A stretch of 64,000 nucleotides of DNA from Mangifera indica (taxonomy: Eukaryota > Streptophyta > Magnoliopsida > Sapindales > Anacardiaceae): NCBI RefSeq assembly GCF_011075055.1, contig NC_058145.1, positions 8,403,228-8,467,227 of the forward strand, in the 5' to 3' direction. The notes under the pieces were generated by a model. That model saw nothing but the letters and a program-made list of their open reading frames with translations, made no database searches and had not been told where the DNA came from. Positions 1 to 64,000 of the stretch are shown here, piece after piece. Position 1 is the first letter of the stretch; each line of letters begins with the position of its first letter. A program made the translations under genes and the position numbers.

Positions 1-3
1 CCA

Positions 4-232
4 TGTTGGAAAGTCAATTGGTTGATTGAAAATTTTCTTATTTTGGGATCATTTTGATTTCTCTTTATTGTATGTTTCCTTATTTTTATCTCACTTCCTG
101 GTTCGTATTGTATTTACTAGTTTATATAGATTCTTACTAGTTTAAAATCCTAGAATGTTTGTATAATCCCTCCATTGTATAATGAAAAATTTGTGACATA
201 ATTTAATCAAAACCAAGAAACCCATCGTTTCA
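4..232 (+). repeat. Copia-type LTR (old, single copy in window)
   Basis: The segment starts TGTTGGA and ends CA immediately before a plant initiator-tRNA primer site, as expected for a copia 5' LTR. It is AT-rich and carries a TATA-like stretch near the middle. Only three bases lie to its left, so a target duplication cannot be checked, and no partner LTR was found downstream. Confidence 0.6.
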
Positions 233-245
233 TGGTATCAGAGCC
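233..245 (+). other. Retrotransposon primer binding site (initiator Met tRNA type)
   Basis: TGGTATCAGAGCC directly abuts the LTR end. It is the usual plant copia primer site, complementary to the 3' end of initiator tRNA-Met. This fixes the LTR as a 5' LTR in + orientation. Confidence 0.75.
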
Positions 246-269
246 AAGGTTTCGAAAAAGTTGCTCTTT

Positions 270-655
270 TTTGTCCGTATTTTTTAGAGGAGGACCAAGT
301 TTAATTTGTCGGGAAGCCATAGTAGCTTGCCAAAACTTGTTGGAATCCTATCGAAAAACCACTCAAACCCAAAAATTGAAAGTCCACCTCCAAAAAGTGT
401 CAATCTACGAGAGATATTATTAGAAAACTTTCAAAAAGCTTTAGAAACCTATCATTGAAGGCCAAACTCATTACAGCCTAGCAAAATCCTATTGGAAACC
501 AAAATTTGAAAATACACTTCTAGAAAGTGTCTCTCCACTAAATATATTTCTGAAAAACTCATGAAAAGCTCTTGAAACCTATCGTCGCCAAAGTCTTGTT
601 AGAACCTTACCGAAAAACTTTTTGGTCTAGAATTTGCCAATTACTAAATCTTGTC
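270..655 (+). repeat. Degenerate direct repeats in the copia leader
   Basis: A block around 365-410 (AAAATTGAAAGTCCACC, then AAAGTGTC) recurs diverged around 500-540, about 130 bp later. A third weak echo lies around 590-630. No real coding sequence is apparent here. It is best read as the untranslated leader of the old copia element. Confidence 0.4.
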
Positions 656-657
656 AA

Positions 658-990
658 CTAATCCCTTAGTAATTGTTTTAAACCATACAACGACTTCTTC
701 AATGTACAAACTTTGCCAGCTCTAAATTCTTCCTCAAACCCAGGTGTTATCGGCATGTATATATCCTCCTCAAGTATCCGATGCAAGAAAACATTCTTTA
801 TGTCTAGTTGGATAAGATTCCAATCCAGATTAACCGCAATAAATAATAATATCTTGATGGAATTCAAATTTGCTATTAGTGCGAAGGTTTCTTTATTTAC
901 AATCCCATAGATTTGTGTGAAACCTTGGGCTACCAATCTTGTTTTGTACTTTTCAATACTTCGACAAGATGTGCACTTATAAGTGAACAC
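658..990 (-). pseudogene. Ty1/copia reverse transcriptase fragment
   Basis: A 110-codon open stretch shows the N-terminal part of copia reverse transcriptase. In order it has RLVAQGFTQ, the LDIKNVFLH segment holding the first catalytic Asp, EEDIYMPITPGFE and SLYGLKQ. The catalytic YVDD box, gag, integrase and RNase H are not present nearby, so this is a fragment. It lies on the strand opposite to the LTR and primer site at 4-245. Either two unrelated remnants lie side by side or part of one element was inverted. I judge it non-functional. Confidence 0.85.
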
Positions 991-2459
991 CTATTTGCAT
1001 CTTACAATCTTTTTATTTTCAAGCAAATCAACTATATCTAATGTACCATTAGCAATCAAGGTTCTTATTTTTTCATACCCCTATATATTTTGAAAATACA
1101 GTTATGGACCCAATAGTTTGTAATATCACATTTATACCTTTAATTTGTTGTATTATATTCAATTATTTGAGAGTATAAGTATTGTTTTTTAAACTACTGA
1201 GGGCATATTAAAATTTTAAAAATTTTTAAAAACACCCTTGAGATTTTTTCGATTTTTCAAAACCCCCTAAAAATTTTCATTAACACCCCTAATTTTTTCA
1301 AAAATTGTAACTTGCTCTAAACATACAATGATATGTCATTGACACCTTTACCTATAAGAAGTGAGGAAGAAATGGGTGAGGGTGAAAAGCATGGGAAACA
1401 AGTAGGTTCTTATATAATTTGGTTATTTAAAGTGTTTATTTTTAATTTTTTTACCTTGAAATCATATTATAATTTTGATGAATGAAATTCTTGAGATAAA
1501 ATGGTAATTTCAATTCCTAATACAGTTTTTTCATTAAGAGTATGATTTTGGATGGGAAAGTGTTATGAATGCCAACTAAGGGAAGAAAAGTGTTTTAAGG
1601 CGAAACCTTGGGTGAGAAAATGTGATTCACTCTTCATAGAAATAGTGGTTAATTCTGAATGTACAAGCTTTTTTGGTCTGGTCATACTGCTTAGAGAAGA
1701 TAAATAACAATAATTCCTACAGTCATCATAGAATTCAGTCATGTAAGTTCCTATCATCTGTAGAATTCAAATTTATTGTCAGTTAAACAAGATTGATTTG
1801 AAGTAAAAGAACTATTTCCATCCTTCAAGTGAGTTGATAATTAATCTGAGTAGTTGAGGATAAAACATATAGTGGTCCTTGAGTGTGTAATAAGTTTTTG
1901 TTGTTTACTTATGCTTGTTTATTAATAATATGACCATTTTTCATGCTCTTATAGAAGATTGTATTTCCAGTCTTGTTTATTATGACACCTAAATGGGACA
2001 ATATTGATGCAGCCAAAGTTGGGAACCATTTCTTAAAGAATAAAACTATGTGTACAAACAATATGCACAATTTTGTACACAAACAACGATATGTCATCAT
2101 ATGATTGATGTTGTTTTATCTTTAATTTTAAACTACCTAATCACATTGTGACACATCATCGTTTGTGTACATAGCACTACTGTTTCACGATGCACAAATT
2201 TCTGTGCCCCAGTAAGTTAGATTTTAAAACTTAAGAGTGTAAGTTTAATTTCTGCAATTGTTGGACCACTGCCACGGCATGATGATTGTAGTTATATCCA
2301 TTAATTGACTCATGTCAACTAATAGTTTAGAGATTATCCAATAGAAGCAGAGTAGACAAGCTTCCAAAAACTTTCACTTGTCACAGCTGTAATGCTAGAG
2401 TTTTCATCTGTTTGTATCCATTAAAGCTTTTCATTTTTTAATATAGTTGTTTTCTGCAG
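991..2459. other. Non-coding stretch upstream of the receptor-kinase exon
   Basis: No coding sequence was recognised. It is AT-rich, holds one palindromic MITE (2041-2180), and ends in a good splice acceptor (TTTTCTGCAG at 2450-2459). It probably belongs to a large intron of the receptor-kinase gene whose upstream exons lie left of the window. It could instead be the breakpoint of a truncated gene. Confidence 0.45.
2041..2180. repeat. Palindromic MITE, copy A
   Basis: The inverted ends are ACTATGTGTAC and GTGTACATAG, with a central ATGTCATCATATGATT and its diverged mirror. The core TTTATCTTTAATTTTAAA is shared with the other copies in the window. Confidence 0.6.
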
Positions 2460-3070
2460 AAACGGATCCAAGAAAGCTCCCACCCTTGTCTATTGATTTA
2501 CGGCTAAGAGTTGCTGTAGATGTGGCACGATGTCTTAACTACCTACACAATGAAAGAGCAATACCCCATGGAAACCTCAAATCCTCTAACATCTTGTTAG
2601 AAACTCCTAATATGAATGCTCTCCTCACCGATTATAGTCTTCACCGAATATTGACATCAGCTGGCACAGCTGAGCAAGTGTTGAATGCAGGTGCTCTTGG
2701 CTATAGGCCTCCTGAATTCGCTAGCTCAAGTAAACCACTCCCATCACTAAAGAGTGATGTTTATGCATTTGGAATCATCTTGCTGGAGCTCCTGACTGGA
2801 AAGAGTTCTGGAGAGATTGTTTGTGGGGATCCAAGAGTAGTTGATTTTACAGACTGGGTTAGGTTATTGGCTATCGAAAATCGTTCGAGGGAGTGCTTTG
2901 ACAGTACGATTATGGATAGGCATAATGCAGGTTGCCCGCCTAGAGTTCTAGATGAGATGCTTCAAGTGGCTCTCAGATGTATACTACCAGCTTCGGAGAG
3001 ACCAGATATGAAGTCAGTTTTTGAAGATCTCTCAACTATAGTCTTAGAAGGGGCCAGTCAAGGTAAATAA
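2460..3070 (+). CDS. LRR receptor-like pseudokinase, 3' exon (C-lobe of kinase domain)
   Basis: The exon begins after the acceptor at 2459 in phase 1 and runs to TAA at 3068-3070, about 203 codons. It encodes the kinase C-lobe only. The usual HRD is HGN (AIPHGNLKSSNILL), DFG is DYS (LTDYSLHRIL) and APE is PPE (GYRPPEFA). SDVYAFGIILLELLTGK and ERPDMKSVFEDL (subdomains IX and XI) are intact. Loss of the catalytic Asp and the metal-binding DFG marks a likely inactive kinase that signals by scaffolding. From memory the closest relative is Arabidopsis At2g27060, and GHR1-type kinases are similar. The LRR, membrane and N-lobe exons are not in the window. A GT at 3063 (TCAAG then GTAAAT) is a possible donor, so a further short exon cannot be excluded. 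The reading frame is clean, which suggests recent selection. Confidence 0.85.
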
Positions 3071-3432
3071 AGACTAACTGCTTCATCACATATTCCATTT
3101 ATTGGTTTGCTTCTTCAATAATTTTGAATGTATGATTGTCATCTCAAAGTGTAAGTTTCAATTTCAAACAGCAATTCCAGTTGGTTTAGATAGTGCATTC
3201 TAGGAGAATTAGCACAGTAGAAAGGAAGTTCCTTGTACATGTTTGTTTACGGTAGAATTAGGTTAATCATTCTTTTTGAGCCCTTAATCTTGATATTTAT
3301 TTTTTCTCTTAAATTCATTTTCTTTATTTTATGTTGGCATATGAAATATTTGATATAGTGAAAAAGATTTACAATTGATGGTTAAACTTAAAAGCAATCA
3401 TCAATTCTTAATACACTATATCTAGATATAGT

Positions 3433-3576
3433 ATAATAAAATTATGTATACTTATTTTGAATACACAAATGTATACCGAATTGATATGTGTTATTATGTA
3501 ATTGGGTAATTTTGAATTAAAAATAAAATAATAACTAATTATGTGATAATACATATAAATGTGTATCTATTTGTGG
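3433..3576. repeat. Palindromic MITE, copy B
   Basis: It runs from AATAAAATTATGTATAC to ACATATAAATGTGTATC. The core TTTTGAATTAAAAATAAAATAAT and flanking inverted TATGTG/ATTATG blocks match the other copies in the window. Confidence 0.6.
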
Positions 3577-4546
3577 AACAAGGGAAAATCTAAATTTTAT
3601 TATACCGTTAAGATATATATTAAATATGACAGGTTAAATAATTCCTTAAATATGATACATTTGGAAATAAACTTATTTTAAGTTTCACTTATTATTATTA
3701 TTATGTTATTATGAGCATCACTGGAGAGATAATGGGCGTTGGGAAAAAGTCCAAGGGTCATGGTTTGGAAACATGATGCCCTACGCTAAATGGCAGTGTC
3801 GGAGCTTTATTATAGTTGGAGAGCGCCAAAATTTGGGGCCTCTCCAAGTTGGAGGCTTGTCGATCTCCACGATGGTTTGTTGTCGTTAGGGTTAAGCCAA
3901 GGAAGAGGGAAAATTTGGAACAGTGGGGTATCCAATTTAATGTCAGTTATGGTTTCAAAAGTAGGGAAATTGACCAGTTCAAAGTTCTATTTTCCATTCC
4001 AGTATTTTGAAAATTTGAAACTGATTTGAGAATCAAATCTGAAATTTTATTAAGGGTATTCCATCAAATACTTTCTTCTTTTTTTATTTTTAATAAAACG
4101 ATATCGTTTTATTAGATAAAACATTATCTTATTATAATATAAAAAATAAAAAAAAAAACATAAACTAAAGATTAAAACCTGGATTTCTTAGCTTTTTGCC
4201 CTTACACCACGCACTAGCACCGGTTTCCACTTTGCCATATTGATTGAAACAAACTCCATTATTTGACCTTCCCATAAACCCAAAATTCTGATTTTCATGG
4301 AGCACAGTTGCTAACAACCAACACCATCGGCAATTAATGATTTAGGTTTACTAACTATGTCACACTCTTCTCTAGACGAATATCTTTTAAGAAGAATACA
4401 TATCTAAAGAGAAAGTGTTAATTACTTTTATATTTGTCACAATCTTAAGTGAAAATCTCGAATATCATTATTTAAAACTTAACTTGAACATTTAATAGGT
4501 ATGTAAAAGGTGTTATAAATAAATAAATATAATAAACTCGTTGTAA

Positions 4547-4658
4547 TAACCCTGATCCAATAATCCAGTCTATTGTCAAGATATTGTCCATTTTGAACAC
4601 ATAACCCTGATCCAATAACCCAGTCCACTGTCAAGATATTGTCCACTTTGAACACATA
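4547..4658. repeat. 55-bp tandem duplication
   Basis: Two adjacent units each begin AACCCTGATCCAATAA and end TTTGAACACAT, differing at only a few bases. The period is 55 bp. No coding function was seen. Confidence 0.85.
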
Positions 4659-5439
4659 GTTCATTATGGGTTTGTTAATGGGCTTTGCAACCCAAAACAC
4701 GTTTTAACAGTTAAGGAGCTCACAGACTATTTAACCACTCAAATTCTCCCACCACTAACCAATGTGTGATACATAGACAGACTCAACATCTCTCCCGTGC
4801 TTTGTCGATGTGGGATTCGTCTAAGGGTATTACACTCACCCTCGCGTAAATGTGCAAACATAATATTGCTAGCTAATCTTATGCTAAAAACTATTGAAAT
4901 ATTTTTCAGACATGATTCACTCATGCTTTCACATCTTATTAGTTAAAAAGAGATGATGAAAAAACAAATAAAATGAAACTGACAAGAATAAGGAAGAAAA
5001 GACTGACAAAAATCTCTGTGTTTACTTTGAATTCTTGTTTTGTTTACAACTGATTGATTGTTCACATATTTATGTACACTTTGTAGATAAAATTTAATCT
5101 AATCTAAAAATTTAAAATTAAATTAAATCTAATATCTCAAGATTTGAACTTTAAATTAAATCTAATTTAAAAATTTAAACTCAAATTTAATTTAATCCCA
5201 AAATTTAAATTCATGTTGGATGTATTGATAAGGAAGACTTAATAATTTTATCTAACATTATTTAAACTATAGATCAGACAACATATGACTTATCCATAGA
5301 TCACATAGCATATGGTTTCATACTCATATTCCATGTCTTTGTAACATGTAATAACCATGCATGCATGCATGCATCCATCATAGCTTTAACTTTTAGTCAT
5401 AATGTTCTTTATAACTTGTGAAATTGCTTACTGAAATTG

Positions 5440-6470
5440 GCGTACTTTTTAACTTGGAACGACTATTCACTTTTTCAATATGGAATTGTTGTTAATTATT
5501 TTGGAACGACCATTCGCTTTTACTCTATAACAAAAATCTTTTCTCTCAATAAATGACTATTGTGGAATAAGTGTTTATTACTCTGAAACGATTGTTATTA
5601 TAAATTTTATAATAGATCTTCGTTCTCTATGAACAACTGTTCAGACATAACTTTTTTAATTGGCAGAATGGTTGTCCCTAACCTTGAAAATAAACATTCC
5701 ATCATATTTGGAAATTTTAATTTACTGTTCTATTAGACATTTTCTATGATTTCAATCCCAAATTCATGGCTCCAAACTACCAAATTTTCTTATTCTTATT
5801 AGATATAACATTTGATTAGGTCTCAACTCATGATAATCCATTCCAACATCACAGCAATTCCAATATTATTTATAGTCACGTGTCATAATTTCGTAATCTC
5901 AACAATTTTACTATCAATATAACATGCAAACAACTTCAAATCATTCTTTCTTATAAGGATTATCAATCTTAACATCAACCCAATCACATTCACATGTTTT
6001 TCACGAAAAATCAATGCTCTTATAAGAAGGGAGATCTTCAACTTGCTTCTCTTTTGAAAATAGTAACAATTCTTCTAGTTTGAAGCTTTAGATCCTCAAA
6101 TCTGATACAGTTTGCCAAAATATTGCTCTCAACTTTTTATGTGAACTGTAGTTATGGGGAAAAAGATAAACATGAATACAAGAGTAGGGCTCCTTTGTAT
6201 AGATTTTTAAAAATTAACCATTGGAACTAGTGTTCCTCTTTATTTGAATTGTCATTCAAAACATTTATTCTCGTTCAAAAGAGTTATCTTCATTAAGATC
6301 ATGTATCCTTCTCTTTTGAAATCATGTTTTTCTAATAAACTCTACTATGAAATGAGCATTCTTTATGGGATAATTAATCCAAATTCATGGATAGTCGTTC
6401 ATCCCTTATAATGATGTTCAAGATTTGGAATAAGCATTTGTCCAACTTGAAAAATCATTCCTTCCCCCTT
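5440..6470. repeat. LTR-like region with GGAACGAC/CATTC short repeats
   Basis: Many short imperfect copies of GGAACGACYATTCRCTTTT-like words and their variants occur, resembling the block at 61960-62160. That block lies in a Ty3 chromovirus LTR, so this is probably the remains of a related LTR. Boundaries were not resolved. Confidence 0.35.
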
Positions 6471-6854
6471 GATTTAACACTTAACAAACTTTACACCTTA
6501 CCTATCATATAAACTTTATACATAACATCAATTGACCAAAATGACCATAGAATATACATGTGAGTGTTACAAACTTGTGGCAATTATAGTTGAAAAAGGT
6601 TTAGAGATTTCAGTTTTGAGCAATAAGAACAAACAACAAGAAGATCTTGTTAGGTTTCAAAGTGGATTCGATGGTCCAACAAGGATGGTTATCGCCACTA
6701 GGTTTAACCATGTGAGTGTTGCTACTATGTCACCTGTTTTGGCTCTGAGAGTTTTGATAACCCATAGTTGAATCAACCATAAGAACAACATCATTACTAT
6801 TCACCTCTTCTTCAAACAAAATTTTTGCTTTAATCATAATAGGCACAGTCACTG

Positions 6855-8704
6855 TGTAATACCTCATGTAAGTGTGAAAGGTATTTTGGCCATTTTCTTT
6901 CAATTTGATGTCGTAATTATTGCTTTGTTTATTGGTTTTTATTTTGTGTGTGTATTTGTATAGAGATTGTATGCACCTAAGCGAGCCTAGAGGGGCATTA
7001 TGGTCTTTGTGTGTGTGATTTTATGGGATTTGAAATCATGGTCCCGTGATTTTTGGTGATTGGATAAGTAAGGGTTGTGATTTTTTTGTTGTATTTAAGA
7101 GAGCAATCGTGTTTGGGAGAAGTAATTGACACTTTTCATAATATACAACACACACAGAGCAAACCAAGAAGAGAGCAGAGAGTTTCAAGAGTTGGGAAGG
7201 GAAGGAGATCGTCAGGAAAGGTAGGCATTTTCCACCCTCCCCTTGTGTTCCATGTTGTATTATTAAGTATTTTTATAAATTATGATTAGAATTATGTATG
7301 ATGGTTGGTTTTCAATTCAATCTACACCTGTTAAATTGATTAAGATGATTGGTTTTATTTTTGGGATCAAGTCTAAGATTGTGTTTGCATTTATTTTGAA
7401 TCAATAATCGGCAAGAGCATGATGTTGCAGACATCAGGCACGCCCGTGCATGAGAGGTAAATGGTTGTGCCTCGACTAGGTTGTCGCCCGACACCGCAAA
7501 GAGCCAAGACTGCGCACAGGTGCCAAACGTGCGATGCACATTAGGCATGTATATAGCTATCGGGTGTGCAACATGCATTCAGCTTTCAGGCATAAACTCG
7601 CACACTAGGCAGGTGTACAACTATCAGATGTGTAGCTTGCACACCAAGCATGCACCTATCTTTAGGGCATGCAACATGCATGTTGGGCGTGCGCACAACA
7701 TGCACACCAACGTAGTCTATGGCACACCTATTAGCCTGTGGCACACTCGTTTGCCTAAGGTGCTAAGCAGTGTGAGTCAAGTGCACGCCCATGCACTGTG
7801 AATCTTTGGCACATCTATGTCAAAAACCCTGAAAAGTAACTTTCACCTTGTTTGCAAGCGAGGGGATGGGTAGGTGATTGTAAGGGTTCATAAAGGATTG
7901 GATTAAAAAACATAGTCATAGTTGTGTACATAGATGGTTACGAATCATGTTGCAAGTCAGTTTGTGAGACGTCCTAATCTTAAGGATACATGAATTGATT
8001 GATGAGATGTCTCAATCTCTAGTAGTGGAAGTAAAAATATCTTGATAGGTAATGATAATGTAAGCAACGTCTGAGACAGGTGTCCTTTCAGATTATTTCC
8101 ATGGGAGGAGGTAAGTTGCACCTGAGATAGGTGTCCATCCTAGTTATGGATATAGGTGACACTTGAGATGGGTGTCCAATCTAATGTGTATGGATGTAAG
8201 AGACATCTAAGACGAATGCCATTTCCGATATGAGGGCATATAAGGCACTCGAGAAAGGTGTTCAACCGATTGCGTTAGAGACGCGTATGACAATGACGCT
8301 CTGTCGAGAATATTCATAATGAACATCGTATTTATTGTGAATGTCTACTGAGTGTTACGACTCATGTGCCCTTTGGCTTTGTAAGTAGGAGGAATAGTGA
8401 AGCAAGGAAGAAGACAAGTGGATCAGCACATGAGCTGCGCATTCAACTATAAATGTTTTAATGATTTTTTATTCTTTTGACTTGGATTCTCTTTGATTGT
8501 ATGCACATTGAGAGTTTGGACGATGTTTTCTTATTTATTTTTATGAAACACCCTTTTGGCACATTTTTCATTGATAATAAATGCATGGAGTTTTATTTAT
8601 TAATTGCATTGATGTTTTATTTTATTTTATTTTATTTTAAATTGGGTGACTATCATTCCAATATTTTAACTGTTTGAGACATATATCCAGAGTGGGATGT
8701 TCCA
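6855..8704 (+). mobile_element. Probable Ty3 chromovirus-type solo LTR
   Basis: It starts TGTAATACC and ends GTGGGATGTTCCA, a decayed form of the ...GTGTTACA end. The first 45 bases resemble, on the opposite strand, the LTR inserted at 23155-26321 (TGTAATACC, GTAAG, then GGCATT and CATTTT). The flanking 5-mers cactg and cacaa agree at only 3 of 5, so the target duplication is decayed. It contains a GC-richer region (7380-7800) and short tandem repeats (8058-8290). No internal retroviral genes are attached, hence solo LTR. Confidence 0.55.
8058..8290 (+). repeat. Degenerate tandem repeats, 41-50 bp spacing
   Basis: The word TGAGAYAGGTGTCC or a variant recurs at about 8071, 8121, 8162, 8207 and 8248. 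The units sit inside the LTR-like region and differ by point changes. Confidence 0.75.
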
Positions 8705-9234
8705 CACAATCATGGCAACAAGCAACACAAAAGTTAATACCAATGAAAATCTAGTCCTTGTTGACGTTTTAAAGCTCTTTTGCTTAGTCATTAAAGCAAA
8801 TGGACAGAAATGATAATCGATAGTGACTGAGAGAAAGAGAAAGAGGTTGATGACAGTTCTGTAATTTTAGCAAGGGAAACGGGTGAAGAAAATATATTGT
8901 TTCTAATTTCTCATAGGTTGGGTGAGGAAATATGGAGGGTTCAATGGTCTGGTTGATTAGGCAGTAGACACACTTTTAATAGATGGGTGAAGAAAGGAAG
9001 GAGATAGGGAAGGGAAGAAAAGAAGATGACAGATATGAAAAAAAGGAAGAAGACAGAATAGTGTCCGATACCTAGAACCGGGGTTGAAACTATTCAATTA
9101 GATTCTTATATGTATATGTTGTAGTTCCTAAAACGTAGGAATTAACCAGTTTTGGACCTTGCTTTTTTGGTAGGGTATCTGAACCCACTCACCCTAATTG
9201 TCACATAACAAGAATGTTGAAAATTTAAATGGAG

Positions 9235-9401
9235 TAGTGTTATACCTATACATTTTAAGTATACAAAATAGATACATAGATAATATATTATCATATAATT
9301 AGACATTATTTTATTTTTAATTTAAAATATCTAATCACATAATAATATATAATATATGTATTTATTTTGTATATTCAAAATATGTATATATAATTTTATT
9401 G
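9235..9401. repeat. Palindromic MITE, copy C
   Basis: Inverted ends TTTTAAGTATACAAAATA and TATTTTGTATATTCAAAA flank ATTATCATATAATTAGA and its mirror, around a TTATTTTATTTTTAATTTAAAA core. Confidence 0.65.
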
Positions 9402-11283
9402 ATTTAGATGAGTATCAAACACATAATAACATTAGTTCAAATTAGGAGGGTTATTTGATGTTGTTTAAATTATATATAAAGATTAAAAATGAAACTATTT
9501 TATATAATCGAAATAGTAAAAATAAGACAAAAAGAGGGGGATGAAATATTAATTGAGCACCAAATATAATGATATTGTTCTTATACTTCAGATATGATAA
9601 GCATAAAGTTTCCTGAAGTCAATCATACAAATTCCCCCCTAGATCATTTACAGTAAAAAGCAGTGAAATGCATTTGGTGTCCACAGAAGGATAATTCGGA
9701 GTGAATCCATAGGTTTCTCATTCCGTGGCCATTTAAAATAAAAAAACAAACATACAAACAAACCCATGGAAAAGTTGATGGATCTAGATGCACTTGGGGC
9801 TCGGGTGGGTGGTAAGGTGTCTCAAAATTGGTGGAAATGACAGATAGAATCAAAACAGAGCTCATCAATGAAAAATCTAGGTGAGAAGTGCTCGATCTTG
9901 TAAAATTTGGCTAATTTAGACAAATTAGTGGTGAACAAAGATGACAGTGTTAAAAAGTTGTGCACAAGATTGAAACACAACATCAATAGAAAGGCGTCCA
10001 CTCATATAGTTGTGGAAAGTTGAAAGATTGATTGACGACAATACAAGAGCAGTGACAAAAGGAAATGAACAGTCTTATGGGTGGGTGACTTTTTATCATT
10101 TTTAGCTTTTATAATTATTAACTAGAGGCAAATAAAAATTTTATAAATGTTTTTGGAAGCAAACTATTATTTAGCTTCTGTAAGGACAATTTTCACAAAT
10201 TATATAAAAAAATTAATATATTTTATTAACAAATTTAACAAAAGTTGAAAAACATGGATTTTCAAGCTTAAAAGATATCAACAAATTGTTTCAACAAAAT
10301 TTGAGTGGAAAATACTTATTCCAACAATTTTCCTTTTTAAGGCATTGACATTGTCAATGAAATTAGACCACTTCAGAATAATATGAATGGCATTTGCTAG
10401 ACAAAGAAAACGTGTTAAATTTTTCCCATTTGACTTTCTCCCATTGCTACGTATATTCAATTTTAAATATTTAAAAATATATTATCATATAATTAAATAA
10501 TTTCGATTTATGTATAACTATGATGATACATTATCTGAGTACACTTAAATTAATGTTGTTTAACATGAAATGAAGGTCTTATATGCTCAAACAGGCTGTA
10601 ACATCTAGTATTAAATTAAAATTATACAATAAGATATATGAAAACAACTGGTGTGTGAAAATAAGTTTGAGGCTGGATCCACCTCATAAACTGAAATAAT
10701 TGACCAAATAAAAGCAGTTTTCTAAGGAAGAAAATAAGATAAAACATTGAAATGTTCAACTGCTATTTCTTCAATATATTTTAAGTTTAAGATGCTTCTA
10801 AATTCATCAACTGCTCCACATAAAAATTTGGTCCGTTGTCCATTTCAATTGTAGGAGCCACTCGCAAACTTAACTAACTAAAATGCCCAGTTGATTTCAA
10901 CTCCAAAAGAGAGCAAAACTGATTGGTTCATCAATAGTATAAAAGTTCTTGAGGAGGCTAAAGCCCTTGCCTGATGTAACGGTGTCTCCATCATTGGGTG
11001 ATGGACATGATGAGAAAGATCTCCCAACCAACAATCCAAAACCACCAATAGAATTAGTGTGGATGGGAATACTAACCAAGTTTGTCACACCTCCATGAGC
11101 GTACAATTAAGACGAGAGAGTTTTTTACATGACTCAGACCTATTGTTTGAACCTTATATCTATATTGTTATTATTTATCTTTAGAAATATGTTTTGAGTA
11201 AGTATATGTAGTTATAACATAGAAGGAATCTTTTTGGCCCCCTTCAAAGATTTGTAGTACTTTTGCCCTATTTTTGTATAAGA

Positions 11284-11460
11284 ATAATGTTATGTATATA
11301 TACTTTTCATATACACATTTAGATACACATATAATATATCATCATGTGATTGTATATTATTTTATCTTTAATTAAAAATTATTTAATCATATAATATAAT
11401 GACACATTATTTATGTATCTAAATTGTACATCCAAAATACATTTATATAATTTTATTATT
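11284..11460. repeat. Palindromic MITE, copy D
   Basis: It starts near AATAATGTTATGTATATA and ends TATATAATTTTATTATT. Internal ATCATCATGTGATTG and TTTAATCATATAAT blocks flank a TTTTATCTTTAATTAAAA core shared with the family. Confidence 0.65.
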
Positions 11461-11689
11461 TGTATAATTCTCGTTATTGCCTCTAAATGAGAAATTTTTA
11501 CTGACATTTCAAATTTGTATTAAGAATGTGGATAGTTGTTATTCATATAGCTAAATGCTTCATTGAATGTCATCCCATACATTTAGTCAAGAAAATGTTG
11601 TTTCTTATAATATGTATTAAAGAGACTATCCCCACTCTCCATACTTTATTATTTATAAATAAAGAAACCACACTTTTATAATTTTAAAA

Positions 11690-11812
11690 TAATAAAATTA
11701 TATGTATATATTTTTATATATAATTTAAATATATAAATGATGTCTCATTATATAATTAGATAATTTTAAATTAAAAATAAAAAAATATTTAATTATATTA
11801 TTACTCATTTCA
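11690..11812. repeat. Palindromic MITE, copy E
   Basis: It begins AATAAAATTATATGTATA and contains ATGTCTCATTATATAATTA with the family core TTTTAAATTAAAAATAAA. The right end is decayed. Confidence 0.5.
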
Positions 11813-13093
11813 AAAAAAATATTCATATATTATTACTCATTTCAAAAAATTTGTCAAACGTGATCGCATTTGCTTTCCTCTCTTACCTGGTTCATGTCCA
11901 TTAATTAATCTTTAATTCATCCACATATTTATGATATAATAAGAAATTTTCATCTAATTTGGTAAGTGTTTCAATACACATGATGATAAGGTTGCTTTCA
12001 GAGACCTGTTTAATCGAATAAAAATACATCTCGAAAGTCTTAAAAGAAAACCTCTCCCACAGGGTCACCGAAATTGCCTTTAGGAATCGTCAACTTAAAT
12101 TTAATTAATTAATTAATTAATTGCATGGTTATTCAACTCATTTACATCCACCACATAACTCAACAAACACACTAACAGAAACCCCATATTCACCCAACCC
12201 AAATATATATTCCACCCATAATAAGCCTATTACTTAATTTTTTAATCCATCACACCATAAATAACACTTCAATAGAAATTAAATTACCCCAAGGGGCTGT
12301 TTGATTGATGTGAGCTTAGAGTCTCCAAAAAAAATAAAGTTTTGGGTATAAGACTCAATAAATTCATATGAAATCAAACTTTAACTTATTTGATCCAGTA
12401 TCTCAAATTTAACCTATTTAATGTATTAGTATGATCTCTAATTTGAAAAGAGTTTCGCTTTACTAAATCTAAATAAACCTAAACCTCAAAAGGACTTTTA
12501 AACCCTTAAAGTCCGTCAAATCATTTAATCCCATGTGGCATTGGTAACACTTTGAACCTTTAATCACCAACCCTAAAGGCTTTTTCAACTATTTTCACTA
12601 CAACCAAGGGTAAAAGAGTAAATGCACATTTTTTTAATGATTTGTTACACTTATAACACATAAGCCTAACAAATTATGCATATCCCAAAAACTCTAGAAT
12701 TTATCACATAGGCCATAGAAAATATGGGAGTTCATTAAATTTGACCAAATACAACAACAAATTACCCTGATTATGTTATGACTTTGACTAATTTATTCTA
12801 AAATTTATTAACAACTGATTTTTAAATAAAAAAACATAAAATAACTGATAAATTTTAAATGCAAAAGTTAAATAACACAAACACTTATTCTAAAAAAACT
12901 CGAATTAAAAATATTAAATAAAAACTTTTTAAGATTTTGAAAAATGTAGAATACTTTGCAAAAAAAATTACTGAAGAAACTTTATAAAAAAGAAAAAAAG
13001 GAAGCTAGATCTAAAAAATATTTGCTGATTAATTTTTTTCCTAGGTTTGTGTTAACCTTTGACGATTTGTTCATCATTTTATTTTGATTATTT

Positions 13094-13097
<4 letters not shown>

Positions 13098-13147
<50 letters not shown>
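13098..13147. repeat. (AT)n microsatellite
   Basis: About 25 uninterrupted AT dinucleotides. Confidence 0.95.
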
Positions 13148-13149
<2 letters not shown>

Positions 13150-13459
13150 CATCCATATTTGTCCTAGCTATTTGAATTGGTTGAGTCCTTGGAATTGCGG
13201 TTTGCTCTTAAACTGTTGGATTACCTAAGACAAAGTCAACATAAAAAATTAATGTAGGTGTATTTTTATTTAAAAATATTTTAAAGGAAGAAAATTTTTA
13301 AAAATTTTTAGTTGTTAGGATTTAATTTTAAACTTAACATCTTATCAGGAAAGATGAATATACTTGATCACCAAATATATTGAAATGATACATCTGCCCA
13401 GTAGTTGATTGATCTAAATCAACATTTTTACTGAGTTTATATGCGATAAAGGGGTCAAA

Positions 13460-13697
13460 TTTTTATTTAATAAAAAATTTAAAAATTAAAATTTTCTCAT
13501 ATTTTTTTAATTTAAAAATAAAAATATAATAAAATTTTAGTTTATTAAATTTCTTTTTTAAAATGATGATTTTATCTTTAACTTTAAGTTAAAATTTTAA
13601 CTAAATTTTATTCATAAGTAACTATTTTAATTTTTAAAAATTAAATAATGAAACTTTAGGATTTCGTTAAAACTTATATGGGAACAAGTCTTTTGGC
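13460..13697. repeat. Single arm related to the foldback elements
   Basis: The stretch ends GGGAACAAGTCTTTTGG. Its order of words (AAAAATTTAAAA, TTTTATCTTTAACTTTAAG, then the terminal box) follows the right arms at 17340-17696 and 58780-59110. No left arm was found. Confidence 0.35.
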
Positions 13698-15674
13698 CTA
13701 TAGGGAATTTAATTGATTTGGCCAAATATGGGGTGTTTTAATACTTAGTGAAATTATAATGAATGCCTAAAACTAAAGGGTGTTAAGTGAAATTACTCAA
13801 ATCTCTAAGGATTAAGTAAAAATGCTCTCAATTTGAGAAATAAGTAAACTGTCCTTCTATATAAACCCAACATTTCCAACGGATTTACTATTTAAATTTA
13901 GAGAAAAATTCAGATCTCCCACAGGTGCAACGGGTTTTCGTCTTTTCCATCGACTTTTCATGTTTTCGGACAATCAAAAATGACAAATAAGGATAGTACA
14001 TCATCTTACTTCTTGTTTGAATCAATTTATTGTTAGGAGTAATGAGATTTGAGGAAGATTTTGAGGTTTGAATGTTTAGGGTTCTGATTTTGAACAATGT
14101 ATAAAATGTTTTGATTTTTGGTTGTTTTGCTTGAATTTATTGAGGGGTTTTGTGTTATTGGATGTGTAGAATTGATTTGTGTTGAAATTAGAGGTTGAAA
14201 TGAATATTTTTGGTCAGAAAATGGATTAAATTTGTCGGCACTACGACAATCTTCCACGAGTGCCTATGAGGTGAGGAGAAAATTTAGCGTTTTCAAAATT
14301 TTAGGGGGAGGGGGAAGAGGGGGAGATCCACAGGGGTTCGTAGAAAATTTTACATTGAACCGTAGGACAGTCCGTGAAAACTTTGGGTTGGGTGAAAATT
14401 GATTTTTTTTAAACTATAGGATCTGTAGGAAACAAATTTTGAACAATTATAACTTTTTATCCGGGAAGAGTTATGGGGCCTGTAATATATCTATGCGAAG
14501 CTTGTTTCAAGCTCTATAATGACAATTAGATTTGCCGGTTGTGCTCAATTTGGAGGCTCAAATAAAACTGTTTCAATGTATATTATGTAGTTTTTTTTGT
14601 TTTACCAAATTTAGGATATTCGGTTTTATGATTTTGAGCTTGTTTGTAACCGAACTAGACTTTTTTGATATGTAGTTTTCAAATTTGATATCTGTCTCTT
14701 TAGTTTTGTGCTTTTTTAGACACGTTTTATGATATAATTACGAAATTTCAAATCTATTTTTCGGTTTTCTCGTTCCTAAGAACGCGTAGTTTTCGAAATT
14801 CAGATTTGTTTTTTCATATTTTCAATTGATTTTTTGATTGTTGATATTCTAGGGTATTTTAATATATCTATTTATTCTTAACATGTTATTTAAATCATTT
14901 ATATATTGTATAATATTAAAATGCCCTCCATATTTTCTAATATTTCATTTAACCCTTCAATTATTATCAAATATACAAATACCCTTTTACATGATATACA
15001 AACTAAATTTAATAAATAAAATTAAGTTTTGAGTTAAGATTCATATAAATACTTTTTTTTACATATTAATTTTTTTCGATTCAAATTTAATAATAAGAAC
15101 TTATTTCTCCCGAACGAACCCGTAGTAATTGATATTAAATAAAAATGAGAGTGAAAGTGAGTGTTTAAATGATATGAGATGTATATATAATGAAAGTAAG
15201 AGTAAAAAGATTTATATGGATGTGGTGAAAAGTAATTTTAGTATTTTAAAAAAAAATTAAAATATTTTTACTTACAAATAGAAAAAATAGATATTTTTAC
15301 TTAATAAAAAGATAAAATGGCTGTTTGATTTAATTTCCCTAATACTTATCCCAAAATTTCAAACTTGGTGATGTTTCCTTCCTACTAATCAATGAAAACG
15401 TCATTAAATTGACCCTTTGGCGGTGGGTTGAGAAGATAAAAGGAAGTAAAGCAGAAAGAGTAATATTATAATAATACTTATGTGACATAATTAAAATAGA
15501 AATTGGTAAATTAAATAAAAAAATAAAAATGGGGTTGGAGGGCTGTCTAAATAAGCAGCTAGTGCCGAGGGCGAAATGTAAAAGTTTTCACACATGATGA
15601 AAGTCAAAAGAATTAAATGTTATTAACAGAAAAAACAAGCAAAGTTTCCTCGACTACTTCGTCTACTCCACCTC

Positions 15675-15814
15675 CAATTCTATATATATATTTTTACTCT
15701 TTCAAACTCTATACCTTCTTAACGAATTGTCTTTCCATTTCTATTTGCATTTGCACCGACAAACAAAGGCTGCTTCAGAAGAAGAGACTTTCTTTCCTCC
15801 CTCATTGATATCGG
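15675..15814 (+). promoter_or_regulatory. Possible promoter and 5'UTR exon of the NHL13-like gene
   Basis: A TATA box (CTATATATATATTTTT near 15680) is followed by a CT-rich, leader-like stretch. This ends at a good donor, CGG then GTATGT, with GT at 15815-15816. The next strong acceptor in + orientation upstream of a gene is the pyrimidine-rich TTCTCTCTTTTCTACAG ending at 18151, 26 bases before the NHL13-like ATG. I infer a 5'UTR intron of about 2.3 kb. The alternative is a separate short transcript. Confidence 0.4.
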
Positions 15815-16886
15815 GTATGTGATTCAGGCCTCTCAGTTCTTCAGCTGTGATTATTCTTCTTCAATTCTTTCAAAATAGCTTTTGTTTTCATGTACATGTA
15901 AACAAGTTAAACGATCTCTCAATTTGGGTTGTTGATTCATTTGCATTTTCTCTTTCATACTAAAAGTTTTAATTTTGAGACTTTCATTGGATCTAATTGT
16001 TATGTGTTTGATATCTAAATGAGTCGAGACTATGGGAATCATTTTTATGTCGTCGTGGGGCATACCATGTATTACCACATGGATTTGTAATTAGGCTAAA
16101 ACACTTGTTTCCATCCAAAGTTCAGTGTAAACTCAACCTCAAATTTATTAGTTTTTAGAAATCTAAATATTCACTAGTTTGTTAAGTTTTATTATTATTA
16201 TTATTAAAGATAAAATCATTATTTATAAATTTTATTTAAATTCATATTTTAAGATTACCTTTAAGTTTTCAAATTTTTATTTTTACCTCATAAATTTATA
16301 TTGTTTAGGTTTAAAAATTAACTTTTTCCCCTTCAAATCTAAAATTGCGAAACTCTATCTTTTTGCCTTGTACAATCACCCTTAACTTTTTAGAATTTAT
16401 TAATTACATCATGGTCTTTCTTTCCCCTACCCTCCAACAATGATTTGTCAAATTTAGATTTATAATCAACTCCTCTCTTTTGTTTTGTACATTCTCTATT
16501 AAGTGAACTAGATCATTTTCTGATTAATTCTTATTCAATGAACAAACCTTTTTAATTTAAATTAAATTTTTTATAATTTTTTTGTTTTCAATAAATGAAC
16601 CCAATAATATCAGCGACCTTTTATTTTTTATTTTGTTTTTTCGAAGGAGAAATCCAAACATAGTGTCCCGGGGTTGGCATATTTTTGTCATTTTAATTTA
16701 AGCAGCCTGCTTATTTGTTTATTTTGTCTCGCTGTTGCTGCTATTTTGTGTTCTCCTTTTATCTGTTTGTCCTTACGATTCCCTCACGGAATTCTGTTTA
16801 CAGCTTTGCTCTTATCTTCTCACTCAATTCAATCATCTCATTTGTTATAAATATTTCTATAGAGAGCAATACATAGCATTTATTTT

Positions 16887-17696
16887 CAAAGGACAACTTC
16901 CACCCAAGTTTAAGTGTATTTTCAAAGTCACGTCCGTAAGATTTAAAAATCTAAAAGTCTCATCCATCTGTTAAAAATTTCAGTTAGAGATACGGATAAA
17001 AATATCATTTAACAAAAAACTAAAATTTTATTATATTTACCCCCCTCAGCTTGAAAATCTCACAATTCTCTTCACTTAAAGTTTGAAAAATCAAAATTTC
17101 CCTCTTCGGGTTTGCAAACAGTCATTGGAGAAGGCGTTCTTTGTCGTCTCCGATGGCGTTGACTCTTTCTCTTGACTTAACTCTTCCTATCGATCACTTC
17201 CTAACCACCAACGAAGTTCATTTCCTCCAATGAAGATGACCGTCGAAGGTCTTAGACGTCCACATCGTCTTCGTCTAAAACCTCTAGCGATGGTCTTCGT
17301 CTTGGGCGAAAACGAACTCATTTTATTAAATCGATTTCGTCTTCATCAGAGGAAATAAAGTTTGTCAGTGGTTGGAAAGTGATCGATAAAGAAAGTTAAA
17401 CTAGAAGGAAAAGTCAATGCCATCGGAGACAGCAAAGTTTGTCATCTCCAATGACGGTTTGCAAACCTTAAGGAGAAAATTTTGATTTTTCAAACTTCAA
17501 GTGGAAGAAATTATAAGATTTTTAAGTTAAAGGAGGCAAACAAAATAAAACTTCAGATTTTTAAAATTTTTTATTAAATTATGATTTTACTCTTAATTAT
17601 AATAAAATTTTTAATAGATGAGTGAAACTTTTGAATTTTCAAACCTTACAAGTATAACTTTGAGAACATACCTAAACCGGGGGAATAGTCCTTTGG
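16887..17696. mobile_element. Foldback (long inverted repeat) MITE-like element, copy 2
   Basis: The left arm starts CAAAGGACAACTTCCACCC and the right arm ends GGGGGAATAGTCCTTTGG. The inverted match continues through GAAGTTTGAAAAATCAAAA, GTCATTGGAGA and the CTCCGATGGC region, leaving a short loop near 17280-17340. No transposase is encoded. It is related to the element at 58345-59110. No clear target duplication was found. It lies in the proposed 5'UTR intron. Confidence 0.8.
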
Positions 17697-17817
17697 TCAA
17701 TAAAAAGCCAATAAATACATATTCAACATTCTTCATCTTATCTTGTGATCCCAACCGCTTACGTGCAAATTTGTATATTCTTTTTTTAAGCACAAAATCT
17801 TATCATATCTTTAATTA

Positions 17818-17942
17818 TATATTTTGATAATATTATATATAAATAATTATATAATTATATATTATTTTATTTTTAATTTAAAATTTTTTAATTAAATAAT
17901 AATATATTAATATTCATATATAAAAATTTTACATATAAATTA
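17818..17942. repeat. Palindromic MITE, copy F
   Basis: A heavily AT-rich copy with the core TATTTTATTTTTAATTTAAA and mirrored AATTATATAATTATATATT blocks. The ends are eroded. Confidence 0.5.
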
Positions 17943-18018
17943 CGCACATAATTTTCCTCAATATAAAGAGGTCTTAATTAATATCTGTCGACGCGGCCTC
18001 CTCAGCACATCAGATTCT

Positions 18019-18076
18019 ACGCGTTATACGCATTCTCTCAGTTGTTTCTTTGTACTTTCCACGTGTACTTACGCGT
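18019..18076 (+). promoter_or_regulatory. G-box/ABRE and CGCG boxes upstream of the NHL13-like gene
   Basis: CCACGTGT lies at 18059-18066 and ACGCGT occurs at 18019-18024 and 18071-18076. ACGTG cores are bound by bZIP/ABF factors, and CGCG boxes by calmodulin-binding CAMTA factors, both tied to stress and defence. They lie 100-160 bp before the start codon. If the long 5'UTR intron is real, they are intronic. Confidence 0.45.
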
Positions 18077-18177
18077 TTTGTATACATAACATAAATATGT
18101 GTCCACTTTTTGCCCTTCATTTCTCACTCTTGTCTTCTCTCTTTTCTACAGAAACTCAAGCCCTGCAATTACTTACC

Positions 18178-18990
18178 ATGGCTGACGAAAGAGTCCACCC
18201 TCACAACTCACCCTCCCACCATCAGCATGAAGATGAAGAAGAAGAAGTCTCCACTCCCAGGCCTTCTCCTCCTTCTCCTGAAAAGCCTATTGCTCAACCT
18301 CCTCAATCACCTGCTGCCACTTACGTTATTCAAATCCCCAAGGACCAAATCTACCGTGTTCCTCCTCCCGAAAACGCTGACCGTTTCAAATGCCTGTCTC
18401 GCCCTAAACCTTCTAGAACTTGCTGCGCCTGTCGTTTCTTCTGCTTCACTCTCCTCACCCTGATCCTCCTCCTTGGCATCGCCGCCGGAATCTTCTACCT
18501 CGTTGTCCGGCCAGAGTCACCTCATTATAATATCAACTCTATTTCTATCAGTCCTCTCAATCTCTCTTCTTCTTCGCCGATTTCTCCTCAGTTCAACATT
18601 TCAGTGACGGCCAACAATCCGAATGACCACATCGGGATTTACTACGAGAAAGACAGCTCAGTCCAGGCTTTTTACAATGACGTCATTCTATGCGACGGCG
18701 TTTTGCCTCAGTTTTATCAGCCTACAAACAATGTTACAGAGTTTAACGTGGATCTGAAAGGTTCGGGTGTTCAGTTGACGAGTTCTCTTCTGAATCAGCT
18801 GGTGGCAGATGAGAAGTCCGAAACGGTACCGCTTAAGGTGAAATTGAGAGCTCCTGTGAAAATCAAGGTAGGGTCAGTGAAGACGTGGACGATCAAGGTT
18901 AAAGTGAATTGTGATCTAACGGTAGATAAGTTAACATCTCAGTCGAAGATTGTGTCAAAGGATTGTGGTTATGCGGTGGATGTGTGGTAG
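18178..18990 (+). CDS. NHL13: NDR1/HIN1-like protein (LEA_2 family), NHL13-like
   Basis: A single-exon protein of 270 residues. The start at 18178 has a strong context (ACCATGGC). An in-frame ATG at 18097 would add 27 residues but lies before a good acceptor (AG at 18150-18151), so I reject it. Residues 1-45 are acidic and Pro/His-rich, followed by the family box YVIQIPKDQIYRVPPPENA (49-67). A Cys-rich turn (82-89) precedes one membrane segment (about 88-110). The rest is an LEA_2 domain with NPNDHIGIYYE (147-157), N-glycosylation sites at 128, 140 and 185, and the ending VDKLTSQSKIVSKDC. NHL proteins are plasma-membrane type II proteins linked to immunity. From memory the C-terminus resembles Arabidopsis NHL13 (At2g27080) and At5g21130 most closely. 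The frame is intact, and codon use is GC-richer than the surroundings. Confidence 0.9.
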   Translation: MADERVHPHNSPSHHQHEDEEEEVSTPRPSPPSPEKPIAQPPQSPAATYVIQIPKDQIYRVPPPENADRFKCLSRPKPSRTCCACRFFCFTLLTLILLLGIAAGIFYLVVRPESPHYNINSISISPLNLSSSSPISPQFNISVTANNPNDHIGIYYEKDSSVQAFYNDVILCDGVLPQFYQPTNNVTEFNVDLKGSGVQLTSSLLNQLVADEKSETVPLKVKLRAPVKIKVGSVKTWTIKVKVNCDLTVDKLTSQSKIVSKDCGYAVDVW

Positions 18991-19497
18991 GGCAATATTA
19001 TTATTATAATTATTTTGGATGGGAGAGTGTTTGGTTGTAGGATTTACACCAGTGCCGTTGATATATTATTTAATTTATTTTTAGTGTTGTGGAAAACATG
19101 TCATGGATGGACTTATTCTGATGGAGATTATTATTATTATACTGAGTACAGGACATATAGTATGATGATGAGATATGATTCATTTTGTAGTTTTGTTTGT
19201 TGTCTTGTTGTTTCTTTCTTTATATTTGATTAATTTAATTCTTTTGATTATGATTTCTATGTAAAAATAATAGAGATTTATTGCATCAATTCAGGCGTCA
19301 AGCAGGGAGACGAAGGACGTGGCTTTCTGCCTGCCAACCCATTCCGCCTTCCTCAGTTGCAAATTTCTACAATTATGTTTTTATACATATTTTTGCTAAG
19401 ATGTTTTTTTCACAAACTAAATTTCGGAATTCAAGAGTTTTGCGCGAATCAAATAATGGTAGTAGTAGCAATTAGTTAGTAATAATATTCTAATATC

Positions 19498-19551
<54 letters not shown>

Positions 19552-20955
19552 CTCTATCTAGTTAAGTATGATATGAATATAAGAGAAAAATAAGTAAATA
19601 AGAGATAAAAATTTTAATATAATTTGGTTCCATGGTCAAAAGACTTTAGTCCATAAAATAACTATTAGCCAATCTATATCCTCTTGGATTTGTATACAAT
19701 GGATAATATATGTACTTTTGTGTATGTAGATACCCTATCTATCTTTGGATATCTTTCTTTGTATTTATATCGGTGGTTCTTTAAATTTATAGGATTTATG
19801 AGAATAAGTTAAAGTCAAATTACCTTCTTTAGAGGATTTTTATTTCAAAAATAATTTCAAGGATTTGTTTAAATTCTAATCGAAGAATATTATAATATCA
19901 AAATTATCTCAATTGGAAATGCAAATATAATTTTTCTTTGCTAACATGAAAGAGATATAAGAAAATCATTGTGAAATTTTGAATAAAGTTTTTGCTACGC
20001 TGAGGTTTTCTCACAGCCTCTAACCGAAATACCAATTAGAATATCATGTTGCATAATATACATAAAGACCATAACAAAATTATAATTAAAAATTTTACGA
20101 AAATTTCACAAAACTATGAATCCCACTAGGATCCATTTATAAACATCATATTACAAACATGCACAAGCAAATGCATGGTGTTTTTGACGAAACTATACCT
20201 ACATGGTCTTTTCATTACTAAAACAAGTATAAAATTGAACCTCTATATTCATATGAAACACATACTAGAAGAGGCTCAAATACACATGAGAGGTCTACTA
20301 GGACATTTGTAAATAGACAAGTGTTTTGAGTGTATAGGCATACTCAATGTGCAAAGGGGGGAAGTTATAAAACTGTGAAATCGTGTCTTCTTACATAGAG
20401 ATCATGCATGATCGCTCTCCGTAATGCATAATTGTGCATCCAATGTTTATCTTATATGTTCAATTCGTGATTATCCACATTTTGAGATAGATAACATTTA
20501 TGAATAATCTTTACCCTAAGATAATGCATGCCCGTGTATAGACCATGCACAATCGTGCCTTAACCAAATTTATCCATGTTAACTTTATATCCACCTTAGG
20601 AATTCAAAAGCCAAAGATAAATGTTTAGAGAATTACAACAATATTAGACAACGATTTTTATTTTTACCTGTTTGTTTCCAGGTTTCTTGTTCTTTATTTG
20701 TTTATATATATACATAATCTTTTTAGTAATAACAATATAACTATGGAATACTAATCAACCCAAACTTATACTCCTAAAAATTAGAACTTTCTACACGAAA
20801 AAAAAGTCAATATCGGAATCTTTCCAATAATCGATAAATTGAAGGTAAGTAATTAACTATAACCACAAATTCATCTTAAATAATGTGAAAACAATACAAC
20901 AACAGAGATTGACTAAGTAGATCACAATGTAAAAAAATCAATTTAAAAAAAAAGT
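18991..20955. other. 3' flank of NHL13-like gene and repeat-like intergenic DNA
   Basis: Probable 3'UTR to about 19480, then an (AT)n tract. After this comes LTR-like DNA (about 19620-20640) with words such as ATGCATGATCG and GTGCACAATCGTGCC, similar in style to 41400-41760. No coding sequence was recognised. Confidence 0.4.
19498..19549. repeat. (TA)n microsatellite
   Basis: About 25 uninterrupted TA dinucleotides. Confidence 0.95.
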
Positions 20956-20964
20956 ATTGTTGAG
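20956..20964 (+). repeat. Target-site duplication of the MULE, left copy
   Basis: ATTGTTGAG, identical to 39982-39990. Nine bases is the typical Mutator duplication length. Confidence 0.85.
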
Positions 20965-21076
20965 GGCATATTAATTAAAATAGGCAAAAAAATTTGTGCA
21001 TAAACCTTTTTGGATAAACTTTTAATACATTTACTTTTATAAGCAAACTCATCATTTATTCTAGTAATACCCTTTC
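20965..21076 (+). repeat. MULE left terminal inverted repeat
   Basis: It begins GGCATATTAATTAAAATAGG and includes ATAAACCTTTTTGG and TTTATAAGCAAA. It aligns nearly without gaps to the reverse complement of 39869-39981, at roughly three-quarters identity by eye. Confidence 0.85.
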
Positions 21077-21384
21077 TCTCGTAATTTACATTCCTTTATC
21101 CATGTTCTTTCACCGACATCATACTCTAACAGTGCATCATTTTATTGAAAGTAAGTTTTGCAATTTATATATGTATAAATTGAAACTTTCATCCCAAACT
21201 TGTTGTGGAAACTTGCATTGATAAAAGTTAACAACTTTGAATGTTGATTTTTGAAATAGGTTGATGTTTTTTGTTTGTTCGTTGGTAGTTACCAATTATA
21301 TTATTTGTAGACAGTCAATCTATTATATTCGTCAAAGTTGAACAAGTTCTTATATCCATATCAAAACAAAAAGCAAAATACGAT

Positions 21385-21455
21385 CTTTTGGAAAATGAAA
21401 TGCTAATGCAAATATGAATGCAAGTTCGAATACAAGTGCAAATGCGAATGTGTAT
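21385..21455 (+). repeat. Short AATGCRAAT-type repeats near the MULE left end
   Basis: Several imperfect copies of AATGCAAAT/AATGCGAATGTG occur in tandem. Similar words (AATACGAATGTG) occur near the other end at 39385-39432. They could be subterminal binding sites or simple-sequence drift. Confidence 0.4.
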
Positions 21456-21554
21456 ACATATGTGTTATAAATTTTTTTCCTAAACCCTAAATGAGTGCAC
21501 TTGTTGTTTGTTTCAAAAAGTTGGGTTAATTGATTGTTTTTTCAATCAGAAAAA

Positions 21555-23154
21555 TGGTAAAGCTGATATAAATGTTTAGATTTGGTGGGCAATAGGTTAA
21601 CGAAGGTAATAATATTTCAAAATACATTGGTGGGGCTCATACATTAGTTTCAATCAACAAGAAAATAAATTATAATAGATTTGTAAAGCAGTGTGTTCTC
21701 ATTTGGGCATCAATCAAAGTTATAATGATGTAAAAAAATTATATGTCAAATGCAATGAAGTCCAATGATTTGCCATATCTATTAAAGGATGACTACGATG
21801 TTTAGATTATGATGTAGCTATCTAAGACACATAAAAGGACTTCATTATTTCTTGATATAGTTACACGCCTAATAGAAGCCAAAACCAATTATGAACAACA
21901 ACATCTAGAACCATAACAAGGGGTTTATCAATCTCCACCCATTGAAGTTCACTATTTGGATAACATACATATGCAATAGGAAAGTGTGCCTGAAAGTAGT
22001 AGGTTGAATGTGAACTTGCATCATGACGGTGTTGAGGTTAGACTTGGCTTGATTCCTTCATCTCAAGATTAGGCACATGGTAAAAGAGGTCTAGAATGGT
22101 TATGGGATACACTTAAGGGATGTTATTAAATGGGCTATTTTCCTACAGATGATTTTCACTCAAACAAAGAAGATGAATATAGTGGTTGTGATGATATGGG
22201 TGATGATAGTGATGGTGATAATAATGGTGGTAATGATAATAGTGGTGTTGAGAGGGGTGATGATGTAGGAGTTGGTCTATTAGAGATAGCCTAGGAAAGT
22301 TCAGTTCACATTTTCTACTGCATGACTGTTTTATCCCCATTAATGTGAATGTTCCAAATCCATTTTTGGTGGTCCAAAGCCTTATAGGGATGTGAAAAAT
22401 AAGGAAATTGAAACTCATTCAGTTGTACCATGAGATGGGAGATTTAGAGTGAAAGCTCTATTTGCTTGTAAATAGCTTTTAATAGATATGTTATATATGA
22501 CTGCATTGGAAAATAGTTATTAGTTTAGGATGGCAAGTACAAATAAAAAAAGATGGAATATAAAATGTGTGCATAAAAAATGCAAATGGAAAGTAGGAAA
22601 GGTGAAGTTAAGTAACAGTGACATTTTCGTGTTGCAGAGGTTGGGAACATACACTTATCTTTAGAATGTTATATGACCTTATCATAGAAAAGTTGGCAAA
22701 AGGGCACTTGAAAAAATGTTGTAGATTATGTTTACCACAAATAACCATGTATATAGGCCAAAAGACATCATAACGGATATAACAAATAGGTATAAAATTG
22801 ACATATCTTATGTTTAAGCTTGGTGTGCCAAGAATTGGGCTTTAAATGATATCAGAGGTTCACTAGATGATTCATTCAAAATATTACCAACATATTGTTA
22901 TAACTTTGAACAACAAAACTTTAACACTGTTACACACATAGACACTAATGTGGATAATTGGTTTCATTTTGTCTTTGTGGCTTTATGATACTCCATTAGA
23001 GCATTTCGTGATTATTGTAGTCCTATCATTTGTATTGATGGTATATTCTTGAAAGGTTAATTTAGGGGTACACTTTTTATTATTGTGGGCAAGGATAGAA
23101 ACAAACATATTTATTCATTAGCATTTGGTGTTAGTAGAAAGGAGAAAATAATAA
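21555..23154 (+). pseudogene. MULE transposase, N-terminal part
   Basis: Reading right with stops and frameshifts, it shows a MuDR N-terminal segment (FRFGGQ, NEGNNISKYIGG, about 21570-21900) and an acidic Asp/Gly/Asn-rich linker (about 22160-22260). A basic Cys-containing segment follows (KKRWNIKCVHKKCKWKVGK, about 22540-22600). The start of the catalytic domain is next (YCSPIICIDGIFLKG, about 23010-23060, holding the first catalytic Asp), then HIYSLAFGV. The frame is cut at 23154 by the solo LTR and resumes at 26322. This is a cut-and-paste transposase of the Mutator superfamily, not functional here. Confidence 0.85.
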
Positions 23155-26100
23155 TGTAACACCCCTTTCCAAGTACATACCTCTACCTGGAATATGACCC
23201 CCAATAGATGTGCATAACTAGGCTATTTAATTCAAAACCACATCAGCTAATACATGATCATAACTACTAAAGTGTGCAAAAAGGTACGATAATAACTCAT
23301 AAATGTACTAAAATAGAAAAATACATAAATGGAATAAAATCTATAAAAAGATAATTTTGCCTCTCATCCTCACACAACTGCTCGTTGGACCATTGGCTCC
23401 CCCTCACATGTCTTGCTCCTTACCTCTACCTATAAAATTAAAAAAAAAAAAAGAATTCATAAGTTAAAACATTCAATAAGTTGGTGACCTCTTGGCACCC
23501 TGAATATACATATAAACTAGTAAACCTAGTGTTTAATTTGTGAATATGCATCTAGTCACAACTCGACACTTTCGTGTCTTGACATAAGCTATTCACCATG
23601 GTTATTAAGGCCTAAACTGAAATCGACATATCTAATGTCTTAATGAAAGCATAAGACACCTTATGTGTCATTATCTATCGTGTCTTACGCACATAGCAAA
23701 TGACCTATTAGGCTAGTTATCTGGGACACCCTGGTCACAGAGGAAAAAATCTAATAATAGTTTTTTCACTTATCACATAAGCTAATAGAAACTATTGTCT
23801 AAAATATCTTAAGATAACCCTTGCCATGGGTACATATGTGATGCATTCCACTGACCACGTGAGGAAATATCTGAAAAGTCACAATCCCTTACCATGCACA
23901 CTTGAAATGACCTATATGGCTATGTGCCTTGACGTCAAGTGCATGATACATCTCACAAATATCCAGTGCTATTACTTTCATATATCATGGCACTTATGCA
24001 CACAATTGGTAGCTATTTGGATGTGAACCACTTTTCTTAATTTTTCTGATTTTAGATCCAGATTCAACTTGGTTGAGGTCTCGTGTCATCTTCCACATAG
24101 TTAAACACTTTTTTCTAGTTCTATCTAGCTTATCTTTCTTACTAAAATATCTTATTCTTTTCTTTTTCTTCTTCTTCTCTTTCATTGTGTTTAAACTAAG
24201 GGTAAAATGGTCTTTTAATTGGCTATACAGGTGTGTGGCTAAGGTGCACCCTTGCGTGCCTATTTTTAAATGCGATATCCACTTTTGGAAAGTCACACAT
24301 AAGAATATGTCTCATACCATACGACTATGTATGGATTTCTTCAGAACGAACACTTAAAAATTACGAAATTTCTATTTTAAACTAAGGACAAACTGAAATA
24401 TATAAGGTCATACACAGTTGTATGATATGATCTAGAGAACACAAAAAATCTATGAGTTTTATACTTTCTCTAACTATCTTTCAGTTAACAACAATAGGCA
24501 AGCTTCAGGGCATATTTCTAAACTTCTTAACTCAGTTTATAGTTCTCATAACCAAATTAATATATCCAACAAAAATCATTCTAAGCGTGGTCACTACCAA
24601 CCTATTATGCTTATTAGGGGTGAACAGGTTCAGGTACTTTGTGAAATTTTATGGAATAGAAATTAGTTAGTTCCTAAAAATAGAAACCAGAACCTAGAAC
24701 ATGTAAGGTCAGTTCCTACCCAAAGATGAACCTGTAGGTTTCAAGTAGGTTCTGGTTCTTACCCAAAACCTATACTATATCTTATATTTCAATATTTAAA
24801 ATATATTTTTTTTGTAAGCAAATATGCATGTTAACGAAATAATAAACCACTCAAAAAAGGACCTGAAGACAATCTAAGCTCCTTCAAACCCAAAAAAGGC
24901 AAGTGAAAAATCTACAAACAGAAAAACCAACACAAATTAGACAAACCATGAAAACTAGATAGTGGCCCAAACCATAACTCAATCAAAAACCAAAAAAATA
25001 ACAACCAAAATATTGTTTAATGAATATTCTTTTATATTTCAATATCAAATATTAAAAAAAAAATTCAAGATAAGCCATGTTACCACCAAATTTTTGGTGC
25101 AATGAAAATTCTATCTTCAATGTTTCTATCAATAGGAGTTAAGGAAACAACCATGCTAACAAGAAACCCAACAGAACAACAAGAGCTAAGGCTTCCTTTA
25201 AGAGAAAGGAGCACATGCACCAAATAGAATTGTAAATAGAAGATAGAAAGTAAAAGAAAGGTTGCCAACAAGCAATAGATTATTACAAGAGCAATAAGAT
25301 AAACCAGTGAGCAAAATTGAAGCAAAGTGTAACCCAACTTAGTAGACAAATGCAACAACATAAAATATTAGAATTTTATCTCTAAAAAATCTAATGAATG
25401 TTTATAGATTAAAAAATCATATTAGAATTCCATATTTAAATCCCAGTTTTGGTTTTGGTTTCAATTCTTTACAAAGAGGAATCAAAATCAGAATCGAAAC
25501 CAATCGAAACCAATCGAATCCACAAAATTAAAACCAAAACCTACTCACAATAGGTCAATTCCATGTAAGAATCAGAACCCAAGTTGGATACCCGCAATTC
25601 CAATTTTGGTTTAGTTTTTTTGCTCACCCCTAACGTTTATCTAGCCTTTAGTTTTTTTGTAACTCCAATCAAGGATCCACAACACATACACAACATATAC
25701 ATAGTTAACAAAATATTAAGAGGCATGAAATCTCTCAAGTTAAGAGACCATAATATTCACAACAAATCATCAATCTCACGGTGTACACGCACAAAAAAAA
25801 AAAAAACTATTGTATACTATGCAACTAGCAATTATTGCTCATTCATAAGCATCATAACAGGCTCACCATCTCAATAAATCATCAAGCATCATGGATTCTT
25901 ATGATAATCAACACAAAAGCCATCTTACTTACTTGGTTTTCGAAGATTGCTAAGGTTTTCACATGGTTGACGATTTTCAGCAATCGGTGGCTCATTTTCA
26001 ATGATTACAAGACTCTTCTCTCATTACTCTTTCATTTAGGTGTAATTGCGGTGAGAATCAATAATGAGAGAATTAGGTTAAAGGATTTTTTATTTTTGCT

Positions 26101-26321
26101 TGTTGGACGCAACACACAGGTGTGTATAGACTCTACACAAGCGTGTGCCTTTCTGATTTCACTACAAGTATGATCTTATCTGATAAATTCAATTTATTGA
26201 TGATACAAAATCATGTATTCTTCTATACATAGTTGTGTATCACTCTAGAAAACATTAATTAACTCAATTTAAAACAAAAAAAATGACTATAATGCCCTTA
26301 GGCTTACTTGTGGGTATTATA
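23155..26321 (-). mobile_element. Ty3 chromovirus-type solo LTR inserted in the MULE transposase
   Basis: On + it runs from TGTAACACCCC to GGGTATTATA, the inverted ends of a chromovirus LTR read on the - strand. The flanking 5-mers aataa (23150-23154) and gataa (26322-26326) match at 4 of 5. Removing the insert with one copy of the duplication makes the transposase frame continue, which confirms the boundaries. After removing the nested hAT-like element (24615-25632) it is about 2.15 kb. No gag or pol is seen, hence a solo LTR. Its first 45 bases resemble the LTR at 6855. Confidence 0.75.
24615..25632. mobile_element. Non-autonomous hAT-like element nested in the solo LTR
   Basis: Terminal inverted repeats are TAGGGGTGAAC (left) and GCTCACCCCTA (right). 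Flanks atgcttat and acgtttat agree at 6 of 8, consistent with a decayed 8-bp hAT duplication. Subterminal GGTTC/CCAATCGAAACC words repeat near the ends. No transposase frame was found. Confidence 0.65.
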
Positions 26322-27440
26322 GATAACTTGGACCTTGTTCCTCCAAATGTTACATAAGTGTATTGAAGATCTCTCATATTTAACAATCATCATAAATAGA
26401 CACCACACTATTATTTGGTGCATGAAAGAAATGTTCCCCGAATATATGCCATGATTGGCGTAACCACCATATAAAGGGGAACATACATAGTTAGTACAAA
26501 TAAACAGAACATATAGAAGGGTTATATTAGAGAGTTGTAAAAGTATGCCAGATACAAGATTTTAAGGAGGCTATGCAGATGGTTAATGATGAAAATCCCA
26601 CAGTAGTAATTTATTTGAAGGGTATTGACTATTGATAGTAGACTTGTGCTCACTTCCCTGACATTTGATATGATTTCATGACTACAAACATTGCAAAATT
26701 GTTTAACGCTTTAGCACGACACACGTAAAAGTTGTCAATGATGATGCTTCTTGAATTTCTATGTTCCATCATACATAAATGGTTTTATACTCGACACAAC
26801 ATAACAAGTTCAATCAATTTTGTGTTTCATATTTTATGCTTATGTAAATTCAAAAATTAATAAAATTTCTATACTTATTTGATCATGCAAATACTTGTAC
26901 TCATCCTCTGACTTCGTGGGTTAAAGAGAAGTTAGCTAGTCATATTCGAAAATCTGCCAATATGATTACTAAACCAATAAATATCCATAGATATGAAGTA
27001 CATGGTCTAGGGAAATCAATCAATAAAGTTAACCTTGCTATAAAGAAGTGCAATTGTAAGAAATTTCAATTGTCACAAATAGCATAAACACACATTGCAG
27101 TAATTGCCATGTTCTAGAACCTTTTGAGCTATTATCTATAGATGAGCAAAAACTACTCAACCAAATATTGAAAAACGTGAAATCATTGGGAGATCTATCT
27201 AAACGGAAGCACCACGAGGAAATCTGTGTGGTCTATCCACCTTTGATGGAACATCAACATTTCAATCGTCCTTTTGAACATAATAAAATACTATTACAAA
27301 GGGAGAAAGTATGTCAAATGGTATGTAGTCGATGTCCTGAGAGAGGCAATACAAGACTGGTTTGTACTAATCTTTTACCTGAGGTTATTGCATCTTTATC
27401 AGGTATCGGTTGTTCAAAGAGGGCATGACTTGATAAAATG
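26322..27440 (+). pseudogene. MULE transposase, C-terminal part
   Basis: Continues the transposase beyond the solo LTR. The box that is normally SDRH reads INRH (LTIIINRHHTI), so the second catalytic Asp appears as Asn (codon 26395-26397). Further on are FMTTNIAKLFNALARHT and KLSMMMLLEFLCSIIHKWF (about 26675-26795), both typical of MULE transposases. A SWIM-like zinc motif follows (KKCNCKKFQLSQI, about 27040-27085), then a decayed zinc knuckle (CSRCPERGNTRLVC, about 27325-27370, with Asn in place of the His). Several in-frame stops are present. Confidence 0.85.
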
Positions 27441-27925
27441 TTATCTTTTGTTATAAACTTGTAACGTTATAATCCCTTACTTGACAAACTGTTATCTTCT
27501 GTTACAACTTATAATGTTATAGTGTTATATTAAATCTTGTCTTCCATTATAAGTAATCTTTATTTTTTTTTTCTATTTTAGCTTTAAATTCTTTTTGTTA
27601 TATTATTCTGAATAAATAGAATTTTGTTGTATATCTTCTATTATAAGCAATTTTGTCTACTATTATCAGCAATCTTCATAATATTGTGTGGTTTATGAGA
27701 CAAAAAAAAATTGTGGCAATTTCCCTTGTAATGTATACATTTTTTTCCCTGTTTCAAACAAATAATAAATAAAAATATACTTCAGTATATGCATTCAATC
27801 CACCAGACTTCATTCAAAGCACTATTCAATTCATTCAAAGCATCATCCAACTAAAAATGCATAACATAAATCAAACAATCAACTAGAAGTAATATAATAT
27901 AAATAACATAACAAATATTAATGCA
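27441..27925. other. Tail-to-tail spacer between the two MULE genes
   Basis: AT-rich sequence with repeated GTTATCTTYTGTTAYAA words (27437-27520). It separates the 3' ends of the transposase (+) and the Ulp1-like gene (-). No coding sequence. Confidence 0.4.
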
Positions 27926-27929
27926 ACTT

Positions 27930-28205
27930 TAAATACAAATATCAATCATCCATTGTTGCCATGCTTCCAAATCTTGGATGCTACTATGCTACACATTTTG
28001 AAGGTATCTTTGGCAGCAAAGTCAAATCGACATTTTATTACAAGGTACTCAAAAACGAAGAATATGAATATCCCACAATCATCAAATGTTAGAACCTGTT
28101 GGGGCACATAGATGCATTGTGCGAGTGTCAATGGCTCTATCTTTGGCTCTACACCTCTAACCTACCAATAACCAGTTATATTGATAATAGATAGAAGGTG
28201 ACTAT
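27930..28205 (-). pseudogene. Ulp1-like protease, C-terminal segment with catalytic Cys
   Basis: On the - strand the 61-codon open stretch reads AQCIYVPQQVLTFDDCGIF and then a hydrophobic EYL segment. VPQQ...DCG is the box around the nucleophilic Cys of Ulp1/SENP (C48) proteases, which cleave SUMO-type modifiers. The Cys codon is at 28075-28077. The rest of the gene lies beyond the copia insertion, at 37005-39226. Capture of this gene family is characteristic of KI-MULEs. Confidence 0.75.
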
Positions 28206-28338
28206 TGTAAGGAATTTGTCGTCTTCAAGCAACAGAATAACATTTAAAAATTTTTAATTAATAAACAAACATACTACAAAAACCCCTTTTGAATCACCTT
28301 TGTAAGATAATTAATTCACACACTCATAGGGTGTTTAT

Positions 28339-28401
<63 letters not shown>

Positions 28402-30130
28402 GTAAAAATGATTCCTTTGACTTATATTGATTAAGACAGATTGTGAAGTCGCTCCTAGAACCAAGAGTAGGTCTAAACCTCAATATCCACACAGAGCATG
28501 GACTAAATTGGAGGCTAAAATCATGCTTGAAGGCTACAAGGGCTTGAGCATGATTTATTAATTTTGATGAAAGCCATGACAAATTGACAATGCACATTCA
28601 TCTTTTATGGCTGCTAGGGTTCAAAGAAACCAAATAAGTGTGACATTTGTTTCTTCCATGAGAAATACACTTAATACGCACTACTTTTATCTAATGTGAG
28701 AAAGTTAACTTTTAAACAAACTCTAAAAGTCATCCATAAGAAAATAACTTGTTATCACAAGTTACAAACATGTGAATATATATATCTACACATGTGGGCC
28801 CTATCCATGTGGCTTTAATTATATTTCTTATATTATTATAATATTAACTTTTATTTAAAGTTATGACCCATATGGATTATGAATTGGGCTTAGATTTATC
28901 CAACTAGATAAATCTAATCCAAGCCTATACTTTCTCACATGCAACCTTAACCATTAGGATTTTTTCACTTTAGTCCTTAAATATCATAAAATATATTTTT
29001 AGATTTAAAAACCTTCATAAGATTCGAAACCCTCAAACTAGAATCCAAATCAGATCTAACTTGGATTCATCTTAAAAAATCCTACACCTCCAAAGTTTAA
29101 TCAATTCATTTTTGTGTGTGACCCACAAGTTCTCTACTAAGTTAGTAATAATTTAATTCATATCGGGCTCCCAACCTAGCATTCGTCTAGACACTGACCA
29201 AGAACGACCTTTAGTTAGACATTATGACCACTCGATTAATGGATTGTTAGCATATGACTTCTTAATTTGTTAATGATATGATTGCTCGTACAATTTGATC
29301 CTTTCATCATACAATATCTCTTTGAGTTTAAAGTATAGATGAAGTATCTCTCTTAGGGATCCTCGAGTTACATAAACTAACTTTTGTCAAAGATTAAAAA
29401 AAATCAGATTGAGTATCAACTCAGTCCCACTATGGCCATATTTTTAGTTGGTCGTTGCTATCTGTTAGAGAGCTTTAACTAAGATATCAGTTCTCTTACT
29501 TAGGAGTGATGAATTCTATATTGATCAACCATAACCTTTGTACAGATCTTTATATGACCAATCACAACTTTTCTGGCAATCCTTTGACCAAACTATATTG
29601 GGTTGATGTCAAACCATACTGATCCTTGTATAAGACAATCTAATAATCTCAAGTGTGAGGATCACATGTACCTCTATTCATTAAAAGGATTATTCCATAA
29701 ATACTTGAGTAACTATCCATATGAAATCTTCTTGGTGGGTCAATCTAGTGAACATGTCTACAATATGCACTCATATATTACACCAAGTTGTTAACAAACA
29801 ACTTTGATACATGAGAACTGTCATCATCTTTCAATAAGGTCATTCAATACTATGATAACTATATCAGTATTACCTACGTCCTTAGTTGTGGTAATGTAAG
29901 AGTTATAGATGTTTTAAGAATAACCACCTAATATGCACATAGAATTCTCACAATGAGGTGTCGAGCATTGATTCTCTTGTCACGGTTCAACCATTCTTAG
30001 GAGATTTGTCTGAGCATATATTAATATGTTTTATAGACAAATAATGCTACAGTAAATTATAAATATAGCCTATATCAATGAACTTGTATCATCAATAGGA
30101 TTGACTCTAGGGTACCTACCCTAATAATCT
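28206..30130 (-). repeat. Copia 3' LTR
   Basis: On + it begins TGTAAGGAATTTG. It shares long diverged stretches with 35235-37004, such as GATTCCTTTGACTTATATTG and GGTGGGTCAATC. It includes an expanded (TA)n tract at 28342-28402 that the other LTR lacks. Confidence 0.8.
28342..28402. repeat. (TA)n microsatellite inside the copia 3' LTR
   Basis: About 28 TA units. The matching point of the other LTR, near 35381-35390, has only about four. Confidence 0.95.
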
Positions 30131-32639
30131 CTCAATTGCACTATAACCAATCATTAATGTAAACAATACCAAATGACTATACATGCCGATCATTGCTACA
30201 AGTATAACAAAACATTTATTGATACACTTTGTTCATTCAGTTTTTCAAATGTTAACTAACTTTTCTTCTTTTCAAGATGAAATCATGAATGTATGCAACT
30301 AGACCATTTGATGAGACCATGACATCTATTTTATACTAATAATATCAAATCGATGATGCTAGGAGTCAATTTTACAATCTAATATGCCTTATAAGATCTT
30401 ACATTTTAAATGTCTCATTCTCAACTTTAAACGTAGAATTGATTCAACATTTATATGACTTGTCCTTTTGAATCGATATTCATTATTTTCAACTTGATTT
30501 GTCTTATGTCAATGTTCCTTATTTAGTGACTTCATCCTTCAAGATCTCAAGAATTATCCATATTCTTTTTAGGAAATCAAAGATATTATCTAGTGTATCG
30601 TCCAACGACTCCTATTTGGACACAGTTGATATTTCTAAAAGATTAAGATCTTAACTGTGAGTGCATATCATAATATTCATAATCATTCTAACAGCTAGTG
30701 CTAATAGAAATCTAATCATCTTTGTCTCTCAATTTATGTGTTTAATGACACATAATTTAAGAGAGACATGTATCATTATGACAAAAGAGAATCCTTTCAA
30801 ATTCTTATTTGGTGAATCCCTCCAGTCTTCGTCTATTATGAACACTCCAACTTAAATTTGATAATTTATACTATCTACAACAAATCAAGTAAGGATATTG
30901 ACTACTTAGTTTAATTCTTATATAAAGGATTACTTGGTTACCCAAGTCTTATTATGTCAGCTACAAATTTCACATTTAATTCTAATATGTTTATCGTTGT
31001 ATAGATATACAATGTTAGAATTTTCATTGTACTCCTATTAGTTTTTATATATAAATTTCATAATCATCTTAATAAAACCAAAAGATTTTATGGTTTCATT
31101 TATATAAATATTTCTAGATTCCAATGTTCACATGAGTTTTTACATAGAACTCATTAGCTTGCATACCTAACCAACTCCTTTTCAAGATTAATACCATTGG
31201 TTGTGATATAGTCACAACTATTCTAGGTTTTATCCATTAGAGTTGCTCTCTGACAATTAATTGTTAAACTTTTAATGGTATGCAATAACTATAAGCGCAT
31301 TTAGACTTCAGTTTCACTTGTAGGCCTTAAATTTTAACATTATAAATGACCAATGCGTTTATCAAGAGTTATGAGAATTTTAATTCTTACAAACTCATAA
31401 TGCACCTCATATTTTCTACATTATTTTGTATACTTAGGCTAATTACTCATTTCCTTCTAAGAATAATTAATCTTCGCTATACTTATTGATACATCATTTT
31501 CTTTATGTCTATCTTTTTTGTAAATTAGAACTCGATTGAGTTCTACTATCCTCCCATTTGATCTTTTAGAGAATGACGTTTAAAAGAATTTCTAAAATAG
31601 ATTTTAAAACCTATTTGGACTAAAAGAACACTATTCTAAAATTTCCTTTAGAATATCACACAAGATAATTTATTTAACATATGATTCAACTAATTCAAGT
31701 TAATTGTTTAATATTAGTGTCACTATCATTGTTAAATAAGTTATTGGACTTCATTCAATGCATACAACATATATAGTGTGTTATACATAGACATAAATGT
31801 AGGTTATAGTCACTAAGGTATTACCTTAGAATATTTAGTAGGTATTAAAACTCTTACTACACCTTAAACATTAAATTGGACTAGCTATCTTATGTATTCA
31901 CCTTCTTGGTTTAACCCAAGTGATTGAATACAGACGTTAACACATTTTTTTCTTCATTTTTGAATTCCTTGAATTTCTTCAAGGTATTTAGATTCATATT
32001 TCTGAAGATCTACAAATCATATTCATTGGAATATCCAATGAATCAGATCAAATTCAAAATTTTCTTTGTTAGACACAAACTGTTAATTCTCATTGTTTAG
32101 ATGAAATTTAACAGTTGAATTATGCTCCCACTGAAAACAGTGAATAACTGACATGGTTATCTTTGTCGAAAAGACATAACTAGTATCCATCATTCAAATT
32201 AATCAAAATTCTAGTCACGACTCAGTCTTTAGTTTATTGGTCCAAATTAATTTATACAATTGAGACTTCTTAAAATAATCATAGTAATAAACCTCCTTGA
32301 AGTTTTATTTTTGAAAAATATTACAACTAGTTATTATTCCTTTTCATCTTGCCCATAGGCTAGAATGAATACATAAATCTTACAGCAAATGTGGCATACA
32401 CATACCACATCTTTAATTTGTAGGTCCACTTTTTCTCTTTGCTAGCATTCACTATGCCTCAGTTTCTTCACATCAAACAAATGTGAGGATTTAAATCTTA
32501 TGTTAAATTGTCCGAGATTTCGAGAAGAAGTCCAATTCTCAATTTCACCTGAAGTTGAAGACTTAGTCTTCCTTCTTTCATTAACTAAAAAGGTTTTGCA
32601 ATGTTTGCTTCAATGGTCAAGCTTACCATATCAAAATTA
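30131..32639 (-). other. Decayed internal region of the copia element
   Basis: I recognise no domain on either strand. It is AT-rich with many stops. By position it should hold the pol genes if the element was ever complete. Confidence 0.35.
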
Positions 32640-33060
32640 AATTACCTTACTTTTGCCAACTGCACCTTTATAAAAGTTTAGTGTATTCTAATGTACTGGC
32701 TAAAATTCAAAATTTAGCTAGGTGTCAGTCTTACTTCTTTCTTCCTTTCTTTTCAAATTGGTTTCAACCTGTATAGCCATTCTTATGTGTACTTTAGCAT
32801 TCATAACCATTTTTATCAAACCTTCAATGGATTATCCTTCAAAAAGTTCATAACAAACTTAGTGTAAGGTTCGGATAGAGATGAGACAACATAGTTAAAA
32901 GTCCATGTTATTTTTCATATGTAAGTCTAGAGTTTTAGCCCTCTCGATGAATTTAATTATATCAAACACATGAGTTTCATTCTCCACGCTATCATCCATT
33001 TTCATTTTTCTTGTAAGGATTAAATTCCCTCATTTCAGCACCAAGTTTGGGCACAACTAG
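32640..33060 (-). pseudogene. Copia gag remnant
   Basis: On the - strand short frames read ETHVFDIIKFIERAKTLDL and YTKFVMNFLKDNPLKV. The latter resembles the SYxxFVxNF region of copia gag proteins. Stops and frameshifts break the frame. Support is moderate because only short motifs remain. Confidence 0.45.
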
Positions 33061-34525
33061 TAGATTTTATGTGACAACATACAATATTCTCCTCTTTTTT
33101 AGTATAGTCTATAGACATTAATACCAATTAAGCTGTTTTGTATCTAACCCAAACTCATTTTTGAATGTCTCTTCAAAATTAGGTCATGCGTTGAGTTTAT
33201 TCTACAAAACTAAGAATAAAATCATATTTTAATTTCATATTTATTTAACATGATCTTTTGTCAAATAAATACTCCCACTTTTTATTCAAGCCAATAGCTC
33301 TCTCTATTGGACTCGGGAAATGTCAATTGACTTCTTAGCAGGCCGAGATCCTATTAAATTAATTATCCCCTTTGCTTTGATGAAAAAGTTCAAGTTAATC
33401 AATTAGGTAGGTCAATCAAACCAATCACAAAAATTCATGATCTCTAATTCAGTAGCTACGCATGAACCAATCATGAGATATCAATTGTGATTCTTGGTTT
33501 TAGTAAGGTGGATATTACTTATCACCTATGCGATAATAATTGCATGTCCCTAACTCTGCCTCTAATACACTTTCACCTTCACTTTGGCGAACAAACTAGG
33601 TGTATTAGTTAAGTTAGACTTAATATAAACAATCATTTGATCTTCCGCCTAGTAGAAATGTATCATTCACTTTAGCGAACAAGGTTCTAAGGAACAAGGG
33701 CTTACCTCAAGGCATTATATAATTGTAGGTATTTGGTTATTTTTGACTTAATAAATATATTTAAGGGATTTACTATTATCTCACCAATTTTAGTTATTTA
33801 GCTATGAGGTGATTATTAAGAAAAAGAAAACCTAATATGCATACTACAATGTGAATTAAACATGTCGGTATACAACTTTTAAATAATGTCAATCTCTTCG
33901 ACCATAAAGGGTTGACTTGTTAACCTAGATCTTTTTCTTCGGGTCTTCAATAATTCCTTCATATTCACTCTTCAAATGTATATGGCTTCATTTCTTAGTT
34001 ACAATTTTTCTAATAATGAAAAATTAAATTCTATTCTAATTTTGCATTTGTAAAACAGAAATTTCGAGTTATATTCAAGGGGAGTTAAGTGAGAAGAGAA
34101 GTATAACAAAACTTTAGAGAAGGTAGGACAAGCAGGTCTTATTTTGATTATTACAAAACCAAAAATAATAAATAAAATAAAAAACATTCATACAAGGTTT
34201 TTAAGTTGTATACTAGGCATCATGCATATACAAACATACATACATCATGATCAAAATTAAAATGAAATAATTTGAATTATTTTACCCAAGAGTTAATTTA
34301 TATTTTAATCTTTCAAGTTTTGCATAATTGTATTTCAACCCCAAAGGTCAAGAAAATCTTAATTTAGTCCCAGTTTAACAAAACATGATCAAATCAATCT
34401 TTTTCACTTTGTTGAGCATACAGGTTAAGTTTCCAGTCATGCATCGAAAATTCAAAAAACTTTCAAAAGCATCATGATTAGAGAACATGGTTAGAAGTCA
34501 CAGGCATGCTTGGAAATAATACAAG

Positions 34526-34660
34526 GGCACAACTTAGACATGGGATGTCCAGTTGTGCTCAACAACATAATTCCAGAGATGAGCCAATCAAGGGCTTGGT
34601 TGGACTTGTGCAAAGACACGACTTAGACATAGGAAGTCCAACTGTGCCCAACAACACTTT
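34526..34660. repeat. 89-bp period duplication in the copia leader
   Basis: ACTTAGACATGGGATGTCCA at about 34532 recurs as ACTTAGACATAGGAAGTCCA at 34621, each followed by TGTGCYCAACAACA. It lies between the primer site and the gag remnant. Confidence 0.6.
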
Positions 34661-35220
34661 GCTGGGTGGTGCCAAGGAAGGTGCCACTCGACCACCCTAT
34701 GCACAGCTTGTAGCAAGCCATTCATGGCATTTGCCAGGTTCAAATTCTCTAAATTTTCCAATGATGGAGAAATTAAAAAAAAAATCCTTAATTTTCGGCA
34801 AGCCATATCACCAAGGTGAGGGAATGTGGCACATAAATCATCCTCACACCAATAGTGACATTTGAAGCATGCAACAACTCAATTCGAAGGTAGTTCATGC
34901 AATTACACAAAATCAATGGTCAATCAGTTGAATTTTAAATACCCTGCATACTTCAACAATATCAAGCAAAAACTCAAAAATTAAAACTCAATAAATTTAA
35001 CACAAATTTACTTACTTTTCACAGTCTCAAACAAATTACAGAAATAAAACATCAGCGAACAATTTAAATTAAAAATAGCATCAATAAAAAAATTGTAACA
35101 ACAATTTTATGACAACCAATTACAATTTATAATAAAAAAATTTGATATCAATAATTAAAAATCTGTAATCGAATTAAATAATTTCACAAGTATAATTTTA
35201 TGAATTAATTCCTCAAGGTT

Positions 35221-35233
35221 GCCTTTGATACCA
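35221..35233 (-). other. Primer binding site of the copia element
   Basis: The - strand reads TGGTATCAAAGGC, matching the initiator tRNA-Met type for its first eight bases. It lies one base from the LTR end. Confidence 0.7.
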
Positions 35234-35234
35234 C

Positions 35235-37004
35235 TATAGGGAATTTGCAGCCTTCGGACTGTGGAATAGTGTTTAAAATTTTTAATTAATAAAAAAATAC
35301 TGCAAAAAATCCTTCTGAATCGCCCTTGTGGGATAATTAATTCATAAATATATTATCAACACTTATAAGGTGTTTATAGAATATATATGTGTAAAGATGA
35401 TTCCTTTGACTTATATTGATTGAGACAGATTGTGAAGTCACTCTCAAAACTAAGAGTAGGCCTCAACTTCAGTATCTACACAAAACACGAACTAAATCAG
35501 AGGCTAAAATCATGCTCGAAGGTTGCTAGGGCTTGAGTATGATTTATTAATTTTGATGAAAGCCACAACAATGCACATTCATCTGTTGTAATGGCTAGGG
35601 TTCAAAGAAAACAAATAAATTTGGCATTTGTTTCTTTTGTGAGAAATACACTTGTGCCATTTTTATATAATGTGAGAAAGTTGACTTTTAAACAAACTCT
35701 AAAAGTCATCCATAAGAAATAACTTGTTGTCCCAAGCCACAAACATATGAATACACATACACACATGGGCCTTATCCATCTGGCTTTAATTATATTTCAT
35801 ATATTATTATTTATATTATTATAATATTAATTTGAATTTAAAGTTATGGCCTATATGGATTATGAATTGCACTTAGATTTATTCAGTTTGATAAATCCAA
35901 TCCAACTCTCAAACCAGAATCTAGATCAGATATAACTTGGATTCATCTTGAAAAATCCTACACCTTTATAGTTTAATCAACTCTTTTTTATGTGTGACCT
36001 ATAGGCTCTCCACTAAGTTGATAGTGACTAGATTTGTGGTAGACTCCCAATCTGACATCCGTTAGGACACAAATCAAAAGTTGCCTCTAGTAAGACTTCA
36101 TAGCCACCCGATTAATAGAATATTAGCATATAACTTCTTAACTGTCAGTGATAGAGTTACTTGTGTAATTCGATCTTTTCATCATATGATATCTTTTCGA
36201 GGTTAAGGTATAGATACAGTATCTTCCTTAAGGATCCTCAAGTTACATTGACTTACTTTAATCAATGACCAAAAAAAACATTGGATCTAGTATCAACTTA
36301 ATCCCAATATGGCCATAAATTTAGTTTATCATTGCCATCCATTAGAAGGCCTTAACTGAGATATCAATTTTGTGCTCAGGAGTGACAAATCTTTTATTGA
36401 TCCATCATAGCTTTTATATAGATCTTGATATGACCAATCACAACCTTTCTAGAAATCCTCTAAGCAGACTATGTTAGGTTGTTGTCAAACCATACTGATC
36501 TTTGTATAAGACGGTTTTATAACCTCAGGTTTAAGGATCACATGTACCACTATTCACTAAGAGAACTATTCCATAGATACTGAAGTAACCATCCATATAA
36601 AATCCTCTTGGTGGGTCAGTCTCGTAAACACATCTACAACATGCACCTATGTGTTATACCAAGTTATCAATAAATAACTTTGACATGTGAGAACTATCAT
36701 TATTTTTTTATGAGATCATTCAACACTATGATAACTCTATCACTATTATATGTGCCCTTGGTCATAATAATATGAGAGTCATGGGCGTTTTAAGAATAAC
36801 CACCTAATATGCACATAGGGTTCTCATGATCAAGTGTCGAGCACTGATCCACTTATCACGGTTCAACCATTCTTAGAAGATTTGTTTAAACATATATTAA
36901 TATGTTTTATAGACAAAGAATGTCATAGTAAATTACAAATATGACCTTTATAAATGAACTTGTATCGTCATAGGAATTGGTTTTGGGTACCAACCCTAAT
37001 AACG
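35235..37004 (-). repeat. Copia 5' LTR
   Basis: The partner of 28206-30130. On + it begins TATAGGGAATTTG (TG decayed to TA) and ends near GGTACCAACCCTAATAA. Confidence 0.8.
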
Positions 37005-39226
37005 ATATCACGTCAATGTCTTGGTGAATCTCTTTATAGATTGGAAAAAGTTTGTTGATGTGTCATAAACAATCAAAGTCCATGCATTGAGCTCCACTTC
37101 ACTATATGCCCAGTGTTAAGAATTGTAGTTGATCAAAATGTAACAACAACAATCACTTCGTTATTAGTGTGACTGATTTATGTAAGGTTAAGAATTCAAT
37201 AAATAATTTATATCCACATGAGCCTATGGGATGTAGCATTGATCTAGGGCTAGATTAATTATTCCTTCAATGGGGTTTAATAGCAATTGGGGCAATTGAT
37301 AGTTATCTGGTCTAACCTCTTCCTAATCCTTTATTACTCATGACAACCACCTATTGAATGACGTCTCAACACACGTCCACTTAGTCGATGAAAATGCATG
37401 TTGTAACATGACTAAATAGTTATCAATGTGTTGAACAACAATATTATAGATATAATCATGTAATTAATAATATAATAATACATTGAAGATATAATCCCCT
37501 ATGTGGGTTAAAAATTATGTACCTAGTCCAATAGTCATTTGTTATCTTTACATAGTACATTCCACCATCCATTTTTTTTTTTTTTTTGCAATCTCCATTA
37601 AAAAATGTGGTTATAATGGTGTCTTAATTTGTTTCCTCGTACCATTGTAAAAATTTAATAATATTATTAACTTCCATTCTCTGTTGCGACGATTAGATAA
37701 CTTTTTGCATACCATCTCAATGGGTTTGTATATGGCTTAAGAAACGAATGAGCCTTCTTTATAATCCTTCCCTATAATGTCCTTTAGGTACCTCATTGAG
37801 GTTGTATCAGAGTATCACAAGTAAAGACATCCTTGTGGCTAAACAACTTAATTATAACCTCAAATGACTCACGTTGTATTATAAGAAAAAATATAACCAC
37901 TTAATTAGGAAAAAGTTATCTCGTCTATAGGGTGGCATAATACATGCGTTTGAGTTCTGCCAATTTAGCTTTGAGCAACGCTTGGTGCTTATCTAAGTTT
38001 CCAAGATGCTTATCAACTTTGTCCATGAACCCTTGTAGAAGCTTATAAAGTTGATCAATTTTATCTTCAAGCACTGACATAGATATGGTAGGAGTAATGT
38101 GGGTGGTGTTGTTTTGATCGATCCAGGTGATTTGGATATGACATGACGTTATGAGCTATGATCATTATTAGGTTCTCCTCTATCACCCACGTAATTCACA
38201 ATATTTCTGTACCATGATAATTCCCTCTCGATCATCGACAGAATCAAAATAGAAGTCACGACATTCTATCAAATGTGACAATTTCTAGGTTATAGAAAAA
38301 TATTAATTATTTTCAATTATAATGTTATAAATTGTCATAACATACTTGAGATGCCCTAAAGATGCTTTTAACATTCTCCCACCTTAGGTTTTCAAAAGTC
38401 TTCCATTTTAACATCTAGAAGACACTATCTCTGGATTTACAAATCGTAAAACCTCCCAGATTGCTCATAGTTTCATATATCCACACCTATAACATTGAAA
38501 ATATGTTGTTAGTTGTATATAATCATTCATAAAATGTAAAAGCAAAATAACTATTATCTTATACTTAGGTTATCTGAAATGCTACTGCATATCTAATCAT
38601 CTCATAAGATAGTACTGGAATATCCTCTTTATATGATGGATATTCATTCAAAACTTCATCATACCTCTTCTCTATTACTCGACTTATAGACTTTTCGGTC
38701 ATCCTCCAAATGATTATCCCTTATGGATATCTATTAAACATATCCTAGTCATCAACTAGTTTGATGGTGTGTTCTAATATGACTTTCCTATTATCTAATC
38801 CCATCAGTCCATAATAGAGCAAATATAAGACAATTAATTTCACAGTATCCTCATCATTGTTTCCTCATGCCTTGTGTTTAAAAGCTCTATCGAGATCACC
38901 ACACAATAAATGTTTGACACTTAGAAAGTACCTTTTTCTCAACTGTGCTCTCCTTGTCATAACGTAATTACTTGTGTCTGTCTCCCTGCTAAATTTTAGC
39001 CCAATTATCATAGCAAACACAACAAAGCCAAATTTACAGTCAATCTCATTGAGTCTAAACCAAAACACCTTTCCCAACACCTTATATTGACTTGTCGAAA
39101 AAGTACACAATGCATCAAAGTTAAGTTATGTTTATAAACTTCAAGATCTAAAAATTGTCCAAAATAACTTTGCCTAAAAATCTCTTTCTGGCTTCTACTA
39201 AGCTTCGTCGTTATATGATTTTCCAT
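37005..39226 (-). pseudogene. DUF1985-Ulp1 gene captured by the MULE, N-terminal and central part
   Basis: Read leftwards, an ATG near 39226 opens a frame with QSYFGQFLDLEVYKHNLTL and then KVFWFRLNEIDCKFGFVVF plus AMIIGLKF (about 38985-39170). This is the DUF1985 pattern found N-terminal to Ulp1 domains in plant MULE proteins. RKRYFLSVKHLLCGDLDRAF follows. A Lys/Leu-rich coiled-coil-like stretch (DKIDQLYKLLQGFMDKVDKH) lies near 37930-38100. The segment ends with HWAYSEVELNAWTLIVYDTS, the His/Asp part of the C48 protease (His codon 37113-37115, Asp codon 37062-37064). Frameshifts and stops are present. The copia element separates it from the Cys segment at 27930-28205. Confidence 0.75.
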
Positions 39227-39868
39227 TTCTACATGACTTTTAACACTTATAGTAGCCCTAAAGCTATGACCATCATTATACGACCTTTTCTTAAGCTGAT
39301 TATTAATTGAAAACCTCTAAAAAAACAAACATGTGAATGTTAATCCCATGAAAAAAAAAAAAACCATTTTGTAAATAGTTGGAATGCGAGTGTGAATACG
39401 AATGTGAGAGACTCTGAATATGAATGTGACCAGAATCTAACTTTCTTCTCTATTAACGATAACACAATCAGGCAAAAATCTAGTCAAACATATGATTATT
39501 TGCAAAATAAATCATCACAAATCAGTCAAAACCCTTATCCTACAAACCCTAAACTAAACTAACACTGAAATCAGCTAAAACCCTAAACCATATAAACCTA
39601 ACTACCATAAAAACCACCACACCTTACTTGATTTTCATCAATATAAAAAAGCAAAGTTGAATAAATCATCAACTAAACCCATTTCAAACTTAACAAGGCA
39701 AAGAAATGATCAAATTTACCTTAGACAACATTGTTGAACGTTATTGTGTTTGGGAAACGTTTGAAATGCAAGAATGGAGTCATTGGTATTGTGTTCTATA
39801 TTCCCGATTTTTATTTGCTATCTTCGACTCAGATTTGAAAATGTTTTGCGTTTTCTTAGATTTTGCTA

Positions 39869-39981
39869 GTAAGGGCAGAATAGGTAAATGACATGTAATT
39901 TGCTTATAAACATAAGTGTATCTAATGTTTGCCTAAAAAGGTTTAAATAGAAAGTTTTTTGGCTATTTTAATTAATATCTC
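39869..39981 (-). repeat. MULE right terminal inverted repeat
   Basis: Its reverse complement begins GAGATATTAATTAAAATAGC, then AAACCTTTTTAGG and TTTATAAGCAAA, matching the left repeat. Confidence 0.85.
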
Positions 39982-39990
39982 ATTGTTGAG
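39982..39990 (+). repeat. Target-site duplication of the MULE, right copy
   Basis: ATTGTTGAG, identical to 20956-20964. Confidence 0.85.
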
Positions 39991-41330
39991 TGATTAATGG
40001 CATGAGTGAATGAAATTTAAGTGAGAAAAAAAAAATGAAAATTTAGACAGACGGAAACCAACTAATAAGTCAACAAGATTTATGTTTTCAAATAACAAAT
40101 TAAGCCAAACAAAACAAAATGAATGTGCAACATTTCACAAAAAAATAAAAAATAAATCACAACCTTAACATTTTATAGAAAAATGAAATTTTTACCTGGA
40201 ATTGAAAGCAATAGAACAAGCAAAAACTTATCAAATTCTTTGGAAAATGGGTGAATGTCAGAGAATGAATAAGACAAAAATCAAGAAAGGTGTGGTTATG
40301 GATTGTTGAATGTGAATGAAGTTGTAAGGTTAAGGATTTGAAAGAAATAAAAATTGAGTGTTTGATTTTATATTGTTATAACACTATAATAGGTTTGTTA
40401 AAAAAATTTAGAATAAAGGGTTGGCCTACAAAAATAAATAAGGGTGAGTCTGCTTAAATTTTTTTTTTTTTAAATTAGAATTAAGGGTAGGCCTAGACCT
40501 ATCCTCAAAGGGCCCTATTTCACCTCTGGTCAAACCACGTCGATCCTTATATAGACGATCTGATGACCTCAAGTTGAAATAGTCGAAATATCATATGTAT
40601 CTCTATTTGTTAAAAGGATGTATTTCATAGACACTGGAGCTAGCTACCATCAATATGCAATTTTATTGGTGGGTCAATTCAATAGACATATCTACATAAC
40701 ATACACTCATGTATTGCATCAAATTGTCTATGAATAGTTTTGACATGTAAAATCTATTACCATCTTTTGGTGGGATCATTCAACACTTTGAAGCATAAAA
40801 TATAATTAAATCTTATCTGATATAATGTGAAATCTTTCTAGTAAAGAGACAGAGATAGTCACAATCATTCAAAATAGCTTTTTGTTTGTGAAAAATGAGT
40901 TTTTTGGTGAGTTTGGTGAAGTTCGATATCAAACCTATAAAAAAAGGAAGACCAGTAAGTAGAAGAACTATTTTAGTTTTAAAGGATGATATCATAACAT
41001 AGAGTGATGAAAAACTATTTTATGATCTATAATATGAAATTCAAACACTTTATGAATGATTGATGTTGTTTCTTGTATGTTCATAATGAGAATATGCTTC
41101 ATTAGTTGTTACGATTAGGTTGTTTGGGATTTTAATATATGAACAATTTTACAGACATTTTGATTTTGCTTGCACTCCATAACATGACCGATAATTTGTT
41201 AATTTGATAAGTATGAAAGAATGATTAAATAAAGGTCCTGATCTATAAACATTAGTACATTCAAATCTAATGTGTAAGGTCATGAAAATGGTTGTTTGAC
41301 ATGGCAAATTATGGTAGATATTGTGTTAAA
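39991..41330. other. Intergenic flank right of the MULE
   Basis: No gene recognised. It contains a truncated copy of the copia LTR (40525-40795) in otherwise AT-rich DNA. Confidence 0.4.
40525..40795 (-). repeat. Truncated third copy of the copia LTR family
   Basis: Aligned words include CAAACCACGTCGATCCTTAT, TTAAAAGGATGTATTTCATA, TTGGTGGGTCAATTCA and GGTGGGATCATTCAACACTT. They match the middle of the LTR at 29590-29870 in the same order and orientation. Both ends of the LTR are missing. Confidence 0.75.
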
Positions 41331-41332
41331 AC

Positions 41333-43020
41333 TGTAAGGTTTTCGTATGTGGAGTAAACATATAGAAAATAGACTAAAATTCACATTCCAAAGAGGCATG
41401 CACAACCATCCCAAAGACAAGCATGATTGTGACATGCATTATTTTAGCCAAACTGTACGTGACCTATGACCATACAAAAGAACATGTACTTGTATGCCTT
41501 GGTAGGATAAAGACATCAATGATCAACAAATGTCTATGTGAAAGACAAGTACGACCATTTGTGACACATAGGATAGGTCTAAATGGATGACTCTACATAA
41601 GGTATGTATAATCTTTCATACATAAGAAAAGATAATTTTACCCCTAGAGATTTGGTCTACTTGTGAAGAGAAGAAGGAAGTCATACACTTGGAACATATG
41701 TATGATCATGCATGACGTATGCATGATCATGCATGACGTATGCATGACCATGCATACTATCACAACCAAGAATGTTAATGAAGGGTAACCCATAGATGTG
41801 AGGAAGACATGTACTCTCATAAGGCTTAAGTGTATGATTATGCACCTGACTAAAAGTGAATTAACATGCAAGTTGATAACCAATTGACTATAGAGATATC
41901 CTAAGTAATAGTTAAGAATGTAAGTAGCACATTAAAATACCAAGAGGTGTCTTAGATAGAATAAGCTAAGACACATAAAGTCATAAGCATGTTCATGATA
42001 AGTGAAAGTTAAAGTCTAATAAAGGTTTGAGATTTGAGAATCCTAGAGTAAGAAGATATGAGTATGAGATTAAGTAATAGAGTAATCATGTTTCCCTGAC
42101 AGTTGGATGATGGGATATAGAGATCTCGTAGACTATATATGGGATCTAGTCATCTCAAGAATGTATATATGGGACATAGAGTTCCCAAGACATAAAGAGA
42201 TTGATGCTACCTATGAAAACATGAATTTCTCACAAATAAGGGGATATGTTTCAAGAAGGCTAATATGAAAGGCGCTCATGACATCAACTATGCACATAAA
42301 AAGAAATGTTATAAGAGAGAGAGTTCGTAGATGAGTGTCTATAGAGATGTCAAGACAAGTTCATATATATTGTCAACTATGATAGACTAAGAGAGTAGTC
42401 ACACGATCAAGGTATCAAATCTCTACTTTAGCCTAGAGTGATCGACAAAGAGATGAGATAAAAGAAGATAAAATACAAATGCTTTCACCATGATAATTGA
42501 ATGACCTACATGCAACATGTTTAATTTCATCTAAGGAAGGGTAGAGATAAACCTTAGATGATGAAAGAGTTCAAGATAAGGAATGTGAGATAAATTAAGG
42601 AAGAGGAAAAGAATAGAGAATTAATGTATTGTATGATAGATGCTCCTACTTAATGCATGTCTTATCACTTACCATTTTTTATTTAGTTTTGAAAATTAGC
42701 ATTGATGTGGTGGTGATAAGGTTATTGGTCAGCTAAATAGTAGTCTAGATATGGTGTTTTTATGTTTTCAGTTAATGTAATTTGGATATTTTAGTTATAT
42801 ATACACGTTGATAGTTTATTTTATTTTTAACATAGGATATTGTTAATTATTGGTTTAGGTGCTTAAATTGACACTTGGGCTTAACTCCACATTGGAGTTG
42901 AATAAAGGGTGTTTTTGTAATTTTATTTTTGTGATAAATGTTCTTAAGTTATTTATATTACATAAATGACTTAAGTAACATTTCCATTAGAGGATATGAC
43001 CTCTGATACAAAGTGTTACA
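41333..43020 (+). repeat. LTR-like region, probable chromovirus solo LTR remnant
   Basis: The right end (GATATGACCTCTGATACAAAG then TGTTACA at 43020) resembles a chromovirus LTR end. Inside are 21-bp repeats (41699-41757) and 30-bp repeats starting GGGAYMTAG at 42112, 42141 and 42171. The left boundary is a guess and no target duplication was found. Confidence 0.35.
41699..41757 (+). repeat. 21-bp tandem repeat, about 2.7 copies
   Basis: The unit GATCATGCATGACGTATGCAT starts at 41704 and 41725; the third, at 41746, reads GACCATGCAT. The unit contains a palindromic ATGATCATGCAT core. Confidence 0.9.
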
Positions 43021-43027
43021 TATGTTG

Positions 43028-43345
43028 AAACCCTAAACCATTTTCAAAACTAATTTCCAAACTTAAACTCTTGACTAAATCATATTCAAACTCAAACCCA
43101 TTTTTACAGACCTTTTTTTTTACCAAAACCATTTTTAGAAAAACTTTCAAACCTTAATTTCTTTACTAGACCAATTTCCAAACCATGAACCGTTTCTCAT
43201 GTCTATTTTCAATCTATATGTAAATATCCTAAACCATTTTCTAAACTAATCTCCAACTCTAAATTTTGACATAATCATTTTCAAATCATAACCCTTATTT
43301 ATAGACTAATTTTTTACCCAAACCCTAAACCACTTTATAAAGACA
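43028..43345 (+). repeat. About 196-bp tandem duplication rich in CTAAACC
   Basis: CCTAAACCATTTTCAAAACT at about 43032 recurs as CCTAAACCATTTTCTAAACT at 43228. The following words occur in the same order, and a third partial start lies near 43323. The units are diverged. Confidence 0.65.
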
Positions 43346-43692
43346 TTCTCGATAGACTCATCTTTAAATGTAACTATGACAGAGAAGGAAACTTACCCAT
43401 ATGTCGACTACATATCCATATCTTTTTTCCTTCGTTGAAGTGTTCATGACCGTCTCATCTAATATTATCAAATGACCACAACAACCTTCTTCCAAAACTA
43501 GTTAAACTAACCACAAACTTAAGTTAAAACAAACTACTTTACTTAGTAGTTAATAGTTCTACCTAAAAGCAAAAGGTGGTGTGATGCTTTAGATTTTCAC
43601 TAGTTTTGCGAAGAGTGTTGAGAGGAAGATGAAAAGATTTTTTTCTCTTTGATGAATTTTTGAACTTCCTTTTACAAAGTCACTTTATTAAT

Positions 43693-43837
43693 GAATAATA
43701 TTATATGTACAAATATTTTAGTATACAATTAATATGTCATCATGTAATTAAATATTATTTTATCATTAATTTAGAATTATTTAATCATATAATAATAATT
43801 CAATTGTGTATTCAAATATATGTATACATGGTTTTAT
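43693..43837. repeat. Palindromic MITE, copy G
   Basis: Contains ATGTCATCATGTAATTAAAT, the core TTTTATCATTAATTTAGAA and TTTAATCATATAATAAT. It ends ATATGTATACATGGTTTTATT. Confidence 0.65.
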
Positions 43838-44834
43838 TGCTTTATTAATCTTCTGAATTTCCGATTGTCCTTTTCAAACTTTTTTAATCTTTTGTTTTGA
43901 CATACAATAATGATTCAAATATAACTTTTCGATTTTAAAAATCCCCAATCTCTCAAATTATACAACTTTTTTGGCATAATAAATTTACCAATTATACCTT
44001 AATACAAAGTTTTATTTTAGGTGAAAATATGTTATTTATGCTATTAAGATGGAAAAGTGTTTTTGGATCAAATCCTTCGGTACGACAAGCTTACCCTTTT
44101 TAGTATTGTTGTTTGTTTAGATAGCCTCAATTGTTTAATTCTCTCTAGTTATGATGAAGTTTTAACATAAAATAAAATTACCAAGGGGTCAGCATTGCAT
44201 TACGTACATACCCATATTTTATTTTTGTGTTTTTTTTCCCCTAAATCTGCATTTCTCAAGGAAAACCCTAACCCTTAATTTTACTTATTAAAAACCCTTG
44301 AATCTTTCTCAAATAAATTTGACTATAATTTCAAAGACTATGATGATTAAGTGTGATTACTAATACAAATTAAACCCAGAGGAAAGATTTAATAAAATCT
44401 AAAGGAAATTGGTTAATAAATTAAAGAGAGGGTAAAACACAGTAAATAATGCATAAATTGAGTTGCTTTAAGGGGATTACAACAAACATTATGAAACGAG
44501 ATGAGCATTGGAAATCCATGCTACTTTCTATTTGCTAAATTTACACAGATCCTGTTACATTTATTACACACCTCATCCCCACCCTTTGTAACATCTCCAT
44601 ACTAATTAATTTTCACCTCCTTTTATTTTACCCTCCATTTAACATAAAAAGAAAACCTCCAACCTTTATTCCTTTCTCTTAGAGAATTTTAGAAACAAAT
44701 TATTGCCATTTATCTGTGACCTGAAAATGCTTCTGTATTTCAAGTAGCAGCAAAGAAATTTTAAAGTATGTGTAATTCTTCCTTCCCCATTTGCAACTCA
44801 TTCAAGAGTTGAAAATTTAAGATTCTGACAGCAA

Positions 44835-47800
44835 TTAGCAATTACTACGTACCAGATCAGCATTACTCTTAGCATCTCTGTTAATCATCCCAGTGTAGTT
44901 ATTCTTAGCATCTTTGATGGCTTGCAAAAGTTTTGCATACTTATCTACAGAATCCTTAGAAAAGTTGTTCAGCTGACCAATAAAATCCACCAGGCATGAT
45001 TGAAAACGGTCAAAACCAGAAATCCAATCCTCTGAAGCTTCATCTGTCGTTATAGTGATTGCAGGAGTACTGGCATTATCAGCATTCCAGGTTGTTGAAA
45101 GACGGGTGGCACTTCTCCCTTGATTCTTTTCTTGATGTGGCTGGGAGCGAATTATTTGTGTTGCTAAATTCTTGATAGAATCAGTGACATGCTCAGGATG
45201 CAATTGATCCAGGTTTTCCAACCAGACATCACAAGTGGCATATATTGGAGGACCAGAGTCTCGCAAAGCGGGGTATCGCCGTGGTCTTTTTCTCTTGGAA
45301 TATTTTTTAGGAAGATATACACATTTGTAAAGCCAATCCTTTATAGCCTGAAGATAAGATTTCTGAGCACTAATCCACTTTGTAAAACTAGAAGACAGAG
45401 AGCTTAGTTCAAATTCTAAATCAATAGTAATTTGCCGTTGTGAATCTGACTGTATTGAGATTTTGTTGTTGCCATTGTTGAAAGCTACCGAGATAATTTG
45501 GTACTGAAGCTTGTGACATTCATACATAGCTTCCCACATCTGACTTAACCTGGAATGAATGTAAAAAGTGGAAACGATTAAATTTTCAAGTAAAGAATTG
45601 AGAACCCAATGTGGCAATTGCATCCTCACAAACAAAATTTATAATAAGGGGAAAAGAAAAAGAAATCCTACATGTCCCTTGTGTCTGGAGTGTGTATTTA
45701 ACCTAATATTTATTTTGGATAATTTCTATTTTACTTAAAATACACTCTTTTCTAAGAAATTGCAGTTGAATGAAAAAAGGAAATTCTATTTCATCAAAAT
45801 ATATCCCAAAATTAGCTCATAATCTTCACCACCACCATCGTATACAACACGACCACCTTCACCCAACACCACAACTATAATAAAAATAGTTTATTTTTTT
45901 AAAGTTATTATCATAATTAGAATTCTTTCTAATTAAGTAAACAAACTAATACATCAAAATGTTAATTTTCAAACACTTCTCTTTTAGAATAGCAAACTTG
46001 ATACTTATTTCCAGACATGAGAAAATAAAACTATACATATCATCCAAATTTATATATACAAGCCTATTTATGTTTCAGTCAAATTTAGATTTATTCATAG
46101 ATAAGTCCAAAATAAAAAATGCCACCTAGAGATATATCAAGCATGAAAAAGTGAAAAAGAAAAAGTAATTACAGAAAGCATAGGAAAATGGTGCATAGAG
46201 GGAAAGATCCAGAAGCCTCTTATCCTGAGGAGAAAGCAGCAGAGAAAAGGAAAAAGAGAAAAAAACAAACTGAAAAGACACACGGCGAGTTATACTTTCA
46301 GTCTCAGTAATCCTTAGAAGCAAACCTGACAACAGCCTATTACTGCATCAGACATCAATCTCATTCAACTGTTGATGAGATAAACCAAAAACTAGAATTT
46401 CCATTATCTAGTTCTCATTTTGACCGCTAGTTAAGGATATAATTTTAAGGAGGACCAAATAGGTAAATTTTATAAAAATAATATCCATGAAACAATGAAA
46501 TTAATACAAGACTTAAAAAAAAAAAAGTGTTAACTAGTGGGACATGTTCCTTAAGATTAAGACAATTCAAGCTCAATGAAGACAAGAATATTTCATTGAC
46601 CTCTGAAGTTTGGCTAGTACAGGTCCCTTCAGTTTTGAAAATCATTACAGACCACCCATAAAGTTTCATGAAAGTTATCAAAACCCTCCTCTGTAGACCA
46701 TAGAAAAGGTCTCTACCTATTTTAAACCCAATCAGCAACCCTGTCATTAGCCTCAACCTCAAGGGAGGTCAATAAATTTACATTGAAATTTATAAGATGC
46801 AGCACCAAGTTCTATTACCAAATCAATGAATTTATGTTAGAATAAAACAGGGAGATCCCCTTTATAGGATTCACTATAGATAGATATATACATATAAATT
46901 AGATTGCTACATACATATAAATACATCAAATTAAATTTCGGACAAAAGCTTTGATCTTAACCTGTTTCTGAAAATAGAAAGAATTCATCTACCCATATAC
47001 AATGTTTATGCATGCATAGGAGCTTTTCCATCTATATTTGAAGAAAGCACCTGATATTTTTATACAATATATGTTTGTATGTATGTATCTATCCCCTTTA
47101 TAGGATTCACTATAGATAGACATATACATAAAGATTAGAGCGCTACATACATATAAATACATTGAATTAAATTTTGGACAGAAGCTTTGATCTTGACCCG
47201 GTTCTGAAAATAGAAAGAATTCATTTACCCGTATACAATGTTGATGCATGCATAGGAGGTTTTCCATCTATGTTTGAAGAAAGCACCTGATATTTTTACA
47301 CAATATATGTATGTATGTATTAGTCAGTATCAGACCATTTTCAAATGTTTAATCAGAGGTACTGCCTTTTTTGCAGTTTATAAGTTCATGAGAACATCCT
47401 TTCATGACTTGAAAAACCACCCAAAACAGCATTCATTTAAGAAAAAATTTAAGACATCGGCACTAAAGTATGACAAAATCTGTGAGAAATATATAAGCAA
47501 AAACATCAGGACTTTCAAAGTATGACCAATAATCTTCTGCGAAACAGATAAGCAAAGTTTAGTCTGTGACAGCCAAATCCATCTAACTCACATAAAAGGA
47601 AGACATTCAAGCCATTATAAAATAAATTCGTGGGCTTATAAACACACCATGTTTCTTGAGACTATAAGTCCAGCAAGAGGCATACATTTTTGTAGTATCC
47701 ACGATATATAGATCCCAATTGGAAGCTATGTGACATGAAATTAAGGAGAAATTAAGAAAACAATTATATCAAACACATACCCTCCAATCAGCTCCTCAAG

Positions 47801-50800
47801 TTGCAGCTGGAGCTCTGTGTCCCGTAGTTCTTCAATCCTCTTTGATATTGACTCAATTCTGTGGATTGCAACTCTGATTCTTGAGCGTAAATCTTTAACA
47901 ACAGCACGGGTCTTATCAATTCTAGCAGGACTTTCTCCCTTTGATTCCAGTTGTGTTAATGTTTTACACTTTGACTCATAAACTCTTCTGACCATCTCAC
48001 AAGCCTGGATATCATAGCATTTAGAAAGTCAATTACATTTACAAGGACGCATTCAATCATGTCATCTGTTGAGAATTGATAACAAATATATTCTTTGAGC
48101 TTGGGAAAGGACAGCATAAGAGAGGAGCATATTGTTTGTTACCCCAAAAAAAAAAAAGAGAGAAGAAAAACAGTCTTAAATTTTGAAAGCAAGTATTGTC
48201 GAAAGAATACAGAAATGGATATGTTATTTAAGTTGTAATATAGAAACAATTCAGTCAAAAAATAAATTTACAGACTAATTTATAGGCCAAACTTTTCTCC
48301 GATATTTAACTAAACTTTTTCTACTATTCTGAAATTCGATTAACAAAGTACCTATATTTGTTTCCCACACTTCCAAATAATTTTATATGGTTCTTATACA
48401 ATGTACAACTTAGAATCTAGTTGATTGAACTAGTAAGTTACATAATCAAAAACTAAAACTATTTAGAGAAATTGATAATACCTTTACTTCATCATAAAGC
48501 TTCCTCTCCCATGCATATAGTCTATCCAAGGTTGAGGCATGACTGCTTGAGATCATGTGAATACTATCAAAAACATCACTGGTAAGGTCCTCTACCTCGT
48601 CTTTTGAATTCAAACCCAGAGGAGTCCTAGATGAAGATGTTCGAGATGATTCCGTCCTATGCCAAGTTAAGTATTTTATGGAATTTTGCGCAGGCTCTAA
48701 GAAAGGAGTTAAAATAGATGTTTAGTGATCAAGGTAGAAAAATCAAGAATAAGAAAGATGCATGACATTTTCGACCTAACCTCTAAGCTTAAACATTTAG
48801 GGTTTAGTAGTCATTTAACATCAAATCAAATTCATCCAAGAGATCATATGCTCAATCTGTTACATGTAAGCAACTGTGTTTGAGTGCGTTGCGAACCAAG
48901 ACTGTAATTGTGACTAAATTGGGACTGATTGAAATTTGAATTGAATAATCTGAGTATTTTATTGACAGAAGGAAAAAGATTACAATTAAAAAAATTAATA
49001 TCTTCGACGCTCCACCAAGAGATTACAGTAGTGCTCCGCCCCATGGCTATGATGCATGAAGACATTGGATGGGTATGGTTTTCAGGTTTTTGAAACGTTT
49101 CGAAAATGGAAACACTCCAAAACATGTCAGGGCAGTTTCTGCAAACAAAAAAAATTCCAAACCTCGTTTCTAGTCTAGAAACATGTTTCTTCTAATTAAA
49201 AAATAAAATAAAACACAACATATTAGATATTACTAACCTAAGTGCTTCAATTCAATCTCTTCACTTTCAAGTTCTATGACATATCCAAGTTTTTTCCGTT
49301 AGTTATCAATAGTCTAAATCAGCAATCTTTTTACTTCTTTCTATTCATTTCTTAGAAAAAAAAATTCAATCACATAAAGGGTATCTTCTTTCAGTAATTG
49401 ATTAAGTAATCAAGGGTTTTTACGATTTTACTCATCTCTATTTTAAGTTCTCAGATTCTCTTGACAGCGGGAGTGTTAGGGAACCTTTTAAGGATAATAT
49501 TTTGATTCTTGTTTTGTTATTTATGACCATTGATTCTTATTTTTGTACTATTAGATAGTTGAATGTTGATTTGGAGGCTTTTTTTTTTCTTATTTATCTT
49601 TTAATAACACTTTTTTTTTTTACTATAACCTTATAGTAAAATGTAATATTTGTTTGAATTATTTTATTAAAAAATATATATTAAAAGTTAATATTTACAA
49701 ATAAACCTCATTTTTATATTTATGTGTTTCCCTCCTGTTTTTGTTTCCTATATTTTTCAAAATATTGTTTCACCATGTCCGTTACAGCGTGCATTTAAGC
49801 ATTTCCATGTTTGTGCTTCCTAGCCTCTCTAAATGTAAAGCTAACCATAAATTCTTAAAATGCTCTCCTCAATTCTCCCCAAAACTCTATATTTATATGA
49901 TTACAAATCTAACCCCAATTGAACTTAGAAATATTATTTGATTTAAATGCTAATTCTTAATCAACTTTAATATTCCCAATTGGTAATATATTCTTAATAA
50001 TATTTCTAATTAAAACCTAATATCCTATATTACTATTTTTCCTCAATACCCCATGGCAATTTTTTTTTTTTTACCATTATTTTTTTTTATTACAAGCCCA
50101 TCAATTAAAATGCAAATAAATTGCAAGGTGAAATGTTATTTAAAACTATATTGAGCGTTTGAAAATTGAAATTTTATTTTTCTTCACAATTATGCTTTTT
50201 CATTACAAGCCCATCAATTAAAATGCATATAAATTGCGAGGTGGAATGTTACTTAAAACTTAAGCACTATCTTTTGTCCTAAATACGCTTAAAATTTCAG
50301 GCTATCACATGATACACATGCAATAATTTCCACGATAAATGTTTTCTCTGGTTTTTGGTATTCAGCCAATATGAAAACAACAAAAATTGAAATTTAACTA
50401 GGGATGACAATTTGGGCCCGACTTTAAAGGCTCCGACCATAACAGGGAGGGGATTTCCCGATGAAAACGGAGAAGGGCGGGGATGGAGATGAAAAAAATC
50501 CCCGTAATCGAAGACGGGCTAAGGAAAGGGATACATATGTCCCCGTCCCATGCCCTCCCCTCCCCCTAAATCTAATATATTAATATAATAATTTCTAGTA
50601 TATTTTAATTAGTTTAATATTTTTAATTACAAATTCGTTAGTATTTCCCATGTAAGCTGTTTTTAAATTAATTTTGCTTTTAAAATTTATTATTGCAGGT
50701 TAGTTTTTAAAATGTTGCTTTGTATCAACATGAAGAATTAATGATGATATCAATATGAAGTGCTACTAATGAAGAGATTGATTATTGTATATTGTTGAAT

Positions 50801-53419
50801 TTTGTGAAAACTTTGTATTTAAACTAAAATAACAATGAATATTTTGTAGCTCTTGTAACAAGTGATATTTTGAAAAAATATAATTTATTCTATTTATTGA
50901 AATATAGGAAAGAATTAAAATTTATATTTACGGGTATAGGAAGGGGATTTTTCCCCGCGCGGACGGAGAGAGGATTTTCCTTCGCGAGGAGGGGATGGAG
51001 ATTCTTATTATCCCCGTAACGGGGACAGGCCGAGGATGGGGATTGATATCCCCTCCCCGCCCCTCCCTGTTGCCATTCCTAAATTTGACCAAGCAAGCTA
51101 GTAAACTATCTCTTTGCTACAGAGGCAAAATGAATCTTCCATTTTAGCCAGGGCTAAGCGAGCCAAAAATGAGTACGGCTGGAGGTCTTGTACAAGTGAG
51201 CCAAGTGGTAGTTCTTGGCTAAGTGAATGAAAGGAGCACTATGGCTGATTGGAAAGCAAAAGGTAAGTGCATAGTTCGGTATTCTATGGTCAAAAGAGGA
51301 CTCAGAGCGGTCCCAATCAGGTTATTTTGACAAGCTAGGATCAGTGTGTGTGAACTACAGTTCTAGTAAAGCACAAAACCAATGTGCAAAAATAATCCCA
51401 GTGAGTATACATCCCTAACAAATTTCTAGTTTTGTTCATTTGATGCCTTTTCCTTGATTTATAAACCAAGATTTTCTCTGTGATTTGTGGAACCCAACTT
51501 CTGCGAGAATTCTGGTATGTTGAACAATGATCAAATCAACTTAAATGAAGAATTTTTTGAACAATTGAACACGATCTTCATTTTGTACCAAATTGATTGT
51601 CAACAGATGTAGCATTGGCTTCAACAAGTAAAGAAAAGAAACTTTTAGTAAGAAGACATTTCTTGTCAATTGTTACTAAACTAGAATTTCATCTTTAGAC
51701 AAACACTGAAAGATATTAAATTCAATGATGTCCAAGTCTATGAAGAATTTTATCAATAACTCCAAACATTAGCCAGATATACACAACCAAAGAACTCCAA
51801 GGATCAAATTTTAGTCTAATTAAATCATTGATGTGATAAATATTCTCAAAAATTAGTTCAACTCCTTAACCATCATAATTGGTGTCATGGAAGAATAATT
51901 TTCTCATACTTTATTTAAAATTCTATTATGTCATTGACAAGAGCAGAGATAAGGAGACCTACCTTCTTCAACTTCACTATGTTCTTCCCCACATGAGAAA
52001 CATGCTTTGAAGAATGTAAATGCCATTGAACCACCTGCAACAACAAATTTTCTTTTTATTAAAATTATATACCAACTCAGGTAAAAGGAGAAATATCCCA
52101 ATCAATAATCTGCTATGGCCTCCCACAAATTGGAAAAAACATGCATTTCTTATGGATCCTCCAAAAAATAGAAACTTTTCAGTCAATTACTGTACATGAT
52201 AACATTTTAAAGCACCTAAGTTAAACCATCATGACTAATACATAAAGTGGAACGAAAACAGGAATTAATATAAAATTTTCACTAACAGTAATTGAAAGAC
52301 AATGTGCATACTTTCATTTGCCTGTAACATTGGACGGAAATGCAACTTGTTTGCTTCAAGCATCCTTGGAACTTCCTTCCCAGAGTCAGCAGCTTTAATA
52401 AAGAGATATTCAATATCTTTCATGATCGAAAGGAAGTCCTTAGGGTTAACCTTATTTTCAATACAATCTTCCTTCACTGGTCTTTTCTTTGTGTTAGATG
52501 AAAGGGAAGCTCTAGAGGAAGTGGCTCTCACTGGTGATAAATCAGGAGAGTTGCATTTTTCACCATTCATGAACTCACTTTCAGAAGCTACGCTACCAAA
52601 TGGCATGGTAGGTGAAGCACCAGCCGCATTATGATCATGGAGCTGGTTAAAATTTTCAAAAGATCTAACTAGCGTGTCTGCAGACGGCTCATCAAATTCA
52701 TCCTCTGAATCTAGGGACTCTTCCCTTCCACGAAAAGAAGCATTTCCCTCTTCATCTTCCAGCTCAGGAATTCCCTCCTCTTCCCTGAGCTTTCTTAAAT
52801 CATCAACATTTTCAAACCCTTGCTTCATCCCTTTCTCTTCTTTAAAAGAAAATTGCTGGTCAATCGGATGGCGAGGTCCAAAGTAATCCCATGGTGGAGT
52901 TTCTGCGGGGATAGACGATTTTTCAAATAGTGAAGATTCTTCATTTTCAGTGCCATGAGGTTTGCTATTTTCTGGAGTGCTCGATGTTGTTACCGTTCCA
53001 ATATCAAGCGAAGGAGGTTCTTCTTCAACCTTTTTGGATGATATTCCACTAAATTTCATGTGACTTGCCTGAAATTGACTTGAGGTATGAGGAGCAGGAG
53101 ATGGACAAAGGTTTTCAGTTACATCTACCTGTTGGGAAATGGTTGGAGATGAGAATGAGAAATGGGAAAGAGACTCCTCGGTCAAAGCAACTGGCTCTGG
53201 AGTTGCATCAGTGAAAGTGTACAAAGAAGATTCAATTGGACCTTCAGGTTCAACAAACTTCCTCAGAGCAGTTCCAGCATTTCTCAGAGAGTGAACATAT
53301 TCAATATGAGCAGCTGCCAACAAGCACCTGCCATCAAGCGCTTGTCTAACAAACTTCTTCCTTTCACGACATAGCCGTAGGGCCTTATCTTCTTCTACCC
53401 GAGAGCTGGAAGCCCCCAT
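44835..53419 (-). CDS. DUF630/DUF632 protein (NRG2-related family), five coding exons
   Basis: Coding exons: 53419-52312, 52034-51963, 48696-48482, 48004-47781 and 45549-44835. All introns are GT-AG and the joined frame encodes 777 residues. The start MGASSS gives Gly2/Ser6, a typical N-myristoylation signal. DUF630 occupies residues 1-60. Residues 60-320 are low-complexity, with PPWDYFGP near 175-182 and an acidic stretch (214-245). DUF632 runs from about 325 (NPKDFLSIMKDIEYLF) through FKACFSCGE, KYLTWHRT, STLDRLYAWERKLYDEVK and DKTRAVVKDLRSRIRVAIH to about 640. A basic patch (KKYSKRKRPRRY) follows DUF632's LYKCVYLPKK box. Nitrate regulator NRG2 belongs to this family. From memory At2g27090 is the nearest relative. 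No stops or frameshifts were found, so the gene is probably active. Confidence 0.93.
45550..47780 (-). other. Intron 4 of the DUF630/DUF632 gene
   Basis: Donor GGAGG then GTATGT, acceptor TTCATTCCAG. It is about 2.2 kb and contains a 236-bp tandem duplication at 46854-47325. No coding sequence. Confidence 0.85.
46854..47325. repeat. 236-bp tandem duplication in intron 4
   Basis: Two adjacent units each begin ATCCCCTTTATAGGATTCAC and run to the ACAATATATGT region. They differ at few positions, so the duplication is fairly recent. Confidence 0.9.
50088..50262. repeat. Direct repeat, 59-bp units 113 bp apart
   Basis: TACAAGCCCATCAATTAAAA at 50091 recurs at 50204, continuing through ATAAATTGC and GAATGTTA. 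The units differ at a few bases. Confidence 0.85.
50399..51081. mobile_element. Non-autonomous hAT-like element in intron 2
   Basis: Ends are TAGGGATGACAA and TTGCCATTCCTA. Flanks aatttaac (50391-50398) and aatttgac (51082-51089) agree at 7 of 8, the hAT duplication length. Both terminal regions are GC-rich (GGGGAT, CCCCGTAAC), unlike the AT-rich middle and the host intron. No transposase. Confidence 0.85.
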
Positions 53420-53441
53420 TTTTTATATGTCAGGTATCACT

Positions 53442-54949
53442 CTGTATAACCAAACAGGAATTAAACTTTCCCTGGAAATGCATCAACGTCAAATAAAATG
53501 GATAACTACACATTAAAGTTTAAGAATCTCAGTACTATTTGCAAAATGGAATTATCATGTACAGAAAACAATTCATTTTGTGAAATACCAAAAATATTGC
53601 CAAACATAAATCATCCACTTATAACAAGAAATCTATAAATGATGACAGCAAACAGTTCAAAACATGTGTTTCTTATTGGATCCTCCAAAAAATAGCAAAC
53701 ATTTCAGTCAAATACAGCACAGGCCAACATTTCAAAACACCCAAGTTAATGTACTCCGAGAAGGTCAAATTGAAACATGAATGATGAAATGTAGGGAAAT
53801 TTAAAAACAAAGAATATTCTGGTCCCAGATTCATTAATTAGAAATATATAAATGATAATAATAAAGTTTTCATACAAATAACAATTAAAGTTATTTAAAA
53901 TTAAAAAAAATGAGGATTTGAGAAGTAACAATGAAATTTTTATTAGTGAGGTCACATCATCCTTGTTTTCACATCAAAGTTAGGAAAGCATTCAACCAGA
54001 AAATTTCATTAATTAATCTGGCAGAAGAAGGCAGTGTAAAGAAAGCATCCATTCATAATTCTAATAAACCAATTACACAACCAAACAGTGAAATCAGTTA
54101 GAAAGGACAGACATAAATAAGTAAACTCTCAAAAGTTAGAATCGAGGACACAAGTATACATGTGTTTAAAGTACTAGTGGTATAAAACGACCTAACTGTG
54201 TATTTACAATCATGTGTTACTAGGTTTCTGTAAGAACCAACTCACAAGCTGTGAAAGTTCCATTAGAAATTTGTTTAGCGCCATTAACATGGGGGCATAT
54301 AATAGGCATTGAGCACTTAAGGAAATCAAGGCCTATGCAACCACTACTCTTTCTTGAACTGTTGTTTAACTTGGCACAGACATTAGTCCCAAGTCCTGAA
54401 GTATCTGTGAAATCTGGCTCTTAACAACAGTTTCCAACTCACTGAATTTTTAAGAGGACAGACTTAAAAATTATATAGCTTAAAACCCATATGCAACACT
54501 TTAATCACGTTACTAGATGGTGCTTGATAATAAGCCAAAGAGCAAGAATCATCAAAATAATTTCCAAAATCTTTAATATTTCATAATGCATACAAAGCAA
54601 ACAAATAACAATATAGTTTCATTAAAGAATTAAAGCCGTAAAAATAAGTAATGAATCTCAAAGCCAAAACCATAAAACCAAATTCTATTGTTTCCTGTAG
54701 TTAGAGAAGTAAAAGAAAAAGACCCACCTGAAAAGAAAGGGAATTTGGTTGAGTGAGGTAAAGTTACACCAAAATTTGAAGGCCAGAAGCTAGCTGCTGG
54801 AAAAGAAAAATGAACATAAAATAATAAGATTCACAAACAATTGAAAGAAAATTCTAAAACTCCATCTTACTAATCAATCAAAAGCAAAAGGAAAAAACTG
54901 AATCAAACCCAATCAAAATAAGTAAAGAGAAATTATGAAATCAACGTAC
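53442..54949 (-). other. Probable 5'UTR intron of the DUF630/DUF632 gene
   Basis: A donor CTGATCAG then GTACGT lies at 54950/54949. An acceptor GGTTATACAG lies 22 bases upstream of the ATG (exon resumes at 53441). Another acceptor-like TTCTTTTCAG near 54730 could split it. No coding sequence lies between. Confidence 0.5.
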
Positions 54950-54950
54950 C

Positions 54951-55100
54951 TGATCAGTTTGGATTTCAGAGAGAGTCGTTTAATAAATAAAAAGGTAAGA
55001 AGAGAAAAGAGGAGAGATGAGGCGAATCTAAAGAGCTAATGGCAACTTTCATGCAAAAGGGTAATTGCAAAAACTGCACACATCTTGCGTTCACTTTACA
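54951..55100 (-). promoter_or_regulatory. Likely promoter and first exon region of the DUF630/DUF632 gene
   Basis: A purine-rich + strand (CT-rich leader on -) precedes the 5'UTR donor, followed upstream by AT-rich DNA. The transcription start was not placed exactly and no convincing TATA box was chosen. Confidence 0.3.
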
Positions 55101-56304
55101 GAGGTGGGTCCCATCTTCTTTTTCATTTCTTATTATTTCATTAACTTTAACTCTGTGACTGTAACGCTTTCTCTTCCTCTTCAAAACGATGAAAAAGTTT
55201 TGAAATTTTTTATCTACAGTTTGATGATAATTATAACTGAGTTGGAAAAAAATCTTTGGACGGCTTGTCAACTTTTGCCGCCATCACCACGTGGCTTCGC
55301 TTACCAACTTCGTAAGCTTACTTGAATCAACGATTCTAAAATCTTACCATTACCCCGTAGTATATGTTACAGGCTGTTGCATGGCGACACGAACAGGTGA
55401 AAAGATTCGAAAATCTTTGTCCTGTTCATATATCTTTAAAACTATACCTGGCATTTCCCATATCATATTTCACAAAGCATATGATAGCTTTCTACCGTTA
55501 ATCTGTCGAATCAACTTTAGCTCATTTATTTTCTTTTATTTCTTTTGTCCAGTCCAGGCTAATAGCTTTTAGAGGAATATTACAAGTTGAAAAAGAAGTG
55601 AAGCACTTTTGGTTGGTTTGAATTGAAGTTGAGATGAAACAATCCTTCTTTCTATGGGCACTATTAATTTAGGGGGACTTGTCAACCGCTCTGTGTCCCT
55701 ATATTATAGGACATTTCTTTTTACAAAAGGTTGAAGGACTACATCCCACCCACCCGCCCGAGCATTGATGAAATGACTTTTTTGACCTTTTTAATTTGAA
55801 ATATATTTTGTCATTTTTAATTAAATTATGAAACTGTCGTTAGCAATAAACTTGAACAAAACTTCAATCCAAATACTCTTTCAATAATTTCCAATTAACC
55901 GACGATGATCGATTGTAGTCTTCGTCATAAACTAATCTTTACATTTGGGACATTTCCTGGTTATCCAAAGAAACATTGACGCATAGCTTATCTACAATCT
56001 TTAATGTCTCAAAGGGCTAGCAGTTGTAGTAGTTATATCAAAGGACTCGTAACAAGACTGCTCATAATTTTGGTTATGGTGTTAGTATGGGCACCACCAT
56101 TGGAATCTTGACATGTTCTTCACTAAGTTTATTTACTAGTCACAAGGCGCCTCCTTTTCATCAGTCATCTTCAAGGTTAATCGAGGAGGATGGGTCATTG
56201 TAGGTGGGGTCAATAGTGGGAAAGAAGTGTGATTTTTAGGAAACCATGTTTTGTCAATTTCCCAATTTAAATTAAAAAAAAAAAACGAAAGAAAATCATA
56301 AGTG

Positions 56305-56456
56305 CATAATTTTTTATTATAATTTGAGTATATAAATGATAAAACATCATATAGTTAAATGATTTTAAATTAAAAATAAAATAATATTTAATTATATGAT
56401 AATAAATTATCTATGTATCTAAATTATGTACTAAAAATATGTAATTATAATATTAT
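56305..56456. repeat. Palindromic MITE, copy H
   Basis: ATAATTTGAGTATATAAATG at the left and ATGTATCTAAATTATGTA at the right flank the core TTTTAAATTAAAAATAAAAT. Confidence 0.6.
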
Positions 56457-56736
56457 TCATTTATGAAAAATTAAAATCAAACTAAAATAAATTTCTGTTA
56501 TCTTAATAATAGGAAAAAATGACTAATTTTGACAGCCCTTTTTTTCTCACAAATTTCAGTTGCTATCTGGGCATTACACATAGCAATTATCATCATATCA
56601 TCATACTTTTTTTCATTATTTTATTTCTTTATTCCTTGAAATAATCTTTAATCCATAAAAAAAAAAAATACAATTTGTAATTGCAATAGTCATTAATAAT
56701 TAATTTATCAACTCAATGAAGAGAAGTGACTAGACG

Positions 56737-56864
56737 GGGATCAAAGTAGTAATCTTTGATGTAGTGATGGCAGCTGGTTTCATTAGACCGAGAGTAGTTA
56801 GGGATCAAAGTAGTAATCTTGGATGTAGTGATGGCAGCTGGTTTCATTAGACTGAGAGTATTTA
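56737..56864. repeat. 64-bp tandem duplication
   Basis: Two adjacent units beginning GGGATCAAAGTAGTAATCTT and containing GATGGCAGCTGGTTTCATTA, nearly identical. Confidence 0.9.
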
Positions 56865-58344
56865 GGGATTTGATTTTAATCAAATTGATTTGAACTCGAT
56901 GATTAATTTGATTTGATCAAACCTAAAATGAGCTATCTTAGCTTGAGTTTGAGCCATCATAGCTCAAGTTTGAGTCATAGTTTTGATCAAGCTTAATTTT
57001 AATTATACAAATTTGAGTTCAAGCTATGAGAGTTGAGACTCATGAGTTTAAGCTAAGTTTTTCCCAATTATAAAAATGTTTTTAATTTTTTTAAAATTAT
57101 ATTTTCTAATAAAATAAAATATGAAAAGAGTTAAAATAGGATGAAAAATGGAGGAATGTTATTTACAATGGGTGAAGTAAAAAATTCATATCAGTCTCAT
57201 CTCTATGCACATTCAATTCATTTTATTGGTTTCCCACATGGGGGGATGTTTATATGAACTATTCAACCACCGATCATAAATTACCTCTTTCCATTTTTTA
57301 TAACAATTCATTTCTTATACATGTTTTTTTCAATTCAAAAATATAAGTTTATATTTAATTAATAAATATAATTTTTCTACATTAGCAAGCTAAACTCAAA
57401 TTGAGCTCATCTCTGACTCTTGATATTGAGTTTGACTCTATAAAAACTCGTTGAGCTGAAGTCTAGGTCTGAGTTTGACTCCCTTGAATAGAGCTAAATC
57501 AGGGTGTGTACAATTTAATTTAATACAGTTTGAGAGTTTTTTTAAACCAAATTAAAAAACGATTTAAACAATTTTCAAACTATTTTAAGTTTTAAATCAA
57601 ATCAAATTAAATTAAAAAAAATATAGTTTAGTTTGATTTGGATTACAATTTGAATCTGTTAAAATAATTCACTTCTGAATTATATTATTTAATAAAATTT
57701 ATTGAATTATAGTGATTTATAACATAATAAAAACATATAAAATAAATATACTATATATATAATTATATAATATAATATAATGTACATGTAAAAAAATGAT
57801 GAAATAAATACGAAAAAAATAAGTTGTTAAGTTAATTGTTTATTGAAAATTTTTGTCAAATATAGTTATATATATGTATTTTAAAAAATATAGTTTATGA
57901 TTTGGTTCAATTTGAAAATCAAATGGTTAAGGATCCAATTATACAAGACAAAACCTAAAATCGTGCTCTTGGTTATCAAATTCTCATAAAAAAACCTAAA
58001 TTAGAGGTAATTCAAGCTAACTCAAAATGAGTTTGGGTTGTCTTGAGTTTGTCTCCATTCAAAGAATCTAGTCTAAAGCTAGCCAAACTCAAAGAGTCTA
58101 GTCTGAAGCTCAAAAAACATTGACAAAGCTCTCTATAGCAATATTAAATATATTTATTAATTTTAAACTTATTAATTATTATTTTTTAAAATTTATGTTT
58201 TTTAATAAGTATAAAGATGAAAAAAAGTTAATTTGTGATAAAAAAGAAAAATATTAAAGTTATTTATGATGAGTGAGATGAGATGTCTAATTCATCTTAC
58301 CAAATGTGGGACTCTTAGAATTGGGTGAGAGTTTATTTATAATA

Positions 58345-59110
58345 GACCAAAAAACTATTTCCCACCCAAAGTTTAGTGAAAAGATGTTCTCACTCGTTAA
58401 TTTTTGAAAATTCAAATACTTACTTATTTATTAAAATTTATTATTAGAGTTAAAAGTAAAAATGTTATTTAACAAAAAATTAAAAAAACTAAAACTTTAT
58501 TATATTTTCCTCCTTAGGTTTAAAAATTCAATAATTTTTCTCACACCCAAAGTTTGAAAAGTGATTATTTCTCTTATAGGGCTTCCATTTTTTCTCGTGT
58601 TGCTTCTTTAGTGGTTGAAGTTGACCAACTTTTATACCAACGCTCTTCCCAACTTTTGGAGGATGATGAATCATCGACACACTTTGTGTGTCACACAAAT
58701 TAATCAGATATTGTTCGTCCAACCAATCTATACGTTGGTCGATGCACAGATCATCCAACATGATTTGTATGTTACACAAAGTTAATGATTTATCGTCCTT
58801 CGAGAGTTGGGAAAAGCATCAACATAAAGGTTGGCCGACTCGGATCATCAAAGAAGCATCAAGGGAAAAAATGCAAACCCTTAAGGGAAATAGTTACTTT
58901 TTAAACTTTGATTGTAGAGGAAATTATTAGATTTTTAAACCTAAAAAAAAAATGTGATAAAGTTTTATTTTTTTTATTTTTTGCTAAATAACATTTTTGC
59001 CCTTAACTTTAATAGTGAATTTTAACAGATAAGTGAATATTCGGTTTTTGAAAATTAATGGGTGAGAATTTGTCTTTTCACTAAACCTTGGGTGGGAAAT
59101 AGTCTTTGGG
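58345..59110. mobile_element. Foldback (long inverted repeat) MITE-like element, copy 1
   Basis: The whole 766 bp folds on itself. ACTATTTCCCACCCAAAG at the left mirrors CTTGGGTGGGAAATAGT at the right. Arms of about 380 bp match inward past GTTTGAAAAGT to the centre near 58730. An 11-bp repeat (TATTTATAATA at 58334-58344 and 59111-59121) flanks it exactly, a length typical of Mutator-like insertions. The two short open frames inside are mirror copies of one arm, not genes. The family also includes 16887-17696. Confidence 0.88.
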
Positions 59111-59121
59111 TATTTATAATA

Positions 59122-59290
59122 ATAAAACTATGTGTACATATTTTAAGTATATAAATAGGTACGCATTTGATGTGTGTCATCATATGATTGAGTAATTTTT
59201 AATTAAAGATAAAACAATACTTAATCATATGATGAAACACATAAATACGTACTCATTTATACACTTACAGTAATTACACATAAAATTACT
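59122..59290. repeat. Palindromic MITE, copy I
   Basis: It directly abuts the target duplication of the foldback element. ACTATGTGTACATATTTTAA, GTGTCATCATATGATT, the core TTTTTAATTAAAGATAAAA and ATCATATGATGAAACAC make a clear palindrome. Confidence 0.75.
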
Positions 59291-59397
59291 CGATTTATAG
59301 TGTAAGAAGTTGGTTGTTGAAATATATCTTCTAATGTCGGACTTTTGCAAATCTATGTACAAAAGTTTTGCATTGGAAAAATACATTTCACTAAGAG

Positions 59398-59546
59398 TAG
59401 TATTATGTACATAAACAATATATATAAACTTATACACAAATAATGATATATCTTCAAGTGATTGGATATTATTTTCTCCTAAATTCAAGATCACTCAATT
59501 ATATAGTAATAAATTATCATTTGTACACATTATTTTATTGTTTCAA
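59398..59546. repeat. Palindromic MITE, copy J
   Basis: Begins TATTATGTACATAAACAATA and ends CATTTGTACACATTATTTTA. The centre is GATTGGATATTATTTTCTCC and its decayed mirror. Confidence 0.6.
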
Positions 59547-59947
59547 CAACTCACCTTAAACAATATAAATAAACTTATTCCTAATTCAACTTTTTCCCAT
59601 GCTTTATATTATTAAAAAACATAAATTTTAAAAACAATTCTTTGAAATATAAAATTATTATTTTTTGTTGAGTTGAACCCAACTCTCATGGCTCATGCTT
59701 GATAAACTCTTAAAACCACAAGTCAAACTTGCATAACTAATTATTTAAGGCTCGATTGAGTTAAATTGATAATTGAATTTGAGTTCACTTGACTTGAATC
59801 CAACTCTTACCTAATTACTTGATTTTCAGTTTAGTTAATTTAAAATTTTAAATAATTGAGTTTTAGGATTTCTATCACAATACATATTTTAGGATATTTC
59901 TGCTAATAATAACAATTGGGTTAGATATAATTGGATTATTATTGTAA

Positions 59948-60592
59948 GAGTAAATTGCATGTTCCCTCTCAAGATTTGACTCTAGAGCATTTTTTCATGC
60001 CTGCATGACATAAATAACATATTTTCACTTAAAGTCAAACTTTTGTTTAAAAAATAATGATAAAGGGTAAAATAATAATTTTATATCTATTAATTTTGAA
60101 AAAAATTGAAAAAATAAATCTATTACAGATTATACTTAAATATTTTAAATATAATAATTTAGTTCTTAAAAAGTTTCAAAAACTTACAAATCAATCTTAA
60201 AAAATTTTAGAAAACCTTGGTCACTAATGTCATTTCTTTATCATCGGCATGATTTCACTAGTGTCAGCCCCACCACCCTTTCTTTTGTCATGATAAGAGA
60301 ACCATCAAACAGACAAAGAAGATGAAGACGATGAAAGTAAAAAGGAGAAGGAAAGAAGAGGAAGAGAGTGAAATCGACAACAACTTGAAATTAGGTTAAG
60401 AGAAAAAAGAGGATGAGGGTAAATTATTTAAATTTGGGGCTGTATGACAATTTTTAATATTGAAATAACAGTGATAAAATATCAATTTCACTTTCTAACA
60501 ATGTGATAATTTTTTTTTATTAATATAATTTAATCTTAAGTGAAAAAGTATTATTTACATTATCTTGGGGTGGACACATGTTTTCACTGTAA
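59948..60592. repeat. Possible MITE with inverted ends
   Basis: TAACATATTTTCACTTAAAG near 60018 mirrors CTTAAGTGAAAAAGTATTAT near 60535, and the outer ends match weakly. A GA-rich centre lies at 60300-60410. Boundaries are uncertain. Confidence 0.35.
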
Positions 60593-60712
60593 CTACTTAT
60601 TCAAGGCAGTTTATGGTGCAAGTAAAATGACTAGTTTATTTATTATAAATGCAATAGGCTTTATGTAAACTAAATTGTGCAAGTTTATGTGCTGGTTTCG
60701 CCCAATCAATAA

Positions 60713-60850
60713 AATAATATATATAACTTTATATATAAATAATAATATATCAGTATATAATTAAATATAAATTTTAAAACAACTCAATTATATGGTAATA
60801 TATTATTGTTTGTGCATAAAATTATACACATTATTTACATATATAACACT
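60713..60850. repeat. Palindromic MITE, copy K
   Basis: AATAATATATATAACTTTAT at the left, with AATAATATATCAGTATATAA and its mirror TATATGGTAATATATTATTG. Confidence 0.5.
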
Positions 60851-61959
60851 ACTTTTCTACCAATTTAAAAGTCATAAAGTGATAGAAACAGTAAAATATT
60901 TCTTTTTCTCTCAAGGATTCATCAATATTTCTATTTGACTAGGTAGGCTAAGGGATGTACACAAGTTGTTGGGGATAGAACTTGAGTGACTAGAGTGTTA
61001 GTTTTCTTATATTTCCATTCATTATCACCTTTTATGATGTGGGCAAATTTTTGTTGAGCTATCTAAAATTAATTTGCTGTTTTTTCTTCTTCACTTTTTG
61101 CATTTTTAGAGATCTTTGTAATAGAATAGTTTTCCCTAGTAGTGTTGTATTCTACACAAAGGTATAAATAGTTAATTTTTGGATTCTCATAACTTTTCAA
61201 CTTGCATCATATATAAATATATGAAATTATTTCTTTCCTAAAATGACAAAAGATGCAATGCATACTAAAAAAATCTAAAAAAATCTTGACAGAATTTCTT
61301 AAAAAAAAAATTAAAAACTTTTACTATCTATGCCAATTAGACTAGGATAAGATAAAGATTTGATACTTTGGCTAAGTGAGCAATATATATTGGTGCAATG
61401 CATCTCTTTATGCACATGAATAGTAGAATGCTAACATAAATCTCACCCTACTGTGGGTGACCTTATTACAAGAGTGTGCATGAAAAAGCTCATGGTTGTC
61501 CCCTCACAACAACATCAATAAAAGCGTATAGACTGGTTCCTAAGAAAACATGTTTCCATGGAACGTTCGTAAAACATTCGTAAAACTTTCTTAACATAAA
61601 GGATTGAGTTCCACACACATAACATGTGAGCAAGTCCTTGATTGAAGCTCAAACGCTCTACTATGCTATTGAAAACATGCAGATGCATCTTTACTTTAAT
61701 TGTCTCATGCATAAAACTAGGTATGTCTTCATGTCATTCATAAATCTTTCTCAAGCCAACATTACTTTCTTCTTATGGCTTGTAATATGTTTTCATGTAA
61801 TTCTTAAAACACACTAAATCCATCATGTCTTAATACTTATAGCTTGTATGCTTTTTCCATTTGCCTTTATATAAAATTAAAGCTCTAGACACTTTTCTTA
61901 TTTAGCTGAAAAAAAAAAAGTCTAAAATGTCTTTTACTACTACAAAAGGACGTTCTTGC

Positions 61960-62811
61960 TAATGCAAAGAAACAAATGTTCTTAGCTTAGAATTGTACTT
62001 TGGGGAATAAGTGTTCCTATAGTGGAATGACTACACAGAATGATTGTTCTTGTCTTGAAACGAAAATTCCACCTTAAAGATCTAACGTGTCACTTTAACC
62101 TTTAGAATGATCATTCATGTTCTTGGAACATGCATTTCATTGCAAATGTCCTTATATCTACTACATCAAATTTCTCTATACCCTTAAACATCAATCAATC
62201 TATCTACTGATCTAAACAACCTTTTGAAATCATGTTCTATCATTCAATATACAACATCACATCATCTTTATCATACCATTCAAAACAATCATAAACAAAT
62301 ACTCATAAATTTTTTACATAACGAGGTAGGGGGGTTCCTAATTACATTTAATTAAATGATAAAAATAAAGGATGCTATTTGGATGTCCTATAAACTGTCA
62401 ATCTCAAAGGATTGGAGTGAAATATTTAGGATCTAGAGTTTTGAAATATAATGGCAACTTTAGGAATGAATGAAAAATTTAGGGCTAAGGTTTCTTTATA
62501 TAATGCTTAACCTTGTGACCATCAGAACAAGCCTTTCATTCTTGAACTATGAGGTTTGTTCTAATGGTTGCTTTACATGGCTAGATGTGGAACGGTTATC
62601 GTAACCTCTGGAAAGGTTATCATATACATTCTAGGCAATATTTCTATTCACATAAGCCTATCTTGTCATTGTAAGTGCTTTTCCATACACATTAAATTAT
62701 TATAGCCTCAATCCAACTCCTATAATTCACAAATATTACTTCAATTAACAAATAAGTCATAATTAAATATTAAATGACTAAAATGACCTTAAAATGTAAT
62801 ATTGTATTACA
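61960..62811 (-). repeat. 3' LTR of a Ty3 chromovirus (left limit unresolved)
   Basis: On the - strand it starts TGTAATAC at 62811, directly after a polypurine tract, and carries GGAATGA/CATTC short repeats. The far end was not found; the LTR may reach beyond 61400. Confidence 0.55.
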
Positions 62812-62824
62812 TTTCTCTCTCCTT
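62812..62824 (-). other. Polypurine tract of the Ty3 element
   Basis: The - strand reads AAGGAGAGAGAAA immediately before the LTR start. This is the plus-strand primer of an LTR retrotransposon. Confidence 0.6.
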
Positions 62825-62849
62825 ATAAAAATTGTCATCCTCAAAATTT

Positions 62850-63060
62850 ACTCAAAAAGTTTGGGGTAGCAACTCTTTGTGTTTTTTTCGATGTCCCATG
62901 TAGCTTCTTCTATTTTATGATTCCTTTATATGACACTGATTAGAGAAATAATTTTATTACAAAGCTCTTTGATTTTCAATTTGGAATCTGCATTGATCAC
63001 TCCTTATAAGTCAAATTATCCTCTAAGATATAGTTCATACTGATAAAAACAACATCCTTT
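62850..63060 (-). pseudogene. Ty3 chromovirus pol C-terminus (chromodomain end)
   Basis: On the - strand EATWDIEKNTKSCYPKLFE matches the C-terminal end of chromovirus integrase/chromodomain polyproteins. Upstream of it is a decayed KELCNKIISLISVIYKG segment, corresponding to the usual LRNKxIxLVKVLWR. Upstream of 63060 the element is lost. The chromodomain normally directs insertion to particular chromatin. This is a fragment with frameshifts. Confidence 0.65.
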
Positions 63061-64000
63061 TAGTTGATTCTAATTGAGTTTTTTTTAAAACTTGTGAGCT
63101 TAGTTAGTTAGCTAGTTGAGCACTCCCAAAGCTCGAGTTTCAGCTTGACAATCTAAAATCCTTAGGCTTAAGCACTTTCAAATTAAGCCCATGTTGGGTT
63201 TATTTCAGTTAAGTAAGCAAACAAGCTTGCGCTAGTTTGACTTGAATCTAATCTTATTTAGGATCATAATTTTAAAACTAGGATTGGTATGAAAATAGTG
63301 TAATGAAATATAATTGACCAAACAACTATTTCCCACTTGAACTTTGATGAAATGATATTCTCCTCCTTAATTTTAAAAGTTCATTTACCTATCTATCATC
63401 CATTTTAGATATTGAAAATCATTAGATAAAAGGGCATGAAGGTCATTATAACCCAAATCCCTTTATTTTTTCCACAACCATTGCCTAGACCTTTCTCATC
63501 TTAATCCTTTTTTTTACCACAATCACAATTTCCAATCTTCTATCGCTACCACCGTTGGGGTTACAAACGAATCAAACTGCTCGTAAGCAACTTATATCTC
63601 AACTCATCTTGAGTGAAGTCCAATTGACTAAAGTTAAAACAAATTCAACTTATGAAAAATATTAATAAACCCCTAAAAGTTTCAAATTTGCACTTACATC
63701 ATTAAAATCTTGTTTTTTAGTTTGAATATAGAGACTAATTGATAAATATACGAAGTTATGAGTTTTAAACATAATTTCTTAAAAATTAATGAGTCAAACT
63801 ATAATTTCCAACCATATTTGTCTCCAGTTTAAACTTTCTCTCTTTGTATAACTGAACCAAACTTGAAACAAATTCCACTCTACTCGACTCATCTAGAAGT
63901 CTTAATGCTTTATTACTAATACCATTATCATAGTCTCTAATTCCTTTTATTGAAGCTTCTACCATGGGCATCTACTACATCCCCTACCATAATCCATTGC
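63061..64000. other. Right-edge intergenic DNA
   Basis: No gene recognised. It has GAGCTCGAGTTT-type low-complexity words at 63100-63250. At 63316-63470 is a left-arm-like stretch of the foldback family (GACCAAACAACTATTTCCCA). The rest is AT-rich. Confidence 0.4.

Follow-up and report, generated by a model that had tools for sequence, protein, structure and literature searches.

The region 20965–39981 of the 64-kb window (the whole stretch of mango DNA that was analyzed) raises two questions: whether its many pieces belong to one transposable element, and what a DUF1985-Ulp1 gene facing a transposase gene would do for such an element. The region was found to be a single old, dead Mutator-like element (MULE) with terminal inverted repeats (TIRs) and nested inserts. 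It once encoded a MULE/SWIM transposase and a facing DUF1985-Ulp1 protein, both of which are now broken. Its decay consists of point decay and two later LTR-type insertions, which enlarged it from about 7 kb to 19 kb. The fossil is part of a large lineage, some members of which have open frames and were copied very recently within this genome.

Ends and Later Insertions of the Fossil Element

The degraded TIRs are about 80–95 bp in length, and alignment of the two ends places them at 20965–21058 (left, + strand) and 39887–39981 (right, − strand). The best local alignment of the two ends reached a score of 90, whereas none of 185 pairs drawn at random from the window scored above 68. The inverted repeats of the original prediction are thus real, while their length of about 110 bp was somewhat overestimated: the ungapped arms (20968–21047 and 39899–39978) cover 80 nt and are 81% complementary. 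A search with the left 336 bp hit 41 places in the genome, and their first approximately 100 bp are alignable to the TIR of the young relative described below (E 6e-11).

The predicted exact 9-bp target site duplication (TSD), ATTGTTGAG, is present at 20956–20964 and 39982–39990. On the + strand of the window this sequence occurs at these two sites only, and on the − strand once more, at 5898. The same TSD length was found in L033, a sister of the young relative, with the exact duplication CAAATAGAG; both lie within the 8–11 bp given for MULEs (PMC6446971). Around the copies of the fossil family on C3 and C4 no TSD was seen. For short derivatives the TSD scan returned duplications with one mismatch, which are weak because the loose end pattern of the scan also yields chance pairs. 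Rfam gave nothing above gathering scores in the whole window.

Insertion 1 (23155–26321) is solo-LTR-like, runs from TGTAACACC to GGTATTATA and is flanked by a 5-bp duplication with one mismatch (AATAA/GATAA). Insertion 2 (28206–37001) is an LTR retrotransposon with the 5-bp duplication ACTAT/ACGAT, again with one mismatch; its LTRs, at about 28206–30127 and 35234–37001, are 77–79% identical. A nested fossil with inserts at 23155–26321 and 28206–37004 had been proposed, which was correct within a few bases.

Two independent full-length copies, on C3 and C9, carry both genes and are continuous across both insertion sites, with neither insertion present. Next to no probability is therefore left for the transposase and DUF1985-Ulp1 pieces being two unrelated adjoining elements: the stretch does hold two nested unrelated insertions, but the copies on C3 and C9 and the young elements all have the same arrangement, which refutes this reading. 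Unrelated elements were one of the outcomes named as speaking against the original prediction. The copy on C63 was ruled out as independent evidence. Since its match of about 96% to the window extends beyond the element, it is the other haplotype or a haplotig. The C34 and C15 copies look like one locus found twice, and C34 alone was counted.

Remains of the Two Genes

The transposase was traced on the + strand by its similarity to the transposase of a relative. Part 1 (22506–23153), which comprises DBD_Tnp_Mut and the start of the MULE domain and contains stops, is 60% identical to it (E 1e-87), and part 2 (26323–26809), with the remaining MULE domain, 52–57% (E 1e-46). The SWIM exon and C-terminus (26872–27422) show 61% and 44% identity to the SWIM exon of the relative (E 1.7e-46). 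The MULE domain is assigned through the 60% identity to this transposase, which itself scores 72.8 bits for MULE.

On the − strand, the DUF1985 exon (38571–39310) is 49% (E 7e-51) and 36% (E 5e-15) identical to its counterpart in a relative. It is followed by homologues of exon 2 (37949–38259; 49% over 45 aa, E 7e-11, and 31% over 55 aa, E 2e-4), exon 3 (37588–37894; 33%, E 8e-6) and exon 4 (37212–37448; 56%, E 5e-25). The Ulp1 (Peptidase_C48) exon was split by insertion 2 into pieces at 37142 to about 37002 and at 28203–27952. The proximal half (37002–37142; 56% identity over 48 aa) holds the His and Asp motifs (HW, and D 17 residues past the His), and the distal half (27952–28203; 46%, E 8e-24) the Gln and Cys motifs (VPQQ...DDCG). 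Although split, the fossil exon still has HW and D in one piece and Q and DCG in the other. The copies on C3, C9 and C14 contain the distal half as well, and all three have lost the active-site Asp.

The suggested domain searches succeeded in part. In the window, DUF1985 exceeded its Pfam cut-off (44.6 bits; cut-off 35.1), MULE (19.3 bits; cut-off 27.6) and DBD_Tnp_Mut (21.4 bits) each remained below theirs, and neither SWIM nor Peptidase_C48 was found, including in both Ulp1 pieces. A PDB search with the distal Ulp1 piece returned nothing, and of the 300 candidates that a protein database yielded for the DUF1985 region of the fossil, none was a match at E 0.001. The SWIM and Peptidase_C48 assignments of the fossil rest on homology to open-frame relatives. 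The same homology, together with the like arrangement of the C3 and C9 copies, bears out the predicted convergent pair of a MuDR-type transposase (+) and a DUF1985-Ulp1 gene (−). Among the fossil copies, a third-position excess was found in just one of seven coding pieces (p 0.006, uncorrected), and the decay of the family is therefore regarded as mostly neutral.

Open-Frame Relatives in the Mango Genome

The search of the same genome for intact relatives, which the original prediction had proposed, yielded young elements with open frames. The young relative is a 10.7-kb (10.74-kb) element with 734-bp TIRs that are 93% identical. It has a 703-aa transposase frame and a SWIM exon (MULE 72.8 bits, SWIM 29.6 bits), as well as open DUF1985 and Peptidase_C48 exons, which form a putative gene, open exons alone being no proof of function. 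Its sister L033 shares 6.1 kb with it at 99.9% identity, lacks the transposase and keeps the DUF1985-Ulp1 gene. The scores of 87.7 bits for DUF1985 and 51.8 bits for Peptidase_C48 were read in L033, where these exons are 99.9% identical to the young relative. The His, Asp, Gln and Cys residues of the young Ulp1, read through the L033 exon, align with those of yeast Ulp1 (1euv; E 0.0015).

Of 108 transposase places, 37 have a scored DUF1985 within 8 kb, where chance would give about 0.7. Between young subfamilies, NG86 dN/dS was about 0.15, 0.18 and 0.25 for DUF1985 (three pairs); single pairs gave 0.19 (exon 4) and 0.10 (Ulp1 exon). The ratios are rough because dS is 1.1–2.2. These rough values of 0.10–0.25 indicate purifying selection on the predicted protein. 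Purifying selection is also known for the Kaonashi KI.

These data bear on the idea that the Ulp1 gene is passive cargo, a fragment of a host protease gene that was captured by a MULE and has no role for the element. MULEs and CACTA elements often capture ULP, and both repeated capture and frequent loss have been proposed in the account given in PMC2528002. The mango gene, however, has multiple exons with open frames in recent copies, its dN/dS is low though rough, and all 37 neighboring pairs are convergent, so that passive cargo is considered improbable. The apparently intact, recently copied relatives suggest a protective role of the second gene against silencing of the element.

Motif Arrays in Non-coding DNA

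The non-coding DNA of the young elements contains dense, mostly same-strand arrays of CGCACCC with a phase of about 20 bp. The motif occurs 52 times inside the young relative, and was found neither in the adjoining 4.26 kb nor in the 64-kb window. The short spacings are 20–21 bp in 30 of 40 cases. A genome search returned 573 array pairs, compared to 0 for the reversed pattern. The arrays are located upstream of both genes and at the inner TIR edges, and they remain in the transposase-less L033 and in some short derivatives.

Other DUF1985 subfamilies have different repeats in their non-coding DNA. At eight of ten other DUF1985 loci the upstream DNA contains repeats in which an 8-mer occurs at least 5 times (raw counts), six of these eight being one related group; one locus has no array and one a weak array. 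On two contigs 18 array clusters were listed, and only 3 of them are near a scored DUF1985; C2:6495810, whose DUF1985 is of the profile type of the young relative, has no array among those listed.

In the fossil, the motif GAATRYRAR, which is degenerate and was selected from the window itself, forms two subterminal clusters on the + strand as candidate target arrays: two hits at 21395–21465 (reached by 1 of 200 shuffles) and four hits within 60 bp at 39370–39440 (reached by 0 of 200). Of 16 held-out segments, 5 lack the motif. When the genome was searched for a fresh array of this motif (three CGCATTC), 0 matches were returned, and 1 for the reversed control. Short, subfamily-specific tandem motifs of the VANC kind are thus present in the young elements, with exceptions at two of ten loci, and are weaker in the fossil.

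The arrays could instead be docking sites of the transposase, with the DUF1985-Ulp1 protein aiding transposition in another way, e.g., as a SUMO protease that acts on the transposase or on repair proteins. Arrays that lie towards both ends and are kept in L033 and some short derivatives are expected of transposase sites, and the conserved active-site residues of the protease agree with such a function. On the other hand, the DUF1985 subfamilies differ in their upstream repeats while the transposases are more alike (the element at C7:11663043 has a different repeat and a transposase that is 86% identical), and arrays are also found upstream of both genes. Docking sites are therefore considered rather unlikely, and anti-silencing by the DUF1985-Ulp1 protein is the preferred reading.

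Comparison with Known Elements

The ULP-bearing TIR-MULEs of grapevine, among them Mutavine-4, and those of melon are similar in their MuDR-type transposase, downstream Ulp1 region, TIRs, 9-bp TSD and size of about 7.1 kb (PMC2528002). Mutavine-4 itself is given there with 7.1 kb, TIRs of 141–144 bp and a TSD of 9, and is marked as including a ULP-1 region (PMC2528002). The likeness is one of description, and DUF1985, motif arrays and anti-silencing are absent from these descriptions (PMC2528002). With TIRs of about 80–95 bp in the fossil and 734 bp in the young relative, the mango lineage resembles these TIR-MULEs with Ulp1.

The original assignment as 'Kaonashi-type' fits only in part. The Kaonashi (KI/KIU) MULEs of Arabidopsis are likewise multi-copy and carry an Ulp1-like gene reversed relative to the transposase (PMC2528002, PMC13317346, PMC6117577), whereas KI-MULEs are described as non-TIR (PMC2528002, PMC13317346) and the mango lineage bears TIRs. 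VANDAL21 and VANDAL6, with VANC21 and VANC6, share with the mango elements the DUF1985 protein and short tandem-repeat motifs in non-coding DNA that vary by subfamily. They differ in their degenerate TIRs, other target motifs and another domain set, which is drawn with DUF287 and described with no mention of Ulp1 (PMC5735166, PMC10398659).

A Possible Role in Anti-silencing

Anti-silencing by the DUF1985-Ulp1 protein, by likeness to VANC/KIU of the Arabidopsis VANDALs, is considered the best explanation and is held with moderate confidence. The protein would bind short family-specific motif arrays in the non-coding DNA of its own element, CGCACCC in the young relative and, in the fossil, a degenerate cluster of the GAATGCGA type, and would remove silencing marks there. 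Transposase could then be made and the ends would become usable, including for derivatives without a transposase. For mark removal the element would probably need Ulp1 as an active cysteine protease, with SUMO or another substrate. A 2022 paper in the EMBO J on VANC evolution in eudicots reportedly treats DUF1985, Ulp1 and motif periodicity, and a large part of the general idea may already be found there.

The VANC anti-silencing proteins contain DUF1985 (PMC5735166), a connection that the original prediction did not draw, and the second gene, with 44.6 bits in the window and 87.7 bits in L033, therefore has a specific likely role. The function was demonstrated for VANC21 and VANC6 in VANDALs (PMC5735166, PMC10398659), and is proposed for the mango lineage by analogy. 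The domain drawing of VANC proteins shows DUF1985 and DUF287 (PMC5735166), and a contribution of Ulp1 to anti-silencing is putative.

A wider proposal, made tentatively, is that long-TIR MULEs run a complete DUF1985-Ulp1 anti-silencing system with directional arrays, phased at about 20 bp, that reach into the TIRs. Elements that lost the transposase could keep the gene and spread it alone, and the subfamilies would have changed from one array to another (CGCACCC, CCGCGCA, TTCGAATTT). The fossil would represent an extinct specificity with decayed ATTCGC hexamers. If this is true, such a system would not require the loss of TIRs. In VANDALs, degenerate TIRs go together with VANC genes, and it was proposed that TIR degeneration lets elements evade RNA-directed DNA methylation, the causal link being a proposal (PMC10398659). 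The fossil gives time depth to the lineage, as the convergent two-gene layout predates the decay of its family. A lineage with 734-bp TIRs, DUF1985-Ulp1, dense arrays, near-identical copies and a transposase-less sister offers a direct test of the TIR-degeneration idea and of the role of Ulp1.

Structure of the Decayed Element

For the decayed MULE at 20965–39981, inverted-repeat ends and an exact 9-bp target duplication had been predicted, and both were confirmed. The ends aligned with a score of 90, compared to a best score of 68 among 185 random pairs from the window, and the ungapped arms comprise 80 nt (81%). The sequence ATTGTTGAG flanks the element on both sides and has no further occurrence on the plus strand of the window. 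The predicted domains were partly recovered in the Pfam search of the window: on the minus strand, DUF1985 exceeded its cut-off; on the plus strand, the MULE domain and the MuDR DNA-binding domain were detected at scores lower than theirs; Ulp1 and SWIM were not found, the pieces being too broken or split. Queries with the predicted exons of a young relative showed that the five exon pieces of the DUF1985-Ulp1 gene, as well as both transposase exons, all have homologues in the window, with a protein identity of 31–61%.

Two later insertions interrupt the element. The first (23155–26321) starts with TGTAACACC, ends with GGTATTATA, is flanked by AATAA/GATAA and looks like a solo LTR. The second (28206–37001) has two LTRs (77–79% identical), is flanked by ACTAT/ACGAT and splits the Ulp1 exon, with the His/Asp part of the active site on one side and the Gln/Cys part on the other. 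A third piece of its LTR family (74–78% similar) is located just beyond the right end of the fossil (40646–40791).

Related Copies in the Mango Genome

In the 391-Mb assembly (241 contigs, including the window), at least 41 matches to the left end and at least 68 to the right end were found; these are lower bounds, since 40 of 652 and 40 of 472 candidates were scored, respectively. C63:78000–102000 (L009–L011) repeats the locus including its flanks at ~96% and was rejected as a separate copy, being the same locus on another contig. The assembly therefore seems to contain both haplotypes at this locus, each with the complete nest of fossil and insertions.

The assignment of the transposase and Ulp1 pieces to one element in the original prediction is borne out by two independent copies, C3:12119233–12126510 (~7.3 kb) and C9:4531707–4538831 (~7.1 kb), in which left end, transposase, DUF1985-Ulp1 and right end follow the order of the window. 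Both are uninterrupted at the two insertion points, and the C3 copy carries a local duplication immediately right of the second one. Further members are a 4.5-kb deletion form (C4), a partial copy (C14) and derivatives of 0.6–1.8 kb that retain both ends. In a loose scan, the 9-bp flanks of four short derivatives (C5a, C5b, C5c and C34) match with at most one mismatch; no 9-bp duplication was found in the flanks of the C3 and C4 copies.

Stops are present in the older copies that were translated or scanned (C3, C9, C1 and part of C14). The single-frame Pfam scores were 24.1 (MULE) and 52.2 bits (DUF1985) for C3, 27.1 and 16 bits for C9, and 19.6 bits (DUF1985) for C1, with cut-offs of 27.6 (MULE) and 35.1 bits (DUF1985). 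Between the older copies and the window, the differences showed no third-codon-position bias in six of seven coding pieces, the seventh being the exception.

The ends of the fossil also bound a 7.97-kb element (L032, 393–8358; C20:351592–359558) with an interior without match to the fossil. One of its frames matches a CCCH zinc finger (PF00642; 20.9 bits against a cut-off of 20.5), so that the element may be a Pack-MULE that has captured a host gene. A region of C1:17396500–17405000 (L029) matches ATHILA ORF1 (28.1 bits, cut-off 20.2). The telomere-box-like sequence AACCCTAA occurs 17 times (raw count) across 18 subterminal segments taken from the window and the copies; within the window it is found close to both fossil ends.

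The degenerate motif GAATRYRAR clusters near the ends of the fossil and its relatives, with 27 matches in 16 held-out segments compared to 3.2 in shuffles and a density of 2.2 per kb compared to 0.27 in the flanks; it is absent from five of the 16 segments, and its enrichment across copies is not independent evidence because the copies are related. Judged by sequence, the cluster resembles a run of decayed ATTCGC hexamers on the DUF1985 strand. When the genome was searched for a fresh array (three CGCATTC), no occurrence was found, against one for the reversed control.

Young Relatives and Gene Pairing

All 150 scored DUF1985 places (of 1608 first-look candidates) were above the cut-off; many have open frames and several score identically. 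Candidates for the intact relatives sought in the same genome were found as open-frame members. The C5 element (C5:18270425–18281163; L034+L035, 726–11464) is 10.74 kb in length with TIRs of 734 bp (93% identical), predicted DUF1985-Ulp1 exons on the plus strand and a convergent transposase on the minus strand (SWIM 29.6 bits, MULE 72.8 bits; main frame of 703 aa between stops). At its right flank, a 9-bp duplication fits only if one extra base is allowed. The sister copy L033 (C6:1683237–1690376; L033, 738–7877) has 6.1 kb in common with it at 99.9% and an exact 9-bp duplication, CAAATAGAG. No transposase was detected in L033; DUF1985 and Peptidase_C48 scored 87.7 and 51.8 bits, and the predicted C48 exon aligns with yeast Ulp1 (1euv, E 0.0015) across His, Asp, Gln and Cys. 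Both genes are also present at a third locus (C6:13.25 Mb), which is 99.9% identical over 1001 bp of transposase, with one TAG in the matched stretch. At C12:509037 no transposase was found where expected. Among seven young DUF1985 sequences, that of the fossil is closest to the C7, C8:1618467 and L033 types (49–53%), the remaining four being more distant (33–35%).

For 37 of 108 scored transposases (of 3622 first-look candidates), one of the 150 scored DUF1985 places was located within 8 kb, with ~0.7 pairs expected by chance. All 37 pairs are convergent and none has any other orientation. The other 71 have no scored DUF1985 nearby, at 150 of 1608 candidates scored. Of the 26 DUF1985 places whose profile match starts at 11, as in the young relative, 22 have a convergent transposase and four have none listed. 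For DUF1985, three pairs of young subfamilies gave NG86 dN/dS ratios of ~0.15, 0.18 and 0.25; for exon 4 and the Ulp1 exon, one pair each gave ~0.19 and ~0.10. These ratios are rough because dS is 1.1–2.2.

Motif Arrays

The C5 element contains 52 copies of CGCACCC, 45 on the DUF1985 sense strand and seven on the opposite one, in arrays that lie upstream of each of the two genes (DUF1985 and transposase) and along the inner edges of the TIRs. The motif is absent from 4.26 kb of flanking sequence, from the interior (~2.7 to 10.2 kb) and from the window. Of the 40 short spacings, 30 measure 20 or 21 bp. Genome-wide, the pair pattern was found 573 times and its reversed control not at all.

Positions were compared for the first 100 of the 573 places (C1, and C2 to 10.1 Mb). 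Among the array places listed, an array lies within 12 kb of all three DUF1985 places on C1 that share this profile type (11–141) and of none of the ten others. In the listed part of C2, none of eight DUF1985 places has an array, including one of similar type (11–140; C2:6495810). Conversely, three of 11 listed clusters on C1 and none of seven on C2 are near a scored DUF1985; some of the remainder adjoin a transposase match (C1:7.94 Mb, C1:17.33 Mb and C2:10.10 Mb).

Upstream of ten further DUF1985 loci, other repeats were found (raw counts). At least 13 copies of TTCGAATT are present at five loci, and a sixth locus of this group has a long repeat with different 8-mers. One locus each carries CCGCGCAA (ten copies) and CACCGCGC (five copies); of the final two, one has a weak repeat and one none. 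CGCACCC is absent upstream at nine of the ten, with four copies at the C7 locus. CGCACCC, CCGCGCA and CGCACGC (L033, L042 and L044) and the fossil CGCATTC (DUF1985 strand) all contain CGCA, which may be chance; the TTCGAATTT repeat group lacks it.

Relation to Known Elements and Proposed Function

ULP-bearing MULEs with TIRs have been described for grapevine, in either orientation, and for melon (PMC2528002), and a Mutator survey describes a VANDAL group with TIRs of 46–174 bp, half of whose members have extra protease-module ('PMD', as we read it) or DUF genes (PMC6446971). The fossil therefore belongs to a known element type. In the literature covered, motif arrays were not found described for TIR-MULEs that carry DUF1985-Ulp1.

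DUF1985 is described as one domain of the VANC proteins. Each of these recognizes short, tandemly arranged motifs in the non-coding DNA of its own VANDAL family and causes loss of methylation there; the target motifs vary among families (PMC5735166, PMC10398659). According to a 2026 review, KIUs are VANC genes that have gained an Ulp1 domain, of unknown function there, by transduplication, and the motifs on which KIU-carrying VANDALs act are those of their own type (PMC13317346). The young relatives resemble VANC/KIU VANDALs in gene content, layout and arrays, and from this shared anatomy we infer the same function. By analogy, the DUF1985-Ulp1 protein would bind motifs of its own family and cause their methylation loss, with the motif arrays of the young elements as its candidate targets.
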